A DNA stretch of 64,000 bases from Isosphaera pallida ATCC 43644. GTDB taxonomy: Bacteria > Planctomycetota > Planctomycetia > Isosphaerales > Isosphaeraceae. The translations under genes were made by a program, and so were the position numbers. Of this stretch, positions 1 to 64,000 are shown piece after piece. The stretch's first letter is position 1. Every line of letters starts with the position of its first letter. The notes beneath the pieces were generated by a model. It worked only from the letters and a program-made list of their open reading frames with translations, had not been told where the DNA came from and did not search any database. Location: assembly GCF_000186345.1 (NCBI RefSeq), contig NC_014962.1, positions 62,001-126,000 on the forward strand, given 5' to 3'.

Positions 1-2
1 TC

Positions 3-518
3 AAAACCGATTCCCATTTCCGAACCAACATCCCCACCATCTCGGCGCTGGGCGATCTGATCGACGGGCCAATGCTGGCCCACAAGGCCGAAGAGGAGGG
101 AGTGGCGTTCGCCGAGTTGCTAGCAGGCAAGCCGGGCCACATCAATTACGACACGATTCCCGCCGTGATCTATACCTGGCCCGAAATGGCCAGCGTGGGG
201 ATCAACGAACAGCAAGCCCGCGAACGAGGCTACGACCTGGCGATCGGCAAATTCCCCTTCACCGCCAACGGCCGCGCCAAAGCGATGGATGAAACCGAGG
301 GGTTGGTCAAGATCATCGCCGACGCCAAAACCGACCGGGTTCTCGGGGTTCATATCATCGGCCCCCGCGCCTCGGACATGATTGCCGAAGCGGTGGCGGT
401 CATGGAATTCGGCGGCACCGCCGAGGACATCGCTCGCACCTGTCATGCCCACCCCACCCTCTCCGAAGCATTCAAGGAGGCGGCGCTGGCGGTCGATCGT
501 CGCGCGATTCACATCTGA
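3..518 (+). CDS. lpdA: Dihydrolipoyl dehydrogenase, C-terminal part (5' end outside window)
   Basis: Flavoprotein E3 subunit that reoxidises dihydrolipoamide in 2-oxoacid dehydrogenase complexes, passing electrons to NAD+. The reading frame is open from base 3, so the gene starts upstream of the window and only about 171 C-terminal codons are seen. Visible are the end of the NAD/FAD region ([17 protein letters not shown]), the start of the dimerisation domain ([14 protein letters not shown]) and the family C-terminal active-site stretch [15 protein letters not shown], whose His and Glu form the base pair contributed to the partner subunit. It converges on the dsbD-like gene, with a perfect inverted repeat between them. 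The other complex subunits are not in the window, so the complex cannot be assigned. Confidence 0.95.
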
Positions 519-592
519 CGCCATGATGGATGACCGACTTGTTGGCTTAGTTGGGACGGTCATCCCACGACATGACGAGATGCGAAAAATAG

Positions 593-620
593 CCCACCCC
601 GGCGATCTCGCCGGGGTGGG
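593..620. terminator. Strong inverted repeat between convergent genes
   Basis: Arms CCCACCCCGGCGA and TCGCCGGGGTGGG are perfectly complementary over 13 bp with two bases between them. Read on the minus strand the hairpin is followed by CTATTTTTCGC, giving an intrinsic terminator for the dsbD-like gene that ends at 655. It may also stop lpdA transcription from the other side. Confidence 0.8.
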
Positions 621-654
621 ACGCCGGCTTGGCTCCATGAACCCCAGCCAGGGC

Positions 655-3525
655 TCAGCGAGCGGCGGTACGCGAGTCGCCGGCGGGGGTGGCGGTCCGA
701 GCAGCTTGAGCCTTGGCGCGGGCGTTTTTGAGGAAGTCCACAAAGACCTCCACCGACCTCTTGCCGCCGATCGAGTCAATGACCGTTTCGGTGACGGGGT
801 CCAACACCACATAGGTTGGGTTAGTTGTGGAACCGATCAGATTGACCATCAGCTCGAAGTTGCGTTCGGCGAGAGCTTGCTGCTGTTGGACGGTCAGGGA
901 GCCAATTGGCACCTTGTCGTTGTAGAGCGCGACCGTCACAAACTTCTTCATTTCCTCAACCACTGCCGGTTTGGGGAAGACCTCTCCCTCCATCGCGCGA
1001 CAGTTAGCGCACCAGACGCCAGTGAAGTCGATCAAGACCAGCTTGGATTCCTTACGGGCCCGCTCCAGAGCGGCCTGGTAGCTCATGCCCCACTCGACGC
1101 CGTGAAATTTGGTTTCCTCGCGTTCGGCCTGGTCGGGATCGGTCGAGGTCGCCTTCTTGGCTAATGCCTCGCCGCCGCCCGTAGACGCCCCCACGCCGCC
1201 GAAGCCGCCGCCGCGTTCGAGGTTAACATAGTCGGGAGGCAGCAGTCCCAGCGCGAAGAACTCGTAGGCTCGACTCCGCGGCGGAGCGCCAAAAAGGGCC
1301 GGGGCCAGATACAACGCGATGGCCAGAAATGCCGTGCCAAACACCAATCGTCCCGGACCAATCATCGGTTGTTCATAATCATATTTAGTGCGGAACATAC
1401 CCAAAAGGTACAATCCGCAAACCGCCGCCGTGACCGACCAGATGGCGATTAACGCATGCGCATTGAACCAGGCATCGCTTGGGTCGGGCACGAAGGCGAG
1501 TTCAACGTTGTTGACGAATTTGAACGCCGCTCCCAACTCTAGCAGACCGCCCACCACCTTGACGCTGTTCATCCAGTCGCCGCTTTTGGGCAGCGACTTG
1601 AGCAGCCCCGGTGCGATCGACAAGGCGAAGAACGGCAGGGCTACCACGGTCGAGAAAATCAACATGCCGAGGATCGGATAAAGGTACGATTCCCCCACGG
1701 CCGCGGCCACCAATAGCGCTCCGACGACTGGCGCGGTGCAGGTGAAGGAGGTAATCACGAGGGTCAGCGCCATGAACATCACGCCGACGACTCCGCCGAC
1801 CTGTTCGCCCCGCGAGGAAAGGTTGAGCAGCGAGCTGGGCAGTCTCAGCTCGAAGAGACCCAACAGGCTCAAACCAAACGCGATGAACATGACGGCGATG
1901 AAGCCATTGATCCAAGGATTGATGGCGATGTCCTGAAGCGCTTTGGCCCCGAACAGCACTGCTACCATGACGCCCAGGATGGTGAACATACCGATGATCG
2001 AGAGGCTGTAAGTCAGCGCTAAGCCGATAGCGCGCCCGCGGTTGGCTTCGCCTTGTTTGACGAAGAAGTTGACCGTGATCGGAATCATCGGCCAAACGCA
2101 GGGCATCGCCAGGGTGATCAGACCGCCGAAGATCGCCAGCAGCACGAACGGCACGATTCCCTGCTCGATCGCCTCGGTGACCTCGTTGCGACCAGTGACC
2201 GGCTTGGCGTCAGCGGCATTGTTGGCGTCAGCGGCATTGGATTGAGACCCCGCCGACAATGAGGTGTCAACGCCAGCCGCGGCGACGTTGGTGGTGGTTT
2301 GGGTGGCCGCGGCCGGGTTGGCTGTTGCCGTCACTGGCGCGGCTGCGCCGGCGGGCAGCACGGTCAGGACCGCCTCAGGTGCAGTCCAGCGTCCGGGACG
2401 AGTGCATTGATTCGCGTCGCAGAGTTGGTAATACGCTTGAACTTTGAGCGTCCGTTTGCCGGGCGGGGCGTCGGCGGGAATGCTCAGGGGAATGCGCCAG
2501 GTGACCCGACCCTCGTGGGTGGCGACGAACGGCAGGTCGGGAAACTGGGGGTCGGGTTTGGTTTCGGGCTGGGGATCGGCGGTCCAGTCGCCTACAACGG
2601 TCAGGCCGCCGGTATCGAAGAGATCCAGCGCGGTGAAGGGACCGTCGGCCTCGTCGGAGTTGTTGAGACCGTAGGCGTGCCAACCCTCGTCGAGTTCCAT
2701 CGTGATCTCGAAGTTTACGGTGGATCCGGGGGTGGCCTGAGCGGGGGTGACGTTGGTGGAGAGCCGAGCCTGGGACGGCTTGAAGAACGGTTTGTCGTCG
2801 GGTCGGCGGGGTTGCTTGGGCGAAGAGGCGTTGGAGGTGGTGTCCTCTTGAGGCGTGGTCGCTTGGTTGTCCGACGCCGCGGCGGTCAGAGCCGGCGCGG
2901 GGTTGGTGGCGGCGAGGATAGTCAGGGTAGCCGGTTCAAGGTTCCAGCGCCCTGGGCGCGAACAGGTATTGGGGTCGCAAAGTTGGTAATATGCCTGGAC
3001 TTGGATGGTTCGGGAACCCGGTTGGGCGTCCTCAGGGATGGTCAGGGGGATTGACCAAACAACCTGGTTTTCGTGGTATTCGACAAACTCGACTTCGGGG
3101 AAGTTAGGGTCTTTGGAGCGGTTGGGAGGCGGTTCGGCGGTCCACGGGCCCGCGATGTTCAGCCCGCCGGTGTTGAACAGGTCGAACTCGGTGGCACGGG
3201 GGCCTTCGTCGAATTGTTTGGGGGCGTAGGCGAAGATGTGCCAGGTGGGGGCGAGCTTGGCCTGGACTTGGAACTGGACAGTTTGACCTGGACGGGCTTC
3301 GGCGGGGACAATCTGGGTGGAGAAGACCGCTTCGGCCGGTTGGAACCGTTTGGAGGTTTCCTTTTGGCGAGGTTGGGGTTGGGAACCGTCGGGCGGCTGG
3401 TCCTGAGCTTGGAGACGACCGCTGGCAAGCGTCGCCGCGAGGAAGAGGAGCCCAAGGATTGTCGGAGCCGTGACGACTCGGACGCGGCCTCCGGTACCAC
3501 CACGCGACGGGGACAAAATCATCAT
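655..3525 (-). CDS. DsbD-like thiol:disulfide interchange protein with duplicated N-terminal domain
   Basis: Moves reducing equivalents from cytoplasmic thioredoxin across the membrane to periplasmic thiol proteins. About 956 residues from the chosen ATG at 3525, which has GGAGA nine bases upstream; the longer frame to 3681 lacks a good site. A signal peptide (to about residue 40, ending LQAQ) is followed by two homologous DsbD-alpha-like domains, each ending in a Cys pair (YYQLCDPNTC near 183, YYQLCDANQC near 370). The membrane part carries MPCVWPMIP (about 475) and TSFTCTAP (about 595), the family's paired transmembrane cysteines. A C-terminal thioredoxin domain has WCANC near 838. E. coli DsbD has one alpha domain, so the tandem copy is unusual. 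The linkers are rich in Ala, Thr and Pro. Confidence 0.92.
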   Translation of the reverse strand: MMILSPSRGGTGGRVRVVTAPTILGLLFLAATLASGRLQAQDQPPDGSQPQPRQKETSKRFQPAEAVFSTQIVPAEARPGQTVQFQVQAKLAPTWHIFAYAPKQFDEGPRATEFDLFNTGGLNIAGPWTAEPPPNRSKDPNFPEVEFVEYHENQVVWSIPLTIPEDAQPGSRTIQVQAYYQLCDPNTCSRPGRWNLEPATLTILAATNPAPALTAAASDNQATTPQEDTTSNASSPKQPRRPDDKPFFKPSQARLSTNVTPAQATPGSTVNFEITMELDEGWHAYGLNNSDEADGPFTALDLFDTGGLTVVGDWTADPQPETKPDPQFPDLPFVATHEGRVTWRIPLSIPADAPPGKRTLKVQAYYQLCDANQCTRPGRWTAPEAVLTVLPAGAAAPVTATANPAAATQTTTNVAAAGVDTSLSAGSQSNAADANNAADAKPVTGRNEVTEAIEQGIVPFVLLAIFGGLITLAMPCVWPMIPITVNFFVKQGEANRGRAIGLALTYSLSIIGMFTILGVMVAVLFGAKALQDIAINPWINGFIAVMFIAFGLSLLGLFELRLPSSLLNLSSRGEQVGGVVGVMFMALTLVITSFTCTAPVVGALLVAAAVGESYLYPILGMLIFSTVVALPFFALSIAPGLLKSLPKSGDWMNSVKVVGGLLELGAAFKFVNNVELAFVPDPSDAWFNAHALIAIWSVTAAVCGLYLLGMFRTKYDYEQPMIGPGRLVFGTAFLAIALYLAPALFGAPPRSRAYEFFALGLLPPDYVNLERGGGFGGVGASTGGGEALAKKATSTDPDQAEREETKFHGVEWGMSYQAALERARKESKLVLIDFTGVWCANCRAMEGEVFPKPAVVEEMKKFVTVALYNDKVPIGSLTVQQQQALAERNFELMVNLIGSTTNPTYVVLDPVTETVIDSIGGKRSVEVFVDFLKNARAKAQAARTATPAGDSRTAAR

Positions 3526-3792
3526 CGACCGCATTCTCCAAAGCCAAGGCGCAACATGTAAGGCGGGGCCGTCTGTCAAACGCGGCGGGGTTTTTCGGCT
3601 CCCGTTCGCAGTCCTCTCCAGGCAAGCTTGGTTCCGACAAGGCCGCCACTTGGGGAAGGATTCCAGAATCGCCCGGTTCATCCTAGGTGGTTGGCGGCCG
3701 GTTTGACAAGCGTTCGATCCGACGAGGAGTCGGAACGCCCAGCAGCCATTTTGCTTCGTCGTGGCGCTGACGCGGGTTCAGACCGACCTCGC

Positions 3793-5397
3793 CTAGATCT
3801 CCCAAATCCGCCGACCGGCCAGGAACATGGTCAGGAATCCATCCTCGCTGACCTTGAGGACCGGCCCGTGAAATGAGGCGGCCAGGGCCGCGGCGGTGCG
3901 GGCTCCTTCAACGGCGCGTGCTCCGGTGGGAAGATCAGGCGGGATTTTGAGGATCGCGCCGAAGGCGTGGAGCCGCCCTCGAAGGTCTGTGACGAACGCC
4001 CCATCGACCCGCGCCAGCGACTCCATCACCGCGCCGTCGAGTTGACTCAAGGTTTGATCCCTCACCAGATGGTGCAGGGTGCGTTTGGCGAGTTGCGAAG
4101 GGGGACGGCCAATCGGCATGGCGGTTTCGTTCTCCTCCTCGTCCTCCTCGTCGTGCTGAATGAGGTCGGAGACATCCACGAGGCGGGAGAGGGATTCGTC
4201 TGGGTCGCGCAACAGGACGAACAGGGCTCCGGAGCGTCCTTCGCTGAGGTTCAGCGCAGCGCGAAAGATGCGGGCGGCGAGGTCGGGTGGGTCGGTGGTT
4301 TGTTTGGCCTCGACCGCCTCGCGCCAGGCGGCGAACTTGGCGGGGATATCCAGCAGCCTCCAACGCGCGTCGCTGTAGGCGAAGGCCATGCTCCCCTGGT
4401 GGAAGACCTTAATTTCTTGAAACGGGGTCAGCACCACGCAGAGGTGGCCGTTGTGCAGGGTGGCTTTGGCGTGGGCGTGGTAGGGTTTGGGACAGGGCAG
4501 GTGATCGGGTAGGGGATCCTCGCCGTGAGCCTGGTCAGCCCAACGACGAATCTCGACCGGCCAGATTAGATCCCCTTCCCGATCCACTACGAAGACCGTG
4601 TTGATCCCGTCGCAGATGCGATGGAACCGCTTGAGGCTGGAAAGTCGGGCGGTGTAGGGTTGGGCGTCGGCGGGCTTGATCCGTTGCGGTGCGGTGGGGT
4701 CGTAGTCGGTGCCCAGCAGCAGCGCGCCGGTGGAAATGCGGCGATTCTCATAAGTTGAGAGGCCGGAAACCCGCAGCACCTCCAATGCCGAGGCGATTAC
4801 GTTGAGGCGAGACGGATCCAAGGCGTGGGCAACTACCAGATCCTCTAAGGCGTACCGGGAAAAGTCAGAGTCGGCCTGGGCAGTCGGATCGTAGATCGCC
4901 TGGAAGCGGGCGTGGATCAAGTGGACGATGGTTTGTAGCAACCGCCGTTCCGACTCCAAAAACGGAGCCGGAGCGCCGGGGTAGAAACGGTAGGAGGTGC
5001 GGAAGACGGTCAGGTTCATCGCCACCCCGTCCTCGTCGAGTTCGCAAAAACCGTAGCCGCGCGCCACGTCGTCGAACCGAATGAAGCTGCGGTCGTCCAC
5101 TTGTTCGAGCAGTCCCTCGGGGAAAAAGTGGTCGAGGAGCTGTCGAAACAGTTTTTGATAAAAGCCGACGAGCCGCGACAGCACGCGACCCCGCAATTGA
5201 GTGCCGCCGCCCAGACTCAGGTTCATCGGAGTGAATCGAGCGGACGCTTCGTCGTCACGCCAAGAGGGCGCGGCGGATTCGGGGGTGGCGGGTTGGGGGG
5301 AGGACTTCACCACGGAGACGCTCCGACTCGAGAGGGACAACGATTCCGGGTTCGGCGAGGAGAAAGGACCGCTGAGCGAATCCAGAGCGGCCAACAT
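3793..5397 (-). CDS. Diadenylate-cyclase-like (DisA_N-type) protein with two similar modules
   Basis: Predicted nucleotide-binding protein related to c-di-AMP synthases, 534 residues. The C-terminal part follows the DisA_N pattern: SGALFVLL at 389-396, a hydrophobic strand, VDGAFVTDLRGRLHAFGAIL at 464-483 containing the DGA motif, then GARTAAALAAS and VSEDGFLTMF. The second active-site motif RHR is not recognisable: GTRHR is replaced by a stretch around GAR at 492-500, so cyclase activity is uncertain. An upstream stretch repeats the pattern loosely (STGALLLG at 222-229, DGINTVFVVDREGDLIWPVEI near 263-283, an EIKVF strand near 328-332), so it may be a second DAC-like module or the sensor domain seen on some DAC proteins. 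An acidic loop (DEEDEEENE) lies between. No membrane segment is visible. No strong ribosome site precedes the start. Confidence 0.7.
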   Translation of the reverse strand: MLAALDSLSGPFSSPNPESLSLSSRSVSVVKSSPQPATPESAAPSWRDDEASARFTPMNLSLGGGTQLRGRVLSRLVGFYQKLFRQLLDHFFPEGLLEQVDDRSFIRFDDVARGYGFCELDEDGVAMNLTVFRTSYRFYPGAPAPFLESERRLLQTIVHLIHARFQAIYDPTAQADSDFSRYALEDLVVAHALDPSRLNVIASALEVLRVSGLSTYENRRISTGALLLGTDYDPTAPQRIKPADAQPYTARLSSLKRFHRICDGINTVFVVDREGDLIWPVEIRRWADQAHGEDPLPDHLPCPKPYHAHAKATLHNGHLCVVLTPFQEIKVFHQGSMAFAYSDARWRLLDIPAKFAAWREAVEAKQTTDPPDLAARIFRAALNLSEGRSGALFVLLRDPDESLSRLVDVSDLIQHDEEDEEENETAMPIGRPPSQLAKRTLHHLVRDQTLSQLDGAVMESLARVDGAFVTDLRGRLHAFGAILKIPPDLPTGARAVEGARTAAALAASFHGPVLKVSEDGFLTMFLAGRRIWEI

Positions 5398-5619
5398 TCC
5401 GTTGAGGGGCCGGCTTTCTGGTCATCCCAACGACATCCCGGCTTGGGGCCGATTCAGAGCCGCCGTATTCTAGGGGGTGGGTTGGATTTCGGCGAGACGA
5501 ACCGTCGGGGTCGTGTTGGTTTCCCCCGCGCCGGAGGGGACGAAGAGGAAAAGCGGTGTCCAGGGAGGTTGTCGTTCGATATAAACGACAAAAGGATGTT
5601 TGTTGTATAGGAGGTTGAT

Positions 5620-6405
5620 GTGGTTCGAGTTTATGAGATGCAAAACCCGCTCAGGACCGAAAAATACGTCCAAGGGCTCAAGGCGATCCGGTCCCGAGTG
5701 AGCGACGCGCATCGGCGGGTCTTCGTGGCCCACCACGCGGCCGTCAACCGCACCGCCACCGCCAAGCAGCTTGCGGCGCGGGCCAATCTGGGCGGGCATT
5801 CGGTGGTCAATTCGTTGTACGGCAAACTCGGCCACGCCCTTTGCGACGAGTTGGGCGTCACACCCGAGTTGCGGCCCAACCATAAGAATCGCTGGTGGTC
5901 GGTCTGGGCGCGGGGTTGGAGCGACTCGGAGGGCTTCGTCTGGCAAATGCTCCCGCAGGTCGCCGAAGCCTTGGAGAAGGTGGGGATCTGCGCGCCGGAA
6001 CGGGAGACATCGCTTCCCGAGGAGGTTGAAGCGCCTCCCGATCGGACCTTGACCGAAGGGGCGGTTCGTCAGATCACCGTCAATGCTTATGAGCGGTCCC
6101 GCCAGGCGGTCAGGAAGTGCAAGGAAAGGCACGGAACCGCCTGCGTGGTGTGCGGCTTCAATTTCGGAGTGGTGTATGGTCCCGTTGCGGAGGGGACGAT
6201 TCATGTTCATCATCTTCGACCGATTTCGGAGGTGGGGGCCGAATACATGGTGAATCCGGAGACCGATTTGGTGCCGGTATGCCCCAACTGCCATGTGGTT
6301 TTGCATTTGGGGATGGGGGGCGGATGCCGGAGCGTCGAAGAGGTGCGGCGGCTGATCGAAACCAACCGGCGGCGCTCCGAACCCAACGCGGCCGGCTCCC
6401 AGTGA
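5620..6405 (+). CDS. McrA-like HNH endonuclease
   Basis: Predicted DNA endonuclease of the HNH superfamily, 261 residues. The GTG start has AGGAGG five bases upstream. The C-terminal third carries a zinc-bound HNH module: CVVCGFNFG (first Cys pair), IHVHHLRPISE (catalytic HH), VNPETDLVPVCPNCHVVLH (Asn and second Cys pair). This resembles the domain of McrA-type modified-cytosine nucleases. The N-terminal half (about residues 20-110, RVFVAHHAAVNRTATAKQLAARANL) could be a helical DNA-recognition domain that often precedes this HNH type. There is no methyltransferase or other restriction subunit nearby, so it is an orphan. A role in restricting modified DNA is inference. Confidence 0.8.
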   Translation: MVRVYEMQNPLRTEKYVQGLKAIRSRVSDAHRRVFVAHHAAVNRTATAKQLAARANLGGHSVVNSLYGKLGHALCDELGVTPELRPNHKNRWWSVWARGWSDSEGFVWQMLPQVAEALEKVGICAPERETSLPEEVEAPPDRTLTEGAVRQITVNAYERSRQAVRKCKERHGTACVVCGFNFGVVYGPVAEGTIHVHHLRPISEVGAEYMVNPETDLVPVCPNCHVVLHLGMGGGCRSVEEVRRLIETNRRRSEPNAAGSQ

Positions 6406-6443
6406 GGCGGCGCGATTTTCGCGGGAGCGCGCGTCTCTGCGTG

Positions 6444-8084
6444 TCATTCAGGACGGGGACCGATCGGAAACGGTTTGAGTTGGCGGCGGAACAAAGTGAG
6501 TTCTAGGGTACGGACGACCCGGCCTCGCTGGGTCGCCGTAACGCGGCCCAGTGGTTCGAACGCCTCGAAGTAGGGGGCGTAGGCATTTCGTTCCTGATCG
6601 GTTCGGGAGGACTCCGAAACAAGGACGCCGTCGCGGCCTAGGGTGGCGTTGGGGTCGTTCCAGAAAACGAAGCCGCGGGCGTCGTGGTCATGAAAACAGG
6701 TGACTTCTAGATCGCCTCCCGAGGCGAGAGCGAGATGGCCGGCGCTGAACCAACGGCGGGTGAACCAGAAAACGCGGTCGGGGTCGGCCAGTCCCCGGGC
6801 GCGGAGTTGGGCGGCGACCTGGGGATAACCAACGTGGTCGGCGAGAGGGTCGAGTCGTCCCAGCGGCAAAGGAGTCCAGCGGGCTTGTACGATCGCCACT
6901 CCCATGACGACCGCCCAGGCGGCGAGCGCGGCGGTGAGAAGTCGTCGGGTGCGGACGGGGTGGGTGGCCCAACGGCGGTCGGTCCAACGTCCGGCCAGGG
7001 GGACCAGACTCAGCCAGCCGATCATGGTCCAGTGGGGCAGAATCGGCTTGACGCAGGCCAACATCAGGAAAAACCCGATTACCACCGCCGCGAGACAGAG
7101 AAGAAGCGTGTCCAGCGAGTCGGGGGGGCGTCCCGTCGTCGGGGGACCTGGAGAAGGCTCGGGATTGTTGGATGTCAAAGGTGGGGATGTGAGCGCGCGG
7201 GGATTGGCTTTGAGTTCACGCAGGGTTGCGGCCGCGGCAGTCAGAAGAACCGCGAGCATCCAGGGGAAGAGGTAGGCGGCGAGTCCCGCCAGGGCCAGTC
7301 CCAGGGCGTCGGGTCTGAGGCTGGTCCAACCGACCGCGCGCCCTCCCTGGAAGGCGAACGAGACCCAGCCGTGGACGGCGTTCCAACCCAGGGTCGGGGA
7401 AAACGCGATCAGCCCCCCGAGCGCAAAGAGCAAGGGGCCCCGAAGGTTGCGGGCCACCAGCGCGCGGGCGCGCGTGTCGCACATCAGCCAGAGGACCACC
7501 CCCAGCGGGAGGGCCGCGGCGATGTACTTGGAGAGCAGCGCGCCACCCCAGGCGAGTCCCGCGACCAACCAAACGCCATGACGTTCGGGCTGCTCCTGAA
7601 CGGCCGCCAGACGATCGAGCATCGCCAACCAGAAGAAGGCGAACGGGCCGTCGGGCAGCGCGAAGAGGCCGGAGGCTCCGCCGTAGTAGCCGATCGCGTT
7701 GAGCCAGACCGCCGCCGCGAACCCGGCCCGCGCTCCCCAACGCCGCGCTGTCAGTCGATACATCAGCCAGGTCGTCGCCGCGAACAGGAGCACGAACCCC
7801 AGACGCAATCCCAAGAGGGAACGCGGGTCGCCCCAGAGTTCCAATCCCAGGCGGCCCAGCCAGCCCAACATGGGCGGATGATCGAAGTAGCTCCAATCGA
7901 GGTGCCAGGCGTAAAGCACGTGGTACGCCTCGTCGTTACCCGGCCCGACGGTCGCCGCGGCGACCAGGCGAACCACCAGGGTCGCGGCGATCAGCGCGAG
8001 CGCGCCGCGCTGGAACCGTGCCTCGGTTTTGGTCTTGGTCTTCGAGTTCGACTCGCAGCGAGGTTGCATGGGGACCGATTCCAT
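6444..8084 (-). CDS. Glycosyltransferase family 39-like membrane protein
   Basis: Predicted polyprenyl-phosphate-dependent glycosyltransferase (PMT/ArnT type) that would add a sugar to lipid, protein or glycan at the outer face of the inner membrane. 546 residues with about ten hydrophobic segments. Near the N-terminus, after the first membrane helix, lies PGNDEAYHVLYAWHLDWSY with the acidic pair expected in the first periplasmic loop, followed by FDHPPMLGWLGR, typical of the PMT_2 group. The extreme N-terminus is charged and repetitive (SKTKTKTE). A soluble C-terminal domain follows the last helix. The next gene on this strand, the SpoIIE phosphatase, lies about 190 bp upstream, so co-transcription is possible but not shown. 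The acceptor is unknown. An ATG at 8069 is an alternative start. Confidence 0.85.
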   Translation of the reverse strand: MESVPMQPRCESNSKTKTKTEARFQRGALALIAATLVVRLVAAATVGPGNDEAYHVLYAWHLDWSYFDHPPMLGWLGRLGLELWGDPRSLLGLRLGFVLLFAATTWLMYRLTARRWGARAGFAAAVWLNAIGYYGGASGLFALPDGPFAFFWLAMLDRLAAVQEQPERHGVWLVAGLAWGGALLSKYIAAALPLGVVLWLMCDTRARALVARNLRGPLLFALGGLIAFSPTLGWNAVHGWVSFAFQGGRAVGWTSLRPDALGLALAGLAAYLFPWMLAVLLTAAAATLRELKANPRALTSPPLTSNNPEPSPGPPTTGRPPDSLDTLLLCLAAVVIGFFLMLACVKPILPHWTMIGWLSLVPLAGRWTDRRWATHPVRTRRLLTAALAAWAVVMGVAIVQARWTPLPLGRLDPLADHVGYPQVAAQLRARGLADPDRVFWFTRRWFSAGHLALASGGDLEVTCFHDHDARGFVFWNDPNATLGRDGVLVSESSRTDQERNAYAPYFEAFEPLGRVTATQRGRVVRTLELTLFRRQLKPFPIGPRPE

Positions 8085-8277
8085 TCGCTCGGCTCGGCGC
8101 GACGCTCACAGCGCGGGCTCCAGGTGGCTGGGACGCTCGCGGGGGATCGTGGTCCGAGTTCCGCCTCGAACGCGACTTGCGGTGGTCGCGCGGGTTGGTT
8201 GTCCCAAAACCGGCGTTTTTCGCAAGCCCAAACGTGGTGGGGATGAGCGAGGAGGCGTGGCAGCCCACGATCCCGTC

Positions 8278-9690
8278 TCAATCGTTCTTTGCCTTAATGA
8301 GCAGAAGGCTCTGGTCGTCCACAGGCGGAGCGCCTTGGGAGAAGGAGTTGAGGTCGTCGAGCAGCATCCTCAACAGTCCGGAGGCGGAGCATCCCCTTCC
8401 CTTTTGCACACAGCGAGCGAGCATAGCGTCGAGCCGTTCCGTGCCGTAGAATTCGTAACGGCCCGAGGGATCACGTGGCGGGGCCACCGTGTCGGTCACG
8501 CCGTCGGTGTAGAGGGCCAGCACATCGCCAGGCTTCAATGCGGTTTCGTGACAAGGGTAGGATTGATCCTCCAGAATCCCCAGAGGCAGCCCAGCGGGCC
8601 CCTCGATCGGTTCGACCACGAACGAGCCGGCAGCGCCGTCGGGGTCCGATCGAATCAAGCGGGGCGGATTGTGGCCCGCCCGAGTCGAGCGTAGGATGCG
8701 GGTCGCTGGGTCGTACACGCCGTAGAACGCGGTGACGAACATGCCCGATTCACTGGTGTAGCGGGTGGTCAACTGCTGATTGAGGTAGGACAGCAGCGCG
8801 GCGGGGTTGTCGCATGGCTCAACATAGGTATGAACAAGGCTATGCGTGATCGCCATGACAACGGCCGCTGGGGTGCCGTGGCCTGACACGTCGGCGATCA
8901 ACAAGCCGTAACGTCCGCCCGGCAGGGCGAAGACGTCGTAATAGTCCCCGCCGGCGTGCCGCGAGGTTCGGTAGTAGGCCGCCAGGTCCAGACCGGGAAT
9001 CGGCGGTAGCGAACGCGGTAGTAACGAGCGTTGGATGTCGGCTACAGTGCGCAATTCGCGCTCAAGCTGGGCGTTGACCTGGCGGAGTTGGTTAGTCAGC
9101 ACCAGATTATGGGTCGCCCGGCCGAACAGGTTGCTCATCCAGACCATGCCCGGCAGTTGCTCCCAGGTGAAGCCGTCGGGTTCGACGCGGAGCAGCAGGG
9201 TCATATTCAACGCTACCCCCTGATCGTAGTGGGGCAAGGCGGCCAGGGAGCCGAACCCCTCCAGGTAAGGGGCAGCGGGGTCGTCAGGATCGGGTTTGAG
9301 ATGGAGCCGCAGATCCGGCTCGTCGCCGTAAAGCAATTCGGCAAATAGCCCGCCACGCAACAGCGGGAGGCGTTCCTTCTGGGTCCAGGGGTTGATCTCC
9401 TCGTCCCAACCACTGAAACGGGTGATGCGGAACCAGGGAGCCTCCAGGCCGCGACGGCTCAACGAGACGCGCCCGCCGATCGGCATTATCTCCCTCATGC
9501 GACGGTCATACGCCTTGACCATCGTTTGAGGGTCGGTCTGTCGGCTCATCTCGCGCATCATCGCCACCACCTGCCGCAAACGCTCGCGCCAAAGTGAATC
9601 GAGGTCGTCGGCGGTCACAAGATCGTCTTGGGAGGCGATAGGGGTGATTGAGCTAGTGATTGCTTGAAACGGGTCGTTGAACGAGTCCAT
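8278..9690 (-). CDS. SpoIIE-type PP2C serine phosphatase
   Basis: Predicted metal-dependent phosphoserine phosphatase of the SpoIIE/RsbU group, which usually acts on anti-sigma-antagonist or other phosphorylated regulators. 470 residues from ATG 9690; a longer frame reaches 9858 but would run into the divergent tilS start. The first 200 residues form a GAF-like sensor region without clear motifs, followed by a coiled segment (LTNQLRQVNAQLERELRTVADIQRSLLP) that normally links sensor and phosphatase. Catalytic motifs are HAGGDYYDVF (near 249), LLIADVSGHGTPAAVVM, the AGHNPP block, LYTDGVTDT and DDQSLLLI. The expected metal-binding Asp residues are all present, so it should be active. No anti-sigma or STAS partner is adjacent. 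Confidence 0.92.
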   Translation of the reverse strand: MDSFNDPFQAITSSITPIASQDDLVTADDLDSLWRERLRQVVAMMREMSRQTDPQTMVKAYDRRMREIMPIGGRVSLSRRGLEAPWFRITRFSGWDEEINPWTQKERLPLLRGGLFAELLYGDEPDLRLHLKPDPDDPAAPYLEGFGSLAALPHYDQGVALNMTLLLRVEPDGFTWEQLPGMVWMSNLFGRATHNLVLTNQLRQVNAQLERELRTVADIQRSLLPRSLPPIPGLDLAAYYRTSRHAGGDYYDVFALPGGRYGLLIADVSGHGTPAAVVMAITHSLVHTYVEPCDNPAALLSYLNQQLTTRYTSESGMFVTAFYGVYDPATRILRSTRAGHNPPRLIRSDPDGAAGSFVVEPIEGPAGLPLGILEDQSYPCHETALKPGDVLALYTDGVTDTVAPPRDPSGRYEFYGTERLDAMLARCVQKGRGCSASGLLRMLLDDLNSFSQGAPPVDDQSLLLIKAKND

Positions 9691-9788
9691 GATGCAATTG
9701 TCCCAAAGGAATGCAGAGCGTCGCGGAGCGAAGGGATTGGATTCGATAGAAACGCGACGCGGTGGATGCCGAGAGGCGAGGTCTCGAC

Positions 9789-11342
9789 ATGTCCCGATCG
9801 GACCGAAATGACTCTCCCCTTGGTCAAACGTTTTCCCCTCCCCAGCATGACCGATCACCCCGTTCAGGGAAAGTGACCGCTCCGTTTCCCGCCGGGCAAG
9901 GTTTCTGGCCGGAGTGGGGCGAGGCGGTTGTCGAACGCTGCCGGGGCTGGTCGCGGCGCGGAATCGGTCCCTCGGTGGTGGTGGGCGTGTCGGGCGGGGG
10001 CGATAGCGTGGCGCTGTTGCGACTGCTCGACGCCGCGATCCGCGCCGGCGCGCTCGATTGGTCGTTGACCGTCGCCCACTTTCATCACGGTCTCCGAGGA
10101 AGTCAGGCCGACGCCGAAGCCGACGCCGTGGAGCGTCTGGCCCACGCGCTAGGCTGGCCGGTGGTCGTCGAGCGTTGGAGCGACCCGCCCCAAGGGATCG
10201 CTCCCGCCGAAGCCCCGCTTCGAGCCGCCCGCCTGGAGTTCCTCGCCCGCGTGGCGTCGCACCACCAAGCCCGCGCGGTGGTGCTGGCCCATACTCGCGA
10301 CGACCAGGCCGAGACCGTTTTACAACGGGTGTTGCGCGGCTGCGGGCCCCGAGGTCTGGGCGGCATCCCGCCCCGTCGTCGTTTGACCCAAGGCGTGGAC
10401 CTGCTCCGCCCTCTGCTGGAGGTTCCCCGGGCCTGCTTGCGCGACTGGTTGACCGCCATCGGCCAACCCTGGCACGATGACCCCACTAACACCGATCAAC
10501 ACCGCACCCGCGCCTGGATTCGTCACGATCTGTTGCCCCGCGCGCGTCGTCACGTCAACCCCCAAGCCGATGCTCATTTGGCGCGGTTGGCCCGTCACGC
10601 CCGCATTCTCTGCCGCCGACTTGAACACGACGGGGCCCGTCTCTTGAGAACATGCTGGCGCGACCACCTGGACGAATCGACGAGTTCGGAGGAAGCGAGG
10701 GTTTCCTTGGATCGGATTCGTCTGGCCGCCGCTCCGCGTTGGCTCCGGGTCGAAGCGTTGCGCGGCCTCTGGCGCGCTCGCGGTTGGCCCGAGGCCGACA
10801 TGACCCAACGCCACTGGCACAAGCTAGCCCGACTGGTCGAAACCCCACAAGAGCGGAGCGATCATTTCCCCGGCGGCTTGCGGGTGCGAATCAACAGAAA
10901 CGATTTCGTGATTTCTCATCCATGCAAATTGACATTGAGTCCGATCGAAAGCCGTGCCTGGGATGAGGGTGGCTTCGTGGTCGTCGCGTCGGGGACAACG
11001 GTTACTCCTCGGGGTCGTTTGACCATCATGGAGACCTCGCCCCACTTGATCGCGTCCGACCCATTTCTGGAAACGATCGACGCCGACACGTTGCATCTCC
11101 CGCTCATTTTGCGCGGGCCTCGGCCCGGCGAGCGGTTCGATCCTTTGGGTATGGGAGGCTCGACCCAGCCGTTGAACGATTTTCTGAGAAGCCGAGACGT
11201 TCCCCGCACCGAACGTTCCGCCGTGGTCCTGCTTAGCGACGCGATGGGGATCGTTTGGGTGGTGGGGCATCGGATCGCCCATCGGGTCCGGCTCACTTCG
11301 GCGTCGCGCCGGGGGTGGCGGTTGAAATGGGTTGAGGATTGA
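9789..11342 (+). CDS. tilS: tRNA(Ile)-lysidine synthase
   Basis: ATP-dependent enzyme that converts C34 of the AUA-reading tRNA-Ile to lysidine, essential for decoding. 517 residues from ATG 9789, preceded by GAGG at seven bases; a GTG at 9762 is a possible longer start. The PP-loop SGGGDSVALLRLL lies near residue 68, and the second family motif LAHTRDDQAETVLQRVLRGCG follows. The C-terminal region contains the RPGERFDPLGMGG and FLRSRDVPRTERS segments that match the TilS substrate-binding domain. It is divergent from the SpoIIE gene and convergent with the unknown gene ending at 11486. Confidence 0.95.
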   Translation: MSRSDRNDSPLGQTFSPPQHDRSPRSGKVTAPFPAGQGFWPEWGEAVVERCRGWSRRGIGPSVVVGVSGGGDSVALLRLLDAAIRAGALDWSLTVAHFHHGLRGSQADAEADAVERLAHALGWPVVVERWSDPPQGIAPAEAPLRAARLEFLARVASHHQARAVVLAHTRDDQAETVLQRVLRGCGPRGLGGIPPRRRLTQGVDLLRPLLEVPRACLRDWLTAIGQPWHDDPTNTDQHRTRAWIRHDLLPRARRHVNPQADAHLARLARHARILCRRLEHDGARLLRTCWRDHLDESTSSEEARVSLDRIRLAAAPRWLRVEALRGLWRARGWPEADMTQRHWHKLARLVETPQERSDHFPGGLRVRINRNDFVISHPCKLTLSPIESRAWDEGGFVVVASGTTVTPRGRLTIMETSPHLIASDPFLETIDADTLHLPLILRGPRPGERFDPLGMGGSTQPLNDFLRSRDVPRTERSAVVLLSDAMGIVWVVGHRIAHRVRLTSASRRGWRLKWVED

Positions 11343-11485
11343 AACGAGGGACGATTCGCCGCGCCGATCCCTCGACCCCAATGGAGCCAGGAAACCGACG
11401 GAACAGAGGGTTGCTGGTGGATGGAAAGAGGTGTGACCAATACCAAACGAAACGATTGTCAGCGCGGTTTTGGGTGGGAGGGGGG

Positions 11486-12313
11486 TTATTGATTTGACGT
11501 GTTGGTTTGGTTGCGGGCCGCCTCGATCAGTGCCGCGGGGCGGGCCGGCACGCCAGGGGCGTTGAGGACTTGAGGGTCGCGGCGGGCGATGTCGTCCCAG
11601 ATGGCGTTGAGGTTGGCGAAGAGGCGGGCCGGGTTGGTGGCTAGCGGGGTCGAACGCGGCCGCAACTCGGTGGCGAGTTGCTTGATCGTCTCCGAATCGA
11701 ACCGACCGGAGAGCGCCACGGCGGCCAGCATTCGCCGGGTGGCAGAAGCGGCCTGCTTGGCGGTCTCGGGATCGATGCCGTCGCGTCGCAGCACTTCGGG
11801 GGCAATAACTGGCACCATCAGCCCTAGGGCCACTGCTTCGGCGATTGGTTCGGGGACTTCGACCCGTCCCAACCGGGGACCGATCGCCACCTCGAGATCG
11901 ACCCAGATGCCCGCGAGATCGGCGAGCGCTGCGGCGGGGTTGGATCCGTTGGCGCGGTTGTTCAAATCGGCGGCCAGGGCGTCTAGGCCGTCGCGGTCTA
12001 GCAAACCCAGAGTGGAGACGCGATCCACCAGCAACCGGGTGGCGATCACGAGATCGTCCCACTTTTGTTGATCGAATCCCTCGGGAGTCAGGTTAGCCCA
12101 GCGATCGACAATCGGTGGCACCGTCCGACGGCCGTAGGCGGCGGTTGCTTTGTAGTCCTCGCGGATAAACAAAAACACCACGAACAGAACGCCCAGCACC
12201 AAGACAATCGTCAGGAGTCCAAACCCGACCACTTTGCGGCCCGACCACCCCGACAACACAAGAGGCTGTTTGAGTGAGGTATGACCATTACTCAAACCGT
12301 TGGCGTAGCTCAT
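11486..12313 (-). CDS. Membrane-anchored protein of unknown function
   Basis: Not recognised. 275 residues from ATG 12313, with AAAGGA about nine bases upstream; the frame extends to 12484 but without a convincing start. A short cytoplasmic stretch is followed by one strong transmembrane helix (about residues 28-50, VVGFGLLTIVLVLGVLFVVFLFI), then a predicted extracytoplasmic helical domain rich in Ala, Leu, Asp and Arg. No Cys, lipobox or catalytic motif is visible. It lies about 170 bp downstream of the flippase gene on the same strand, so the two could be co-transcribed. Confidence 0.7.
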   Translation of the reverse strand: MSYANGLSNGHTSLKQPLVLSGWSGRKVVGFGLLTIVLVLGVLFVVFLFIREDYKATAAYGRRTVPPIVDRWANLTPEGFDQQKWDDLVIATRLLVDRVSTLGLLDRDGLDALAADLNNRANGSNPAAALADLAGIWVDLEVAIGPRLGRVEVPEPIAEAVALGLMVPVIAPEVLRRDGIDPETAKQAASATRRMLAAVALSGRFDSETIKQLATELRPRSTPLATNPARLFANLNAIWDDIARRDPQVLNAPGVPARPAALIEAARNQTNTSNQ

Positions 12314-12480
12314 CGACGAAAATCCTTTCGCGGGAGGTAGCGCGACTTGGTGCGGTGCGGAGTGATCGAAGATCGCATCGGGATCAAGGTGGGGATGATT
12401 CGATTTGGGCGAACCAGCAGCTGGCGGCCTTGGTGTTTGAAGGTTGGCGATCGTCGGCGACGCCCCGGTTTGGATGAGGA

Positions 12481-14364
12481 TCAATCAACGTTGGATGGGG
12501 AGGCGAGCGTGGCGGCCGGTTGAGAGCCGTGGGAATCGGCTGGGGCGAGTTGCTTGGAGGCCGAACGCGCGCTGAGGCGGTCACGCAACAGCCTCAGGTC
12601 GGAACGTCCCCAGGGGGTCAGAAGATGACCGGCGGCGTAGGCAATCAGGCCGACGCCGATATGGAGAAGCAGCCGGGCGACCCGTTCGGCCCAACCAACC
12701 TGGTCCGGCTCCAACGGCACCCAGCAGGGTAGAACCAAGGTCGCAACCAGTAACGCGGCGACGCCCGCCAGCGGAGCGCTCAAGGCGCGACGGGCGAACT
12801 CGCCGGCGTCGATTTCCAAACGTCTCCAAAGATACCATCCTGGCGCGATCAAGTTGGAGAACAAGGTGGTCAGCACCGTGCCCCAGATGACACCCGAGAC
12901 GTCGTTCCAAACCCAGGTTAGGACGAAGCTCAGCGGGAGGTTGATGACCGCTCCGATCAAAGCCGTCCAGGCGATGAACTTGATCTCGCCCATGCCGATG
13001 GCGGTTTGAACCAAGCCCGAGATTGCGAGAGGAGCCGCAGCGATGAGGAACAGCTGCATCAGTCCAGCGTGCTGACGATAGGACTCGCCCATCCACACCA
13101 CCAAAAACGGTCCGGCGAGCAGACCGGCGAGCAACACCGGCGGCAACAACACCCCGAGCAAAGCGCGGGTGGCGTCGTACTTGACCCGATCCAAGCCGTG
13201 ATCGTCCCGCGCCGCGGCGAGACTCGCCACCGCCGGCACCAACAACCCCGTGAGCATCCAGGCCATTTGCCTTAGCGACAAAAATGGTTTACTCACCGCT
13301 TGGTACACCGTGGTGGGCGGGCCGGGATCGGCTAGAGCGAAGCCCAAAACCGTGGTGTCCACCTTGTCGGCCAAAATCATGCTCAAATTCAAGATAAACA
13401 CATACGCGCTGAATTTCACCAGCGAGGACACGTCCTCGCGACGGGGGCGGCGGAGGGTGGGACGATAGCCCACGTTTTGAAAGAGAACCCAGAAGCCGGG
13501 GCCGAAGTACAGCACGATTTGCAAGCTGATCACCATCACCATGATAGTGAAGAACGGCACGCCGGCCCGCAGCGCCACGACCATGATGCCGAACCTTAGC
13601 ACGCTGATGATCAGGTCCAGCAACGGCAGGACCTCGTAGCGTCGCGCGGCCTGGAGCAGACTGGCCAAGATCATGCCCAGGCCGTAACAGGGCGCGGTGA
13701 CGATCTGGAGCCAGAGCAGCTTGACGATGAGCTCGCGGGCTTCCCCCTGATAGTCGGTCAGGGGCAACGCCAGATGAAGCACCGCCAGCAGAGCCAGGCA
13801 TTGCACCAGCGTCATGACGGCGTAGAACAAAAGCCCGCAGACCACGGTGCGATCGACCGCCTCGTGGTCGCGCTGGGTCCAGGCTTCGGAGATCCGCCGC
13901 GATAGGGCCGAGGACATGCCGAACTCGAGCAAAACCTGGAAGAAGCCAAAGCCCCAGGCGAACTGATAGGCCCCATTGAGTTCCTCGCCAATGGCTCCTA
14001 CGATCAAGGGGATTGTCAGGAACCCAATCGCGGCGTTGATGGGAATACGCAGCGCTACCCAGAAGGTGCCGCTGGCCAGGCGTCCCAGCACCGAAGGCAA
14101 CGCGGCAGCGACCCCTGCGCCCGGCTGGCCCTTCCAGGTTGGCGAGGTCTGGGACCCATCCCGGTTGGTCGCCGCCAACGACGCGGACGATGAGACGAGT
14201 TCGGCGTCAGCCTCCGCGACTTCGCCCACCCTGGCCGCTCCCGGTCGAGTCATCCGTTCCAACGACAGGTCTCCGGCATCCCGTCTGGCATCACTCCGCC
14301 CGCGCCGTCCCACGTCGTCGGCGACTCCCCTCCGGTGGGGCCGGCTCGGCTCGACGTTGGCCAC
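12481..14364 (-). CDS. Polysaccharide/lipid-linked oligosaccharide flippase-like protein
   Basis: Predicted MOP-superfamily transporter (Wzx-like) that flips lipid-linked glycan units across the inner membrane. 627 residues from a GTG at 14364. The first 85 residues are hydrophilic and low-complexity, so an ATG at 14253 (residue 38) is an equally plausible start. From about residue 95 there are 12 or more hydrophobic helices, starting with the typical LASGTFWVALRIPINAAIGFLTIPLIVGAIG; the central loops (YEVLPLLDLIISVLRFGIMV, YVFILNLSMILADKVDTTVLG) match the polysaccharide-biosynthesis export family. No polymerase or ligase sits beside it, so the substrate cannot be named. Confidence 0.85.
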   Translation of the reverse strand: MANVEPSRPHRRGVADDVGRRGRSDARRDAGDLSLERMTRPGAARVGEVAEADAELVSSSASLAATNRDGSQTSPTWKGQPGAGVAAALPSVLGRLASGTFWVALRIPINAAIGFLTIPLIVGAIGEELNGAYQFAWGFGFFQVLLEFGMSSALSRRISEAWTQRDHEAVDRTVVCGLLFYAVMTLVQCLALLAVLHLALPLTDYQGEARELIVKLLWLQIVTAPCYGLGMILASLLQAARRYEVLPLLDLIISVLRFGIMVVALRAGVPFFTIMVMVISLQIVLYFGPGFWVLFQNVGYRPTLRRPRREDVSSLVKFSAYVFILNLSMILADKVDTTVLGFALADPGPPTTVYQAVSKPFLSLRQMAWMLTGLLVPAVASLAAARDDHGLDRVKYDATRALLGVLLPPVLLAGLLAGPFLVVWMGESYRQHAGLMQLFLIAAAPLAISGLVQTAIGMGEIKFIAWTALIGAVINLPLSFVLTWVWNDVSGVIWGTVLTTLFSNLIAPGWYLWRRLEIDAGEFARRALSAPLAGVAALLVATLVLPCWVPLEPDQVGWAERVARLLLHIGVGLIAYAAGHLLTPWGRSDLRLLRDRLSARSASKQLAPADSHGSQPAATLASPSNVD

Positions 14365-14639
14365 GAGGTCAACCCAGACCGTCGGTTCGGGGGAGCGATC
14401 GAAACCGGGAGCGGATCACGACGGGCCGATTGTAGCCGCAACCCGGCCTGGCTCAATAGACCAATTTAGAAGGAGAGCCTCCAACCCAACGCGGCTGCCC
14501 CACCCGACGACCCGACTCGTCACGCCGGGACGTCTCCCTGGGAAACCTTATAGGGCGGGCGATTGTCGATTGACCCACGAGGTCAGCCTGGATACGCTGC
14601 CCCCATCGCCTGGAGCCGCGGCGGGAGAAACGGCCAACC

Positions 14640-16823
14640 ATGACCACCCAAGCGAACTCGGACGAACGTCTTGAACGGGCCGAGGTCCGCGAGATCCTCC
14701 GAAGCATCACGCCTCTCCGGGCCCTGGAGCCGGCCCGCCTGGAACGTCTGCTCGATCAATCCCATCTCTTGACCCTCACCTCCGGTCAATGGCTCACCCG
14801 CCAGGGGGAGCGGGATTGTCGGGTGTTCGTGTTGCTGCGGGGACTCATCGAGGTTTGGAATGCGGCCGTTGTTCCTCCCCAGCGTCTTGAAACCATCGAA
14901 CCAGGCCGCTGCTTTGGCGAACGGGCGGTTCTCCTCGACGAACCGCGTGACCGGGACCACCGCGCCTCGGATCGCGGGCCGGCCCATCTGCTGGTCATTG
15001 CCGGCGAAGTCTATCTCGAGCTGACCGCCCAATCGCCCGCCTTCGCTCAGGCGTTGGGCAGCCTCTGGCGGCTCAAACGCGGCGGGTCCGATCCGATCGA
15101 CAACTTCCTGGCCGAACTGCGCTATGGAGTGTCGCAGGGGATGATCCCCCTGTTTCGGCTGATTCCACGCTACCTTCAGCTTCAGCCGGCGCTGCATCCC
15201 CTGGCCAACGACGAGGGACGCATCGACTGGCCAGCATTGCTGTACGCTGTGCGTCGCCTACCCGACACCATCACGCGAACTTTCATGCTGTTCCTGGCCG
15301 ACGAGGTGCCCGCGCTGTACGGCCAACCCCAGCGGCTTTTCCAGGCAGTGGCCACTGCCACCCGCCCCCGCGCCACCTACGAGATGCTGCCGGGCAAGGC
15401 GATGGTGCTGCTGCGCGACGGCCTGTCCGACCTGCTAGACCTGATTTGCTGCATCTGCCTCTACGCAGTCGAATCGCGCAAAATCCGTAAACGGGTCGCC
15501 ACCCATGAACGCCTGATCCTCCTGGGCGATCATCTCGAGGACCGTCCCAACCTTGGTCCCACCGAGGCCGACCGCCGCGACCGCCGCGTCCTGGCCGAGA
15601 TGGGCTTCGACGAGCGGGATATTCAGGGGCTTCGACAAATCTGGCCCCGCGACCCCTGCCGTCATCTACAGGAGATGTTGGTTCAACACGAGGATATCGC
15701 CATTGGCTTACGACGGCGACGCGACGACGCAACCCGACGTCCCGCCGAAAGCTGGGCGGCCCAGATCGCCGCCGATTTCCGCGACCTCACCGGCGACGAC
15801 CCCCACGACCTGCCTCCCGAACTCGCCGTCCACGTCATCAGCAGCAACACCCACTCGGTCACCAATTGCCTCAGCCACTACCTGGCCGACCACGCCGACC
15901 GCATCCTCGCCTGGGGACGTGCCTTCCGCCCAGAACTCTACCAGGAGGAATGGTCCAACCCCCGCGACCTGCTCTACGCTTTGGCTCGGGACTTCCTCCG
16001 CACCCATCCCGACGAGGCGGCCCGCAAACGCCGTCTGGAACGCGAAGGCGGGGTGTTGCGGCGCTATGAAACCGCCTTCACCGGCATCCAGGTCGAACTC
16101 ATCGACCTGGCGGCCGTGGCCCGCCGTCCGGTCGATCCCGACCTGACCCTCCCCGACCGCGCCCCCGCGGTGATCGTCAACATCGACTTCGCCTTTGGAC
16201 AACAGGCCGAGGAAATCCTGGCCGTCTTAATCCTGCTGTTCCGCCGCAACCTCGCCAGCGTCAATATCCTGGGCAAGGCCGGAACCCTCGTGGGCAACCG
16301 CGGCGATCTGTTGGCCCCCACCGCCTTCCTCGACCAACACACCGACCAATTCCAACCCCTCGTCGGGCCCCAACGAGTTGATTTCCAACGTCTCCGCCGC
16401 CGTCTTCCCCACCACCAACTCCACCAAGGGCCGATGCTCACCGTACTGGGGACGTTGATGCAGAATCGCGTTCTTTTGAATCTTTACAAAAACATCTGGC
16501 GCTGCGTCGGCCTGGAGATGGAGGGATTCCACTACCACAACCAACTGGTCCGCTCGATCCGTCGCGGGGTTCTCTCCGACGACTTGGCGGTGCGGTTCCT
16601 CTATTACGTCTCCGACGCCCCGCTCCGCCCGGGGGAAAGCCTCTCCGAATCGCTTCGCGTTTTGGAAGGAGTGCCGCCGTTGTACGCGGTCACTCGGGAG
16701 GTGCTGGCCGGTATCTTCGAGCAGGAACGCCAACGAGCGGGCCAACCCCTCACGCCCCCGCCCGAAACGCCGTCGCCCGGTTGGGACGGCTTGGAGACGT
16801 GGACCGCCCGCTCAAGTCGGTGA
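14640..16823 (+). CDS. Cyclic-nucleotide-binding protein with nucleoside-phosphorylase-like C-terminus
   Basis: 727 residues. Residues about 20-140 form a Crp-like cyclic-nucleotide-binding fold (SGQWLTRQGERDCRVFVLLRG, then IEPGRCFGERAVLLDEPRDR, the phosphate-binding cassette region). The middle (about 150-480) is largely helical and not recognised. The last 220 residues show marks of the purine nucleoside phosphorylase/MTA nucleosidase fold: VNIDFAFG near 514, LGKAGTLVGNRGDLLAPTAF near 542-561, GLEMEGFHY near 625, and YYVSDAPL near 657, where the ME(G/T) pair and the SD aspartate contact ribose and base in that family. No DNA-binding HTH is seen. It is followed 30 bp later by a CAP-domain gene. 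Enzyme activity and ligand are inference. Confidence 0.7.
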   Translation: MTTQANSDERLERAEVREILRSITPLRALEPARLERLLDQSHLLTLTSGQWLTRQGERDCRVFVLLRGLIEVWNAAVVPPQRLETIEPGRCFGERAVLLDEPRDRDHRASDRGPAHLLVIAGEVYLELTAQSPAFAQALGSLWRLKRGGSDPIDNFLAELRYGVSQGMIPLFRLIPRYLQLQPALHPLANDEGRIDWPALLYAVRRLPDTITRTFMLFLADEVPALYGQPQRLFQAVATATRPRATYEMLPGKAMVLLRDGLSDLLDLICCICLYAVESRKIRKRVATHERLILLGDHLEDRPNLGPTEADRRDRRVLAEMGFDERDIQGLRQIWPRDPCRHLQEMLVQHEDIAIGLRRRRDDATRRPAESWAAQIAADFRDLTGDDPHDLPPELAVHVISSNTHSVTNCLSHYLADHADRILAWGRAFRPELYQEEWSNPRDLLYALARDFLRTHPDEAARKRRLEREGGVLRRYETAFTGIQVELIDLAAVARRPVDPDLTLPDRAPAVIVNIDFAFGQQAEEILAVLILLFRRNLASVNILGKAGTLVGNRGDLLAPTAFLDQHTDQFQPLVGPQRVDFQRLRRRLPHHQLHQGPMLTVLGTLMQNRVLLNLYKNIWRCVGLEMEGFHYHNQLVRSIRRGVLSDDLAVRFLYYVSDAPLRPGESLSESLRVLEGVPPLYAVTREVLAGIFEQERQRAGQPLTPPPETPSPGWDGLETWTARSSR

Positions 16824-16853
16824 ATCTGAATCCCCCCCTTACCGATCCTCTTT

Positions 16854-17930
16854 GTGGTCCGGAGTTGGAGTTTCGTCGATGCCGCTCCCGCACGGTTCCC
16901 ATCACGCGGCTTCCGCCTGGAACCTCGCCGCCACGCCACAATTCCCCTCCTCCTCGCTTTGACCTCGGAGGCCGGGATCGCCCCAGCTTACGCCCAACGA
17001 CGCGATCCCTCCGGTCTGGAACCCGCCCGCATCCTGCATGAACACAACCGCCTCCGGGTCGCCGAGGGGTTGGAGCCGCTCGCCGCTAGCCCGGTCCTCC
17101 AACGCATCGCCCGTGACTACGCCCTAGAATTGGCGCGCCGTCAGATGATCGACCATGTGGGCGAGGATGGCTCCACACTCACCGACCGCGCTGCCAAGGG
17201 AGGATACCTCTTCACTGCGATCGGCGAAAATCTCGCGTTCGGTCATCAGAATGTCAAAAGTCTTATGCATGATTGGATGCACAGCCCTAGTCACCGAGCC
17301 AACATTTTGCAACCCGCTTATACCCAAGCGGGAATTGGGTTCGCGCGGGACACGCGTGGTCTGCTGTACGTCGTGGTCAACTTTGGCGCACCCCGCCAAC
17401 CCGTGACCGAAGGTCGCGTTGTTTCAGCCCATTCCGCGTCCAACCCATCCGACGCCGGAAAGCCCTCGCCTTCGCCCACGGCTCTCTTGAAACAGGCGAT
17501 CGACACCTTGCGCGCCCAAGAAGGAGCCGCGCCCTTAACCATCTCGCCTCTTCTCACCCGCGCTGCTGGTCTGCACGCCTACGACCTGGCTCAACGCAGT
17601 CTGGCCTCGCCCGTGGGCAGCGACGGAGCGACCGTCTCGAAACGGGTCCGCGACCTAGGTTACCGACCCCGTATCGTCGCCCAACTCGTCGCGCGGGGAG
17701 GCGCGACGGCCGAAGAGGTCATCACACGCTGGTCCGAATCGGCTGGGCCACGCCGCCTCTTGCTGGACGATCACAAGGAAATTGGTCTCGCCCGCGTCGA
17801 GGACGATCAAGGAGTGCCCCACTGGTGCGTGGTCCTGGCCGATCCCCAGACCCCTCCCTCAACCGCGCCACGCTCCACCCCCGAATCAGGTTTCAGCGCG
17901 GAGACGGTGTCGCCTTCACACCATCCTTGA
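16854..17930 (+). CDS. Secreted protein with two CAP/SCP (PR-1) domains
   Basis: Predicted exported protein, 358 residues. Residues about 27-47 read as a signal peptide ending APAYAQ. The first CAP domain (about 60-180) keeps the fold's motifs: LHEHNRLRVAEGLEPL, HVGEDGSTLTDR, GENLAFG and MHSPSHRANILQPAYTQAGIGFA. The second (about 210-345) is degenerate: SPVGSDGATVSKRV replaces the His-bearing stretch and WSESAGPRRLLLDDHKEIGLARV replaces the SPSHR region. No enzymatic function is firmly established for bacterial CAP proteins. The GTG start has no obvious ribosome site and lies 31 bp after the upstream gene, so translation may depend on that neighbour. The gene converges on another CAP protein gene. 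Confidence 0.8.
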   Translation: MVRSWSFVDAAPARFPSRGFRLEPRRHATIPLLLALTSEAGIAPAYAQRRDPSGLEPARILHEHNRLRVAEGLEPLAASPVLQRIARDYALELARRQMIDHVGEDGSTLTDRAAKGGYLFTAIGENLAFGHQNVKSLMHDWMHSPSHRANILQPAYTQAGIGFARDTRGLLYVVVNFGAPRQPVTEGRVVSAHSASNPSDAGKPSPSPTALLKQAIDTLRAQEGAAPLTISPLLTRAAGLHAYDLAQRSLASPVGSDGATVSKRVRDLGYRPRIVAQLVARGGATAEEVITRWSESAGPRRLLLDDHKEIGLARVEDDQGVPHWCVVLADPQTPPSTAPRSTPESGFSAETVSPSHHP

Positions 17931-17988
17931 ACAAGCCGAAATCAAGTAACGCCTCCCGTCCTCCTTGGTCCATTGCCTTACAAAATCG

Positions 17989-18030
17989 ACCGGCTCGACT
18001 CCGAAGCGTAGACGACGGAGCCGAGCCGGT
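17989..18030. terminator. Long hairpin between convergent CAP genes
   Basis: Arms ACCGGCTCGACTCCG and CGGAGCCGAGCCGGT pair over 15 positions with one mismatch around a 12-base loop. It sits between two convergent stop codons (17930 and 18104), as expected for a shared bidirectional terminator. There is no long T run. Confidence 0.65.
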
Positions 18031-18103
18031 TGCTCAATGTGAGGTGATCGGGAAGGTGTCAAGAAGAGAGTTCAAGGTCACTTGGGCGAATCAAATCAAG
18101 GAG

Positions 18104-19384
18104 TCAGTCGCGGTCGCTGCTCCAGGAGGACCAACGCAGCGAGCTCAGGACCACATTCCAAAGACCCGCGGTGGGGTTGGAGTTGGCCGAGGAGGAGATG
18201 GTGGACTGGAGACGGTTGCTCCAGGAGGCTTCCCAACGAGTGTCGGAGGTCTGGGCAACCGGCTCGGAAGCCGAGGAGATGGGAGCTGCCGGGGCGGGGG
18301 CCAGGGTTGGAGCGGGGGCCGGAGCCGGAGCCGGAGTTGAGACCGTGGGCGGCGTCACCACCATTGGAGCGATCGGAGCCGAACGGGCCAACGAGACGGG
18401 GGGCGGGGCCGAGTCGGACTGGAAGGTTAGGTCTTGAAGACGATAATCGACTTTGACATTCTCATTCGAGATGGTCACCGGGCGGGAGCGAACGATCCGA
18501 CCTTGAATGGTGGCGGTGACCTCATATTGTCCGGGGCGGAGCTGCATCTGAAATCCACCCGAGCCCCAGGCGTTGACCGTGGTGGTCTCGCCGGTGGCGG
18601 TGTTGCGGGCGGTCACGCGGGCATCGGAGATACCCTCACCCGGATTGTAAAAATTGTCGCCGTTACGATCGTCGAAGATCACTCCCAGCAGGTAGGGTGT
18701 CGTCTCGCGGCGGGCGAAGTGTTGGGTTACCACCAGCGGGCCGAAACCAGAGGAATTGGTGCGAACGATTCCCAGACCTACCTCGTTGGCCGAGTTAGAG
18801 CTGTTGGCGTGGGGCTGAAGCAGGTTAGCGCGGTGGCTCCGGTTGGAGACGCCCCAGTCCACAAGGAACGCCTGGTGGGCATGGTCGATGGACTCAGCGT
18901 AGGCGAAGGCGTTTTCAACGTCGTAGGAGCGGTCGCTGTAACCCACGCGGTCCAGCCGTTGTGAAGGAGACGAACCGTCCGAACCATCGTGCGCCTGGAA
19001 ACGATTGCGGGCCATGTCCTGACTGTGGGAATCGGCCGCTTGGGACAACCGAGGATTCCACGCCAGAGGTTGCTGGCTGCGAATCGAGCGGATCGCGTTC
19101 AATTCGCTGTTTAGATCAACCCGGAAGAAGTTGACTGAAGACCGCAATGAGCGATGGGCTCGGGGATCGTTGGCCTGATCTTGAATCCGGTTGGCCGCGC
19201 CCGAAGGATTGATCCGAGCGTTGTTGATCAACTCCAACAGATATTGCGCTTCGCTGGTGGGCTCCAAGTGACTGACTTGGGAAGCTGGAAACGCGAACGA
19301 CGTGGACTGAATTCCGCCGGTCATCAGCTGACGGGATTCCAGGCCATCGAATCCCATCACTCTGCGCGACTCACGCCGAGACAT
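18104..19384 (-). CDS. CAP-domain surface protein with LEPR-XLL-like N-terminus
   Basis: 426 residues from ATG 19384, preceded by GGGGGTG. The N-terminal RRVMGFDGLESRQLMTGG resembles the LEPR-XLL motif found at the start of large planctomycete extracellular proteins. A CAP domain follows (about 45-220): LELINNARINPSGAA, AADSHSQDMARN, FQAHDGSDGSSPSQRL, ENAFAYAES and NRSHRANLLQ. A beta-sandwich module of SdrD-B/Cna-B type comes next (about 230-320; GVIFDDRNGDNFYNPGEGI with a Ca-loop-like DRNGDNFYN), then a Pro/Ala-rich linker and a Ser/Trp-rich tail. It is convergent with the two-CAP gene. Likely cell-surface or secreted; the activity is unknown. Confidence 0.82.
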   Translation of the reverse strand: MSRRESRRVMGFDGLESRQLMTGGIQSTSFAFPASQVSHLEPTSEAQYLLELINNARINPSGAANRIQDQANDPRAHRSLRSSVNFFRVDLNSELNAIRSIRSQQPLAWNPRLSQAADSHSQDMARNRFQAHDGSDGSSPSQRLDRVGYSDRSYDVENAFAYAESIDHAHQAFLVDWGVSNRSHRANLLQPHANSSNSANEVGLGIVRTNSSGFGPLVVTQHFARRETTPYLLGVIFDDRNGDNFYNPGEGISDARVTARNTATGETTTVNAWGSGGFQMQLRPGQYEVTATIQGRIVRSRPVTISNENVKVDYRLQDLTFQSDSAPPPVSLARSAPIAPMVVTPPTVSTPAPAPAPAPTLAPAPAAPISSASEPVAQTSDTRWEASWSNRLQSTISSSANSNPTAGLWNVVLSSLRWSSWSSDRD

Positions 19385-20123
19385 CGTCACCCCCAAACCA
19401 TCGCGTTACCGCCCGATCGGGCATGAGTCCTGATTCGTTCAATCCCAGAGCCGGGCCTCCTTCGAGTCTCGACCAGGATTCCCTCTCGTCGTCGAACCGG
19501 CGGCTGGTGTGAGTGGAGCCGGTTACTCGAACCGAGGTCGTCTGGGAACCTTGGGAAACATCTTCCCGGCGGACGAACAAGTCATTAGCAGAGGCCGTGC
19601 CAAACCTCCGCTAACCTCACGCGATGGGGAGCTGAAATGACGAAACTCCCGTAACGCCAAGTTGTTGGAATCATTTCGAAATCGGACGCGGCGAAAAGGT
19701 AATCCTTCTCTTCCGCAATCGCCACCAAGTAAGATTCACCATATACGGGGCTGAACTTACAATTTGGGCTTATTGTAAACCGATTGTTGGGATTTTTCAA
19801 GTCCGGCTGGATTTTTCCTTAAGTTTGGTCATGAGCAATGACTCCCCGATCACGCGGCCAGAGTCGAAGGTCAACCACCACCACGCAACGCAACACTCAT
19901 CCGGTTGGGTTGAGTTGGGTGTCGCACGCCGAAGTCTCGCGTGACCTTTGCGGTTTCTTCATGCGGCTTGGATAAACTGACCGTGCCCACGAAGTTTCGG
20001 AGGGCAACTCTCTCGAAGACCCGTCATCCCTTGTGGTTGGGATGAAGTTTGGGCTCAAGCACTCAACGACATCCGCAAACGTCAGCGGATGGGGCGCGTA
20101 CCACATCAAGGAGTTTCTCCACC
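19385..20123. other. 739-bp intergenic region with one short palindrome
   Basis: Divergent upstream region of the CAP-domain gene (minus) and the phosphoesterase gene (plus). A 71-codon frame on the minus strand (19585-19800) starts with TTG and resembles nothing I know. At 19757-19778 there is a perfect 7-bp inverted repeat TTACAAT...ATTGTAA with an 8-base spacer, in a locally AT-rich stretch suited to a promoter or operator. Confidence 0.5.
19757..19778. promoter_or_regulatory. Perfect short palindrome, possible operator
   Basis: TTACAAT and ATTGTAA arms flank TTGGGCTT. It lies between divergent start codons, about 370 bp from each, in a locally AT-rich patch. An operator role is a guess from symmetry and position. 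Confidence 0.3.
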
Positions 20124-21857
20124 GTGTCTGTGACGAAACCAACTCCCCACTCTTACGCGGGCGTGATCCGTTTGGGACAAACCCGCTTTAGCGCGGCGTT
20201 GAGCCTGGCCGCCTTTCTGGCAACGACGATGGGTTTGTCGGTGCCAACGCTGGCCGCAACTGGAACGCATGGCGGGAACACCCATCCGTCCGAGACCATC
20301 AAGGCCACCGGCGTCGTTTTCGAGGACCGCGACGGCGACGGCCTGCGCGACCAAGAGGAGCCGGGGCTGTCGGGGGTTCGGGTCTCTAACGGCGAGACCA
20401 TTGTGACCACCGACGACCAGGGCCGCTACGAAATCGAAATCGATGCGAAGGATGCGACGGTGTTCGTAATCAAGCCGCGCGACTTCATGACACCCACCGA
20501 CGCTGACGGCCTGCCTCGGTTTACCTATTCGCACAAACCCGAAGGATCGCCACCGACCCAATACGCTGGAATCGCGCCCACCGGTCCGCTGCCCGCCTCG
20601 GTGGACTTCCCCCTGGTCAGGCGCCCCGAGCCGAATCGCTTCCGGGTCGTGATGTTTGGCGACACTCAACCCCGCGACCTTAAAGAGGTGGATTTCATCG
20701 CCCACGACGTGGTGGCCCCCCTGGCCGCCGCCGAGGCCCAGGCCGATCCCGAGGACCGCGCCGCCTTCGGCGTGACCCTCGGTGACGTGGTCAACGACGA
20801 TCTGGATGTCATGCCCCCCCTCAATGCCGTTGTCGGTCGTTTGGGGCTGCCTTGGTACAACGTTCTGGGCAATCATGACATGAACTACGACTCGCCCGAC
20901 GATTCGCTCTCCGATGAAACCTTCGAACGGATCTACGGCGCGCCTTACTATGCCTTCAACTACGGCCCGGTTCACTTCGTCGTGCTGGACGACGTGATTT
21001 GGAGCGGCATCGGCCCTGACCGTCCCCGCGGACGCTACAAAGGCGGCCTGGGGGAACGTCAACTCACCTTCCTGCGCCATGATTTGGCCGGCGTTCCCAA
21101 GGAAACCCTGGTGGTCTTCCTCATGCACATTCCGGTCTGGGAGATGGAGGACCGTGAAGCGTTCTATCGACTCATCGAAGACCGTCCCCACACCCTTTCC
21201 TTCTCGGCCCACACCCACATCCAGGAGTACCGCCTGCTCGGTCCCGAGGAGGGCTGGACCTCGCCCCATCCCCACCTTCACGTCAACCATGTGACCGTGT
21301 GCGGCAGCTGGTGGACCGGCAAGACCGACGAAAACGGCATCCCCCACACCACAATGCGCGATGGCGTGCCCAACGGTTACTCGATCGTTCATTTCGATGG
21401 GCCCAACTACGTCATCGACTTCAAACCGGCCCGCCGACCCGCTTCACATCAAATGACGATCTTCGCGCCTGACTTCGTTACGGTCGCCGACGCTGCCCGG
21501 ACCGAGGTGCTGGCCAACATCTTCACCGGCCTCAAAACCACTCCGGTTCAGGTGCGGATCGATGGCGGCGACTGGATCGACCTGACCCGCTCGTCCGAGC
21601 CGGATCCTTACTACGTCCGCCTCAAGCAAGCGGAAACCGGTCCCAACCCGCCCGATGGCCGTCCTCTGCCCAACCCCGCCGCGTCGCCCCACCTTTGGAA
21701 AGGCACTCTGCCGGCCGATCTGAGCGTCGGAGCCCATACCATCGAAGTCCGATTCGTGGATCATTTCAATCGGACCTTCACCGATCGCCGGATCATCCGC
21801 GTTGTTCCTAACCCCGCCGACGCCCAAACCGACGAGCAAGGCCAGAACGGCCGTTGA
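20124..21857 (+). CDS. Secreted calcineurin-like phosphoesterase
   Basis: Predicted exported metallophosphoesterase, 577 residues. GTG 20124 is chosen because AAGGAG lies ten bases upstream and a signal peptide follows directly (SAALSLAAFLATTMGLSVPTLAA). Residues about 60-160 form a beta-sandwich of the metallophosphatase N-terminal/SdrD-B kind (GVVFEDRDGDGLRDQEEPGLSGVRV). The catalytic core has the dinuclear-metal motifs FGDTQ, TLGDVVND, LGNHDMNYD, LMHIPVW and SAHTHIQEY, where SAHTH replaces the usual GHTH. A C-terminal beta domain (about 440-570) resembles the MetallophosC module. The substrate is unknown; such proteins are usually periplasmic phosphodiesterases or phosphomonoesterases. Confidence 0.9.
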   Translation: MSVTKPTPHSYAGVIRLGQTRFSAALSLAAFLATTMGLSVPTLAATGTHGGNTHPSETIKATGVVFEDRDGDGLRDQEEPGLSGVRVSNGETIVTTDDQGRYEIEIDAKDATVFVIKPRDFMTPTDADGLPRFTYSHKPEGSPPTQYAGIAPTGPLPASVDFPLVRRPEPNRFRVVMFGDTQPRDLKEVDFIAHDVVAPLAAAEAQADPEDRAAFGVTLGDVVNDDLDVMPPLNAVVGRLGLPWYNVLGNHDMNYDSPDDSLSDETFERIYGAPYYAFNYGPVHFVVLDDVIWSGIGPDRPRGRYKGGLGERQLTFLRHDLAGVPKETLVVFLMHIPVWEMEDREAFYRLIEDRPHTLSFSAHTHIQEYRLLGPEEGWTSPHPHLHVNHVTVCGSWWTGKTDENGIPHTTMRDGVPNGYSIVHFDGPNYVIDFKPARRPASHQMTIFAPDFVTVADAARTEVLANIFTGLKTTPVQVRIDGGDWIDLTRSSEPDPYYVRLKQAETGPNPPDGRPLPNPAASPHLWKGTLPADLSVGAHTIEVRFVDHFNRTFTDRRIIRVVPNPADAQTDEQGQNGR

Positions 21858-22026
21858 CCAAGAGACGGGTTGACCTTTCCCGCTCGCCCAAACGAGAACC
21901 GCCTGCGCCCAACCCGCTTGGGAATGTCATGTCATCCCCAGGCGGAGGCGGGACCAAGTCGTGGCTCGTCCAAACTTGGATTATGGGGCCAATTGCTCGA
22001 TAACCGTCTGAGTTCGCCCTGATCCC

Positions 22027-22043
22027 CGACCCCATCGGGGTCG
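22027..22043. terminator. Short GC hairpin, possible terminator
   Basis: CGACCCC-ATC-GGGGTCG, a 7-bp perfect stem, lies about 170 bp past the phosphoesterase stop. No T run follows. It is also part of a repeated element in this region. Confidence 0.35.
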
Positions 22044-22284
22044 AGAGATTGACGCGATCGGTTGCGACGGTTGATGTGTTGTTGAGGACGTGGTTCCGGT
22101 TCCTGGGGCTTCGTCCTGGGCGATCCGAACAACCCCATCGAGGCCGAGAATTGGTCCATCATAGAATAGAGATTGGTCCCATCATCGTAGGACGCGAAGT
22201 CGCGGGACTCGTGGGTCCATTTCCTAGCGCCCCCATGCTGGGCTGTTCGAGCGACTCCGTTGGGGTCGGGAAATCGGCGCGATC
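22028..22284. repeat. Three degenerate copies of a CCCCATCGGGGTCG-type element
   Basis: Copies at 22028-22060, 22131-22154 and 22253-22284, spaced about 100 bp apart in the same orientation. The first and third share GGGGTCG followed by a GA-rich stretch and CGCGATC at the same distance. The middle copy is shorter and more diverged. Confidence 0.45.
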
Positions 22285-22316
22285 AACCGGGATGATTTGA
22301 TGGAACTGGGCGTGTT

Positions 22317-22362
22317 CCTTCTCCTTCTCGGCACCTCACCCTTCTCCTTCTCGGCACCTCAC
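22317..22362. repeat. Exact 2 x 23-bp tandem repeat
   Basis: Bases 22317-22339 are repeated identically at 22340-22362. The unit begins CCTTCTCCTTCTCGG and ends CACCTCAC. It is non-coding as far as can be seen and likely arose by slippage. Confidence 0.85.
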
Positions 22363-22470
22363 TTGGAACGCGGCCAGTGTAATCAGATTTGCCTACGATC
22401 TCTCGCCATCCCACTCACCTATATCATCCCACCTTCATTCGGCGGCGTGTCTAAGAGTTGTCCACTCCAA

Positions 22471-22493
22471 ACACCCCACACCCCACTCCCCAC
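22471..22493 (-). repeat. C-rich copy of a dispersed G-rich repeat
   Basis: The 23 bases are the exact reverse complement of 26845-26867. Both consist of GGGG runs separated by AGT or TGT. The minus strand here therefore carries the G-rich version. Confidence 0.8.
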
Positions 22494-22536
22494 AGCGGAT
22501 GCGTCGCGGCAACGATCAATCCGTCCGGCTCGCGGC

Positions 22537-23292
22537 TCAACACTGGCCCGAACGGGGACGAGGAGGACGCCGACCCGCGCGTCGCGGGTCGGACGTTCCT
22601 TGCATGTGTCGATCAAATTCGATTTCGATTTCCCGAGCGATCCGATCGATGTCCTCCTCGCTAATGAGTCCTTCGGGTTCCGGATTGAGAGCCGCGCGAG
22701 TTTGGGGGTCGTGAGCCAGTTCGCTGAACTCCCGAAGCCAAAAGCCGGTCTCTCGTTCGTCCAGACCATAAAGCCGCGCTTCCTCCTCGGGCGAAAGTGG
22801 ACCCTTTTTGGTGGGAGGAACGATGGTGGCGGGAATCCCCAAACGACTCCGGCGCGCTCGTCGGTCCTCCTCGGCACGATAGGCGTCGAGACGGTCAAGG
22901 AACTCGTCCGACCTCAGCACCACACATTTACGATGCTTGGCGGCCAGTCGAATCCGATTGTCGGAGGAAACAACCGTAAGCGTCCGAGGCGTGGGATGGT
23001 CGTGTATCAGATCCTCCAGCGCGTCGTCGGCAGAATGAGCCTCCTGGGCATAACGCGCGCGGATGCCCCGATGGGTCTCCTCGCGGCTCAACGCCGGATC
23101 GTCGGGCGGCTTCACCGAGGCGTCGAAGACCACCACGGTTTGGTGGGCGTCCACTTCAGGCAACCCCTCGGCGATCCGATCCAGCAGACGGGTCCGCAAC
23201 TTGCGAAACTGCGCTGGACTGAGCGAACGCCCGCGTGGCGGCATCAAACCAGCCGCGTACATCAGGTTATAACCATCAATGAGGATCCTCAT
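22537..23292 (-). CDS. NYN-domain (YacP-like) ribonuclease
   Basis: Predicted PIN-fold RNA nuclease, 251 residues. ATG 23292 is chosen because a GAGGG box precedes it and the fold begins at once with MRILIDGYNLMYAAG; the frame extends to 23568 without family similarity. Acidic metal-binding positions of the NYN family are visible: ILIDGYN, VVFDAS, SADDALEDLI and VVSSDNRIR. The C-terminal half (from about 150) is charged and includes a PTKKGPLSPEEEARLYGL segment, ending in a basic Arg/Pro tail. Bacillus YacP (Rae1) cleaves mRNA on the ribosome; the same role here is inference. It lies 230 bp downstream of ugd on the same strand. Confidence 0.85.
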   Translation of the reverse strand: MRILIDGYNLMYAAGLMPPRGRSLSPAQFRKLRTRLLDRIAEGLPEVDAHQTVVVFDASVKPPDDPALSREETHRGIRARYAQEAHSADDALEDLIHDHPTPRTLTVVSSDNRIRLAAKHRKCVVLRSDEFLDRLDAYRAEEDRRARRSRLGIPATIVPPTKKGPLSPEEEARLYGLDERETGFWLREFSELAHDPQTRAALNPEPEGLISEEDIDRIAREIEIEFDRHMQGTSDPRRAGRRPPRPRSGQC

Positions 23293-23524
23293 TATCCCTC
23301 GCCGCTCCGCCGATGGCGAGGTTGGAGACGCGCCTCCCATCCGTCGAAGGCCCCGCCTCCCGCGACGAATCGGTGGGAACGACCGCTGCGCGATCATTCC
23401 CGTCAGCGGAAAGTTTAGGCGCGCAAGGGCGATCCGGCCATGTGGGACAGGCCGGATCACATTGGTCTTCCGAAAGTTAAAGCGGAGCCAAGCCAGGGGG
23501 GATGGGGGAAGGAAACGGGTTGGG

Positions 23525-24856
23525 TCACATGCGGTAGGAGGGGGTTGGATCGACCATTGCCCGACCAATTCCCTGATACTGGAAGCCCAGACGCTTCATG
23601 GTGGCCGGTTCATAGAGGTTGCGGCCATCAAAGATGATCGGTTGGCGCATGAGCCGTAGCATCACCTCGAAGTCCGGGTTGCGGAATTCGTTCCATTCGG
23701 TGACGATCGCCAAGGCATCGGCCTGTTCGAGCGCTCCATAGGGACGGTCGCAATAGATCAGACGATCGCCGTAGAGCGCGCGGACATTAGGGATCGCCTC
23801 GGGGTCGTGGACTCGAACCGCTGCGCCTCGTTCCAGCAACAGGTCGATGAGGGTCAGGGAAGGTGCTTCGCGGATGTCGTCGGTCCGGGGCTTGAAGGCC
23901 AGGCCCCAGACCGCGATCGTTTTGCCGTCCAGACGCGGGCCGAAGTGGCTCAAAATCTTGCCGCCCAGTACCGCCTTCTGGGCTTCGTTGACCGAATCGA
24001 CCGCCTCCATCATCGCCGCAGGCACTCCCTTGGCCTTAGCCATGTGAATGACCGCCCGAATGTCTTTGGGAAAGCAGCTGCCGCCGTAGCCTACCCCAGG
24101 GTGGAGGAAGTGGAAGCCGATCCGCTGGTCGTGGCCAATTCCCCGCCGCACCTGATTGATGTCAGCCCCATAACGCTCGCAGAGGTTGGCCATCTCGTTG
24201 ATGAAGCTGATCTTCGTGGCCAACATGCAGTTCGCGACGTATTTCGTCATCTCCGCGCTTTCGGGAGTCATCACCAAAAACGGGCGATCGGTGCGCAGGA
24301 ATGGAGCGTACAACTCGCGCAGACGCTCCCCCACCTCCGGCTTGCGAACCCCAACCACCACCCGGTCGGGCTTGTTAAAGTCCTCGATCGCCGCGCCCTC
24401 TTTGAGAAACTCGGGGTTGCTCGCCACATCGAAGGGGCAATCGGTCACGGCGGCAATCCGGCGGGCGACCTCGGCGTTGGTGCCGACCGGTACGGTACTT
24501 TTGACCACCACAATCTTGTAGCCGTTGAGATGTCGGCCAATTTGTTCGGCCACGGCGTAAACCCCGCTCAGGTCGGCCCCGCCGTCGTCGCCTTGGGGGG
24601 TTCCCACCGCGATGAAGACGATTTCCGCCTCGGCGATACCCGCGCCCAGGTCGGTGGTGAAGGACAAACGACCATCCTTGGCGTTGCGGTGGACCAACTC
24701 CGCCAGGCCTGGCTCGTAGATTGGTATACCGCCGCTCTTGAGCAACTCGATCTTGGCGGCCACCTTGTCGATGCAGACCACCTGATTGCCGCTCTCGGCC
24801 AAGCAGGTTCCTGTCACCAATCCCACATAGCCGGTTCCAACCACCGCGATACGCAC
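23525..24856 (-). CDS. ugd: UDP-glucose 6-dehydrogenase
   Basis: Oxidises UDP-glucose to UDP-glucuronate in two NAD+-dependent steps, supplying uronic acid for surface polysaccharides. 443 residues from GTG 24856, with GGGAGG five bases upstream; the frame reaches 24907 without another good start. The N-terminal Rossmann motif [28 protein letters not shown], the [20 protein letters not shown] block and catalytic GGSCFPKD are all present, and the C-terminal UDP-binding domain has [17 protein letters not shown]. The length is normal for the family. Confidence 0.95.
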
Positions 24857-25020
24857 GACCACCTCCCTGCCTCTGACTGATCCCCGATGTCGAGTCCCAG
24901 GAGCCACCTCATCCCGCTATTATCACCGCAAACCGCCGACGCCGACAAGGCAGATCGCCGGGTTTCCGTGGGCCGTCCTGGAACCTGAAAATTTCTCAAT
25001 CAATACCGAAAAGAACCATC

Positions 25021-25051
25021 TTGACAAACGAGGCTGCGGGACCCCTAGGCT
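25021..25051 (+). promoter_or_regulatory. Promoter-like TTGACA / TAGGCT pair with no complete gene downstream
   Basis: TTGACA at 25021-25026 and TAGGCT at 25046-25051, 19 bases apart, followed by GAAAG. The same TAG(A/G)CTGAAA box follows the promoter at 27836-27865. Transcription would run right, towards the antisense side of glnA. Confidence 0.45.
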
Positions 25052-25113
25052 GAAAGTAAAGTTAGTCAACCGTGCGGTCAACCCCAGCGACAGGATGATT
25101 GAAGGCGGTATCG

Positions 25114-25146
25114 ATGAAAAAAACAATCTCAGCTTTCCTATTTTGA
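25114..25146 (+). pseudogene. Eleven-codon head of a secreted-protein gene
   Basis: ATG with AAGG eight bases upstream encodes MKKTISAFLF and then TGA. The residues look like the n-region and start of the h-region of a signal peptide, and a promoter-like pair lies about 65 bp upstream. The rest of the gene is missing. It may be a truncated gene head, a leader peptide, or chance. Confidence 0.35.
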
Positions 25147-25188
25147 CGTCGTAAGAATCGTTCTGGGAAGTATCCTGGTCGATGAAGG

Positions 25189-26601
25189 TCAGACGTCGTA
25201 GTAGAGGACGAACTCGTAGGGGTGGGGGCGAACCCGGACGGCTTCGGATTCGTGAGTGCGTTTGTACCAAATCCAGGTGTCCAACACGTCGGGGGTGAAG
25301 ACGTCGCCTCTCAGTAGGAACTCTTGATCGCGTTGCAGGGCTTCGAGCGAATCCTTGAGGGTCAGGGGCAGGGTGGGTTGGCGGTCGTTGATTTGTGGGT
25401 CGAGGTCGTAGAGGTCGCGGTCGTAAGGTTCGCCGGGGGCCGACTTGGTTTGGACGCCGTCGAGCGCTGCCATAACCAGGGCGGAGAAAAGTAAGTAGGG
25501 GTTGGCCGCGGCGTCGGGGGCGCGGTATTCGATCGACTGGGCGTGCGGCGAGAAACTGTGGATGGGAACCCGCACGATCGCCTCCCGGTTGCGCCGGGAG
25601 TAGCCGATCCGGGTCGGGGCTTCGAAGCCGGGCACCAGACGTTTGTAGCTGTTGGTTGTCGGGTTAGCGAAGGCACAAAGGGCGTTGGCATGTTTGAGGA
25701 TGCCGCCGATCATGTACAAGGCGGTGTCGGAGAGACCGGCGTAGCCGTGACCGGGCAGGATCGACTCGCCCTCCTTGCGCATGGCGAGGTGGGTGTGGAG
25801 GCCCGAGCCGTTGTCGCCGAAGAGCGGTTTGGGCATGAAGGTGGCGGTTTTGCCGTGGCGACGCGCGACGCTGCGGATGACGTATCGGGCGAGCATGACT
25901 TGGTCGGCCGCTTGGACCAGATCGGCCCAATCCAGGTCGATTTCGCACTGGCCACCGGTGGCCGCCTCGTGAAAGTGGGCGGTGACCCGGACGCCGCATT
26001 CGGCGAGAATCCCCACCATTTCAGCGCGGAGGTCGGCTAGGGTGTCGGTGGGCGGGCAGGGGAAGTAGCCTAGGGGGGAACGCGGCTTGGAGCCGAGATT
26101 GGGACGCTCATCACGTCCGGTGTTCCAGTCGCCTTCAATCGAATCAACCAGATGGAATGCCTGATGACCATGCTGGTCGAACCGTACGTCATCAAAGATG
26201 AAAAATTCAATTTCTGTAGCGATTCGGGCTTGGTCGGCTACGCCGGTGGAGCGGAGATGCCCCAGCGCTTTGCGGGCGATGTTGCGGGGGTCGCGGGTGT
26301 AGTCCTGTTTCGTGAGTGGGTCTTGGATATTACAGATCATCATGAGGGTGGGGCGAGCAGCGAACGGGTCGATCAGGGCGGTTTCGGGTTGCGGGACCAC
26401 CAACAGGTCAGCCTCGTTGATTTGACGCCAACCGGCCACGCTGGAGCCGTCGAAGCCGATCCCCTCCTCGAAGGTTTCCTCGGTGAGCCGGTCGGCGGGG
26501 ATGGCGAAATGCTGCCAGACGCCGGGGAAATCCATGAAGCGGAGATCAACGGTCTGGGCCTCCTTGCTGCGGATCAACGCCAACACTTCGCGGGGGGTCA
26601 T
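25189..26601 (-). CDS. glnA: Type I glutamine synthetase
   Basis: Condenses ammonia with glutamate using ATP, the main entry point of nitrogen. 470 residues from ATG 26601, with GAGG nine bases upstream. The beta-grasp N-terminus (VDLRFMDFPGVWQHFAIPADRL), GIGFDGSSVAGW, the metal-binding ATEIEFFIFD, the ammonia-site GSGLHTHLAM and NPTTNSYKRLVPGFEAP are intact. EPYDRDLYDLDPQ has a Tyr near residue 398, equivalent to the adenylylation site of enterobacterial enzyme (NLYDLP), so adenylylation control is plausible, though no adenylyltransferase or PII gene is in the window. Confidence 0.96.
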   Translation of the reverse strand: MTPREVLALIRSKEAQTVDLRFMDFPGVWQHFAIPADRLTEETFEEGIGFDGSSVAGWRQINEADLLVVPQPETALIDPFAARPTLMMICNIQDPLTKQDYTRDPRNIARKALGHLRSTGVADQARIATEIEFFIFDDVRFDQHGHQAFHLVDSIEGDWNTGRDERPNLGSKPRSPLGYFPCPPTDTLADLRAEMVGILAECGVRVTAHFHEAATGGQCEIDLDWADLVQAADQVMLARYVIRSVARRHGKTATFMPKPLFGDNGSGLHTHLAMRKEGESILPGHGYAGLSDTALYMIGGILKHANALCAFANPTTNSYKRLVPGFEAPTRIGYSRRNREAIVRVPIHSFSPHAQSIEYRAPDAAANPYLLFSALVMAALDGVQTKSAPGEPYDRDLYDLDPQINDRQPTLPLTLKDSLEALQRDQEFLLRGDVFTPDVLDTWIWYKRTHESEAVRVRPHPYEFVLYYDV

Positions 26602-27051
26602 AACAGCAGACCTCGGCGGGCAACGCAAGGGAGGGAAGGACCATCAAGTCGAACTCAGGGCGGAACGACAGCCGCGCCGAGCGTTGAGAAGGGGAGGGAC
26701 GCGAACCGGTCGCAACGGGATCGGCTTGACCCCGCCCGAGTTCGCGTTCACCATCCCATCAAACCCGGTTCGACTCCCGACGTCAACGTGTCGCTTCGCT
26801 TCGTTTGAGGGAAGGGGAAAAGTGTGGGGAGTGGGGTGTGGGGGGTGGGGAGTGGGGTGTGGGGTGTGGGGTGATCGGAGGGAAGGGGAAGAGTGTGGGA
26901 TGTGGGGAGTGGAGTGAGTCAGGCCCGCATTCCAGAGGCGGCGACCCAGTAGCGAGGAGGATCAGATGGATCGAAATGCAATATAGACGTTCTGGAATTA
27001 AGAAGCATTTTGTAATGGAATTCATGGAAGTAATGACTCTGGAGATTCACA
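26602..27051. other. 450-bp intergenic region with G-rich repeats
   Basis: Divergent upstream region of glnA (minus) and the RuvC-like gene (plus). The middle is dominated by a strand-asymmetric G-rich tract (26807-26918). The last 130 bp are AT-richer and include ATTAAGAAGCATTTTGTAATGG. No coding sequence is evident. Confidence 0.55.
26807..26918 (+). repeat. G-rich tandem/dispersed repeat tract
   Basis: Made of GGGG runs separated by AGT or TGT. A GAGGGAAGGGGAA-headed unit starts at 26807 and again at 26878, with two differences over 23 bases. Its members recur at 22471-22493 (inverted, 23/23 identical), 60627-60643 (17/17 identical) and, more loosely, at 63869-63889. The regular G4 runs could form quadruplexes in single strands. 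Confidence 0.75.
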
Positions 27052-27672
27052 ATGAATCCGTACCTCTCGGCCTCCACAAACCCGGACCCGGACAACAATG
27101 CGGAGAAATCAAAATGTTCATGGTTGTTGGCGGTTGACGCCGGGCTGAGACTGGGTATGGCCTACTTCGAGGAACCCGGTCATGTCGTATGGTGCAGATC
27201 ACATCATCTTGGAAGTCGTCATGCTTTGAGGAACGCGATTGGTTCGATCCTGGCCGGATTGCCCCAGGCCGGGCGGTTGGTGGTCGAAGGGGGCGGGCCG
27301 TTGGTCGAGCTTTGGACCGGCGAGGCCCAACGGCGTGGGTGGGCGGTCCTGGTGGTCGCCGCCGAGCGTTGGCGGGCCGATCTACTGGTACCGCGCGATC
27401 GGTCCGATGCCCGTCGCGCCAAGGCAGCCGCGCTGGCGCGGGCCCGCGAGATGCTGCGAAACTCGCCCCGCGCGGCCAACCCAACCCACCTGCGTCACGA
27501 CGCCGCCGAGGCGGTTCTACTGGGTCATTGGGCCTGGAATCACGCGGATTTGTTCATTAACCCGTCTCGGCGGGAAACGCTGCCCAACGTGGCCCCCCCC
27601 AAGCCAACGGCCCGCCGCCGCATGCCCCGACGAGGACATGACGAAGGGCCGGATGTATTGAAATGCGATTGA
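27052..27672 (+). CDS. RuvC/RNase H-fold-like protein of unknown function
   Basis: 206 residues, ATG preceded by GGAG. It shows the spacing of acidic residues of RuvC-type nucleases: LAVDAGLRLGMAYF (Asp29), LVVEGGG (Glu79) and LRHDAAEAVLLGHWAW (Asp150, Glu153). No resolvase DNA-binding or RuvA/RuvB partner is near, and overall similarity to RuvC is low, so it may be a divergent junction resolvase or another RNase H-like enzyme. The last about 20 codons (PTARRRMPRRGHDEGP) lie over a sequence block duplicated from the DUF1559 gene's downstream region, so the original C-terminus may have been replaced. Confidence 0.6.
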   Translation: MNPYLSASTNPDPDNNAEKSKCSWLLAVDAGLRLGMAYFEEPGHVVWCRSHHLGSRHALRNAIGSILAGLPQAGRLVVEGGGPLVELWTGEAQRRGWAVLVVAAERWRADLLVPRDRSDARRAKAAALARAREMLRNSPRAANPTHLRHDAAEAVLLGHWAWNHADLFINPSRRETLPNVAPPKPTARRRMPRRGHDEGPDVLKCD

Positions 27673-27691
27673 TTGGATAATCGCAAGAGAA

Positions 27692-27805
27692 TCACAGCGA
27701 ATCGGCGCTGATGACCTCGCCGCCGGATCGGGTGGAGAGGGCCTGGACGATGCCGGGGACGGCGGTGCCCATGTTCCGTGCGCCGCCGAGGAATTGAGGA
27801 TTCCT
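27692..27805 (-). pseudogene. Remnant 3' end of a DUF1559 gene
   Basis: The minus strand reads GGARNMGTAVPGIVQALSTR followed by SGGEVISADSL and stop. This matches the final residues of the intact DUF1559 protein (NMGTAVPGIFQALSTR, SGGEVISADAL). Similarity also continues past the stop into the downstream sequence, including a GGCCCGCCGCCG arm at 27609-27620. Upstream of about 27805 the similarity ends, so only the tail is left. Confidence 0.85.
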
Positions 27806-27835
27806 GAAACAACGCGAAAAAATCCGCTACGACTC

Positions 27836-27865
27836 TTGATAATGGTGCGAGGCGTGGCCTAGACT
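27836..27865 (+). promoter_or_regulatory. Probable sigma-70 promoter of the Cys-rich peptide gene
   Basis: TTGATA (27836-27841) and TAGACT (27860-27865) are separated by 18 bases, followed by GAAATG. The start codon of the next gene lies about 75 bases downstream. Confidence 0.5.
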
Positions 27866-27939
27866 GAAATGACCCGTGTCAGGATTCTCAAAAGCGGTTG
27901 ATGACCGCCGCAACGACACCAGCTCAAGGAGACGTCGAA

Positions 27940-28308
27940 GTGCACCGTTTCTTTGACCTCGCTTCGTCTTTCGTGGCCTCCGTTGCGGCCGCGTTTCTCT
28001 TGATCGCCTTGGCGATCGGATGCAACGACGCCCTCGCTGAAGAACCCGTTCAGCAACCGGTTCAATCACAATGCGCCGGATGTACGACAGCCTGTCCGGC
28101 AACATGCGATCCACCTACCGACTGCACTGGTCCCGGGAAAAACTGCCCGCTCGGCTGTGTGTGTACACTTTCACCCGGTGGCTGCAGATGCGCTAACTAT
28201 GCTGTGCTGGCAATCATCCAGCTCGTTCAAGTCCCGAGAGCGGATTTGGATCTCCCCGACGTTTGGTTTCCCGGTGATCCCCGACCCCGACGGGATCGTT
28301 CCGAATGA
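27940..28308 (+). CDS. Small Cys-rich secreted protein of unknown function
   Basis: 122 residues from GTG 27940, with AAGGAG eight bases upstream; an in-frame ATG at 27898 lacks a ribosome site. A signal peptide or lipoprotein-like leader is followed by IGCNDALAEEP; the Cys in LAIGC could be a lipobox. Residues about 43-82 hold ten Cys in CxxC, CxxxC and similar spacings (CAGCTTACPATCDPPTDCTG, then NCPLGCVC and GCRC), as in disulfide-rich or metal-binding peptides. The last 30 residues lack Cys and may be an accidental extension. No known family is recognised. Confidence 0.6.
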   Translation: MHRFFDLASSFVASVAAAFLLIALAIGCNDALAEEPVQQPVQSQCAGCTTACPATCDPPTDCTGPGKNCPLGCVCTLSPGGCRCANYAVLAIIQLVQVPRADLDLPDVWFPGDPRPRRDRSE

Positions 28309-28552
28309 AAGGGGGTGAGTCGCTTCGCAACAATCCAGTCCTCGATTTGAACGACCCGGATGATTATTATCAGAGCCTAACTTGAAAATCATATGTTTAA
28401 CAGTTCATTCACTCTTCATTAAACCGATCCATCATCGTGCCTTCCGAGATGAACGAACTGCTTGGCCGATCAGGTCTCTTCTCATTCGGGTCGAGAGTCT
28501 TGATGGCCGATTGGCTCAACGGAACGTTCCACCAGGTCAAGGGAGCCTTGGA

Positions 28553-29590
28553 ATGCGAGTGAACCCACCCTTCGGAACCATTGGAATGCGATCCGCGAGG
28601 TTGTCCGCCTCGTTCCTGCTCGTCATATCGCTGACGACCGGTCTGGGAGGAGGGATCGTTCTCGGAGACGATCGCAGTCTGATGGATCGTGTGCGTCTGG
28701 AATACCCGCAAGCGCTCGTCAAACTTGAAGACATCTTTTCCACGATGAGAGGGAAGGGTGTGCTCACTAGGAAGCTAGGAAGCGGAAACGATGAGAAAAC
28801 TTTGCATTGGGACGTTGAGTTTGCCAAACGCGGAGACATGGCACTTGTTCGCCGAACATGGAATGCGAAACAGTTTTCTGAAGAACAGGCTGTGATCAAG
28901 GATGTTTATTGCAAAAACCTCGACCGATATGTGTTTAGCCTCTCGTCGGCGGTTGACAATCCCAACCTCAGCGTGACTCGTCTCGGCCATGATGTTCAGG
29001 ACTTCGATTTTTGCTACGGAGTCTATGTCAAACGACATGCCGAGGCGGCGTATTGCGTCTTTGGACTCCCGGTTCGCCGGATGATGGAGGATGCTAGCTT
29101 CAAAATCACCAAGGTGTCGAGCCGTGTCGAAGGAGATCGGGAGTTATTGCGGATCGATTACGACTATCATCCCAAAGACCTCATCCTTCGATCCGGCTGG
29201 CTTGAGGTTTGTCCCAGCGATAGATGGAGGATTCAAGAATACGAAACCCAACTGTCAGCCGAAATGAAAGGCAGAACCATCAAGGGGGTGGTGGAGTATC
29301 AAAAGGATCAAAAAACCGGCGAGAATCTTCCAGTTCGTTCAAAAATTGATATGACTGATGGGATCATTGCCTTTGATTTCCAAACGTTCTCGCTGACCCC
29401 CGCGCCTGAGGAGGAGGAGTTCACCCTGGCGGCGTTCGGTTTTCCCGACGTGGAACCTTCGGGAGCGGAGGGAACCTCCAATCTCCTCGGGTTCGTTGGG
29501 GCGGGGGTTCTGCTCCTGGTCGTCGCGGCGATTCTCAAAGCGCTGGCGTCGCGCGCGCAACAGCGCCGCCCTCGGGCGGGGGAATCTTGA
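28553..29590 (+). CDS. Exported protein with C-terminal transmembrane helix, unknown function
   Basis: 345 residues from ATG 28553, with AGGGAG seven bases upstream. An N-terminal signal sequence (RLSASFLLVISLTTGLGGGIVLG) is followed by a 280-residue beta-rich region with alternating charged and hydrophobic residues (WDVEFAKRGDMALVRRTW, LLRIDYDYHPKDL, WRIQEYETQLS), which could be a LolA-like half-barrel, but I cannot prove it. After a PEEEEF acidic linker comes a single hydrophobic helix (LLGFVGAGVLLLVVAAIL) and an Arg-rich end (RAQQRRPRAGES), an arrangement also used by C-terminal sorting signals. It is convergent with the DUF1559 gene. Confidence 0.65.
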   Translation: MRVNPPFGTIGMRSARLSASFLLVISLTTGLGGGIVLGDDRSLMDRVRLEYPQALVKLEDIFSTMRGKGVLTRKLGSGNDEKTLHWDVEFAKRGDMALVRRTWNAKQFSEEQAVIKDVYCKNLDRYVFSLSSAVDNPNLSVTRLGHDVQDFDFCYGVYVKRHAEAAYCVFGLPVRRMMEDASFKITKVSSRVEGDRELLRIDYDYHPKDLILRSGWLEVCPSDRWRIQEYETQLSAEMKGRTIKGVVEYQKDQKTGENLPVRSKIDMTDGIIAFDFQTFSLTPAPEEEEFTLAAFGFPDVEPSGAEGTSNLLGFVGAGVLLLVVAAILKALASRAQQRRPRAGES

Positions 29591-29640
29591 GTCAAATGAG
29601 GGTTGTCATGGTCGGCCACGGATGGGCTTTCAACACGAAT

Positions 29641-29681
29641 GGCCCGCCGCCGCATCCTGGAAGAAGACACGACGACGGGCC
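29641..29681 (-). terminator. Hairpin downstream of the DUF1559 gene
   Basis: On the minus strand the RNA pairs GGCCCGTCGTCG with CGGCGGCGGGCC over 12 positions, two of them G-U. The same pairs would be C-A mismatches on the plus strand, which argues for use by the minus-strand gene. A diverged version accompanies the remnant copy at 27609-27650. No T run follows. Confidence 0.5.
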
Positions 29682-29734
29682 GAATGGGTTGAGATGCGAG
29701 GAGAAACAGGAATCAGCGGATCATCGTAAGGACA

Positions 29735-30763
29735 TCACAGCGCGTCGGCGCTAATGACCTCGCCGCCGGATCGGGTGGAGAGGGCCTGGAAGATGCCGGG
29801 TACGGCGGTGCCCATGTTCCACACGCTGTTGATGAACTGAAGACCCACGGGGTCGGGACCACCACCAAGCTGGTTCGAGTTGGTATTGATCTGCCAGGAG
29901 TTAATCGTTTCTTTGAGGAACCGCACCGAGCCGTCGCACATGGCAAAATTCGCCCCACCGGGGTGGAAGCTGCCTGAAGCCGACAGCGGCACCCGCCACC
30001 AACCGAATTGCGCGATCTGTTGACGCGCCCGGAAAGCATAATTAAGCGGATACATGGTGTCGAACGAAGTGTCGCCCCAATAGCCTGAGTTCCACCAGCA
30101 GTAGAACTGTTGGTCACTGGGACTCATAATGCCAAAGGCCCGCTCCCCCAGCATCAAGGTGTTCGAGGTGCCGTCGGTAATCTCGGAAAGACGCACGACC
30201 ATACCGTTGTTCATCGTGCCTCGCGCTGCGGAAACCTGGCCGGTCCAATAGGTAAGCCACAAGCCGGCGTTGCCGCCGTAGCCGGTATTGACCTGACGCA
30301 GAGCTTGGCGTTGGGCGGCGGTAAGCGGGAAGTAGAACGAATCGAGCGGGAAAGTCTTGTTCACCGCCGGATCGCTCGGACACCACAATGTGGTGGGACC
30401 GACCCCGGCGACGGTGGCGTTCTCGCCCCGGTACATGTGGTGGTTGAAGTTGATCGCGTTGAAGACGGCCGTTTGCTCGAAGAAACCGGCCATCGCCACA
30501 AACGGGCTGTAGCCGCACGAGTTACAGAATTGGAGCCGCAGGTTGGTCCCCGGCAGGCAGCCGTTAGCCGACTCGTAGTTCATCGCCGCCAGAGCCAGCT
30601 GCTTGAGGTTGTTGGTACATTGAGCCCGACGAGCCGCCTCGCGGGCTGACTGCACCGCCGGCAGCAACAGCGCGATCAAGACCGCGATGATGGCGATGAC
30701 CACCAGAAGTTCGATCAAGGTGAAGCCCCAACGCGAAGTTCGGGCAGGAGCACGGTAAACCAT
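29735..30763 (-). CDS. DUF1559 pseudopilin-like protein
   Basis: Planctomycete protein with a type IV prepilin-like leader, 342 residues from ATG 30763 (GAGGGG ten bases upstream). The N-terminus reads RWGFTLIELLVVIAIIAVLIALLLPAVQSAREAARRAQC, with the prepilin peptidase site before the Phe and Glu at position +5. The mature domain contains CTNNLKQLALAAMNYES and CNSCGYSP, and ends with the family signature FHPGGANFAMCDGSVRF (H-x9-DG). The family is greatly expanded in planctomycetes and its function is unknown; it is thought to be secreted through a pilus-like system. The tail of this gene is duplicated at 27.7 kb. Confidence 0.95.
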   Translation of the reverse strand: MVYRAPARTSRWGFTLIELLVVIAIIAVLIALLLPAVQSAREAARRAQCTNNLKQLALAAMNYESANGCLPGTNLRLQFCNSCGYSPFVAMAGFFEQTAVFNAINFNHHMYRGENATVAGVGPTTLWCPSDPAVNKTFPLDSFYFPLTAAQRQALRQVNTGYGGNAGLWLTYWTGQVSAARGTMNNGMVVRLSEITDGTSNTLMLGERAFGIMSPSDQQFYCWWNSGYWGDTSFDTMYPLNYAFRARQQIAQFGWWRVPLSASGSFHPGGANFAMCDGSVRFLKETINSWQINTNSNQLGGGPDPVGLQFINSVWNMGTAVPGIFQALSTRSGGEVISADAL

Positions 30764-31163
30764 GATGAGCAATCCCCTCGGAAGATGAGATGGTGACACG
30801 ATGGCGCGGGCGAAAGGAATGATGAGGAAACCGACCAAGAGACCAACCGGAGTTGATTGGGAGAGATGATCCTGATGGATCAACGTCAACCCAAATCAAT
30901 CCCAGGAAGACCAAGGCGGCTGGCGAGACCAGATCGAGACGTGAAGAGGTTCACAACAGCGTCGCCATATGAGTTCCAGCAGGTCGCCGTCAGGCACAAA
31001 AGAGGGCGACGGAAAGCTGGCCAACGGCGTCTGATCAGTGAGAAGGAGCGGAAAAAGGAGGGAACTGGTGAGAGGCGGAACGGTAAACCAACGTGAGGCT
31101 GAGGGGTCAACCGTAACCCTTCTCGACGACCTAGTGACGCGAACGCGGTTGGGGCCGTCTTAC
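30764..31163. other. 400-bp intergenic region upstream of the DUF1559 gene
   Basis: Separates the small lipoprotein gene from the DUF1559 gene on the same strand. I see no confident promoter, hairpin or gene. A purine-rich stretch near 31040-31075 stands out. Confidence 0.4.
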
Positions 31164-31412
31164 TTAGTTGGATTTGGCCTTGGCTTCGGCCTTCTCATCA
31201 ACCTTGCGGGTGTCGCCACCGGTCGCACCGCCTCCGCCCATCGGGGCGTCGGGGTTGAGTTCGGCAGCCCGCTTTTTGGCGGCAGCCATGTCGATTGAAC
31301 CGGCGGCGGCAGCATCGGTATTGCTCGCCGCGCCGGAACCGCCGTTGCATCCCACCAAGGCCACCGCGCACAAAACGGCCATCATGCGATGAAACACATG
31401 AAACATCGGCAT
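31164..31412 (-). CDS. Small predicted lipoprotein
   Basis: 82 residues from ATG 31412 (GGAG just upstream; ATG 31406 is also possible and better spaced). The signal sequence MMAVLCAVALVGCNGG contains a lipobox LVGC, so the Cys should be acylated. The mature part is short, Ala/Gly/Asp-rich and charged at the end (KVDEKAEAKAKSN), without known domains. Small lipoproteins of this kind are often found next to DUF1559 genes in planctomycetes. Its promoter appears to lie at 31580-31609, leaving a leader of about 160 bases. Confidence 0.7.
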   Translation of the reverse strand: MPMFHVFHRMMAVLCAVALVGCNGGSGAASNTDAAAAGSIDMAAAKKRAAELNPDAPMGGGGATGGDTRKVDEKAEAKAKSN

Positions 31413-31764
31413 GGATCTCCAGAGAGGAGACTCGGAAAAGGAGGGTGGAGGACTCGACAGTTGGTAAAGCAGGACGTTCGGAGAGGATGGAACGCCAAGA
31501 GGTCTCACCGCAACCAAATCGGTTGAGGGGAACTGATTGGTTCAAAGAGACGCGATGTCAGGTCCGTTGAGATGGGGTGAAGATAGTCGCAGTGTTAAGG
31601 TAGCGTCAAGAGATTAGTTCAGGCGAACCACAATTTTTCAAGGCCGAACCTCTTCGGAACGACGCTTTTTTTAAAAAATTTGCTTGTGATGGAGTTTCTC
31701 CGCTTGGGACTGGCGAAGGGGGATGATCCGGGGGCGTTCTCAACGAATAGAGGTTCCGAGTCCA
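31413..31764. other. 352-bp intergenic region with a promoter
   Basis: Holds the promoter of the lipoprotein gene and, nearer the hydrolase stop, an AT-rich patch (TTTTTTTAAAAAATTTG at about 31668-31684) that is unusual for this window. Confidence 0.55.
31580..31609 (-). promoter_or_regulatory. Sigma-70-like promoter of the lipoprotein gene
   Basis: On the minus strand TTGACG (31609-31604), an 18-base spacer and TATCTT (31585-31580). Transcription would begin near 31573 and read towards the start codon at 31412. The AT-rich patch at 31668-31684 lies upstream and could act as an UP-like element. Confidence 0.6.
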
Positions 31765-32586
31765 TCATTCCGGTTGGTCGAGTCGATCGAGAAATGCCAG
31801 CAAAGCTTGGGTGACGGCCTGTGGTTGTTCCAGAGGCGTGAGATGTCCGGCTTGGGGGATTGCGACGCGATCCTCGGGAGCGAGTCGCAGTCGATCAGCC
31901 AGCGCATGCATGACCTCAGGAGGCGAGACGACATCCTCGTTGCCGATGATCACGCGAGCTGGTTTGGTCCAGGTGGGGGTCCAGTTGGTGCGATCAGGCC
32001 GCGCGGCGAGGCCGCGGAGGGTGGCGGCGACCGAAAGGGGAGGCGCGGCGCTCATCATGGCGCGGACCTGGTCGAGCAGGTGGGGCTGCTGAGCTTGGGT
32101 GGTCGCGCCGAGGAGTCGGAGTGGCATCGATTCGACGAGCGAGGCGGTTGAGCCGCTGGTCTCGATGGCCGCGGCCAGTTCGAGCCGCTGGGCGGCCTGA
32201 GCCGGGTCGTCGGCACCGTCGCGGGTGTTGAGCAGGATCAGGGCCGCGACCCTCTCGGGACGCTGGACGGCGGCGGCGAGGGCAACGTATCCGCCCATCG
32301 ACAGCCCCGCCAGCGTCACTGGACGAGCGGGACCAATTCCTAAAGCGTCGAGGGTGTCCCAAAGGTCGTCCGCCATCTGGTCCACAACGAAGGCGTCGCC
32401 GGGTTGATGGCAGGGCGGCGTCCCGGTGCGGCCGAAGCCGCGTAGGTCGGGGACGACAACTCGCCGACCGGAATCGGCCAGGGGACCAATTTGGTGGGTC
32501 CACATGGTTCGATCCAGCGGGAAGCCGTGGAGCAGGAGGATCACCGTGGCGTCGCGGGGGCCGCGGTCGTCGCAATCCAGACGCAT
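31765..32586 (-). CDS. Alpha/beta-fold hydrolase
   Basis: Predicted serine hydrolase, 273 residues. LLLHGFPLDRTMWTHQI gives the oxyanion-hole HG, LAGLSMGGYVALA the nucleophile elbow, IIGNEDVVSP the acid and AGHLTPLEQP the catalytic His, so the triad is complete. It belongs to the broad esterase/epoxide hydrolase/enol-lactonase group and the substrate cannot be read from sequence. The start codon lies four bases after the stop of the DUF4038 gene, so the two are almost certainly one operon and may act on related glycan-derived substrates. Confidence 0.88.
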   Translation of the reverse strand: MRLDCDDRGPRDATVILLLHGFPLDRTMWTHQIGPLADSGRRVVVPDLRGFGRTGTPPCHQPGDAFVVDQMADDLWDTLDALGIGPARPVTLAGLSMGGYVALAAAVQRPERVAALILLNTRDGADDPAQAAQRLELAAAIETSGSTASLVESMPLRLLGATTQAQQPHLLDQVRAMMSAAPPLSVAATLRGLAARPDRTNWTPTWTKPARVIIGNEDVVSPPEVMHALADRLRLAPEDRVAIPQAGHLTPLEQPQAVTQALLAFLDRLDQPE

Positions 32587-32590
32587 GAGG

Positions 32591-34054
32591 TCACGTTCCG
32601 TTGGTGGAGTCGGCGGTTTGGAGGAGGAGAATCCAGTCGTGTCCCCGTCCTTGTTGGTCGTCGGGCGGGGCGAAGCGTTGGAGGGTTGAACCGTCCGCGT
32701 CTTGGGTGCGGGAGACCGGAGCGGCGGTTTGGAGCGAGCCGTCGCGGGGGTTGAACCACTGGACCGCCAGGGTGGGGCCGACCAGAGGTTCCAAGTTCAC
32801 GCGGATTGGGCGTCCTTCAGGAAGATAGAGGACGGCGGCCCGGTTGTCCGCGCGGCGTGCCGCCTGGACGTGGTGGGGGCCTTCGCGGCGGTCTAGCTCG
32901 TCGGCCACCAAACCTTGGTCGGGCACGAGGCGATGGAACGGTTGAATCGTCTCGAACAGCTTGCGGACGTGCCGCATTTGACCCGCGCCGGGCAGGTTCA
33001 GCGCATCAAACCAGGTCGAGCGGGCGTTGGAAATGGGTGGGCGTCCCGGCGCGGCCATTTGCCAAATGTCGTGGCAGCCGTAAGTGTGGCCCAATGCGCC
33101 GGCCAGCATCGCCCAATAGGCCGCCTTGCGGACGTCGGTCTCGTCCGAATAGCCGTTCTTGGGGTTGAAGTCGAGGGGGTGATTCTCGTAAATGGGCTCG
33201 GCGTCCATGCATGGTTTGGTGGGCCGACGGGCGTAATCGGCAGCGATCTGGGCATAATTGGCGCGGTCGCGGGCGTGTCCCGATTGAAGCATGTTGAAAT
33301 CCAGCCACGGCTTGTCGTGGAGTGGATCGGCGGAGGTCCGGCCTCCCCTGGGGTGGAACGAGATTAGGTGGTTGCCGCCGTCGCCGGCCCGCAGACCGAG
33401 CGCCATTGCTTCGATGACCGCCAGATGGGTGTCGGTGTCGATGACGCGATCGCCGCCGAGAATCCAAATGATCGGTCGGTCGCGGTAGCGTTGGCCCAGG
33501 AATTCGCCGTAGACGCGGGCGTTTTCAGGCGTGAAGATCACCGGGCCGGCACCGCCGGCGCGGTCGGTCCACTTGTCGCCCCAGGTGGGCAACATGCCGA
33601 TGACCAGGCCGAGTTCCTCAGCGCGGGCGACGATCGCATCCACATGTCGGAAGTAGGCCTCGTTGGGCCGAGTGGGGTCGTTGTCAAACAGGGGGAGGTC
33701 GCCGTTGGGGTTGGGGTCGGTGAGTCCCTTGAGTTCGGCCAGGACAACCGCTTGAATGACGGTGAAGCCCTTGGAGGCGCGGTCGCGCAGGTAGCGATCG
33801 GCCTCGTCGAGGCTAAGCCGGTGGAACAGTTCCCAGGCGGTGTCGCCCAGGTAGAAGAAGGGTTCGCCGTCGTTTTGGACGAGGTAACGGCGGTTGTCCG
33901 AGACCCTCAGCGGAAATTTCCAACGATGGGAGTTGGAGGAAGGGTCATCCGTCGCGTCGTGGTGGGCCGGCGTCGCCTGCAGGGGAAGGGGTGATAACCA
34001 ACCCGACGCCAAGGCGAGCCATGAGATGAGCGTGAGGGGGGGCGGGAGTAACAC
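32591..34054 (-). CDS. DUF4038-type glycoside hydrolase-like protein
   Basis: 487 residues with a predicted signal peptide (LISWLALASGWLSPLPLQA). The TIM-barrel-like DUF4038 domain starts with NDGEPFFYLGDTAWELFHRLS and continues through YLRDRASKGFTVIQAVVLAEL, IIWILGGD, CMDAEPIYEN (candidate catalytic Glu) and GHTYGCHDIWQM. A C-terminal beta-sandwich (about 400-487) follows. Related proteins cleave apiosyl or other side chains of plant polysaccharides, which would suit a heterotroph, but specificity here is inference. It forms an operon with the alpha/beta hydrolase downstream. Confidence 0.85.
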   Translation of the reverse strand: MLLPPPLTLISWLALASGWLSPLPLQATPAHHDATDDPSSNSHRWKFPLRVSDNRRYLVQNDGEPFFYLGDTAWELFHRLSLDEADRYLRDRASKGFTVIQAVVLAELKGLTDPNPNGDLPLFDNDPTRPNEAYFRHVDAIVARAEELGLVIGMLPTWGDKWTDRAGGAGPVIFTPENARVYGEFLGQRYRDRPIIWILGGDRVIDTDTHLAVIEAMALGLRAGDGGNHLISFHPRGGRTSADPLHDKPWLDFNMLQSGHARDRANYAQIAADYARRPTKPCMDAEPIYENHPLDFNPKNGYSDETDVRKAAYWAMLAGALGHTYGCHDIWQMAAPGRPPISNARSTWFDALNLPGAGQMRHVRKLFETIQPFHRLVPDQGLVADELDRREGPHHVQAARRADNRAAVLYLPEGRPIRVNLEPLVGPTLAVQWFNPRDGSLQTAAPVSRTQDADGSTLQRFAPPDDQQGRGHDWILLLQTADSTNGT

Positions 34055-34222
34055 GGTGTTGAATCCTCGCGGTGGGACGTAGCGCGTGGAGACGGTTGAA
34101 CATCCTGGTCCGCGGAGGTTAGCTGTGGGCAGTTGAGTCGATTGACGTGCAGGAACCCAGGCGTCTGATTCGCTTAAGTAAGTAAGTGTGAATGTTGGAA
34201 TGGTAATGTGGTTGGAAGTCGG

Positions 34223-37200
34223 TCAATCAAGCCGCAACCGGTTCAACTCGACGCGGAGGTGTTCGAGATCCCAGAAGGCGACGTTGGCGTCGCCGGTAGC
34301 GATGGCCAGGGTGACGCCTCGGGGACAAAAAGTCAAGGCACCGACCGATCCCCGACCGGCGGGCAGACGGATCCAGGGTTGAGGTGGGTGGTTGTGGGAG
34401 TCGTTGATCCAGAGCCGGACCTGGTCGCGGCTGCCGACGGCGAGAAGGCGGCCGTCGCCGCTCCAGCGGAGGGCCGTGATGGGTTGGGCGGGGTCGTCGG
34501 CGGGAGGGGCCAGCATGATGAGCGAGCTGCCCTGGGACGAGGCGTTTGACGTGGTGTTGGGGTCGGGGAGGCGAAGCAACGCGACCGACCCGGAACGCAA
34601 GCCGACGGCCAAGGTGCGATGGTCGGGGGTGATATCGAGGCAGACGCCGCGATCGGGCAGCTCGATGCGTTCCACGACGCGGAGGCGTCCGGCGTCGTCC
34701 ACCTTCCAGCGGGTCAAGCGGTTGGAGGCGTCGAGGCTGTCGATTTCGTCGCCGGCGTCGTTGATCGTCAGGGCGGTGATCGGCTCGCGGGGGAACTCGT
34801 TGGGAGGGGGGATCAGAGGTTGAAAGGGCCAGGAGGCCGAGGAGACGTTGGACTGGGAGCGCGGTTTGGAAAGGATGGCGGCGACTGCGTCAGCTCGTCC
34901 CCGCCACCAACGGTTGCGGGTGAAGAACGTAAGCGCGGTGCGTTGGGGCGAGAGGGCCAGACGGGGCCCGCCGCCGCGTCCGCGTCCCACTGTTCGACGG
35001 TTGACCTCCTCCTCGCCGGGAGCTGGGAGGAAGAGGACACCCGTGTGGCCGACTGGATCGCTCGGCGGGTCCGATTGCGTTTCCGATTCAGGATCGAGCC
35101 ACGACTCCTCCTCGTCCATCGGGTCAAGCGTTGGACTGGGGGCCGGGGTGCGAAGATGATCCGAACTCCATAACCAGATCCCTCGACTATCGACGGCAAT
35201 CAGGGTGTCGTCGTGGAGGAAACGCGCCTGAACCTGAGGCGAAGGGATCGGAATGACGCTGGAGTCAGGCGAGGTCAAGCCGCTGGAGGTGAGCAGTCGG
35301 AAGGGCTGATGGGAGGGTTTGTAGGGGGACGCGGTGGCGGAGGAGGGGGAGGAGACGGCGGGATCCAGCAACCAGACCCCGCCATTGAACCCAATGCCTT
35401 CGACGGTCGAGTTGGCGTTGCCGCTGGAGTCGGCGGCGTTGCCGGGGTTGGCTTGATCCAGGCTGGGGCGAGGAGCGGCGGCGGTCAGACGTCCTGCGGT
35501 GTTGAAGTCCAAGGTGTTGGCTGGGGTGGGGAGTTCCAGTGCGCGTTTTAGGCCAATAGGGGCTTGGATCGACCAGATTCGCACCTGTCCCGAGGCGTCG
35601 GCCACTGCCAGGCGGCGTCCATCGGGAGAGAAGGCGAGACGTTCGGGGAGCTGGTCGGTCTCCAGTCGCGCCACGAGTTGCCCGCTTCGAGGATCCCAAA
35701 GCTCGACTCCCGGAGTCGTCGAGCCGGTCACCGCCAGAAATTCGTCGGTCGGACTGAACTGGAGCGAACGAAGGGGAGCCAAACGGGTTTCCAGAATCGC
35801 GCGGGGGGAACCGGTTTCGGCCTGCCAGATTTGCACAGTTTCCCGCGTGGCAACCGCCACTAGGGCGTCGTTGGCCACGGCTAGCCAAGTCACCGGCGAA
35901 GCGACGACAAATTCGCCCAAGGGCGAGCCGTCCTCGCCGGACACCAAGCGAATCTCGTCGCCGCCAAAGAGGGCGAAACCCAAGAGGCGACCGTCGGTTG
36001 AGAGGTCGAGCAGTTGCGGAACCAGATCGTTGCCCACGTTGACCAGCAGATCCCAGGAGGCGAGAGGTTGTGGGACGAAGGCGGTGGAGGTTGCGAAGGT
36101 TTCGGATGCCGACAAGGGGGGGTGAGACCTTCCGCCGTTGGTTTCGGACTGGACGACATTGGAGGGTGAGTCATTGGGAGGTGAGTCGGAGGGGGCCGAC
36201 GTGGAATCGCGCGGGAGGAACTCGTCGAGGTTCCAGAGTTGGATGAGGAAAGAACGACTCTCGCCAACTTGGGTGGCCACTGGACGGTCGATGGTGACCG
36301 CGCGGTGGCCTGGAATCGACGTGATTACATAAATGAATTCGCGGTCCACAAGCCAGGGAGCCGTGGGGTGTCCGGTTTTGGGGTTGAAGGCCACCACGCC
36401 GCGTCCGCCGCTAGCTGGACCCAGCGGACCCAACGGACTCAACGCCAGTCCGCTTCCGAATAAAGGCGAGGGGCGCCGCGTACCGGAAGGGAGGAGGTCG
36501 CGGGCGGCGACAAGGTTGTGTCGTTGGATGTCCTGGCGTGTGGTGACGTTCCACACCGTCAGTTCCGAACCATCGCGGCTTTGACTCAGGAGATGGTTGG
36601 GGTCGGGGAAAAGCAACGAGAGGACCCGGCCGGCGTCGAGGGTTCCCTCGTGGGCGACACCGCGGGAGGCGAGGAATCCCACTGCGCGGTCGCGGAGTCT
36701 CAAAGGCAGGTCGGCCAGGTCGGGGGACACGGCCGTGAGGGGGAGGCCGTTTTTGGTACGGTTGATGAGGGTGATGGGGGTGGAGGGACCGGGGGAGGCG
36801 GTGAGTTCCTCCAGACGGTCGCGGGCTTCGAGGATGAGGGCTAGACCGCGGTTGCGCCGGTCGGGGGTGGTGGAGCTTTCGATGAGGCTCGCTTCGCCCA
36901 GGATGCGCTGGAGGACCTCGCGGTTCAGTTCGGCTTGAGCGAGCACGGCCCGGTCGCGGTCGGCGGCGACCTGGAGGTAGGCGACAGTGACCACCGCCGT
37001 GATTACCGCCGCGGCAGCCAGAGTCACGCTGGACATGGCTGGGTTGCGGCGGGCGAACCGCCATAGACGGCCCACCGGACTGATCCGCCGGGCTTTGACC
37101 GGCTCATGGTTGAGGAATCGTTCGAGATCCTCAGCCAACTCGCCGGCGGTGCGGTAGCGATCCTCGGGACGTTTGGCCATGGCCTTGAGAATGATCGTCT

Positions 37201-38479
37201 CCAGGTCGCGGGCAATCCGCGGCTGGTGGACCCGGGGGGCGGTGGGCTCGACCCCCACGATCGAGCGAATCAGCTCGTTGAGGTCGGTGGTTTCAAAGGG
37301 TGGTTTCAGGGTGGCCAGTTCGTAGAGGGTCGCTCCCAGGCTATAAATATCGGTTCGGCCGTCGAGCGGTTTGGATTCGGCTTGTTCGGGACTCATGTAC
37401 TTGGGTGTGCCTACGACGCCTCCCGAATGAGTCAAACCGGGGTCGCTCAGACGACGAGCCAGGCCGAAGTCGGCCACCCATACCATCCCACGCGCGTCGA
37501 TCAGCAGGTTGGAGGGTTTGATGTCCCGATGAATCACCCCACGTTGATGGGCGTAATCCAGCGCCTGGGCAGCTTGCAGGCCGACCCGGGCCACCCAGCG
37601 GTCGTATTCGGAACCCTCGGGCGGTTGGAAGATGGGGCCGGTGGGGGTGGCGACCGGCGAGGGAAGGTCCAGGTCGAGCTCGAAGTCGGACTCCGGGCCG
37701 TCGGTCGAGCGGTCCGGGCCGCCTGGTCGGGAACCGGAAGGGGCTTGAGTCTGGCTCGTCTCTGCTGGTAGATGGGTGGGAGGGCCGGGACGAGTCGAGA
37801 GCGGGTGGGTGGGCCGCTCGGCCTGGATTAAACGCCGACGCCTCAGCACCCGATCGAGCCCGACTCCCTCGATGCGTTGCATGGCGTAGTAGCATAAGCC
37901 GTGCGACTCGCCCACGTCGAAGACCGGCACGATATGGGTGTGGTGCAGTCCGGCGGCGACCCGGGCTTCGTTGAGGAAGCGGCGGCGATCGCGTCCCCGA
38001 GCGCCGGGGCCAGCGCGGAGTACCTTGAGGGCGACGGGGCGCTCCAATCCCAGGTGAAGCGCCTCGAAGACCACCCCCATGCCGCCTTGTCCCAGTTCGC
38101 CGAGGATGCGGTAGCCCGCGATTTCGCGTCCGGGTTCCAGGTGGTCGGGTCGTTTGGTCAAGCGCGACGAGGCGCTGCCGGCCAGGCCGTGAACCAACCG
38201 CAATCCTTCCAGGGCGGCCCGGAGGTCGTCGGCCAGTTCGGGGGGATAGTCGCGGAGGAACTCCTCCAGGGGGGGAGCTGCGCCCGCCTCGATCCGTTCG
38301 AGGTACCGTTCCACCGCGTCGCCCAGCAGATCCTCCTCCTCTTCGGCGGCGAACGAGGGGGTGGGATCGGAGATAGCGGGGGGCTGATCGGCGTTGGACC
38401 CTGGGAACTCCTCCCGTGGCGTGGTCAGCGCCTCAAGACCCGGCGGGGGCGGGTTCGTTGCTTGGCGCTCGGCGGTCAT
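34223..38479 (-). CDS. Large Ser/Thr protein kinase with WD40-like C-terminal region
   Basis: 1418-residue transmembrane kinase. A short N-terminal helical region (LRDYPPELADDLRAALEGL) precedes the kinase domain: GYRILGELGQGGMGVVFEA, VALKVL, GVIHRDIKPSNLLID, ADFGLAR and GTPKYMSPEQAESK are all intact, so it should be active. An insertion of roughly 90 residues, rich in Pro/Ser/Thr, separates the N-lobe region from YDRWVARVGLQAAQALDYAH. A single helix (SSVTLAAAAVITAVVTVAYL) then leads to about 800 residues of degenerate WD40-type repeats (for example LAFSPDGRRLAVADASGQVRIW, LRWSGDGRLLAVGSRDQVRLW). Overlaps the upstream sigma factor gene by four bases (ATGA), which implies translational coupling. 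Confidence 0.93.
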   Translation of the reverse strand: MTAERQATNPPPPGLEALTTPREEFPGSNADQPPAISDPTPSFAAEEEEDLLGDAVERYLERIEAGAAPPLEEFLRDYPPELADDLRAALEGLRLVHGLAGSASSRLTKRPDHLEPGREIAGYRILGELGQGGMGVVFEALHLGLERPVALKVLRAGPGARGRDRRRFLNEARVAAGLHHTHIVPVFDVGESHGLCYYAMQRIEGVGLDRVLRRRRLIQAERPTHPLSTRPGPPTHLPAETSQTQAPSGSRPGGPDRSTDGPESDFELDLDLPSPVATPTGPIFQPPEGSEYDRWVARVGLQAAQALDYAHQRGVIHRDIKPSNLLIDARGMVWVADFGLARRLSDPGLTHSGGVVGTPKYMSPEQAESKPLDGRTDIYSLGATLYELATLKPPFETTDLNELIRSIVGVEPTAPRVHQPRIARDLETIILKAMAKRPEDRYRTAGELAEDLERFLNHEPVKARRISPVGRLWRFARRNPAMSSVTLAAAAVITAVVTVAYLQVAADRDRAVLAQAELNREVLQRILGEASLIESSTTPDRRNRGLALILEARDRLEELTASPGPSTPITLINRTKNGLPLTAVSPDLADLPLRLRDRAVGFLASRGVAHEGTLDAGRVLSLLFPDPNHLLSQSRDGSELTVWNVTTRQDIQRHNLVAARDLLPSGTRRPSPLFGSGLALSPLGPLGPASGGRGVVAFNPKTGHPTAPWLVDREFIYVITSIPGHRAVTIDRPVATQVGESRSFLIQLWNLDEFLPRDSTSAPSDSPPNDSPSNVVQSETNGGRSHPPLSASETFATSTAFVPQPLASWDLLVNVGNDLVPQLLDLSTDGRLLGFALFGGDEIRLVSGEDGSPLGEFVVASPVTWLAVANDALVAVATRETVQIWQAETGSPRAILETRLAPLRSLQFSPTDEFLAVTGSTTPGVELWDPRSGQLVARLETDQLPERLAFSPDGRRLAVADASGQVRIWSIQAPIGLKRALELPTPANTLDFNTAGRLTAAAPRPSLDQANPGNAADSSGNANSTVEGIGFNGGVWLLDPAVSSPSSATASPYKPSHQPFRLLTSSGLTSPDSSVIPIPSPQVQARFLHDDTLIAVDSRGIWLWSSDHLRTPAPSPTLDPMDEEESWLDPESETQSDPPSDPVGHTGVLFLPAPGEEEVNRRTVGRGRGGGPRLALSPQRTALTFFTRNRWWRGRADAVAAILSKPRSQSNVSSASWPFQPLIPPPNEFPREPITALTINDAGDEIDSLDASNRLTRWKVDDAGRLRVVERIELPDRGVCLDITPDHRTLAVGLRSGSVALLRLPDPNTTSNASSQGSSLIMLAPPADDPAQPITALRWSGDGRLLAVGSRDQVRLWINDSHNHPPQPWIRLPAGRGSVGALTFCPRGVTLAIATGDANVAFWDLEHLRVELNRLRLD

Positions 38480-39153
38480 GGGGAGAAGCCCTCCGCTTTG
38501 AGAGATCCGCCAGGTGGCCCCTCGAGTTGTCGTTTAACCGTTTTCAGCCCCCGCGCCCAAATGCCTCGGGCCACCTTTCGGCTTATCCCCAGACGTTCGC
38601 CGATGGCCTCGAACGACAATCCTTCGACATGGTAGAGCCAGAGAACGTCGGCTTCGTTGCTGGGAAGTTGGGCCAGGGCGTCGGCCAGTAACACGGTCAA
38701 TTCGCGGTTGCTGGCCGCCTCACTGGGACTGGTCTGGCTGAGAGCTAGCATGTCCAAGAGCCGCGCGGGACCCCCGCCAACCGCGGAATCGCCTCCTTCC
38801 CCGCCGGGGGTCACAGGCACGTCCAAGGGTAAGGGGGCGATTCCGCCGGCTCGTTTGACTCGGTTGTGGTAGCGGCCTAGGTCGGCCAGCTTTTGTCCCA
38901 CAAGACGCCTCATCCAGCCCACCAGCGCGGCCTCGTTGGTCCCGGTGAACTGGGGAAACTGCCGCACCACCTCCACCAATGCTTCTTGAACCACGTCGGA
39001 GAGCTCGACCTTCTCGCGGAGTTTGGCCCCAAGGCCCGAGCGGACTACCATCCGCAGGTAGTTGCGGTACAGCGCGCAAAGATCCCCTAGTGCCTCGGCC
39101 TGGCCCTCTTTGGCGCGTGCGATCAATTCAACGGGCGGAACAGCGGGATTCAT
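38476..39153 (-). CDS. ECF-like RNA polymerase sigma factor
   Basis: 225 residues from ATG 39153; an ATG at 39210 is an alternative and neither has a strong ribosome site. Region 2 is visible as LCALYRNYLRMVVRSGLGAKLREKVELSDVVQEALVEVVRQF and region 4 as LPSNEADVLWLYHVEGLSFEAIGERLGISRKVARGIWARGLKTVKRQL. No anti-sigma factor follows. Instead the gene ends in a four-base overlap with the big kinase, a layout seen repeatedly in planctomycetes, suggesting that the kinase senses a signal and controls this or another sigma factor by phosphorylation. Confidence 0.9.
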   Translation of the reverse strand: MNPAVPPVELIARAKEGQAEALGDLCALYRNYLRMVVRSGLGAKLREKVELSDVVQEALVEVVRQFPQFTGTNEAALVGWMRRLVGQKLADLGRYHNRVKRAGGIAPLPLDVPVTPGGEGGDSAVGGGPARLLDMLALSQTSPSEAASNRELTVLLADALAQLPSNEADVLWLYHVEGLSFEAIGERLGISRKVARGIWARGLKTVKRQLEGPPGGSLKAEGFSP

Positions 39154-39546
39154 GGCGGGCGTCGCCTGGAGTTTACGACTTCGCGCGACGGAAACACCAT
39201 CGTCACGCATCAGCGTCCAGTAAAAGGACAAGATGAGCAACGGCGTGGACCGCGGCGCTTCGATTACGATCCCCGATTGGTTTCGTTCCGAACGGGGCCG
39301 ATCGAACAGCTCGGAAACCACGCCCTGGCGGAGCTTGGAGTCATCTCGACACCTCAATCGTGACGTGAAGCGGGTCGATTTGACAAGCCCTCGTTTTATC
39401 CGAGGCGGTCCTCTCGTTCCCAAAGTCCGTAAGGTGGGTGGGACGATGAGCAACAAGAAGATCATGGCTCCTCATCGCGCGACCCCGTTTGGATTCATTC
39501 GGTTCCGCGCTGTCCGGGTCGATCGGTTTCACAGCGAGATGGATCA
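39154..39546. other. 393-bp divergent intergenic region
   Basis: Upstream of the sigma factor (minus) and the thioesterase (plus). An open frame reaches through it to 39465 but has no coding character I can defend. No clear promoter motif stands out. Confidence 0.4.
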
Positions 39547-39924
39547 ATGAAATTTCGAACCCGACGGTTGGTGCTGCCCAAGGATCTCAACTCCAGCCAG
39601 AAGCTCTTCGGAGGGCGGCTGCTGGAGTGGATCGACGAGGAATGCGGCATCCACGCCATGCTGGAGATGAAAACGCCACGGGTTGTCACCAAGGTCATCA
39701 GCCAGATCGACTTCAAAGCGCCCGCGGTCAGGGGGGACGTGATCGAAATCGGCATCGACACCATCCGTTACGGCCGTACTTCGATCACGCTCCGTATTGA
39801 GGTTTTCAATCGGACGAGCGGCGTCACGATGTTGACGATTGATCAGTTCGTGATGGTATCGGTTGACGAACACGGCCAACCCACCCCCCACGGTGTTACT
39901 GGTCCGGAGACCGAGGAAGCGTAA
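39547..39924 (+). CDS. Acyl-CoA thioesterase, hotdog fold
   Basis: Hydrolyses acyl-CoA to free acid and CoA. 125 residues, a single hotdog domain: NSSQKLFGGRLLEWIDEECGIHA (GG-L-LxWxD signature helix), VVTKVISQIDFKAPAVRGDVIEI and RYGRTSITLRIEVFNRTSG. It matches the YciA/BFIT-like group in length and motif order. It is convergent with the KaiC-like gene and no fatty acid genes are adjacent, so it may be a housekeeping enzyme. Confidence 0.9.
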   Translation: MKFRTRRLVLPKDLNSSQKLFGGRLLEWIDEECGIHAMLEMKTPRVVTKVISQIDFKAPAVRGDVIEIGIDTIRYGRTSITLRIEVFNRTSGVTMLTIDQFVMVSVDEHGQPTPHGVTGPETEEA

Positions 39925-39984
39925 TCGAAACCCCCATCCCGGACCTGGTTGTTTCGACGCGACTTCGCGCCGACAATTCACGTG

Positions 39985-40896
39985 TTAGAGGAATTCCAAG
40001 CCTGATTCGACGATCCGGTAAACTTTGATACCCTCGTCGCAAACGCTGCCGCGATGCTTGGCCACATGGAGGGCCCGGCCATAGCCGTTGTTGAGTTTGG
40101 TGCGGCCCATGAAGATGATGGTGTTGGCGTTAGCGAAGAGATCTCCCTCGCTGATGGGCGCAGTCACCAAATCGTCCAACATCACCTGAGGCGTGGTGTA
40201 AAGGTAGAGGCAACCGATTTCGTCGTGTCGATAGCGATGGTCGGAATGGGCGACTTGGTCGGCCACACTTCGGAACCGTTCGCGGAAGACCTCGCGGGCC
40301 AGCCAGTCGGCCTCGCGGCGCAGAACCTGGTGATACAGATACTCGAAAAGTTCAAACTGGATCGAATCGGCGAAGCGGTCGGTCGGTTCCACGCCGTCGA
40401 AGACCACCCGCCGGACCCCTCGGACGAACCAGGCGTAATGCCAGGCGGCGGCGCGTCGGAGGGTTCGGGCGAGATCAACTTTCCATTCGTGCCAGGCGTC
40501 GGCTTCCAGGTCGCGTCGGGTGACGCGCTTGCCTGCGTGATGGAACGGGCGGAACCAATCGCCCAGGGGGCGTTGGAACTCGAACGGGTACTCAAGCGGA
40601 TCGAGCGCGGGGTCGTGAGGGCCGGTGTTGGGATGCTCGGTCAGGATCCAGTCGTCGAGGCGTTGAGCGTAGGCAGCGTGGTTTTGGGAGTCGCCCCGAC
40701 TGGCCAGGTCGCAAACGATCCCACGACAGGACTCGGCTGGATCGCGTCGGCCCTGAGCGGCCCAGGTTAGACCCAGTTGGGTTTTTCCCACGCCGGTGGC
40801 CCCCGCCACCACCGTGAGGGTTCCAGGCAGCAACCCTCCTCCCAACGCTTGGTCGAGTACGGGAAGACCAAAAGCTTGACGACGCTTCACGGTCAT
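39985..40896 (-). CDS. KaiC/RadA-like P-loop ATPase
   Basis: 303 residues from ATG 40896 (no clear ribosome site; the frame extends to 41079). The N-terminus LPVLDQALGGGLLPGTLTVVAGATGVGKTQLGLTWA has the KaiC-family preface and Walker A. VRRVVFDGVEP is the likely Walker B. The middle (FEFQRPLGDWFRPFHHAGKRV to RFRSVADQVAHSDH) differs from KaiC and is rich in Arg, His and Trp; TNTIIFMGRTKLNNGYGRALHVAKHRGS-like residues near the end resemble the RecA-core C-terminal strands. No KaiB, histidine kinase or DNA-repair genes are close, so the role is open. Confidence 0.8.
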   Translation of the reverse strand: MTVKRRQAFGLPVLDQALGGGLLPGTLTVVAGATGVGKTQLGLTWAAQGRRDPAESCRGIVCDLASRGDSQNHAAYAQRLDDWILTEHPNTGPHDPALDPLEYPFEFQRPLGDWFRPFHHAGKRVTRRDLEADAWHEWKVDLARTLRRAAAWHYAWFVRGVRRVVFDGVEPTDRFADSIQFELFEYLYHQVLRREADWLAREVFRERFRSVADQVAHSDHRYRHDEIGCLYLYTTPQVMLDDLVTAPISEGDLFANANTIIFMGRTKLNNGYGRALHVAKHRGSVCDEGIKVYRIVESGLEFL

Positions 40897-41419
40897 GAAG
40901 GCGATCCGGGAGGAAGTTGCGGAGATTGCAACCAAGAAAGGCTGTCCACGTGGGAGGCAACGGCTTCGCGTTGGCGGTAGGGACGACGCGACGGGGTGGT
41001 GACTAGGGAGGGAAGTGGAGAGGACCGCGGGAATGTCCACGATGCCGGCAATGGTACCGCGTAGCGACGCTTCCGGCAACCCAGCCCGAAATCATCGGGG
41101 AATCGACCAAGCGAACGGGAAGAATCGCGGCGTCATTGTTGTGATCGGTAGACTCGCGCCAGGCGTCATGGTGGGTGGAATTGATCAAGTTGCTGAATCC
41201 GGTTGACCGAGATTGTGAATGGTGACGCTAAAGCCCTCCCGACCGCCAGAAGTCCGTCCGGGAAGCGGAGGGGCGTCCAAGAATCGCTTAAGGGATTCGG
41301 AGACCGTCGAGAGGGCAACGTCAATGAATGGATGGAACCTGGATCGTGCGGGAGCTTGTCGGGAGTGGATCGGGACCACTCCGGCCTCGTCACGTTCACC
41401 CTGGCGAAGGAACCGCGAT
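40897..41419. other. 523-bp divergent intergenic region
   Basis: Upstream of the KaiC-like gene (minus) and the secretin gene (plus). Open frames extend into it from both sides but lack ribosome sites and family similarity. No repeat or hairpin is evident. Confidence 0.4.
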
Positions 41420-43558
41420 ATGATCGCGCGACGGTTTCAAACCCTCTTGACGAGAACTCACGGTCTCCGCCGCGTCGGGCTGACGTGTTGGAGTGCCGCC
41501 TTGATTTCGGGATCCTGGGGCATGGCCCCTTCGATCTCCTTCGCGCAACAGCCTCCGCCGGTTGAGGTACCGACCCCAGCTCCGGCTCCAGTGCCTTTGC
41601 CAGAGGATCCGCCCCTGCCCACCCCGATTGTGCCGATTCCCGAGGTCCCGCCGATTCCGGAGGCCGCCACGCTTCCCGCTACAGCCGCGACTTCCGCGCC
41701 GGCCCGAGTGGCGGTTCGCCCGGCCCAGGATGGCCAAGCAGAACCGGGCAATTTGCCCCAGGCGCTGCCCAACGCCGCCGCCGAGAACACGCCGCCGCTT
41801 CCTGAGGAGGTGGCCGACCCCAAAATGTCGGCCAAGGAGTTGGAAAATCTGACTCCCTACACCAACATCCCCAACCCGCGCCCGATCACTGGCCAAATCG
41901 CCGAACTCTTCGAGTTGATCCAGGATCCCAGCGTTGAGTTGAGCGTCGTGGTAGGGCGGGGCAAGGTGATTCAGCTTCGCGAGCAGCCCCTGCGGTTCAT
42001 TTTGGGCAACCCGCGGATCGCCACCTTGTCGTTCCCGCCTAGCGACGTGCAGTCGCTGGCTCAGTTGGATCGGCCCAGCGACGCGCGTTTGTTTGTGGTC
42101 TACGGTATCCAAGCTGGCACTACGACCCTGACCATCTGGGACAAGAACAACGTCCCCACCACCTTCCTGGTGCGGGTCTCGGTAGACACGCTGGACATCC
42201 AGAATCAGATCCGCGCTGTGTTTCCCGGCACCGACGTGACGGTGCGGCAATCGGCCAACCAGATTATCCTGGAGGGCCAGGTGCCCGACACCAAAACGAT
42301 GAACGAGGTGATCCGTTTGGTCAACGGCCTGTTGGTGAGCAACCAGGCGGGTGAGGTCCGGGCCCCAACCGGCGCGGGTGGCGGCGGTGGTGGTCAATCG
42401 GTTGGGGCGTTCGCCGCGGCCGAGCGAGCCTTGGGCGATGAGGCTCCCTCCGGAATCAGCCCTCAAATTATCAACCGGCTGCGGGTACCGGGGCCGCGTC
42501 AGATTTTGCTCAAGGTCAAGCTCGCCGAACTCAACCGTACGGCGATCCGGGAAATCGGAGCCAACTGGCTGCGGGGGCGCAATAATTCGCTCATCGGATC
42601 CCAGATCGGCGGGATCGCCGGGTTTACCACCGAAACCAATACTCAAATGACCGCTGCGTTCGCCGCGCCGTCGTTCGGACGACCGGGCATCGCCGGTGGT
42701 CAGCCCATCCCTGGCTCGGTGACCGGTAGCCTGATTCAGGGCATCGACACCCTGCTCAATGCCACGGCGGGGTCCGCCCTGCAACCCTCGGCGCAACTCT
42801 TTGGCATCTTCCGAGCCGGCGAGTTCGACCTCTTCCTCAACGCGCTGCGCACCAACAACCTGGCCACGATCTTGGCCGAACCCAACCTCACGGCGCTGGA
42901 TGGCCAACCGGCCCGCGTGATCGCTGGGGGTGAGATTCCCTTCCCGGTACCTCAGTTGGGAGCCGGCGGGGGCGGGGGTGGGGCGGTCATCACGATCCAG
43001 TTCCGGCCCTTCGGCGCGATCCTAACCTTCCTGCCGCAGATTCTGGAGGACGACTTGATTCGTCTGGATGTCGAGCCGGTTTTCAGCACGCCCAACCAAG
43101 GTTTGGGTACCTCGATCAACGGCACGGCGGTTCCCGGCTTCAACACCCGCTCGGCCCGCACGGTGGTCCAACTCCGCGAAGGGGAGACCCTGGCGATCGC
43201 TGGGTTGATCCAGAAGAACAACCAGGCGGCGACGAACCGGATTCCTCTGCTGGGCGACGCGCCGATTGTTGGTCCCCTGTTCAGCCGGAACCGGTTCGAG
43301 ACGCTGGAGACCGAACTGATCGTGATCGTGACCCCGTACCTGATCGCGCCGATGGGTGAGGGGGAGGTGCCCAAGGTGCCCACCGACTACGTTGACGAGC
43401 CGAACGATATCGAGTTTTTCATACTTGGTCGAACCGAGGGTAAGACTGGCATCCCCCACCGCTCGACAATCCAGCATCACACACCGTTCACGCTGCAGAA
43501 GCATTTCGCCAGCGAAAACCAGTGGGTCGTCGGTCCCCACGGTCACTCGTCCGACTGA
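41420..43558 (+). CDS. Secretin of a Tad-like type II/IV pilus system
   Basis: Outer-membrane channel subunit, 712 residues from ATG 41420 (AAGGA eight bases upstream). A signal peptide (VGLTCWSAALISGSWGMAPSISFAQ) is followed by a Pro-rich stretch, then the pilus-assembly N-terminal domain (VVVGRGKVIQLREQPLRFILGNPRIATLSF), a BON-like segment (TDVTVRQSANQIILEGQVPD) and a glycine-rich loop. The secretin domain includes LKVKLAELNRTAIREIGANW, ILAEPNLTALDGQPARVIAGGEIPFPVP, and a C-terminal VVQLREGETLAIAGLIQ with IVIVTPYLIAPM. It matches CpaC/RcpA rather than GspD. It begins a run with the OmpA-like and TPR genes. Confidence 0.92.
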   Translation: MIARRFQTLLTRTHGLRRVGLTCWSAALISGSWGMAPSISFAQQPPPVEVPTPAPAPVPLPEDPPLPTPIVPIPEVPPIPEAATLPATAATSAPARVAVRPAQDGQAEPGNLPQALPNAAAENTPPLPEEVADPKMSAKELENLTPYTNIPNPRPITGQIAELFELIQDPSVELSVVVGRGKVIQLREQPLRFILGNPRIATLSFPPSDVQSLAQLDRPSDARLFVVYGIQAGTTTLTIWDKNNVPTTFLVRVSVDTLDIQNQIRAVFPGTDVTVRQSANQIILEGQVPDTKTMNEVIRLVNGLLVSNQAGEVRAPTGAGGGGGGQSVGAFAAAERALGDEAPSGISPQIINRLRVPGPRQILLKVKLAELNRTAIREIGANWLRGRNNSLIGSQIGGIAGFTTETNTQMTAAFAAPSFGRPGIAGGQPIPGSVTGSLIQGIDTLLNATAGSALQPSAQLFGIFRAGEFDLFLNALRTNNLATILAEPNLTALDGQPARVIAGGEIPFPVPQLGAGGGGGGAVITIQFRPFGAILTFLPQILEDDLIRLDVEPVFSTPNQGLGTSINGTAVPGFNTRSARTVVQLREGETLAIAGLIQKNNQAATNRIPLLGDAPIVGPLFSRNRFETLETELIVIVTPYLIAPMGEGEVPKVPTDYVDEPNDIEFFILGRTEGKTGIPHRSTIQHHTPFTLQKHFASENQWVVGPHGHSSD

Positions 43559-43781
43559 CTAATCGCCTGATCGAAGCGTCGCCGACGGTTGGTTTTCACG
43601 CCGTTGGCCGGAGGCGGGAACCGAGCTGGACGCGCCGGGTGTCCGCCTCCCCAGTTGGTGTGGACGTCGCCCTCTTCACGCCGGCCGTCGAGGATGACCC
43701 GGCCTGACACGATCGACCCATCGTGCCGGTCCCACGCCTTGGGATAGATTCTTTTGACCCCCGTGCCAGGAACGCGAACCC

Positions 43782-45053
43782 ATGACACTTCGCAAACGGC
43801 CTCGAACTTTGGGTTTGGCGGCGGGCCTCACGGTCGGCCTGACCGCCTGGATTAACCCGCCGGGCGTGGCCCAACCGCCCATGGGACCGGTGCTGCGATC
43901 CAACGCCGATCGTCCCGCCCGCGTTGTCGCTCCCGAGGGGCCGCCGATTGCCTTCTCGGCCGCCCCGTCGCCGGCTCCAACTCCGGCCCCCGCCGCGTCA
44001 ATCCCCCCCCCGACCTTTGCCGGCTCGTCCTCGCCGGCCTTCAACCCGCCGCCTTATCCTTCTCCCTATGCCTCTGCCTTTCCCTACGCGGCTCAACCGC
44101 CCGCGGGAGTGATGCCAGCCGCTTACGCCCCGCCCGCTCAGGCGGCCAACCTCTATCCGGTTTCTCCAGTGCCCGCCGTCGCTCAGCCTGCCGCGTCGGC
44201 GTCGGCCACGCCGGCGGCTCAGCCTCAGCCTGGGGGAACGTCTCCGGCGTATCCCGTCGCGGCGGCGGGTTCAGTTCCGCAACTGGGGGGGTATCCCGCG
44301 CCCTACTACCCGGCGTATCCCAACATGGCTCCGCTTCCTTATCCGGCGGTGGTTCCGCAGGTGGCGATGCCCCAAGCGCCTCCGCCTCCGCCCACCAAAC
44401 CGATGCCTCAGATGCCGATTTTCGCTAACCCCCAAGGTGGTGGCTCGGGATCGGGGCGAGCGGGAGGGATGGTGTACGACCCGGCCACCGGCACCTGGCG
44501 GCCCTCGCCGTTTGCGGTCCTCAATCCCACCGGTCCCGCTGGTGGAGCCGCGGGCACCGGAAGTCTGTTGGGGGGGCTGCGTGACCGCGTGCTGGGCTGG
44601 CCCGAAAAGTTCGTCGAGCCGCCCCTAGGAGCCGCGTCCAACGAGTTCATCGAACTTCAACGCAGCAAGGCGCTTGAGGGCAAATACACCCTCTACCGTT
44701 CCGACTTCGTTTCCGGCACCGACAGGCTTTCCCCCGGCGGAGCCAATCGTCTCAATCGCATGGCAACACGGTTGAATCGTTGGATGGGGCCGCTGACCAT
44801 CGAGTGGGTGCCTGAGGATCCGGCGATTGGCGAGGCCCGCCGCAACCGCATCGTGTCGCTGTTGCAGGGAGCCGGCTTCAACATCGCTCCCGAACAAGTC
44901 GTCGTCGGACCGTCGCCCTACGAAGGGCTGCGGGGTGAAGAAGGGGTTGGACACTACAACGCCATCATCAACCGCTACACCCAGGGGCTTGACAGCTTCC
45001 AGTCCAACATCGCTGGAGGCGAAGCTCTGCAAACCACCGGCGGTGGCAGTTGA
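43782..45053 (+). CDS. Pro-rich exported protein with OmpA-like C-terminus
   Basis: 423 residues; ATG 43782 has AGGA ten bases upstream. A leader (LGLAAGLTVGLTAWINPPGVAQ) is followed by about 220 residues of Pro/Ala/Tyr-rich low complexity. The last 140 residues fold-like segment (YRSDFVSGTDRLSPGGANRLNRMATRLNRWMGPLTIEWVPEDPAIGEARRN and SLLQGAGFNIAPEQVVVGPS) has the pattern of an OmpA/CpaD-type periplasmic domain: initial hydrophobic strand, a helix with conserved Asn/Leu, then a strand with charged residues. It lies between the secretin and the TPR gene, where Tad loci carry CpaD/TadB-type partners, so a structural role in the secretin complex is likely. A family call is not secure. Confidence 0.65.
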   Translation: MTLRKRPRTLGLAAGLTVGLTAWINPPGVAQPPMGPVLRSNADRPARVVAPEGPPIAFSAAPSPAPTPAPAASIPPPTFAGSSSPAFNPPPYPSPYASAFPYAAQPPAGVMPAAYAPPAQAANLYPVSPVPAVAQPAASASATPAAQPQPGGTSPAYPVAAAGSVPQLGGYPAPYYPAYPNMAPLPYPAVVPQVAMPQAPPPPPTKPMPQMPIFANPQGGGSGSGRAGGMVYDPATGTWRPSPFAVLNPTGPAGGAAGTGSLLGGLRDRVLGWPEKFVEPPLGAASNEFIELQRSKALEGKYTLYRSDFVSGTDRLSPGGANRLNRMATRLNRWMGPLTIEWVPEDPAIGEARRNRIVSLLQGAGFNIAPEQVVVGPSPYEGLRGEEGVGHYNAIINRYTQGLDSFQSNIAGGEALQTTGGGS

Positions 45054-45418
45054 CGTGACGAGTTTGAGTTGACTTGAGAATCGAATCGTCGCGGGCCGTT
45101 CCAAGGGGACGGTCCCGACCTTGGAATGGCCGGTGCGGCTCGCCGCAAGACTAAGCGAACGGCGTTGTCCAAACGAGACGGGCCGCAATCCCCCGCTCAA
45201 GATGGCTGTTCCCGAATGCCGAAACGATGGTAGCGATCACGCCAGAAAGATGGATTCCATAAATCAAGCAGCTGGCGAGGTCAAAAGGGGTGGGGTTCAG
45301 GTGAGTTAGATTCAAGCCCGGACAAGGGATGGGATGAGTTGATCACCCGCTCGAAATCATCGCCGGGATGGCCAACCGACCCGGCGGATGCAACCGACTC
45401 AGGAGGAGGGGACGGACG
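45054..45418. other. 365-bp intergenic region with terminator hairpin
   Basis: Between the OmpA-like and TPR genes. Contains the hairpin at 45094-45131, so the TPR gene probably has its own promoter, but I cannot identify it. Confidence 0.5.
45094..45131 (+). terminator. Hairpin downstream of the OmpA-like gene
   Basis: Arms GGCCGTTCCAAGG and CCTTGGAATGGCC pair over 13 positions with one G-U, around a 12-base loop. It starts 41 bases after the stop codon. Confidence 0.65.
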
Positions 45419-46360
45419 ATGGGGTCACATGTGCGGACGCCAAGCCAATGCCGACTCGTTGGCCTGGCGGGATTGCTAAGCCTGACGCTGGCCGCGGGTT
45501 GCCAGAATGTCAATGGTCCCAAGGAGCTGGCCAACAACGCCGGGCGCGATGGGTTGGAAACGGTCCAGGGAAGCCATTCCTTCACCGCCAAGGTTACCGA
45601 TCAACAAGCCTACAACGTTCATATGGACCTGGGACGGGTGCATGAATTGCGGGGCGCTCACGAAGCGGCAATCGCCGAATATCTCCAGGCGCTGGAGGTT
45701 TGCGAGCGTTCCCCCGGTCGCGGCCTGCTCCATGTGGCGGCAGGATCGAACCTCAACGCCCGCAAGGCCAAGGCCCACCGTCGAATTGCCTCCGCCTATG
45801 ACCGTCTGGGGCAATTCGCCCAGGCCGAAACCCACTACCGCCTCGCTCTTCAGTTGACTCCCAACGACCACCATATCTGGAATGACGCCGGTTACAGCTA
45901 TTATCTCCAGAACCGTTGGTCCGACTCGGAACGAGCGCTGCGCACCGCCGCGAGCATGGCTCCCGAGGACAGCCGGGTTCAAATCAATCTCGGTCTGACT
46001 CTGGCCGCCTCCGGCAAAATTGACGAGGCCTACAATTGCCTGGCTAAGGTGGCCGGCCCCGCCGTGGCCCACGCCAACCTCGGCTACATCCTGGCCGCCT
46101 CCGGCAAACGCGCCGAGGCCCGCGAACACTACATGGCCGCCCTTCGTCTCCAACCGGAATACACCCCTTTCCAGCGGGCCTTGCGCAAGCTCGACGAGGA
46201 GATTCAAACCGCCGGGGGAGGGGTGACTCCCAAACCCTCGTTCCTGGCGGTTCAACCCGAGCCCACCGCCTTCTGGCAAGATCCCAAAATCGCTCGCGCG
46301 TCGGCGATCACCGGCATCCCCATGCCGCGCCCCCTAGACCTAACCCTCAAAGCCAACTAA
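45419..46360 (+). CDS. TPR-repeat lipoprotein, TadD-like
   Basis: 313 residues from ATG 45419, with a GGAGGAGGGG box seven bases upstream. The leader VGLAGLLSLTLAAGCQN contains a lipobox (LAAGC). At least four TPR-like helical pairs follow: VHMDLGRVHELRGAHEAAIAEYLQALE, KAHRRIASAYDRLGQFAQAETHYRLALQL, HHIWNDAGYSYYLQNRWSDSERALRTAASM, and VQINLGLTLAASGKIDEAYNCL. TPR lipoproteins (TadD/PilF type) help assemble the secretin of Tad and type IV pili, so with the secretin two genes upstream this is the likely role. No pilus ATPase or inner-membrane platform is in the window. Confidence 0.82.
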   Translation: MGSHVRTPSQCRLVGLAGLLSLTLAAGCQNVNGPKELANNAGRDGLETVQGSHSFTAKVTDQQAYNVHMDLGRVHELRGAHEAAIAEYLQALEVCERSPGRGLLHVAAGSNLNARKAKAHRRIASAYDRLGQFAQAETHYRLALQLTPNDHHIWNDAGYSYYLQNRWSDSERALRTAASMAPEDSRVQINLGLTLAASGKIDEAYNCLAKVAGPAVAHANLGYILAASGKRAEAREHYMAALRLQPEYTPFQRALRKLDEEIQTAGGGVTPKPSFLAVQPEPTAFWQDPKIARASAITGIPMPRPLDLTLKAN

Positions 46361-46462
46361 TCGAAACAAACTTGAATGCGTCGTCAGTTCGAATCGCCCC
46401 GCGTGACTTCGTTTCGCTTCTCTCTCCAAGCCCGTCCGCCCGAGGTCCCGTTCAGGCGGCTC

Positions 46463-46492
46463 CTCCCGGCTCGACCCGAGCCCAGCCGGGAG
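46463..46492. terminator. Hairpin downstream of the TPR gene
   Basis: CTCCCGGCT and AGCCGGGAG form a perfect 9-bp stem around a 12-base loop, about 100 bases after the TPR stop. Confidence 0.5.
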
Positions 46493-46710
46493 ACGCTCGT
46501 TCCCGCTCATGGGTTTCCAACCGACTTGTTCCGTTCATTGAATAAATAGTATGAACAGGTTGATTGATTCTTGCAGGCAGTGCCGATGTTCCGCCTGATC
46601 CCGAAGTTCGGGAAGGACCGTCCCCTCCTCCGATTCCGAAACTTCGGGTTCCCCGCGCCAGGGTTCCGGCTCATCGCGCCGTGACCAACGACCGAACTCG
46701 ATTCGGTTCC

Positions 46711-46734
46711 GCTTCTGCTTCTGCTTCTGCTTCC
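46711..46734. repeat. Short GCTTCT microsatellite
   Basis: Three exact GCTTCT units and one imperfect unit. Non-coding; may vary in length between strains. Confidence 0.6.
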
Positions 46735-46849
46735 TCTCGATGGTGGTCCAGCCTCCCTCGTCCCGCTCCGCCGTCCGAGTCGTTCCCTTAGGGAAGGGCT
46801 TGGACGGCGGCGTTTCGAAGGTCGGAACGACATCGAGAAACATGGCGAC

Positions 46850-48532
46850 TCACGAGACTGGGATCATTCTGAGCGCCGTCGAGCGGGTTTCGACCTCCTC
46901 ATTGGACATCACGGCTTCGGTCTCGAACTCGACCTCGATCGAGCCGCCGCCGGTCAGATCGGTGCCGGTGACGCTCAGACGCCCATCTTGGGAGATGGCG
47001 AAGACCACCCGAATCGGACTTTGCGCCGGCAGGTTCTCTGGCAGGGTCAAGGTGGCCACCCCTACCTCCTGACAATCGGCGGGGTTGGTCGAAGCGGTCT
47101 CGCCCGCCACCACCTTGATGTCCACCGCGATCTGGTTGGCCTGGTCGGTGCCGAAGTCCTGCACGCTTTGGGCGGGCACCTCGGTGTTGCGCCTCAATAA
47201 GTAGACCACCACATCGTGGTTGGTGTGGTCTTTAGCGACCACGCCCAGGCTTTTGCTTAGAACGTTGACGATTTTGGTGTTGACAAGTTCCCGCACCGGT
47301 CCGGTCAAGGTGAAGCCGATGCGGGCTTCGATGGTGTCGAGGGCCTGTTCGACTTGGGCGGTCGTGACCGCCTCCAGGTCGAGACCGCCGCTAGCGGCCT
47401 CGGCCTGGGGATGGTGAACCGCCAAAATCTCCTTGACCTCCTGTTGAAGCGCCTCTTTGAGTCCGTAAAGTGCCGCCCCTTTAGCCACCGCCTCGTCGGG
47501 GTCGAATATCTCGGGTTCCTTGCCGAATTCCTGGATCAGACGGGCTTTGATTTGAGGCATTCGGGTAGCGCCGCCTACCAAGATGATCTTGGAGAAGGTC
47601 TCGTAGCCTTTGGCCTTAGCTTCAGCCAACATCTCGCGGGTCAGTTCGATGGTGCGATCCAGCAGGTGCTTGGTGATTTCCTCGAACTTGGATCGGTCGA
47701 GTTCCACGCGGGCCTGGTGTCCGGCGTGAGTGACCCGGAAGGGAGCCTTGTCGCGCTGGGTGAGGGTTTTTTTGCCGCGTTCGGCCTGAAGAAAAAGGTC
47801 GTTGAGGACTTCGGGATCGTCCATTGGGTCCTCAGCGCAGCCGGTTTGTTCCTGGAACTCCGAGGCGAGGTGAACCACGATTGCCTCGTCCCAAAGCGCG
47901 CCGCCGAGCCGGTGGTCGCCGCCGGTGCAGATGACCTGGATGAGCCGGTCCTTGATGGCGATCATGGTCACGTCGAAGGTGCCGCCGCCCAGGTCGTACA
48001 CCAACACGGTCTGATCCTCCTCCTGCTCCAGACCATAGGCGATCGCCGCGGCGGTTGGTTCATTGAGGATCGCTCGCACGTTCAGACCCGCCAGGCGCCC
48101 GGCGTTGGCGGTCGCCTCACGCTCGCTAATCCCAAAATAAGCTGGACAGGTGATCACAACATCGCGGATTTCCTCGCCCAACGCTCGTTCGGCGTCGCCG
48201 ACCACCTTGCGCAACACGAACGAACTGAGATCCTCGGCCGAATAGCTTTGCCCGCCGACCTTGAAGACGAAGTGAGGGTCGCCCATGTGTTGTTTGAACA
48301 GCGAGGCGACCTTGTCGGGTTCGACCTTGGCCGACTCCTTGGCGGTATTGCCGACGATCACCGACTCGCCGTCAAAGAGAACGACCGAGGGGGTGATGCG
48401 TTCCGACTCCTGGTTGGGCACCACCACTGGCTTGCCGTGTTCGTCCACATAGGCGATCGCCGAATAGGTAGTGCCCAAGTCGATGCCAAACACTTTTTTG
48501 ATTGCGTGGTGGGAGGAGGGGGCGTCGCTCAC
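46850..48532 (-). CDS. Hsp70-family chaperone without C-terminal lid
   Basis: 560 residues from GTG 48532, with GGAG nine bases upstream; the frame extends to 48658 but the family match starts at KKVFGIDLGTTYSAIAYVD. ATPase motifs are intact: phosphate 1 loop GIDLGTTYSA, connect region (NEPTAAAIAYGL), phosphate 2 YDLGGGTFDVTMI and the adenosine site ILVGGATRMPQI. The substrate-binding beta-sandwich follows (LSKSLGVVAKDH, then VFAISQDGRLSVTGTDLTGGGSIEVEFE). The protein stops about there, without the helical lid and disordered tail of about 100 residues seen in DnaK. An insertion sits where DnaK goes into its linker (AEAASGGLDLEAVTTAQVEQALDTIEARI). No dnaJ or grpE is adjacent. Confidence 0.9.
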   Translation of the reverse strand: MSDAPSSHHAIKKVFGIDLGTTYSAIAYVDEHGKPVVVPNQESERITPSVVLFDGESVIVGNTAKESAKVEPDKVASLFKQHMGDPHFVFKVGGQSYSAEDLSSFVLRKVVGDAERALGEEIRDVVITCPAYFGISEREATANAGRLAGLNVRAILNEPTAAAIAYGLEQEEDQTVLVYDLGGGTFDVTMIAIKDRLIQVICTGGDHRLGGALWDEAIVVHLASEFQEQTGCAEDPMDDPEVLNDLFLQAERGKKTLTQRDKAPFRVTHAGHQARVELDRSKFEEITKHLLDRTIELTREMLAEAKAKGYETFSKIILVGGATRMPQIKARLIQEFGKEPEIFDPDEAVAKGAALYGLKEALQQEVKEILAVHHPQAEAASGGLDLEAVTTAQVEQALDTIEARIGFTLTGPVRELVNTKIVNVLSKSLGVVAKDHTNHDVVVYLLRRNTEVPAQSVQDFGTDQANQIAVDIKVVAGETASTNPADCQEVGVATLTLPENLPAQSPIRVVFAISQDGRLSVTGTDLTGGGSIEVEFETEAVMSNEEVETRSTALRMIPVS

Positions 48533-48669
48533 GGCGGGCAACTCCAGGAGGATCGATCGAGTCGAACCGAAACGAGAATTTGAGCGGGACACGACAACCC
48601 AACGCAAGGAACTCGCGGCGATCCCAATCCGCGAGGTGGGCGGGACCAATCGTCGCAACTACCCCCATG

Positions 48670-49377
48670 TTACGGTCTTTTCGTGCGTGAGGTGAGGGGA
48701 TCCACCGATCGCGGATCGGAATCGGAATCCGCGTCGGAGTCGGTGTTGGCCCGCGCATTCGATTCCGAACGCCTCGGCGGTTGGTCGCCCGGCTCGGAGC
48801 GGGACCATGCGGGACGCGGCGTGGGCCAACGTCCCGAAAGATGCATTAAGACCAATCCATCGTAAAGCATGTGGGTGAGAATGGGAGCGCCGAGGTCTTC
48901 AGTCGTAATCCACATCCACCCCAAAAAGGCTCCAATGAGCGTGGCGACCACCGCATAGCCGGGGGTGACGGCGTGACTGACCCCAAACAGCAGCGACGCC
49001 AACGCCAGCCCCCACCAAACCCCCAGCCACTCGCTCAGTCCGCCCTGGATGAAGCCCCGGAACAGAAATTCCTCGCACACCCCGGCCAGCAACGCGGCGG
49101 CGATCAGTTCCACCAGGTTCAACTGACGCAGGATACCGACAATTTCCCGATCCATGAACTCATCGATGCCTCGGAGCCAACGTGGCGGCCAACGTCGTCC
49201 CGCCAGAAACAGCACGTAGAGCGGAATCGTGCCCGCCACTCCCACAGCCAAACCGAGACCGCTCCAGCGGATCAAGCCGGTCATCGGCTGCTCGAACCAC
49301 CAGCCCAGAACATGAGCCAGCGCCAGCAGCCCCACCTCCAACACCACCAGGCTCACCAGGAATTCGGTTCGATTCAC
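48670..49377 (-). CDS. CPBP-family intramembrane glutamic protease
   Basis: Predicted membrane protease of the Rce1/CAAX-like (CPBP) family, about 235 residues from GTG 49377; a TTG at 49413 is possible. Six or seven hydrophobic helices are visible. Motif 1 is AGVCEEFLFRGFIQG (the EE pair with Arg), motif 2 FGVSHAV and motif 3 THMLYDGLVLM, all matching the catalytic residues. The C-terminal 40 residues are hydrophilic and Ser/Asp-rich with a repetitive DSDADSDSD run. These proteins have roles in peptide processing or immunity to small antimicrobial peptides in other bacteria, but no peptide cluster is nearby. Confidence 0.88.
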   Translation of the reverse strand: MNRTEFLVSLVVLEVGLLALAHVLGWWFEQPMTGLIRWSGLGLAVGVAGTIPLYVLFLAGRRWPPRWLRGIDEFMDREIVGILRQLNLVELIAAALLAGVCEEFLFRGFIQGGLSEWLGVWWGLALASLLFGVSHAVTPGYAVVATLIGAFLGWMWITTEDLGAPILTHMLYDGLVLMHLSGRWPTPRPAWSRSEPGDQPPRRSESNARANTDSDADSDSDPRSVDPLTSRTKRP

Positions 49378-49843
49378 GTCCGTTTCGCCACAAGGTTGCG
49401 TTGAGGAAAGCAAGATTTGGACAGGTCCACGTCGCCGGTGATCGGAGGCGAGCGGATCGGTCGAGGCGACGTCGCCTCAGGATCTCGTTCGCTTCGCGTC
49501 GTAGTCGCAACGCGATTCCGATGAGATATTCTACAAGGTAAGAGGATCCAATCGGTCGTCCTCCCGGTCAGGGTGTCCGTGCGACGATGACGATCGATGT
49601 TCGTTCGACATGGCGTTTCGATCGTCGCTGAGACTTGCTGTTTCATTCGACCGTGCCTCGCTACCATCCTTCCGAAAAAGGAGCAGTGAACATCTGATCC
49701 GATTGGTTGGTTCTCCAGCCAATTTGGAAGGGAAGGACACTCACTTGAAAATGGTTGCGTGAAAATCGGTTCCAGTTCATTGGATGGACGAGCCTAGTTC
49801 GCCGACGTTATTCACCAGTCCGATTTTGAGTGGAGTCGCTCTC
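49378..49843. other. 466-bp divergent intergenic region
   Basis: Between the protease (minus) and oxygenase (plus) starts. A frame continuing from the oxygenase reaches back to 49784 but has no ribosome site. No hairpin or repeat seen. Confidence 0.4.
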
Positions 49844-50947
49844 ATGCTCACCGTGGGTGATCCCGCGCCCTGGTTTCACGCTCGGAGCAGTGTGAATCCA
49901 AACTTCCATTTCGACACCGCCGCGGGGCGATACCTCGTGCTGTGCTTTTTCGGTTCGTCGTCCGATCCGGCGGCTCGCCGGGTTCTATCGGATCTTGAAC
50001 ACGCGACGGATCTGTCCAACATCGTGAATTGCTGCTTCTTTGGAGTAAGCCGTGACCCCGCCGACGAACACGAGGCGCGATTGCCCACTGGAAAGCCGGG
50101 CCTGATCTGGTTCTGGGATTTCGACAACGCGATTGGTCGTCTTTACGGGGTCCCGGACTCCCAGACGCCACGAAAGGACGACGCAGCCGAGGGCGATCGG
50201 TTCGCCTCCCAGATCACTTATGTGCTGGACCCGCGTCTGAGGGTGGTGGCGCGCGTCCCCTTCGCACCCGACCCTGCGCGTCACGTGCCCAACCTGGTTC
50301 GGATTGTCCGCGCGTTGCCGCCGGTCTCCAGCCTGGCTGAGGCCCATGCCCCGGTGTTGGTGGTGCCCCACATCTTCGAGCCGCATTTCTGCCGTCAATT
50401 GATCGAAATTTACGAAGCCGATGGGGGTTATGAATCCGGCTTCATGCGTGAAGTGGGGGGCAAGACCGTCCCGGTCCACGATCATTCCCACAAACGTCGC
50501 CGCGACTGCGAAATCAAAGACCTCCAGGTAATTCAGGCCTGCCAGATGCGGCTCAAGCGGCGGTTGATCCCAGAAATTCACAAGAGTTTCCAGTTCGAGG
50601 CCACTCGAATCGAGCGTCACATCGTGGCCTGCTACGACGCTTCCACCGGGGGCCATTTCCGCGCTCATCGGGACAACACCACCAAAGGCACCGCCCACCG
50701 TCGTTTCGCCATCTCGCTCAACCTCAACGACGACTTTCAAGGGGGAGATCTTCGCTTCGCCGAGTTTGGTCCCCGCACCTATCGGGCTCCAGTGGGCGGA
50801 GCGGTGGTTTTCTCCTGCTCGCTGCTTCACGAGGCCACGCCCGTCACCGCTGGCAAGCGTTATGCGTTCCTTCCGTTCCTCTACGACGACGTCGCGGCCG
50901 AGATTCGCCGTCGCAACGCCCAGTTCCTCGCCCCTGGTCCCAACTGA
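49844..50947 (+). CDS. Thioredoxin-like/2-oxoglutarate-Fe(II) oxygenase fusion
   Basis: 367 residues from ATG 49844 (GGAG eight bases upstream); an upstream ATG at 49784 lacks such a site. Residues about 1-155 look like an AhpC/TSA thioredoxin-fold domain (VGDPAPWFHARSSV, YLVLCFFGSSSDPAARRVLSDLE, PGLIWFWDFDNAIGRLYGV), but the peroxidatic Cys position is replaced, so peroxidase activity is unlikely. The C-terminal 200 residues form a prolyl-hydroxylase-like jelly roll: HFRAHRDNT (His and Asp of the iron triad near 274-276), LLHEATPV (second His near 328), and GKRYAFLPF (2OG-binding Arg). It should be an active oxygenase, with peptide or protein substrate unknown. Confidence 0.85.
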   Translation: MLTVGDPAPWFHARSSVNPNFHFDTAAGRYLVLCFFGSSSDPAARRVLSDLEHATDLSNIVNCCFFGVSRDPADEHEARLPTGKPGLIWFWDFDNAIGRLYGVPDSQTPRKDDAAEGDRFASQITYVLDPRLRVVARVPFAPDPARHVPNLVRIVRALPPVSSLAEAHAPVLVVPHIFEPHFCRQLIEIYEADGGYESGFMREVGGKTVPVHDHSHKRRRDCEIKDLQVIQACQMRLKRRLIPEIHKSFQFEATRIERHIVACYDASTGGHFRAHRDNTTKGTAHRRFAISLNLNDDFQGGDLRFAEFGPRTYRAPVGGAVVFSCSLLHEATPVTAGKRYAFLPFLYDDVAAEIRRRNAQFLAPGPN

Positions 50948-51128
50948 GTCCACGTTTCCCCGGCGTCACGTCCATCGCGTGGGCGACCCTGGTCCGCCGC
51001 CCGTTTCGCTTGAGGCGGACGGCGGTTAGACTGAGGCGACGCCCCCACGCGGGTGACCAAAGGCGGGGCGACCCTGCGACGAGACCAGATCAGACCAGCG
51101 AGATTCGATCGGAAAGGATCGTTGGACG

Positions 51129-52184
51129 ATGGCCACCATACGCATCGGCATCGCGGGCATCGGGTTTATGGGCATGATTCATTATCTGGCCGCCCAACGC
51201 GCCGAGGGAGTGACGGTGGCCGCCCTACAAAGCCGTTCGGCCAAGAAGCGGGCCGGGGATTGGACCGACATCCAAGGCAACTTTGGTCCCCGAGGCGGCA
51301 TGATGGATCTCTCCGGCGTGCGGGTCCATGAACGCTTCGAAGACCTGCTCGCCGATGAAACCGTCGATTTGGTCGATTTGTGCGTGCCCAACCCCGAACA
51401 CTCCTGCCTGGCTATTCAGGCGCTGGAGGCCGGCAAGGACGTGCTGGTTGAAAAGCCGATCGCCTTGAGAGTGGATGACGCCGACGCCATGATCGCCGCG
51501 GCCAGACGTTTCGGCCGTCTAGTGATGGTCGCCCACATCCTGCCGTTTTTCCCGGAGTTCGAGTTCGCCTATCAGGCGGTCGCCTCGGGAGAGCATGGCC
51601 GTTTACTGGCCGCGCACTTCACCCGAGTCATCTCGCGGCCTGATTGGGGCAACGCGGGCGACTTCGTCTCCGGCGGCGGACCGGCGATCGATCTGCATGT
51701 TCATGACACCCACTTCGTTGACCTCGTCTGTGGCCCCCCCCGCGCGGTTCGATCCCGCGGCGTGGTCGAATCAGGGGTGGTTATTCATTTGGATACCCAT
51801 TATCACTATCCCGACGGTGGACCGATCGTCTCAGCGGTTTCGGGAGCGTTGGCAACGGCCGGCCGGCCGTTTTCGCATGGCTTCGAACTCTATCTCGAGC
51901 GTGCCACGCTAAGCTTCCGGTTCGACAATCTGGCTGACGAACCCCGACTCTCCCCCCTGACCATAATCCACGCCAACGGCCAGATTGAGCGTCCACAGCT
52001 GGGCTCGGGCGACCCAATCGACGCCTTCGCCCGCGAATTGGAGGAGGCTGGGCGGGCCGTGGCTGGCCGCGTCGAATCGCGGATGCTTTCCGCGTCGCGT
52101 GCCCGTCGCGCCTTGCGCTCGTGTTTGGCCGAGGTGGAGAGCGTGTTGACCGGATTAGCCGTCAATCTGAGCGATTCCGAGTGA
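51129..52184 (+). CDS. Gfo/Idh/MocA-family oxidoreductase
   Basis: Predicted NAD(P)-dependent sugar or cyclitol dehydrogenase, 351 residues. The Rossmann motif GIAGIGFMGMIHYLAAQ and the EKPIAL signature are clear, along with VMVAHILPFFPEFEFAYQ and DLHVHDTHFVDLVCG in the C-terminal substrate domain (the HDTHF stretch includes the catalytic His). AAAGGA lies ten bases upstream of the ATG. The upstream TTAGACTGA box (near 51027) resembles the box at the other promoters but lacks a convincing -35. Substrate is not predictable; such enzymes are very common in planctomycetes. Confidence 0.9.
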   Translation: MATIRIGIAGIGFMGMIHYLAAQRAEGVTVAALQSRSAKKRAGDWTDIQGNFGPRGGMMDLSGVRVHERFEDLLADETVDLVDLCVPNPEHSCLAIQALEAGKDVLVEKPIALRVDDADAMIAAARRFGRLVMVAHILPFFPEFEFAYQAVASGEHGRLLAAHFTRVISRPDWGNAGDFVSGGGPAIDLHVHDTHFVDLVCGPPRAVRSRGVVESGVVIHLDTHYHYPDGGPIVSAVSGALATAGRPFSHGFELYLERATLSFRFDNLADEPRLSPLTIIHANGQIERPQLGSGDPIDAFARELEEAGRAVAGRVESRMLSASRARRALRSCLAEVESVLTGLAVNLSDSE

Positions 52185-52224
52185 CTCTCATCCTCCCTTT
52201 GAGGAGGGATTGGCCAAGGTCGGG

Positions 52225-53163
52225 TTAGTTGGGTTGGGTTGAAGGTCGGGCCGGGCTGGAGTCGTCTCCGCCCAACTGGCTCGATTGGTGCTGTTGTTCG
52301 TCGGCAGGTTGGGGTTTGGCGGCGGTCCGGAAGATCTTCAAGAAAGCCCCCACTAGGGCTTCCCCCCGAGGCGCGAGGGCGTAGTGGATGAACCTGCCCT
52401 CGCGGCGATTGATAACGAACCCCGCATCCCTCAACGTCCCCAGATGATGACTGACCGAGGGTTGGCTCTGATCCGGCAACGCCTTAACCAGGGACGACAC
52501 CGATCGCCAACCGTCGCGCTTCAAGGTCAACAGGATCATCAACCGCGATGCATCGGCCAGCGGCTTGGCCAACAGATCCACGTCGGTCTCGCCGGCAGCG
52601 CGGGCGTAGTCGCGCAGTTGATTCAAAAGTTCGGCGACGCGGTGGCCCAAAGGCGTGAGCGAATAATAGTTGAACTTGCCAGCGCGATCCGACTCGACAA
52701 TCCGCGCCGAACGCAACAACGCTAGATGATGACTGACCGAGGGTTGGCTTTGGCCGGATAGACCCATACACAGTTCAGTCACGCTGCGCGAGGATTGGTT
52801 AAGTTGGTTCACCAGCGCCGAGCGGGTCGAGTCAGCCAGGAGTTGAAAGATCCGCGCGAGCTTGGCCAATTTGAGTTGGCCACGGTCCGGTCCGGCAATC
52901 CGAGTCGCTTGGGCGTTGGGGTTAGGCGGGAACGCAGGTAATTGCGGGAGCGATGCCCCACGGTCATCCGCGGTTTGACCGGGTGGGATCTGAGCTGGGG
53001 TGGGAGTCAACAACGCCGAGGTTGCGGCAGGCCCGTTCCCCTCCACAGTGGCCTGGTGACGAGCGGCGAGGTCGTCGATCAAGCGATCGACCGCGTCGCG
53101 GGGGCCGTTGAGCTGAATCCAAACCCCATCGGTGGTTCGCATCAATGCATGAATGTTCATCAT
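52225..53163 (-). CDS. ArsR-family regulator with two tandem HTH domains
   Basis: 312 residues. After an unrelated N-terminal stretch of about 95 residues come two winged-helix domains in one chain: about 99-180 and 196-270. Each carries QSQPSVSHHL in its recognition helix region (138-147 and 232-241), identical over ten residues, followed by a similar wing (AGKFNYYSLTP; EGRFIHYALAP). Normal ArsR regulators have one such domain and work as dimers, so this looks like a covalent dimer that arose by internal duplication. The metal-binding Cys motif of ArsR/SmtB is absent, suggesting a different signal. It is divergent from the sigma factor gene. Confidence 0.88.
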   Translation of the reverse strand: MMNIHALMRTTDGVWIQLNGPRDAVDRLIDDLAARHQATVEGNGPAATSALLTPTPAQIPPGQTADDRGASLPQLPAFPPNPNAQATRIAGPDRGQLKLAKLARIFQLLADSTRSALVNQLNQSSRSVTELCMGLSGQSQPSVSHHLALLRSARIVESDRAGKFNYYSLTPLGHRVAELLNQLRDYARAAGETDVDLLAKPLADASRLMILLTLKRDGWRSVSSLVKALPDQSQPSVSHHLGTLRDAGFVINRREGRFIHYALAPRGEALVGAFLKIFRTAAKPQPADEQQHQSSQLGGDDSSPARPSTQPN

Positions 53164-53699
53164 GGAGGGATCCGGGAGGTCAACACGGTGAAGATCCGAA
53201 GCACTGGCGAAGTCGAACGGGATCAGGTCGGGATCGATTCCACCCGGGCGGATTGTTGGCGAACCAGCCGATCAAGAAATCAATCGTTTCGTTTTAGCCC
53301 GCGTCGGGCGAGATGGTGGGCTGGCCCGTCCTGTTTCCTGGGGTTGGGCTGAGAGGATTCGGGACCCTTCGAGAGGGAGAAGAAAAGGGTTCGTGAAGCG
53401 TCATCGCACGGAGGCTGTGGAGCCGACTCCTTTTAGGTTAGTGGGTGTGCCGATCGTCGGCAAGACATCGGAGCGCCAGATGCCCGCGACTCGACTCCGT
53501 TTCCTTCGCCGCGTGGTCGAGCCTAACAGGTTGTTTTTGCCGCAACGCCTCAACTGTTCGCATCGCTCGCTGGAAATCGAGTTCCTCGCCGTATTGTCAT
53601 GATGACGGCTTTGCTAGAATATCCTGATTCGCGCCGGGAAGACGTGTCAGGATCGCGTTGGGCCGGCGTTCGATCGATCGTCCACGGAGCGCCCTGGGG
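53164..53699. other. 536-bp divergent intergenic region
   Basis: Between the tandem ArsR gene (minus) and the sigma factor gene (plus). A 69-codon plus-strand frame (53393-53602) has no recognisable similarity. No clear operator repeat was found, although an ArsR-type regulator could act here. Confidence 0.4.
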
Positions 53700-54518
53700 A
53701 TGCTCAAGAACTTGCCGTTGAACCCCCTCAATCTGACTTTGTCGCTGCCCCGGCTGTCCCGTTCGTCGGAGGTCTGCGGCGAATTCGTCGAAGGATCGTC
53801 CGCGACGTCTTCAGCTGCGTCGCCGGAGCCGCGCGCCGCGGCGGTGGCGGACGGATGCACGCCGGACGGTTCGTCCCCAGCCGCGGCTGCGGTCGCCCCA
53901 ACGGCGGTCTCGCGGAGCCGCGCGGTGGGAACCCGGACAATGGCCCTGGTGGTCGGTCTAGCGGCGTTGACCGCCCAGGTTTCCTCCGAGACCGATCTGG
54001 TCCGGGACATCCAACGCTATTGCGCGGTTTGCTGGCGCAACGCCCGGCTCGATCCAGGGCTCTGGGACGATTGCACCCAGGAGGTATGTTGTCGCCTGTT
54101 GGCCAAGGCCCGCGCTGGAGAACTCGACCTGGATCGCGTCCTCGACGAGGATTCGCCCGAGCGCCGTGAACTGGTGCGGGCCATCGACATGGTGCGCAAG
54201 CGGGTTCAGCGGAGCCGCAAGGTCCAGCCGCTGGACGAGCGGGTAATCGGCGGGGTCGATTGGGATGAGCGGGAGCGGAGCCGTCGCGAATTGGGTGAAG
54301 TTCTGGAGTCGGCCCGCGCCGCGGCGCTGACTCCCCGCCAGGACCGCATCCTCGACCTGTGGCTCCAAGGCTTCACGGTGCCCGAGATCGCCGAGGAGTT
54401 GGCAATGTCCCCCGCGCGGGTCAGCGACCAGAAGTATAAAGCATTGAGGCGGTTGGAACGTCATCTGGCGGGGCGATCCGATCTGGATCGGGACCACAAA
54501 ACCGGCGTTTCCGTCTAA
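53700..54518 (+). CDS. RNA polymerase sigma factor, sigma-70 family
   Basis: 272 residues from ATG 53700 (GGAG ten bases upstream); an ATG at 53940 would leave just the conserved part. The first about 80 residues are Ser/Ala/Pro-rich and not conserved. Region 2 is weak but visible (DLVRDIQRYCAVCWRNARLDPGLWDDCTQEVCCRLLAKA), as is region 4 (ALTPRQDRILDLWLQGFTVPEIAEELAMSPARVSDQKYKALRRLERHL). The gap between the regions contains DEDSPERRELVRAIDMVRKRVQRSRK, as in planctomycete ECF-like factors. It is followed, about 200 bp on, by ftsH. No anti-sigma gene is linked. Confidence 0.82.
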   Translation: MLKNLPLNPLNLTLSLPRLSRSSEVCGEFVEGSSATSSAASPEPRAAAVADGCTPDGSSPAAAAVAPTAVSRSRAVGTRTMALVVGLAALTAQVSSETDLVRDIQRYCAVCWRNARLDPGLWDDCTQEVCCRLLAKARAGELDLDRVLDEDSPERRELVRAIDMVRKRVQRSRKVQPLDERVIGGVDWDERERSRRELGEVLESARAAALTPRQDRILDLWLQGFTVPEIAEELAMSPARVSDQKYKALRRLERHLAGRSDLDRDHKTGVSV

Positions 54519-54716
54519 GCCGCCGTTCTCAAATCCAACCCGTTTTCCCAGCTGGGCGAACCGCCTACAATTCCAACCCCGACCTGACCTTGGTCCACTC
54601 AAACGAGTGCCTCTCCCCTTGCGGAGCGTTTGATTCAAGGTTCGGTGAGCCGCCTCATAACCGCGGCGCTGCCTTGCCTTCCCGCCGCCTTGTCCTTGAA
54701 GGATGATCACACGATT

Positions 54717-56855
54717 ATGGAGAACCCGCGTCCCGCGTCCGGCAAAGACTCGCCCGCCTCCGAGAAGTCTGACGGCAACGGCTCGCTGGGGCGCGGTTCC
54801 CGTTCCGACTTCTCGAAGGCGGAGGGTAACGGTTCGAGTTCCGGTGGCGGTTCGTCGACCCCGTCGTGGCTGCTGATTGTGTTGATCCTGGTGATCGTGT
54901 TCATCGTCTTGAACAACCCGTTCAAGGCCGAGACGATGGTCGATTTCCACCCCTGGTTCACCCAGCAGGTCGCCGAGGACAACGTCAAGAGTCTGGTGAT
55001 TCAGGGGACCAAGGCTCGCGGGCAACTCCGTAAGCCGACCAACTTTACCCCCCCCGGTCAGGGCGTGGGACGCGAGATCGACAAGTTCTCAGTCTATTTC
55101 CCGACCGAAGATGATCAGAAGGAAATCGTGAAGCGGTTGCAGCAGGATCGGGATCCCCTCACCGGCAAGGAACGCCAGTTCGTGAGGATCGAGGGGGAGG
55201 CTCCGCCGGATCGCTCCGGCCTCATGTGGGCCACCTTGCTGCTGCCAATCCTGTTGATGGTGCTCATTGTTTGGTTCATGATGCGGCGGGCGCGCGACCA
55301 ATTCGACGGAGGCATTCTCGGGAGCTTCGTGAAGAGTCCGGCCAAACGTCACGACAAATCCAAGCAGCGCACCACCTTCGACGAGGTCGCCGGCCTGGAG
55401 AGCGCCAAGTACGAGCTTCAGGAGATTGTCGAGTTCCTCAAGAACCCCGAGAAGTTCGCTAGGCTCGGCGGCCGGATTCCCAAGGGGGTGCTGCTGGTTG
55501 GTCCCCCCGGCTCAGGCAAGACGTTGCTGGCCCGCGCGGTGGCGGGCGAGGCGGGAGTGCCGTTCTTTTCGATCTCAGGTTCGGAATTCATTCAAATGTT
55601 CGTGGGGGTCGGAGCCAGCCGGGTCCGGGATATGTTCAAGACCGCCAAGGAGAACAGCCCGTGCATCCTATTCATCGATGAAATCGATGCCGTCGGGCGA
55701 ATCCGAGGAGCTGGTTTGGGAGGCGGTCACGACGAACGCGAGCAGACCCTCAACCAAATCCTCACCGAGATGGACGGCTTCTCGCCCAACGAGAGTGTCA
55801 TCGTGCTGGCAGCGACCAACCGACCCGACGTGCTCGATCCAGCGCTGCTACGTCCCGGTCGGTTCGATCGCCACGTCACGGTCGATCGTCCCACCAAGAA
55901 GGGCCGTCTGGAAATTCTCAAAGTTCACACCCGCAACGTGCCTCTGGCCGACGACGTGGACCTTGAAGCGATTGCCAAATCGACCGTGGGCATGAGCGGG
56001 GCCGACTTGGCTAACCTGGTCAACGAGGCGGCCCTGATCGCCACCCGTCAGGACAAGGACAAGGTCGAAGCGGCCGATTTCGAGGCGGCCCGCGACCGCG
56101 TGTTGATGGGAGCCCGCCGCGAGGAGGTCATCACCGAGAAGGACAAGCGAATGACCGCCTATCACGAGGCCGGTCACGCCCTGGTCGCCTGGCTGACCCC
56201 CCAGGCTGACCCCGTCTCCAAAGTCACAATCATTCCTCGGGGACGCTCACTGGGGACCACCCAGTTCATTCCTGAAGAGGACAAGGTCAGCTACTCCGAA
56301 TCCGAAATCCACGCCCGTCTGGCCATGACCTTGGGTGGCCGGGCAGCCGAAAAACTCGTCTACAACGACCTGACCGCCGGCGCGGCGAACGACCTCAAAC
56401 AGGCCACCCGCTTGGCCCGGATGATGGTCACCCAGTGGGGCATGAGCGATCGGATTGGTCCGGTCTTCTTCCAATCCTCGGAGGAACACCCCTTCCTAGG
56501 CCGCGAGATGAGCGAGATTCGTGACCACTCCGAGGCCACCGCACGAGTCATCGACGAGGAAATCGCCCGAATCCTCCGCGCCGCTGACGAACACGCCTAC
56601 TCCCTGCTTTCCACCCACCGCAACGAACTCGAAAAACTCGCCGAGGCGCTGATTGAACGCGAGGTGCTGTCGGTTAAAGACATTGAGGAGTTGATCGGCC
56701 CCCGCGCCGGCGACAAGGAGAAGGCGGTTTCCACCTCGACCAACGGCCAGGCGTCGCGCGCTTCGGCCGGGTATGTCGATGGGGAAGCCCGAACCGCGGC
56801 CGCTCCGGCCTCCACGGGCGATGGTCCTCCATTGCATCATGGCGAAGGGGAGTGA
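54717..56855 (+). CDS. ftsH: ATP-dependent zinc metalloprotease FtsH
   Basis: Membrane-bound AAA+ protease that degrades membrane and regulatory proteins. 712 residues from ATG 54717; the frame reaches back to 54630. A hydrophilic Ser/Gly-rich N-terminus is followed by TM1 (about 50-67), a periplasmic domain, TM2 (about 170-190), the AAA domain with [12 protein letters not shown] (near 262), [12 protein letters not shown] (near 317) and the second-region-of-homology block [19 protein letters not shown], and the zinc protease motif HEAGH (near 482). The C-terminal end is Ala/Ser-rich. The length and motif set match the family; no partner HflK/HflC genes are nearby. PfkB follows. Confidence 0.97.
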
Positions 56856-56941
56856 GTGCGGCTCGCCCCCCGCTCCACCATCCCCCGCTTTGCTCGCTCC
56901 CACGTTCCCTCTCCCAACGTCAGGACAGGAGACCGTCCACA

Positions 56942-57925
56942 ATGAGCCGCCCCTCGCCCACCGTGGTTTGCGCCGGGGTGGTCGTGGCCGACCACCTCAG
57001 CCCCCCCATTTCTCACCTGCCTCGGGCCGGTGAGCTGGTGGCTTGCGACGATCTGGTGCTGGCAATCGGCGGTTGCGCTTCTAACGCTGCCGCGGCGCTG
57101 GCCAAGCTTGGGGTCCACGCGGCGGTGCTGGGCAAGGTGGGGGACGACGTGTTTGGTCGCTTTGTGGCCGAGACCCTGCGCGCCCAAGGGGTGGACGACC
57201 GTTTGCTAGCGATCGACCGGTCGCGGGCCACCAGCCAGACCCTCATCGTCAACGTCAAAGGCGAGGATCGGCGGTTCATTCACTGTTTCGGGGCCAACCA
57301 GGGACTCACCGTCGGCGACCTCGCCGCGGCGTTCGACTCGCTCTGGGCTGAGGGGGCCTCCCCCTCGGTTTTCTACCTTGGGGGCTACCTGATCCTTCCT
57401 GGCGTTGACCCGACCGACCTCGCCGCCTTCCTGCATGACCTGAGAGGCCGGGGAATCACCACTTTGCTCGATGTCGCCACGCCGGGGCCGGCCGACTATC
57501 TGTCCAAGCTGACTCCGGTGCTGCCCGAGGTGGACGTGTTCCTGCCCAATACTGATGAAGCGAAGCTGATCCTTGGAGAAAGCGATCCAATCCGCCAGGC
57601 CCAGGCGTTCCGCGACCTGGGAACGCGGCGAGTAGTCGTGACGATGGGCGAGGCCGGCGCGGTGGCGCTGTCGGATCACCTGCGCGCCAAGCTCGGAGTC
57701 TTTCCGGTCGAGTTCGTGGACGGTACCGGCGGGGGCGACGCCTTTGACGCCGGTTACATCGCTGGGTTGCTTGACGGCTTGGACGAGGTGGGCTGCCTGA
57801 CCTTCGCTAGCGCTCTGGGAGCCAGCTGCGTCCGAGCGGTCGGGACCACCGCCGGACTGTTTAACCGGAAGCAACTCCAAACCTTCATTCAAGACCATAC
57901 GCTTCCAATCGAACGATTGGCTTGA
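56942..57925 (+). CDS. PfkB-family carbohydrate kinase
   Basis: Predicted sugar or nucleoside kinase of the ribokinase family, 327 residues from ATG 56942 (AGGAGA nine bases upstream); the frame extends to 56852 and overlaps the ftsH end. Motif 1 is IGGCASNAAAALAKLGV and the catalytic C-terminal motif reads DGTGGGDAFDAGYIAGL, where DTxGAGD is replaced by DGTGGGD; the catalytic Asp is kept. FLPNTDEAKLILG marks the middle of the fold. The substrate is unknown. It lies 87 bp after ftsH on the same strand, so co-transcription is possible though function appears unrelated. Confidence 0.92.
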   Translation: MSRPSPTVVCAGVVVADHLSPPISHLPRAGELVACDDLVLAIGGCASNAAAALAKLGVHAAVLGKVGDDVFGRFVAETLRAQGVDDRLLAIDRSRATSQTLIVNVKGEDRRFIHCFGANQGLTVGDLAAAFDSLWAEGASPSVFYLGGYLILPGVDPTDLAAFLHDLRGRGITTLLDVATPGPADYLSKLTPVLPEVDVFLPNTDEAKLILGESDPIRQAQAFRDLGTRRVVVTMGEAGAVALSDHLRAKLGVFPVEFVDGTGGGDAFDAGYIAGLLDGLDEVGCLTFASALGASCVRAVGTTAGLFNRKQLQTFIQDHTLPIERLA

Positions 57926-58028
57926 CTTGATTGGTCGCGGTTTGGAACGAAAGGCGAACGTGTCCTATAGCAAGGACGAATGTGATGATGATGGCGTAAC
58001 AATGCCAGAGAGGGCGTGATCGGGTTTT

Positions 58029-58847
58029 TCAATGGGCTCGACTTCGACTTGCGGCGACTCGGGGGCGGAGGATGAGCCATCCGCGTTCGCGGGCCAATTG
58101 GCGGAGACGGCAGCGGGGGTGGACGACCGCGGCGACCCCGACCGCCTCTAGCAAGGGTCGGTCGCTCCAGTTGTCGGCGTAGGCTGCGGCGTGGTCGAGG
58201 CGAATGCCGCGCGATTTGGCCCAGACTTGAGCCCAGTGCAGTTTGCCGGCACCGTAGCAGGGTGGGCCGTCGCCTAGGCCGAGGAAGCGGCCGTTTTCGA
58301 CTCGAACCGGCGTGGTTAGCAGGTCGTTGCAACCGAGGTGGTCGGCGAGCGGACGCAACACCACTTCTGGCGACGAGGAGACCATCGCCACCGCTGCGCC
58401 CTGGTCGCGCAACCATCGCACATGGTCCACCACTCCGAGGAACAACCGTGGTTTGACCTGGAGTTCGAAGTTCTCTTCCGCCATCGCCCGCAACTGGCCG
58501 TCGGGGATCGCCGTGAGGTTGGAGCAGGCGAACTCGACGAGTTTGGCGTAGTCCAGCTGACCGAAATGGTGTTGCAGGCCGTGATACAGCGCACGCAGCA
58601 GAATCGAACGCTTGATGAACCCCCGACGCCGCAGCATCCGAGCGAACAGGAATGTGGTGGTGTTGGGCAGTAGGGTGCCGTCCACATCGAGCAGCACGGC
58701 TGCTGGGGCGGGATCAAAGAGTGGCCAGTCGTGGTCGTCTCGACCGATCACCCGAGGCGCTTGGGGATCGACGGCGGCAGAGCCGGTTAGGGAGGAGGCC
58801 GAAGCATCGAACGGGCGCGGGGGGACCGATTCGTTGGCGTTGCTCAT
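58029..58847 (-). CDS. HAD-superfamily IB phosphatase
   Basis: 272 residues. The first 50 are variable; then VLLDVDGTLLPNTTTFLFARMLRRRG supplies the nucleophile (DxDGT), and VAMVSSSPEVVLRPLADHLGCNDLL, GKLHWAQVWA and AAYADNWSDRPLLEAVGVAAVVHP the other HAD motifs, with the helical cap of the SerB-like IB group (LRALYHGLQHHFGQLDYAKLVEFA). The substrate may be a phosphoserine-like or polar-headgroup phosphate ester. ATG overlaps the stop of the phosphohexomutase gene by four bases (ATGA) and has GGAGG at eleven bases, so both are translationally coupled and probably act in one pathway. Confidence 0.9.
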   Translation of the reverse strand: MSNANESVPPRPFDASASSLTGSAAVDPQAPRVIGRDDHDWPLFDPAPAAVLLDVDGTLLPNTTTFLFARMLRRRGFIKRSILLRALYHGLQHHFGQLDYAKLVEFACSNLTAIPDGQLRAMAEENFELQVKPRLFLGVVDHVRWLRDQGAAVAMVSSSPEVVLRPLADHLGCNDLLTTPVRVENGRFLGLGDGPPCYGAGKLHWAQVWAKSRGIRLDHAAAYADNWSDRPLLEAVGVAAVVHPRCRLRQLARERGWLILRPRVAASRSRAH

Positions 58848-60343
58848 CCGGCCGCGAGCCTCCGTTGCATGCGATCGGCGAGTTCCTCGGCGCGGGCGGG
58901 GTCGTCGTGTTCAACGATCGCCCGAACGATTGGTTCGGTGTTGCTGGCGCGAAGGTGGACGAAGCCGCCGTCGGGCCAATCCAACCGGAGTCCGTCGCGG
59001 CGGTCGGCTGAGGCTTCGGGACACTCCGCGGCGATTCGATCCCAGAGCTGGAGCAGATTGGCCTGGGGATCGCGGGCGAACTTGCGTTTGAGCATGGTCA
59101 AGCGGGGCAGGGCGTCGGCGATCGCCGAAAGCGGGCGGTTCAGCGGATCGGTGGCGATTCGGTCCAGAATGAGGGCGATCCCCAGAAGGCTGTCGCGCAC
59201 CAGACCCACCCGGGGGTCGATGACGCCGCCGTTGCCCTCGCCTCCTAGCGAGGCCCCTGCGCGTTTCATGGCGTGGACCACGTGAATCTCGCCCACGGGG
59301 GACCGAACGACCGGGCAACCCAGGTCGCGGGCGACCCGCGCCGAGACGCTGGAGGTTGAAAGGTTGATGACCAGAGGGCCGGGGTCGCGGGCCAGAACGA
59401 CCGAGGCGGCCAGCGCCAGCGTGAGTTCTTCGCCCAGGTAGCGGCCATGCTCGTCGATAACCGCCAGACGATCGGCGTCGGGGTCTTGCACGAAACCGAC
59501 CGCCGCGCCCTGGTCGCGGGTGGCGGCGGCGGTCTCGACCAGGTTCTCGGCCAGAGGCTCGGGGGGATGGTCGTAACGCCCGTCGGGTTGGTCGCCCAGG
59601 GCGATCAAGTCGCACCCCAGACGCTCCAGCAAAAGGCGAGCGGCTGCTCCACCGGCTCCGTGGCAGGAATCGACCAGGACGCGGAACCGCCGCGCCCGGA
59701 TCGCCTCGACCTCGACTCGCGCCAACACGGCCGCGACGTGATCGGCGTGGGGGTTGCCCGCGAATGGCTCGACGGTCCCCAGACGCTCCAACCCCGCCCA
59801 GGCGAATGAGCCGGTTTCAAAGCGACGGGCGACTTCGTAACCCTGCTCGGGATCCAGCACCATTCCCTCAGGCTGAAAGAACTTGAGGCCGTTGTATTCG
59901 GGCGGGTTGTGCGAGGCTGACAACTGAGCCGCCCCCTGCGCGCCCAGACGTTTGGTGAGAAACCCGAGAGTGGGCGTGGCGACCGGGCCGACCTCGATCA
60001 CCCGACACCCCGAACCCGCCAGGGCCGAGGCGACCACCGGCATGAACAACGGAGCCGAAGAGCGACCATCGTGACCAATCAAAACGAGCGGCGGCGCGTC
60101 GTTGCAGGAGTGGGGAACCTCGTTGCTCACAGCGCCAAAACGCAACGTTGCGGCATACGCGCCAGCGAAGGAGGCGATCACCACCGGATCCAACCCTCGG
60201 CCCACGATCCCCCGCAATCCCGACACCGAGGCGATGCGGACGATCGGTTCGTCTCGGGTTTGAAACATGGAGGTGGACCACGGTTGGTGGGTGGTCGATC
60301 GGGGATCAGGGTGGTTGGGATGGGTGGATTCCACTGAGTCCAT
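58844..60343 (-). CDS. Phosphohexomutase (phosphomannomutase/phosphoglucosamine mutase type)
   Basis: Interconverts sugar 1- and 6-phosphates; 499 residues from ATG 60343, which has AAGGAG eleven bases upstream. VSGLRGIVGRGLDP opens the fold, TLRFG and VLIGHDGRSSAP follow. The phosphoserine loop is AQLSASHNPPEYNGLKF, the Mg site DPDADRLAV, the sugar-binding loop GGEGNGGVIDP and the phosphate-binding loop RASNTEPIVR. All catalytic residues are kept, so it should be active; whether it prefers mannose, glucose or glucosamine phosphate cannot be settled by eye. It feeds nucleotide-sugar production and precedes the HAD gene. Confidence 0.94.
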   Translation of the reverse strand: MDSVESTHPNHPDPRSTTHQPWSTSMFQTRDEPIVRIASVSGLRGIVGRGLDPVVIASFAGAYAATLRFGAVSNEVPHSCNDAPPLVLIGHDGRSSAPLFMPVVASALAGSGCRVIEVGPVATPTLGFLTKRLGAQGAAQLSASHNPPEYNGLKFFQPEGMVLDPEQGYEVARRFETGSFAWAGLERLGTVEPFAGNPHADHVAAVLARVEVEAIRARRFRVLVDSCHGAGGAAARLLLERLGCDLIALGDQPDGRYDHPPEPLAENLVETAAATRDQGAAVGFVQDPDADRLAVIDEHGRYLGEELTLALAASVVLARDPGPLVINLSTSSVSARVARDLGCPVVRSPVGEIHVVHAMKRAGASLGGEGNGGVIDPRVGLVRDSLLGIALILDRIATDPLNRPLSAIADALPRLTMLKRKFARDPQANLLQLWDRIAAECPEASADRRDGLRLDWPDGGFVHLRASNTEPIVRAIVEHDDPARAEELADRMQRRLAAG

Positions 60344-61601
60344 TCCGTGTCGCGCTCCTTCCCGCGTGATCGTTTCGTGATTGGGTCGTTATCGTCTTGG
60401 TGGCCTCCATCATAACCGGAGACTCCCATCCGGGGCGACTCGACTTCCGTTTGGTTAGGTGATACCCTTGGAATCCCGCCGTTGCCCCCGATGTTCAAGC
60501 AAAACCACGCGAGGCGACGCGAAGGCGTTGCTCACCAAACGGACCACGGGCGTGGTGATTGAGTTGGTCTCAGCGACGATTGAGCTGGTTGTCACCTGAA
60601 GTTGGCGAGTCGCGTTAGGGTTGAGCGTGTGGGGTGATCGGAGGGGTCGGTTTGTTGATCCTGGTATTGACGGCGACGCTTAGACCTCGGTGAGCCGCGT
60701 TGCTGGTCGGCGCAACGCTAAGGCCTTTAGTGGTGGGAATGAGCTTGGTTCAGCCTTCGTGAACTCGTCGTCAAGTCACCCGAACAACTCCAGGTTCCGT
60801 CGATGGGCATCATCTTCTAAGCGCGTCGAGGTCAACGCTGAAGCCTCGTCCAGGCGGGTCGCGTGACTGGGTTGAGCCTTCTGTCGAGTTTCAAGGTGAG
60901 TTTGAATGCGAATAGTTTTGTGGTTTGGCAGTTTATGTTGGCCCTAAGCGTGGTGGAGATTCAGCGGTCCACCAAGCCGCGTTGGTGGCTTGGGATGATA
61001 GCGTTGGTGTTGGTTGGTTACTCGCGTCTCAACTACCCGGACTCAAGCCAGACAGCGTGTCATGGACGCCACCGCGCGGGTTTCGGAGTGGAGGCATTTT
61101 CGGTTGAGGGGATCCTCCTCGATCACGAACCAATCACTCCCTCGACACCATCAAGGTGGATCATCAGATTGACGAACTTTCAGAATGGGTCGCCCATCGT
61201 CGGGAGCGGATTTTCTCAGATGTTCAACTCATTCAACTCGCTAGGGTGGGCGGGATAACGCATTTCTGATCGATTTTGCTGATGTACTCAACTCATTGAT
61301 TATTGAGCGAGATGTCACCGCGCTGGATCGCCTGATCGAAGCGTTGCAAAAACGGGAGTTCGCCTGATGAGTGCTTCGAGACCATCCATTCTGGGCTGGC
61401 AACGGCGCGGCCAATGATCGCTTGCCCGACCTTGTGGCCGAAGCGGTGCGATCCCACTATATTCTGAAGAGTCGTTTGGGAGTCTACCGGGTGTTTCGTC
61501 CTCGAACCGGGCCGCCGTTGTTGGGTCGGCCGTGAACGTCCGAGAGAGCGTGGCGCGTTCGGAGTCGCAATTTCTGGTGAAGCCGGGAAGGGAACTGTAC
61601 G
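60344..61601. other. 1.26-kb region without a confident gene; degraded reading frames
   Basis: The longest plus-strand frames (61105-61266, 61271-61362 and 61370-61533) read like broken protein fragments: HSLDTIKVDHQIDELSEWVAH, LIIERDVTALDRLIEALQKREFA and PDLVAEAVRSHYILKSRLGVYR. They are in different frames and interrupted by stops. A 131-codon frame at 60863-61258 has unusual composition. The region also holds the 17-bp repeat at 60627-60643. It may be a decayed gene or genes, or an old insertion. Confidence 0.4.
60627..60643 (+). repeat. Copy of a dispersed repeat, 17 bp identical to 26864-26880
   Basis: The 17 bases match the end of the G-rich tract exactly (begins GTGTGGGGTGATC). It lies in a non-coding stretch. 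Confidence 0.7.
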
Positions 61602-62831
61602 ATGGTGATCGAGACGACAGACGGTTGGTTGGGGGGGACCCGCTTCGATCTGGACATTTGCGTGGTCGGCGGCTGCGGGCATGTAGGGTTGCCACTGGCG
61701 ATCACGTTGGCCGACGCCGGGTTTTCCGTTGCGGTGCATGACATCAACGACGATGCGGTACGTTTGGTCAACGACGGACGGATGCCCTTCCTGGAAACCG
61801 GGGCCGAAGAGGTACTGCGCCGGGTCGTTGGTCGCTCCTTGATTGTGGCCAACGACCCAACGCTGGTCAAGAGGGCGCGGGTGGTGATCGTGGTCATCGG
61901 CACGCCGGTGGACGCGCACCTGAATCCGACGTTTCATGTGATGAAACGATTCGTCAAGGGGATGTTGCCCTTGATGGCCGACGGCCAGACTTTGCTGCTG
62001 CGCAGCACGGTCTACCCCGGCACGACCGAGAAGATTCACGAGTTGATCCGTAAGGCCGGGCGGGAAATCGCCGTGGCGTTCTGTCCCGAACGGGTCGCCG
62101 AAGGCAAAGCGATGGAGGAATTGCGGGTGCTTCCTCAAATCGTCTCGGGCTGCTCACCCAAGGCAATCGCCGACGCCCGCGAGGTCTTCGGCCGCATCGC
62201 GGTCGATCTCATCGAATTGACCCCGATCGAGGCCGAACTGACCAAAATCTTCACCAACGTCTGGCGCTACATCCAGTTCGCTATCGCTAACCAAATGTTT
62301 ATGATTGCAGCCGAACATGATTTGGATTTCTACCGCATCCACGAGGCCATGACGCGGGACTATCCCCGGATGAAGGGGTTGCCTCGGGCGGGGTTTGCCG
62401 CGGGTCCCTGTTTGTTCAAGGATACGATGCAGCTGGCGGCGGTGGCCAACAACACTCTGGCGCTGGGGCACGCCGCCATGCTCATCAACGAGGGACTGCC
62501 CAACTTCCTGGTCAAGCGGCTACGGCTCAAGTATGATCTTGCAAGCATGTGCGTGGGAATTTTAGGCATGGCCTTCAAGGCGGAAAGCGACGATCCTCGC
62601 GAATCGCTCTCCTACAAACTGCGCAAGATTCTCGAATACGAGGCTCGCGAGGTGGTTTGCACCGACGTTTACATCAACGATCCTCGGTTCCTCCCGTTGG
62701 AGGAAGTGCTGACGCGGGCCGATTTGCTGATTGTCGGCGCGCCGCATCACCAATACCGCGAGTTAGGGTTGCCGCCGGGCAAGCCGGTTGTTGACATCTG
62801 GAACCTTTATGGAGGGGGCGCGGCCCTCTGA
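61602..62831 (+). CDS. Nucleotide-sugar dehydrogenase (UDP-N-acetylmannosamine dehydrogenase-like)
   Basis: Two-step NAD+-dependent oxidation of a UDP-sugar to the uronic acid, 409 residues. The Rossmann motif ICVVGGCGHVGLPLAITLADAGF, VVIVVIGTPVDAH, LRSTVYPGTTEKI and the CPERVAEGKAMEEL block are intact; the catalytic Cys is in AGPCLFKDTMQLA, and the C-terminal domain has GILGMAFKAESDDPRESLSYKL. It is closer to WecC-type enzymes than to the window's ugd. The epimerase follows with only seven bases between, so the two genes make and epimerise related nucleotide sugars. Confidence 0.9.
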   Translation: MVIETTDGWLGGTRFDLDICVVGGCGHVGLPLAITLADAGFSVAVHDINDDAVRLVNDGRMPFLETGAEEVLRRVVGRSLIVANDPTLVKRARVVIVVIGTPVDAHLNPTFHVMKRFVKGMLPLMADGQTLLLRSTVYPGTTEKIHELIRKAGREIAVAFCPERVAEGKAMEELRVLPQIVSGCSPKAIADAREVFGRIAVDLIELTPIEAELTKIFTNVWRYIQFAIANQMFMIAAEHDLDFYRIHEAMTRDYPRMKGLPRAGFAAGPCLFKDTMQLAAVANNTLALGHAAMLINEGLPNFLVKRLRLKYDLASMCVGILGMAFKAESDDPRESLSYKLRKILEYEAREVVCTDVYINDPRFLPLEEVLTRADLLIVGAPHHQYRELGLPPGKPVVDIWNLYGGGAAL

Positions 62832-62838
62832 CGTGAAC

Positions 62839-63870
62839 ATGCCCCGCACCCTAGTCACCGGCGCGGCTGGATTCATTGGCGGCTACGTGGTCGAAGAGTT
62901 GCTTCGCCGCGGCCACGAGGTCGTCGGTTTGGACAATTATTCCAAATACGGCCCGGTGAGTCACCGGTTTGACACCGATCCGCGTTATCGATTCGTCCAG
63001 GGCGACGCTAAAGACGTCGAGCTGGTCAAGCAGCTGGTGGTCGATTGCGACCATTTCATTGCCGGGGCGGCGATCATCGGCGGTATCGCCCTGTTTCACC
63101 AGCGGGCCTACGACCTGATGGCCGAAAATGAGCGGATCGCTGCGGCCGCCTTCGACGCGGCGATCGCCGCCCACGACCAGGGCCGCGGACGTCTGGTCAA
63201 GATCACCGTGGTTTCCTCCTCGATGGTTTACGAACGGGCCGAAGTCTTCCCTACTCCCGAAGGCCACCAACGGGAATGTCCTCCCCCTTTGTCCACCTAC
63301 GGCTTCCAAAAGCTAGCGCTGGAGTATTTCGCCCAAGGCGCGTGGGAGCAGTACCGCCTGCCTTACACGATTGTGCGACCGTTCAATTGCGTCGGTTTGG
63401 GCGAAAAACGAGCCGTTGGTGACTATGACGTGACGTCCGGCGACATCAAGCTCGCCATGAGTCATGTGGTGCCGGATTTGTGTCAAAAGGTACTGAAAGG
63501 GCAGGACCCCTTACGCATTCTTGGGGATGGTCATCAGGTTCGGCACTATACCCACGGCTCCGACCTGGCGCGGGGGATCGTCCTGGCGGTCGAATCGCCC
63601 GCTGCGTTGAATGAGGATTTTAACCTCTCCACGGATCGTTCGACCACCGTGCTGGAACTGGCCCAACTCATCTGGCGCAAGGTCAAAGGCCCGGATGTCC
63701 CCTTCCGCTATGAATCTGACCCCCCTTTCACCTATGACGTTCAGCAGCGGATCCCCGACGTCTCCAAGGCGCGACGTTTGCTGGGTTTTGAGGCCAAAAT
63801 CGAGTTGGAGGACATGCTCGACGAACTCATCCCCTGGATTCGCCGCCAAATCGAGGTCGGGGGAATCTGA
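62839..63870 (+). CDS. NAD-dependent epimerase/dehydratase (extended SDR)
   Basis: Predicted nucleotide-sugar epimerase, 343 residues. TLVTGAAGFIGGYVVEELLRRG is the Rossmann opening, VVSSSMVYE supplies the catalytic Ser and STYGFQKLALE the YxxxK pair (Tyr and Lys). RPFNCVGLGEKR, GDGHQVRHYTHGSDLARGI and the C-terminal DVSKARRLLGF stretch match the UDP-glucose 4-epimerase/dehydratase group. ATG 62839 is chosen; GTG 62833 is also possible. It follows the nucleotide-sugar dehydrogenase directly. Beyond the stop the last 130 bases hold only a GAGGGAGGGGGAAGAG-type repeat (63869-63889) and AT-rich sequence. Confidence 0.92.
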   Translation: MPRTLVTGAAGFIGGYVVEELLRRGHEVVGLDNYSKYGPVSHRFDTDPRYRFVQGDAKDVELVKQLVVDCDHFIAGAAIIGGIALFHQRAYDLMAENERIAAAAFDAAIAAHDQGRGRLVKITVVSSSMVYERAEVFPTPEGHQRECPPPLSTYGFQKLALEYFAQGAWEQYRLPYTIVRPFNCVGLGEKRAVGDYDVTSGDIKLAMSHVVPDLCQKVLKGQDPLRILGDGHQVRHYTHGSDLARGIVLAVESPAALNEDFNLSTDRSTTVLELAQLIWRKVKGPDVPFRYESDPPFTYDVQQRIPDVSKARRLLGFEAKIELEDMLDELIPWIRRQIEVGGI

Positions 63871-64000
63871 GGGAGGGGGAAGAGCAGGGTTGGGCAGTAG
63901 AGTGATGGAGAGCTAAGATGCAATTATTTGAATATTCATTAATATGGATGTTGGTTTGGAGATCCGCTAGCTTGATTGGGTTGGAACCGTCGGGTTCAAT

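What the first reader, a model, noticed from the sequence alone, without database searches (positions are those of the whole stretch)
14640..16823. Cyclic-nucleotide-binding domain fused to a nucleoside-phosphorylase-like domain
The N-terminus looks like a Crp-type nucleotide sensor with no DNA-binding helix-turn-helix. The C-terminus carries phosphorylase/nucleosidase marks (LGKAGTLVGNRGD, GLEMEGF, VSDAPL) in the right order and spacing, with about 330 unassigned residues between. A nucleotide-controlled nucleosidase or phosphorylase would be a new kind of signalling enzyme; such effectors are known in conflict systems, but I see no cyclase or defence gene next to it.
Basis: partly seen in the sequence, partly recalled or inferred. 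Interest (0 to 1): 0.72.

Follow-up and report, generated by a model that had tools for sequence, protein, structure and literature searches.

The report
Cyclic-nucleotide sensor fused to nucleosidase-like enzyme
This bacterial gene joins a sensor for cyclic nucleotides (signal molecules such as cAMP) to an uncharacterised enzyme family (DUF6909) whose fold and core catalytic residues match enzymes that cut bases off nucleosides and nucleotides, so it may let a signal molecule switch nucleotide breakdown on or off; neither activity has been measured.

Summary
Window 14640-16823 (+) encodes one 727-residue protein of Isosphaera pallida. Residues ~14-148 are a cyclic-nucleotide-binding domain (CNBD) with the canonical phosphate-binding Gly93-Glu94...Arg103 and no HTH. 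Residues 173-694 are Pfam DUF6909, function unknown, with no paper found. AlphaFold2 (pLDDT 91) places residues ~365-697 in the NP-I nucleoside phosphorylase/nucleosidase fold (Z 18-20), and a profile comparison supports this far above shuffles. The ribose-binding Met627-Glu628, Ser658 and catalytic-type Asp659 are invariant in 31 diverse homologues; residues that contact base and 5'-phosphate in AMP nucleosidase are not recognisably conserved. DUF6909 stands alone in many Bacteroidota. The CNBD fusion recurs in Planctomycetota, Spirochaetota and Gemmatimonadota and is compatible with one origin. AMP nucleosidase is its nearest NP-I subfamily among those tested; DUF6909 and short AMP nucleosidase did not co-occur in 148 Bacteroidota genomes, although clade confounds this. 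Best reading: a cyclic-nucleotide-regulated, AMP-nucleosidase-like N-glycosidase of housekeeping purine metabolism rather than defence. Fold and fusion are well supported; substrate, ligand and coupling are inferred. Rated a new variant of a known kind.

The parts
14640..16823 (+). Whole gene: CNBD-DUF6909 fusion protein, 727 aa (window = C2:62001-126000 of the Isosphaera pallida genome)
14679..15083 (+). Cyclic-nucleotide-binding domain, residues ~14-148
   Evidence: Pfam PF00027 E 2.6e-8; structure match residues 15-148 to cAMP-bound GlxR Z 18.7, rmsd 1.7 A over 132 residues
14913..14948 (+). Phosphate-binding cassette FGERAVLLDEPR, residues 92-103, with Gly93-Glu94 invariant and Arg103 in 11 of 12 fused homologues aligned
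   Evidence: alignment A4; position
15087..15734 (+). Middle region of DUF6909, residues ~150-365, fold not assigned; invariant Tyr202, Arg206-Leu207-Pro208, Arg242/Arg244, Asp267, Glu278, Lys281
   Evidence: no match to the AMP nucleosidase N-domain by hhalign
15735..16730 (+). NP-I (nucleoside phosphorylase/nucleosidase) fold domain, residues ~366-697
   Evidence: AlphaFold2 pLDDT 91, pTM 0.88; VIA-align Z 18-20; hhalign prob 92, E 6e-7
15840..15866 (+). Motif SSNTHSVTN, residues 401-409 (Ser401, Asn403, His405, Ser406, Asn409 invariant); first strand of the NP-I domain; Asn403 possibly equivalent to AMP nucleosidase Asn205 (inferred by eye)
16272..16307 (+). Motif GKAGTLVGNRGD, residues 545-556
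   Evidence: invariant G545 K546 A547 L550 G552 G555 D556; aligned with GKCGGL...GD of AMP nucleosidases
16509..16526 (+). Motif GLEMEG, residues 624-629: ribose-binding-type Met627-Glu628
   Evidence: invariant; aligned with VEMEA/IDMES of DeoD, MTAN and AMN
16608..16625 (+). Motif VSDAPL, residues 657-662: Ser658-Asp659, the NP-I catalytic-type Asp
   Evidence: invariant Ser, Asp and Pro661; aligned with VSDKPL of E. coli Amn

Best explanation
A cyclic-nucleotide-regulated N-glycosidase. The C-terminal NP-I domain binds the ribose of a nucleoside or nucleotide through Met627-Glu628 and releases the base with Asp659 as the acid, probably by hydrolysis in the manner of AMP nucleosidase, the nearest NP-I subfamily found. 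The N-terminal CNBD binds a cyclic mononucleotide through Gly93-Glu94 and Arg103 and passes a conformational or oligomeric change through the middle region (150-365) to the enzyme. The likely setting is purine-nucleotide metabolism. Shown here: fold of both domains (predicted), conserved residues, fusion in several phyla. Inferred: that it is an active enzyme, the substrate (AMP or a related purine nucleotide), the ligand, and the coupling.
For: Model pLDDT 91, pTM 0.88. Residues ~365-697 match NP-I enzymes at Z 18-20, rmsd mostly 2.5-3.4 A over 200-245 residues, with AMP nucleosidase 2guw at Z 18.3 (rmsd 4.2 A over 245). Profile comparison to NP-I: prob 92, E 6e-7, score 55.8 vs max 22.1 in 60 shuffles and 14.6 reversed. 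By subfamily: short AMN alone prob 81, two-sequence AMN set prob 50, DeoD/UP prob 2.6, MTAN 0.7. Met627, Glu628, Ser658, Asp659 invariant in 31 sequences; Met, Glu and Asp are the only active-site residues shared by AMN and its distant homologues (PMC9584410). Fused set is one side of a branch, 79/99 support, over several phyla. DUF6909 20/148 and short AMN 72/148 Bacteroidota genomes, overlap 0, Fisher p 5e-7; AMN-like over cut-off in 1 of 30 DUF6909 genomes examined, none in the window's own. All 20 fused genomes searched, and the window's own, carry a class III cyclase homologue. In Bacteroidota the gene lies within 300 nt of a same-strand GH3 gene in 28 of 65 loci; GH3 enzymes release AMP (established knowledge).
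Against: No member has been assayed. PF01048, TIGR01717 and TIGR01721 do not score on it. AMN's base- and phosphate-contacting Arg381, Trp383 and Lys436 have no conserved equivalents in the alignments, so AMP may not be the substrate. A larger AMN set (long plus short) gave only prob 34, and the whole DUF6909 profile against long AMN alone was insignificant (prob 0.5), so the AMN ranking is not firm. The N-domain of long AMN was not detected in the middle region. The DUF6909/AMN exclusion is confounded by clade, and Fibrisoma has both. The cyclase co-occurrence has no background rate, as cyclases are common in spirochaetes, and the cyclase in the window's genome has Asp where class III cyclases carry the base-selecting Lys (read by eye). 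The Bacteroidota form works without a CNBD.
Confidence: 0.5

Rival explanations
1. A cyclic-nucleotide-regulated NP-I enzyme with a different substrate or chemistry: a phosphorylase, or a hydrolase of another purine compound, not AMP-nucleosidase-like.
For: NP-I fold and ribose/acid residues conserved; AMN-specific base and phosphate residues not recognisably conserved; PNP and uridine phosphorylase structures rank at least as high as AMN by Z, though ties within 1 mean little.
Against: Profile comparison favours AMN over DeoD/UP and MTAN sets; the EGTADNYP stretch of Bacteroidota DUF6909 resembles EGTSNDYM of short AMN (by eye).
Confidence: 0.27
2. A cyclic-nucleotide-triggered suicide effector of an anti-phage system, like PycTIR but with a nucleosidase in place of TIR.
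For: CNBD resembles PycTIR's weakly (PADLOC E 0.003 here, 1.7e-6 for L015); nucleoside phosphorylase domains occur in conflict systems (PMC7159879); sporadic distribution, 1/199 genomes in the class and 11/392 in the phylum.
Against: No cyclase next to it: the genome's only PF00211 match lies 1.74 Mb away; the families listed around fused homologues are housekeeping, transport or ordinary signalling, though only 25 of 80 were shown; the relatives without a CNBD sit in syntenic operons with GH3, an M23 peptidase and sugar-nucleotide genes.
Confidence: 0.08
3. A catalytically dead NP-I domain used as a nucleoside/nucleotide sensor, with the CNBD as a second input.
For: Substrate-contacting residues beyond Met-Glu-Asp are not recognisably kept.
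Against: Glu628, Ser658 and Asp659 are invariant even in the highly diverged L001/L002, which is unexpected for a dead enzyme.
Confidence: 0.1

Closest known systems
Pfam DUF6909 (PF21850)
   Same: Residues 173-694 match the whole family profile, 378.9 bits against a cut-off of 27
   Different: The family has no assigned function and no paper was found; the Bacteroidota members lack the CNBD
AMP nucleosidase (Amn; long TIGR01717 form and short TIGR01721 form)
   Same: NP-I fold with Z 18.3 to 2guw; GK-x-G...GD, [ED]ME and VSD-x-PL motifs in order; an accessory region precedes the catalytic domain as in long Amn
   Different: No hit to PF01048, PF10423 or the TIGR models; base and phosphate contacts not recognisably conserved; fused CNBD
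Other NP-I enzymes (PNP DeoD, uridine phosphorylase, MTA/SAH nucleosidase, futalosine hydrolase)
   Same: Same fold, Z 18-20; Met-Glu and Ser-Asp positions
   Different: 10-15% identity over the structural alignment; single-domain enzymes
PycTIR (Pycsar anti-phage effector)
   Same: N-terminal CNBD that senses a cyclic mononucleotide, C-terminal enzyme; in PycTIR the enzyme degrades a nucleotide cofactor
   Different: TIR instead of NP-I; Pycsar has a linked cyclase gene (PMC11224242), absent here
Mycobacterial acetyltransferase Pat (4onu, 4oll)
   Same: CNBD fused to a metabolic enzyme; its CNBD is among the sequence matches
   Different: GNAT acetyltransferase instead of an NP-I enzyme

Membership tests
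Cyclic-nucleotide-binding domain (PF00027) | Profile score above the curated cut-off | tested here: met
   34.2 bits vs 27.5
Cyclic-nucleotide-binding domain (PF00027) | CNBD fold | tested here: met
   predicted model: Z 18.7, rmsd 1.7 A over 132 residues to cAMP-bound GlxR 3r6s
Cyclic-nucleotide-binding domain (PF00027) | Phosphate-binding cassette Gly-Glu and Arg | tested here: met
   Gly93-Glu94 invariant, Arg103 in 11 of 12
Cyclic-nucleotide-binding domain (PF00027) | Binds a cyclic nucleotide | not testable with these tools
   needs a binding assay
Crp/Fnr transcription factor | C-terminal HTH DNA-binding domain | tested here: not met
   no HTH family by Pfam; the rest of the protein is DUF6909
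DUF6909 (PF21850) | Full-length profile match over the cut-off | tested here: met
   378.9 bits, profile 3-535 of 535
NP-I nucleoside phosphorylase/nucleosidase superfamily | NP-I fold | tested here: met
   predicted model: Z 18-20, residues ~365-697
NP-I nucleoside phosphorylase/nucleosidase superfamily | Profile-level sequence relation | tested here: met
   hhalign prob 92, E 6e-7, well above shuffles
NP-I nucleoside phosphorylase/nucleosidase superfamily | PF01048 curated score | tested here: not met
   not listed at E up to 1
NP-I nucleoside phosphorylase/nucleosidase superfamily | Met-Glu ribose pair and catalytic Asp | tested here: met
   Met627-Glu628 and Asp659 invariant and in register
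AMP nucleosidase (EC 3.2.2.4) | TIGR01717/TIGR01721 score | tested here: not met
   not listed at E up to 1
AMP nucleosidase (EC 3.2.2.4) | N-terminal domain PF10423 (long form only) | tested here: not met
   no Pfam hit; hhalign of region 150-390 found nothing; a structural test of this region alone was not possible
AMP nucleosidase (EC 3.2.2.4) | Arg381, Trp383, Lys436 for base and 5'-phosphate | tested here: inconclusive
   no conserved equivalent in the profile alignments, whose register is uncertain by about 3 residues there; residues from PMC9584410
AMP nucleosidase (EC 3.2.2.4) | Hydrolyses AMP | not testable with these tools
   needs an assay
Pycsar effector | Linked cyclase gene | tested here: not met
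   only PF00211 match in the genome is 1.74 Mb away

The most novel reading that the evidence does not exclude
A cyclic-nucleotide-gated AMP (or purine nucleotide) nucleosidase, found in at least three bacterial phyla: a direct enzymatic link by which a cyclic-nucleotide signal sets the size of the purine nucleotide pool, without transcription. The standalone Bacteroidota family would be an unrecognised AMP nucleosidase that replaces Amn.
Probability: 0.35. Interest if true: 0.75.

Novelty: new variant of a known kind. Interest (0 to 1): 0.52.

Why it matters
It gives a fold, a candidate active site and a testable activity to DUF6909, a family of unknown function present in hundreds of genomes, and it describes a fusion of a cyclic-nucleotide sensor to a nucleosidase-type enzyme that no paper found here mentions. 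If active and gated, it would be a direct route from second messenger to nucleotide pool in bacteria whose cyclic-nucleotide signalling is little studied.

Tried and rejected
Sequence searches of solved structures with profiles of the C-terminal and middle parts found no relative; only fold and profile-profile comparison reached NP-I. The E. coli enzymes one at a time gave insignificant hhalign scores, though the EMEG motif (all three) and, with amn, SDxPL were in register; a family profile was needed. The middle region was compared with the AMN N-terminal domain: no relation detected. The first scan of genome contigs with the single protein found nothing; the alignment scan worked. DNA repeats in the gene are short two-copy matches of no note. 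Defence role: considered and given low weight. Literature searches for DUF6909, PF21850 and for a CNBD/nucleoside phosphorylase fusion returned nothing.

Full report
What is there. The window is C2:62001-126000 of a genome of 5,529,304 bases whose larger contig has 5,472,964; these numbers equal those of Isosphaera pallida IS1B (PMC3072084). The ORF 14640-16823 (+) encodes 727 residues. A GGAGA stretch lies just upstream of the ATG. Its neighbours are a divergent polysaccharide flippase gene (12481-14364, -) and a CAP-domain gene downstream (16854-17930, +); they suggest no partner.

Domains. Pfam gives cNMP_binding at 46-131 (34.2 bits, cut-off 27.5) and DUF6909 at 173-694 (378.9 bits). NCBIfam gives only weak sub-threshold hits to CNBD-bearing models. 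There is no HTH. In 12 fused homologues the phosphate-binding cassette keeps Gly93-Glu94 in all and Arg103 in 11; the Glu-to-Arg spacing of 9 is that of PKA regulatory subunits (from knowledge). The CNBD therefore looks competent to bind a cyclic mononucleotide; which one cannot be told.

Fold of the C-terminal part. A first AlphaFold2 model from 12 sequences (pLDDT 81) and a second from 31 (pLDDT 91, pTM 0.88) agree. VIA-align places residues ~365-697 on NP-I enzymes: PNP, uridine phosphorylase, MTA/SAH nucleosidase, futalosine hydrolase and AMP nucleosidase, Z 18-20, rmsd mostly 2.5-3.4 A over 200-245 residues, 4.2 A for AMP nucleosidase. The same list has the CNBD on cAMP-bound GlxR at Z 18.7. 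A shared fold alone shows no function, so sequence evidence was sought. A profile of the C-terminal domain (31 sequences) against a profile of NP-I enzymes gave hhalign prob 92, E 6e-7, score 55.8; 60 column shuffles gave at most 22.1 and the reversed alignment 14.6. By subfamily the AMP nucleosidases came closest: short Bacteroidota AMN alone prob 81, a two-sequence AMN set prob 50, long plus short AMN prob 34, against 2.6 for DeoD/uridine phosphorylase and 0.7 for MTAN. These sets differ in size, so the ranking is indicative.

Active site. In the 31-sequence alignment, Glu626-Met627-Glu628 and Ser658-Asp659-x-Pro661 are invariant, as are G545 K546 A547 L550 G552 G555 D556 and S401 N403 H405 S406 N409. 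The alignments put Met627-Glu628 on the ribose-binding Met-Glu and Asp659 on the catalytic Asp of NP-I enzymes. According to PMC9584410 the Klebsiella enzyme uses Asn205, Trp383, Met404, Glu405 and Asp428 for base and sugar and Arg381, Lys436, His188 and Tyr189 for the phosphate, and only Met404, Glu405 and Asp428 are shared with its distant homologues. DUF6909 keeps these three; Asn403 may match Asn205 (by eye). No conserved counterpart of Arg381, Trp383 or Lys436 was seen. The protein thus looks like an active NP-I enzyme of unproven substrate.

Relatives. The best-scoring 15 are from Spirochaetota, Gemmatimonadota, Planctomycetota and one MAG labelled proteobacterium, and carry the CNBD; the following ones are standalone proteins of about 560 residues from Bacteroidota. 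On the tree the fused proteins are one side of a branch (79/99), compatible with one fusion. In the window's class 1 of 199 sampled genomes has a match over the cut-off, its own; in the phylum 11 of 392. This patchiness suggests gain by transfer, or many losses. Some planctomycetes hold a second, standalone paralogue (L001, L002) that still keeps LEME and YxSDxP.

Context. In 28 of 65 Bacteroidota loci the gene lies within 300 nt of a same-strand GH3 gene (median overlap 29 nt), preceded by an M23 peptidase gene and followed by a protein of about 340 residues without a Pfam hit and by GDP-mannose dehydratase. GH3 enzymes adenylate acids and release AMP (established knowledge), which fits an AMP-consuming neighbour, but this is a hint only. 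Around fused loci the Pfam families most often met are ABC transport including glycine betaine, response regulators and Phe-tRNA synthetase (only 25 of 80 families were shown). No adjacent class III cyclase was recognised; all 20 fused genomes searched have at least one somewhere, with no background rate for comparison. The window's genome has a single PF00211 protein, 1.74 Mb away, and only one other protein with CNBDs.

A test of the AMN reading. In the same sample of 148 Bacteroidota genomes, DUF6909 occurs in 20 and short AMN (E below 1e-40) in 72, with no overlap (Fisher p 5e-7). Among 30 DUF6909-bearing genomes only Fibrisoma has an AMN over the cut-off. The pattern is that of one enzyme replacing another, but clades may produce it too, so it is support and not proof.

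Judgement. Shown: the fusion, both folds (as confident predictions), the conserved catalytic-type residues, the spread over phyla. Inferred: enzyme activity, AMP-like substrate, cyclic-nucleotide ligand, allosteric gating. A housekeeping role in purine metabolism is favoured over defence because the family at large has syntenic housekeeping neighbours and no cyclase partner. The kind of system, an enzyme gated by a CNBD, is known (Pat, PycTIR); the enzyme type and the family are new for it as far as the literature at hand shows.

Noticed in passing
L001:1408-3126 and L002:1408-3123 (planctomycete family f23): Standalone DUF6909 paralogues, highly diverged from both the fused and the Bacteroidota forms yet scoring highest on the Pfam model (about 690 bits); the same genomes also carry a fused copy.
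   Followed up: partly
Own genome C2:4603858-4604706 (L133, L134, L136): The only other CNBD protein of the genome: an 807-residue open frame with three CNBD matches in tandem.
   Followed up: no
Own genome C2:1820849-1821322 (L132:1162-3216, minus strand): The genome's only class III cyclase-like protein, 684 aa; Asp stands where the base-selecting Lys is expected (LIDFIGDE), so product and activity are uncertain.
   Followed up: partly
Bacteroidota loci L030-L094: Conserved same-strand gene order M23 peptidase - GH3 - DUF6909 - protein without Pfam hit - GDP-mannose dehydratase in about half of the loci.
   Followed up: partly
Bacteroidota genomes G598, G610, G626, G637 and others: A second class of AMN-like proteins (about 150 bits to TIGR01721) in open frames of about 400 residues, i.e. 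with some 130 extra residues.
   Followed up: no
L010:1492-3135 (planctomycete G107): A standalone DUF6909 of Bacteroidota type inside a planctomycete genome, likely transferred.
   Followed up: partly
window 16854-17930 (+) and 18104-19396 (-): The gene downstream of the fusion and the next, convergent one both appear to encode CAP/SCP-like extracellular proteins; only the first was confirmed by Pfam.
   Followed up: partly

Follow-up and report, generated by a model that had tools for sequence, protein, structure and literature searches.

Among the closest described counterparts of the locus analysed here are pairs of a transmembrane kinase and an ECF sigma factor of group ECF43, namely EcfP/PknT of Vibrio and EcfK/PknS of Xanthomonas. 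EcfP is reported to miss the acidic residues of region 2.2 until it is phosphorylated (PMC8999054, PMC8103513). PknS is described as phosphorylating EcfK, an ECF43 sigma, directly, EcfK being also phosphorylated in the linker between sigma2 and sigma4, and the PknS kinase domain is preceded by 81 flexible N-terminal residues in which three to four helices are predicted (PMC13147305). In Planctomycetes, ECF sigma factors are found beside Ser/Thr kinases in the STPK-linked groups ECF59, ECF61, ECF62 and ECF217, which usually go without an anti-sigma factor and for which control by phosphorylation has been proposed; a domain at the N-terminus of the kinase, such as the one described below, is not mentioned in the excerpted text (PMC8999054). 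The example given there for ECF61 is Planctomycetales bacterium 71-10, the genome of which carries an ortholog of our pair (L142). Planctomycetota also possess membrane Ser/Thr kinases composed of a kinase domain, a transmembrane helix and a C-terminal WD40 region predicted to be periplasmic, and the excerpted text on these kinases states no tie to a sigma partner or to our N-terminal domain (PMC11032199). A further point of comparison are the class I anti-sigma factors (ASDI; PMC7406223), membrane proteins with a helical N-terminal domain that are encoded directly behind their ECF sigma.

The window, by which we mean the whole analysed stretch of 64,000 nucleotides from Isosphaera pallida ATCC 43644, carries a sigma gene followed by a kinase gene (Table 1). 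An earlier note on this DNA had described a sigma factor joined through an ATGA overlap to a 1418-residue kinase, and the coordinates, both products and the overlap were recovered as given, with the kinase ATG at 38479. The sigma frame ends with its stop at 38476 and was taken to begin at the ATG at 39153. An in-frame start is available out to 39465, but the 39153 start is favoured because family orthologs align from its residue 2–7. The product scores above the cut-offs of PF07638 (41.1 bits, cut-off 21.1) and TIGR02937 (65.3 bits, cut-off 42.9) and under that of PF04542, the model of region 2 alone (20.8, cut-off 24). Regions 2 and 4 are recognised and a region-3 model is absent from the matches, as expected for an ECF (group 4) sigma factor. 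The best specific family is TIGR02984 Sig-70_plancto1 with 143.8 bits, which does not reach the curated cut-off of 183.75 bits. Some 60 kinases and no fewer than 25 sigma matches were counted in the host genome.

Table 1. Features of the sigma-kinase locus, in positions of the window
Feature	Position	Strand	Basis
ECF sigma factor, 225 aa	38476..39153	-	PF07638, PF04545, PF08281, TIGR02937 above cut-off
Region 2.2 motif ELSDVVQE (aa 50-57), acidic residues kept	38983..39006	-	ortholog alignment
S142-P143-S144 in the sigma2-sigma4 linker, candidate phosphosites, subfamily-wide signature	38722..38730	-	ortholog alignment
GACGCTGA ahead of the sigma gene, matching a motif common to relatives; possible promoter or leader element	39210..39217	-	
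GGAGGG, Shine-Dalgarno-like, 9 nt before the kinase ATG	38489..38494	-	sequence
ATGA, kinase start overlapping sigma stop	38476..38479	-	sequence
Hanks-type Ser/Thr kinase, 1418 aa	34223..38479	-	PF00069
N-terminal three-helix domain (aa 46-96), proposed sigma-docking module	38192..38344	-	alignments, AlphaFold2
Kinase N-lobe, hinge and alphaD (aa 120-216)	37832..38122	-	domain match, alignment, structure model
Low-complexity disordered insert (aa about 217-289)	37613..37831	-	alignment and pLDDT
Kinase C-lobe with HRDIKPSN and DFGLA motifs (aa 290-457)	37109..37612	-	sequence, domain match
Single transmembrane helix (aa 484-502)	36974..37030	-	hydrophobicity 2.09
C-terminal WD40 region (aa about 600-1418), probably periplasmic	34226..36682	-	PF00400, PF12894

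A genome survey of the pair, as proposed in the earlier note, bore out the association beyond chance. Of 45 Isosphaeraceae genomes, 43 (the host genome included) have a strong ortholog of the sigma, and a kinase lies behind the sigma gene in 41 of 42 relatives' loci, i.e. the sigma has a conserved neighbouring Ser/Thr kinase as the STPK-linked groups do. Among 96 sigma paralog loci, which were picked by sigma similarity alone, strict motifs identified a kinase directly behind the sigma gene in 74, and inspection added four further ones (L195, L199, L207 and L229). That L195, L199 and L207 had lost catalysis was considered and rejected, as HRDLKP and DWG are present in these proteins and had been missed by the strict motif. 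Seventeen loci have neither a complete kinase nor the N-terminal domain: 14 show no kinase, two end at or near the sigma gene and one (L122) appears to be broken. Conservation of the pair thus strongly supports a functional tie between sigma factor and kinase.

The overlap itself is observed, and both proteins would be made from one transcript, with translation of the kinase starting either through reinitiation or at a ribosome site of its own that lies within the final part of the sigma gene. Translational coupling, as suggested previously, is plausible: of 41 orthologous pairs, 24 have a kinase start codon inside the sigma gene. An overlap of exactly 4 nt is rare in these orthologs and can be formed by only 2 of the 41, as against 56 of 74 pairs of paralogs. 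No start within the sigma gene was seen in 17 of the 41 orthologous pairs, where gaps extend up to several hundred nt, as would suit operon neighbours that are joined for co-expression only and make no direct molecular contact. We consider such a loose arrangement very improbable, since the pairing is family-wide, is repeated class-wide with diverged paralogs and is accompanied by co-variation of the two proteins. Upstream of the sigma gene, the pattern GACGC[CT][TG]A, derived from the same data in which it was counted, occurs in 22 of 43 regions (shuffles: mean 1.4, maximum 4). The commonest upstream 8-mer, GACGCCTA, is found in 16 of the 43 regions, with a maximum of 9 in shuffles, and 17 regions share the most frequent 7-mer, for which shuffles reach up to 15. 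The motif may possibly mark an autoregulated promoter, a reading on which the variable distance to the start (33–186 nt for the looser GACGC[CT][TG]A pattern) and the relatedness of the species weigh.

The kinase proved to be the large membrane protein with a WD40-like region that had been described. Its catalytic domain scores 139.9 bits with PF00069 (cut-off 31.7) and contains the Lys, HRD and DFG motifs of Hanks-type kinases, with H-R-D, K-P-S-N and D-F-G unchanged across all 29 sequences aligned. Of 38 aligned kinases, 36 have a helix following the kinase domain, with none found in L050 and L064; in the window protein a second hydrophobic stretch, at residue 858 inside the WD40 region, is barely above threshold (1.62). 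WD40 matches (PF00400, 55.1, cut-off 27; PF12894, 49.3, cut-off 22.9) fall around residues 870–1000 and 1253–1409, and by analogy with the kinases of PMC11032199 this region is probably periplasmic. The low-complexity insert reported earlier exists, but it comprises nearer 70 than 90 residues and sits between alphaD and alphaE; it is weakly conserved among relatives and has a pLDDT <50 at aa 236–278.

Since the sigma factor retains its acidic region-2.2 residues, the charge-restoring model of EcfP is no direct fit. In the 43 orthologs, position 50 is E in 42 and D in one, and S52 and D53 are each found in 43 of 43, so that an EcfP-style missing charge was rejected. In ECF43 sigmas this acidic motif is absent or weakened, its acids being replaced by uncharged residues with Ser/Thr, whereas the window sigma keeps it. 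The linker motif S142-P143-S144 occurs in 43 of 43 orthologs, and P143 and S144 in 76 of 76 sigma paralogs encoded next to a protein with the N-terminal domain. Of the 14 sigmas that are not followed by a kinase, 13 also carry S144; hence, the motif need not be a phosphosite. A plain kinase-activated sigma of the EcfK/EcfP kind, in which the sigma is a substrate of the kinase and the N-terminal domain has a role only within the kinase itself, in dimerisation or autoregulation, could draw on the direct phosphorylation, the helical PknS stretch and the linker phosphorylation reported for PknS/EcfK (PMC13147305). Nevertheless, we regard it as unlikely, because the region-2.2 charge is intact and because the N-terminal domain co-varies with the sigma to a greater degree than the kinase domain and persists where the kinase domain is of another type.

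This domain of ~50 residues belongs to no Pfam or NCBIfam family and is modelled by AlphaFold2 with a pLDDT of about 92 across its core helices. An iterated profile detected it in the downstream ORF of 76 of 96 sigma paralogs, the iteration having been run on these same sequences; the starting profile, built from the window's orthologs alone, already matched 73 of 95. The domain is absent from L214 and L218, which belong to the 74 kinases identified by strict motifs, and from L229. Conversely, in 12 genomes a TIGR02984-type sigma precedes the domain match by no more than 700 nt in 19 of 22 cases at E<=1e-6 and in 29 of 43 at E<=1e-3, so that 3 of the 22 strong matches and 14 of the 43 overall have no such sigma upstream, and the domain was detected behind only 27 of 45 TIGR02984-type sigmas scoring at least 100 bits. 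Over 72 pairs, sigma distances correlate with those of the domain at r=0.83 and with those of the whole kinase domain at 0.74 (0.70 and 0.52 after thinning to 45 pairs), and the value for the domain exceeds all 300 samples of 49 kinase columns (maximum 0.778 for 72 pairs and 0.605 for 45), although such a correlation can arise from shared inheritance instead of contact. Three pairs of one genus combine the same N-terminal domain with a different, DWG-type kinase domain. Foldseek returned nothing at E<=0.001 for the domain model, the best match being 2ido (HOT) with E 3.5, VIA Z 5.0. The 364-residue PDB chain 9eed_A, which from its length only we take to be PknS, is not among the matches of the domain profile A5 at E up to 10. 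Designed PPR proteins, matched by a profile of the domain among solved structures with E down to 3e-11, were rejected as sums of many repeats, each repeat in the alignments shown having an i-E of about 100 or more. Linkage and co-variation make a sigma-docking, possibly anti-sigma, module the best reading of the domain.

The five flanking ORFs (a KaiC-like ATPase, an apiosidase-like protein, a hydrolase, a secretin and a 145-residue frame without any family) include no recognised anti-sigma gene, in agreement with the earlier note. In substance, its statement that no anti-sigma factor is present may nonetheless be wrong, because the N-terminal domain of the kinase, which it had missed, tracks the sigma and because the same N-terminal place is taken by a zinc anti-sigma-type zf-HC2 domain (Hx3Cx2C) in kinases behind another ECF class. 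Of nine distinct zf-HC2 kinases, eight are encoded no more than about 300 nt downstream of a sigma, and four of six scanned exceed both the zf-HC2 and the Pkinase cut-offs. Furthermore, since region 2.2 is intact, the sigma should be active unless held. The kinase might therefore itself act as the anti-sigma factor, its N-terminal domain being a zinc-less relative or functional equivalent of the class I domain that blocks the sigma until kinase signalling frees it. An hhalign comparison with zinc-less anti-sigma-like domains gave 51.8% (E 1.5e-4), six controls staying at or below 3.1%, but it spans only 27 columns and a hand-picked set of six sequences; the full anti-sigma set gave 2.3%, another set of 14 gave 12.7% and the zf-HC2 domains of kinases 0.3%, so that we claim no kinship with zinc anti-sigma domains by sequence. 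The zinc-less and zinc anti-sigma sets reach 86.1% with each other. Unlike class I anti-sigma factors, the window protein lacks Hx3Cx2C (the class I zinc-type signature of helices 2 and 3, which is no feature of the N-domain alignment either) and a secure fold match (anti-sigma MucA at only Z 2.0, rmsd 4.4, 46 residues), and its kinase domain lies between the N-terminal domain and the membrane. Taken as a whole, the anti-sigma reading seems possible but rather doubtful.

Instead, we favour, at a probability of about one half, a receptor-kinase/ECF-sigma module with N-terminal sigma docking and phosphorylation-driven release or change in activity. The kinase would cross the membrane once, with the kinase domain inside and the WD40 propellers outside as the likely sensor. 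Its three-helix domain would dock the sigma, as linkage and co-variation suggest, and we propose that the sigma would therefore be held at the membrane beside the catalytic domain. Upon a signal, the kinase would phosphorylate the sigma or itself, whereby the sigma would be released or altered in activity; the likely sites are T141, S142 and S144 of the linker or S52, not a region-2.2 position of the missing-charge kind.

For the planctomycetes, which have many kinase-linked ECF sigmas whose control reviews predict mainly from gene order, we tentatively extend this to 'anti-sigma kinases', receptor kinases with an exchangeable N-terminal sigma-binding module (three-helix for TIGR02984-type sigmas, zinc anti-sigma for another ECF class) in which one protein might sense, sequester, phosphorylate and release the sigma. 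A search of mainly open-access literature, from which we claim no absence from print, returned no description of this N-terminal domain or of kinase-anti-sigma fusions. If true, the docking domain would explain the specificity of pairing among many parallel sigmas and kinases, and two regulatory routes, anti-sigma factors and kinases, would be united in one protein.

The stop codon of the ECF sigma factor gene and the start codon of the gene for the 1418-aa Hanks-type Ser/Thr kinase share the sequence ATGA, confirming the overlap that an earlier note had described for this pair. Since a GGAGGG is located 9 nt before the kinase ATG, translation of the kinase may also start independently of the sigma factor. 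Family scans showed that the sigma factor passes the cut-offs of PF07638, PF04545, PF08281 and TIGR02937; TIGR02984 is its best specific family, yet it scores 40 bits under that cut-off. The kinase possesses catalytic motifs that are intact in sequence and alignment, one clear transmembrane helix (aa 484–502) and WD40 matches exceeding the cut-off, and its disordered insert, weakly conserved in orthologs, sits between alphaD and alphaE.

Coordinates of genes and elements (L076, L113 and L114 are loci extracted from the same genome)
Feature	Position	Strand	Remark
ECF sigma gene	window, ATG 39153, stop 38476	minus	overlaps kinase start by ATGA
Kinase gene	window, 38479–34223	minus	start within ATGA common to sigma stop
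GACGC[CT][TG]A match	window, 39210–39217		upstream of sigma start
Apiosidase-like protein with putative collagen-binding domain	window, 32591–34054		neighbour
KaiC-like ATPase	window, 39985–41079		neighbour
Secretin with pilus N-terminal domain	window, 41219–43558		neighbour
Kinase–WD40 gene with weak domain copy	L076:2405–6580	minus	
ECF sigma gene	L076:6840–7823	plus	divergent from the kinase–WD40 gene
Sigma–kinase pair L113	4030000–4040500		
Sigma–kinase pair L114	705000–714500		

One strong sigma ortholog was found in 43 of 45 Isosphaeraceae genomes, own genome included, with identities of 62–78% outside it; one of the remaining two genomes holds only a C-terminal sigma fragment and the other none. 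The profile scores across 397 class genomes display a clean gap between the orthologs (324–423 bits) and the next best match (170). A survey of the relatives' loci reveals a same-strand kinase match behind the sigma gene in 41 of 42, the lone exception being a contig with just 2.3 kb downstream of sigma; the kinase frame of one of these 41 loci, L061, appears broken. In 24 of the 41 pairs, a start codon for the kinase falls within the sigma gene, a 4-nt overlap like that in the window was seen only in loci L045 and L047, and most other pairs are separated by gaps of a few to several hundred nt. Thus, the pairing on which the earlier note had built is conserved, whereas the exact overlap is not. 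Kinase-domain matches in relatives are 45–68% identical and the best WD40 matches mostly 23–39% (one 45%), which makes the putative sensor the most variable part. Upstream of the sigma start, GACGC[CT][TG]A, which was defined on the very data in which it was then counted, occurs in 22 of 43 ortholog loci (mean 1.4 in shuffles), and GGTCC-N16-18-[CT]GCC[TG]A, absent from the window, in 10 of 43 (0.05 in shuffles); these patterns are possible promoter or leader elements.

A conserved domain overlooked in the earlier note occupies aa 46–96 of the kinase, with the consensus DRDERLGEAIExYLxLAExGxAPDPExFAAxYPDLxDDLRAALEGL (alignment of 28 rows). AlphaFold2 predicts three helices for this N-terminal domain (core pLDDT ~92) and a linker to the kinase domain with pLDDT <50. 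The window's copy has no matching family in Pfam or NCBIfam, other members give weak, scattered matches to these collections, and a fold search returned no convincing match. Earlier literature covers ECF–kinase pairs in Planctomycetes, as well as WD40 kinases and sigma phosphorylation (PMC8999054, PMC8103513, PMC11032199 and PMC13147305). The N-terminal domain, its linkage to a sigma class and kinases fused to zinc anti-sigma domains were not found in the literature searched, the coverage of which was partial, and we do not claim that they are undescribed.

We inspected 96 further sigma loci, picked blind to the neighbouring genes (51 of 52 out-of-family paralog rows and 45 of about 109 in-family rows). 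By strict motifs, a kinase stands directly behind the sigma gene in 74 of them, and 56 of the 74 offer a start that overlaps the sigma stop by 4 nt; four further kinases escaped these motifs (L195, L199, L207 and L229). A profile iterated on this same set finds the N-terminal domain in 76 downstream ORFs of the 96 loci, whereas the starting profile, built from the window's orthologs only, found it in 73 of 95; 72 of the 74 strict-motif kinases have it. Seventeen loci show neither kinase nor domain: 14 are kinase-less, two lack downstream sequence and one is apparently broken. No kinase follows the sigma paralog of L130; the longest frame after it (665 aa, +50) includes MRRRDFLAGLGAGTGAYTL, which resembles a Tat signal on visual inspection. 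L195, L199 and L207 combine the same sigma type and N-terminal domain with another kinase subfamily, in which DWG replaces DFG, and look like a natural domain exchange.

In the reverse direction, we searched 12 whole genomes for the N-terminal domain and related its positions to those of TIGR02984 matches. A same-strand TIGR02984-type sigma gene lies <700 nt upstream of 19 of the 22 domain matches at E≤1e-6 and 29 of the 43 at E≤1e-3, and three strong matches lack one. The association is looser from sigma to domain, as a domain was detected behind 27 of 45 sigmas scoring at least 100 bits. The window's genome carries a second, weak copy in a kinase–WD40 gene, next to which an ECF sigma gene runs in the divergent direction (L076). 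It also contains two more sigma–kinase pairs, L113 and L114, whose sigmas (PF07638) are of another kind and whose kinase frames begin no sooner than 232 and 168 nt after sigma, respectively; genome searches found no N-terminal domain of the window type in either.

Across 72 pairs, sigma distances correlate with those of the N-terminal domain at r=0.83, against 0.74 for those of the whole catalytic domain, and r between domain and kinase is 0.65; the partial correlation of sigma and domain given the kinase is 0.68, a value reached in 0 of 500 permutations. Thinning to 45 pairs gave 0.70, 0.52 and 0.38 for sigma–domain, sigma–kinase and domain–kinase, and samples of 49 kinase columns (150 drawn at random and another 150 out of the more variable half) peak at 0.778 (72 pairs) and 0.605 (45 pairs). 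Three pairs from a single genus have kept sigma and domain with a kinase domain of the DWG type. Co-variation and kinase-domain exchange hence argue that sigma and the N-terminal domain form the tighter evolutionary unit, which would fit the expectation for a putative binding pair, short of proving contact.

In EcfP, the ECF43 sigma paired with the kinase PknT, the region-2.2 acids are reported to be missing and phosphate to restore the charge (PMC8999054, PMC8103513). In contrast, the window's sigma type keeps E or D at position 50 and D at 53 in 43 of 43 orthologs and, with these acids kept, should be competent unless something restrains it or it is modified at another site. EcfK, paired with PknS, is described in PMC13147305 as phosphorylated in its linker; likewise, the linker of the window sigma harbors S142, P143 and S144, invariant in orthologs, as candidate sites, but 13 of 14 sigmas lacking a downstream kinase have S144 too. 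Given the kept acids and the persistence of S144 in kinase-less sigmas, we favour docking of the sigma factor by the N-terminal domain, with control exerted by the kinase. To the full anti-sigma–kinase reading we assign a probability of about one third. Alignment of the domain by hhalign with anti-sigma sets does not establish a direct relationship to the zf-HC2 module described below: 51.8% was obtained with a six-row zinc-less set alone and 0.3–12.7% otherwise (controls ≤3.1%).

A search for zf-HC2, a zinc anti-sigma-type domain, in eight family genomes returned 28 rows, ten of which represent nine distinct kinase genes with zf-HC2 preceding the kinase domain. Eight of the nine lie within ~300 nt behind an ECF sigma gene of another kind (L168, L172, L174, L183, L184, L185, L187 and L189). 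All five of these sigmas that were scanned passed TIGR02937, and TIGR02984 is absent among the matches listed for them. Both the zf-HC2 and Pkinase cut-offs were passed by four of six scanned kinases; one of the other two scored 21.3 for zf-HC2 against a cut-off of 22.2, and one had no zf-HC2 match in the scan. A DUF2807 region follows the kinase in three of the six. Hence, the pre-kinase slot in the two sigma classes is held by two different small modules, one of which is of a recognised anti-sigma type.
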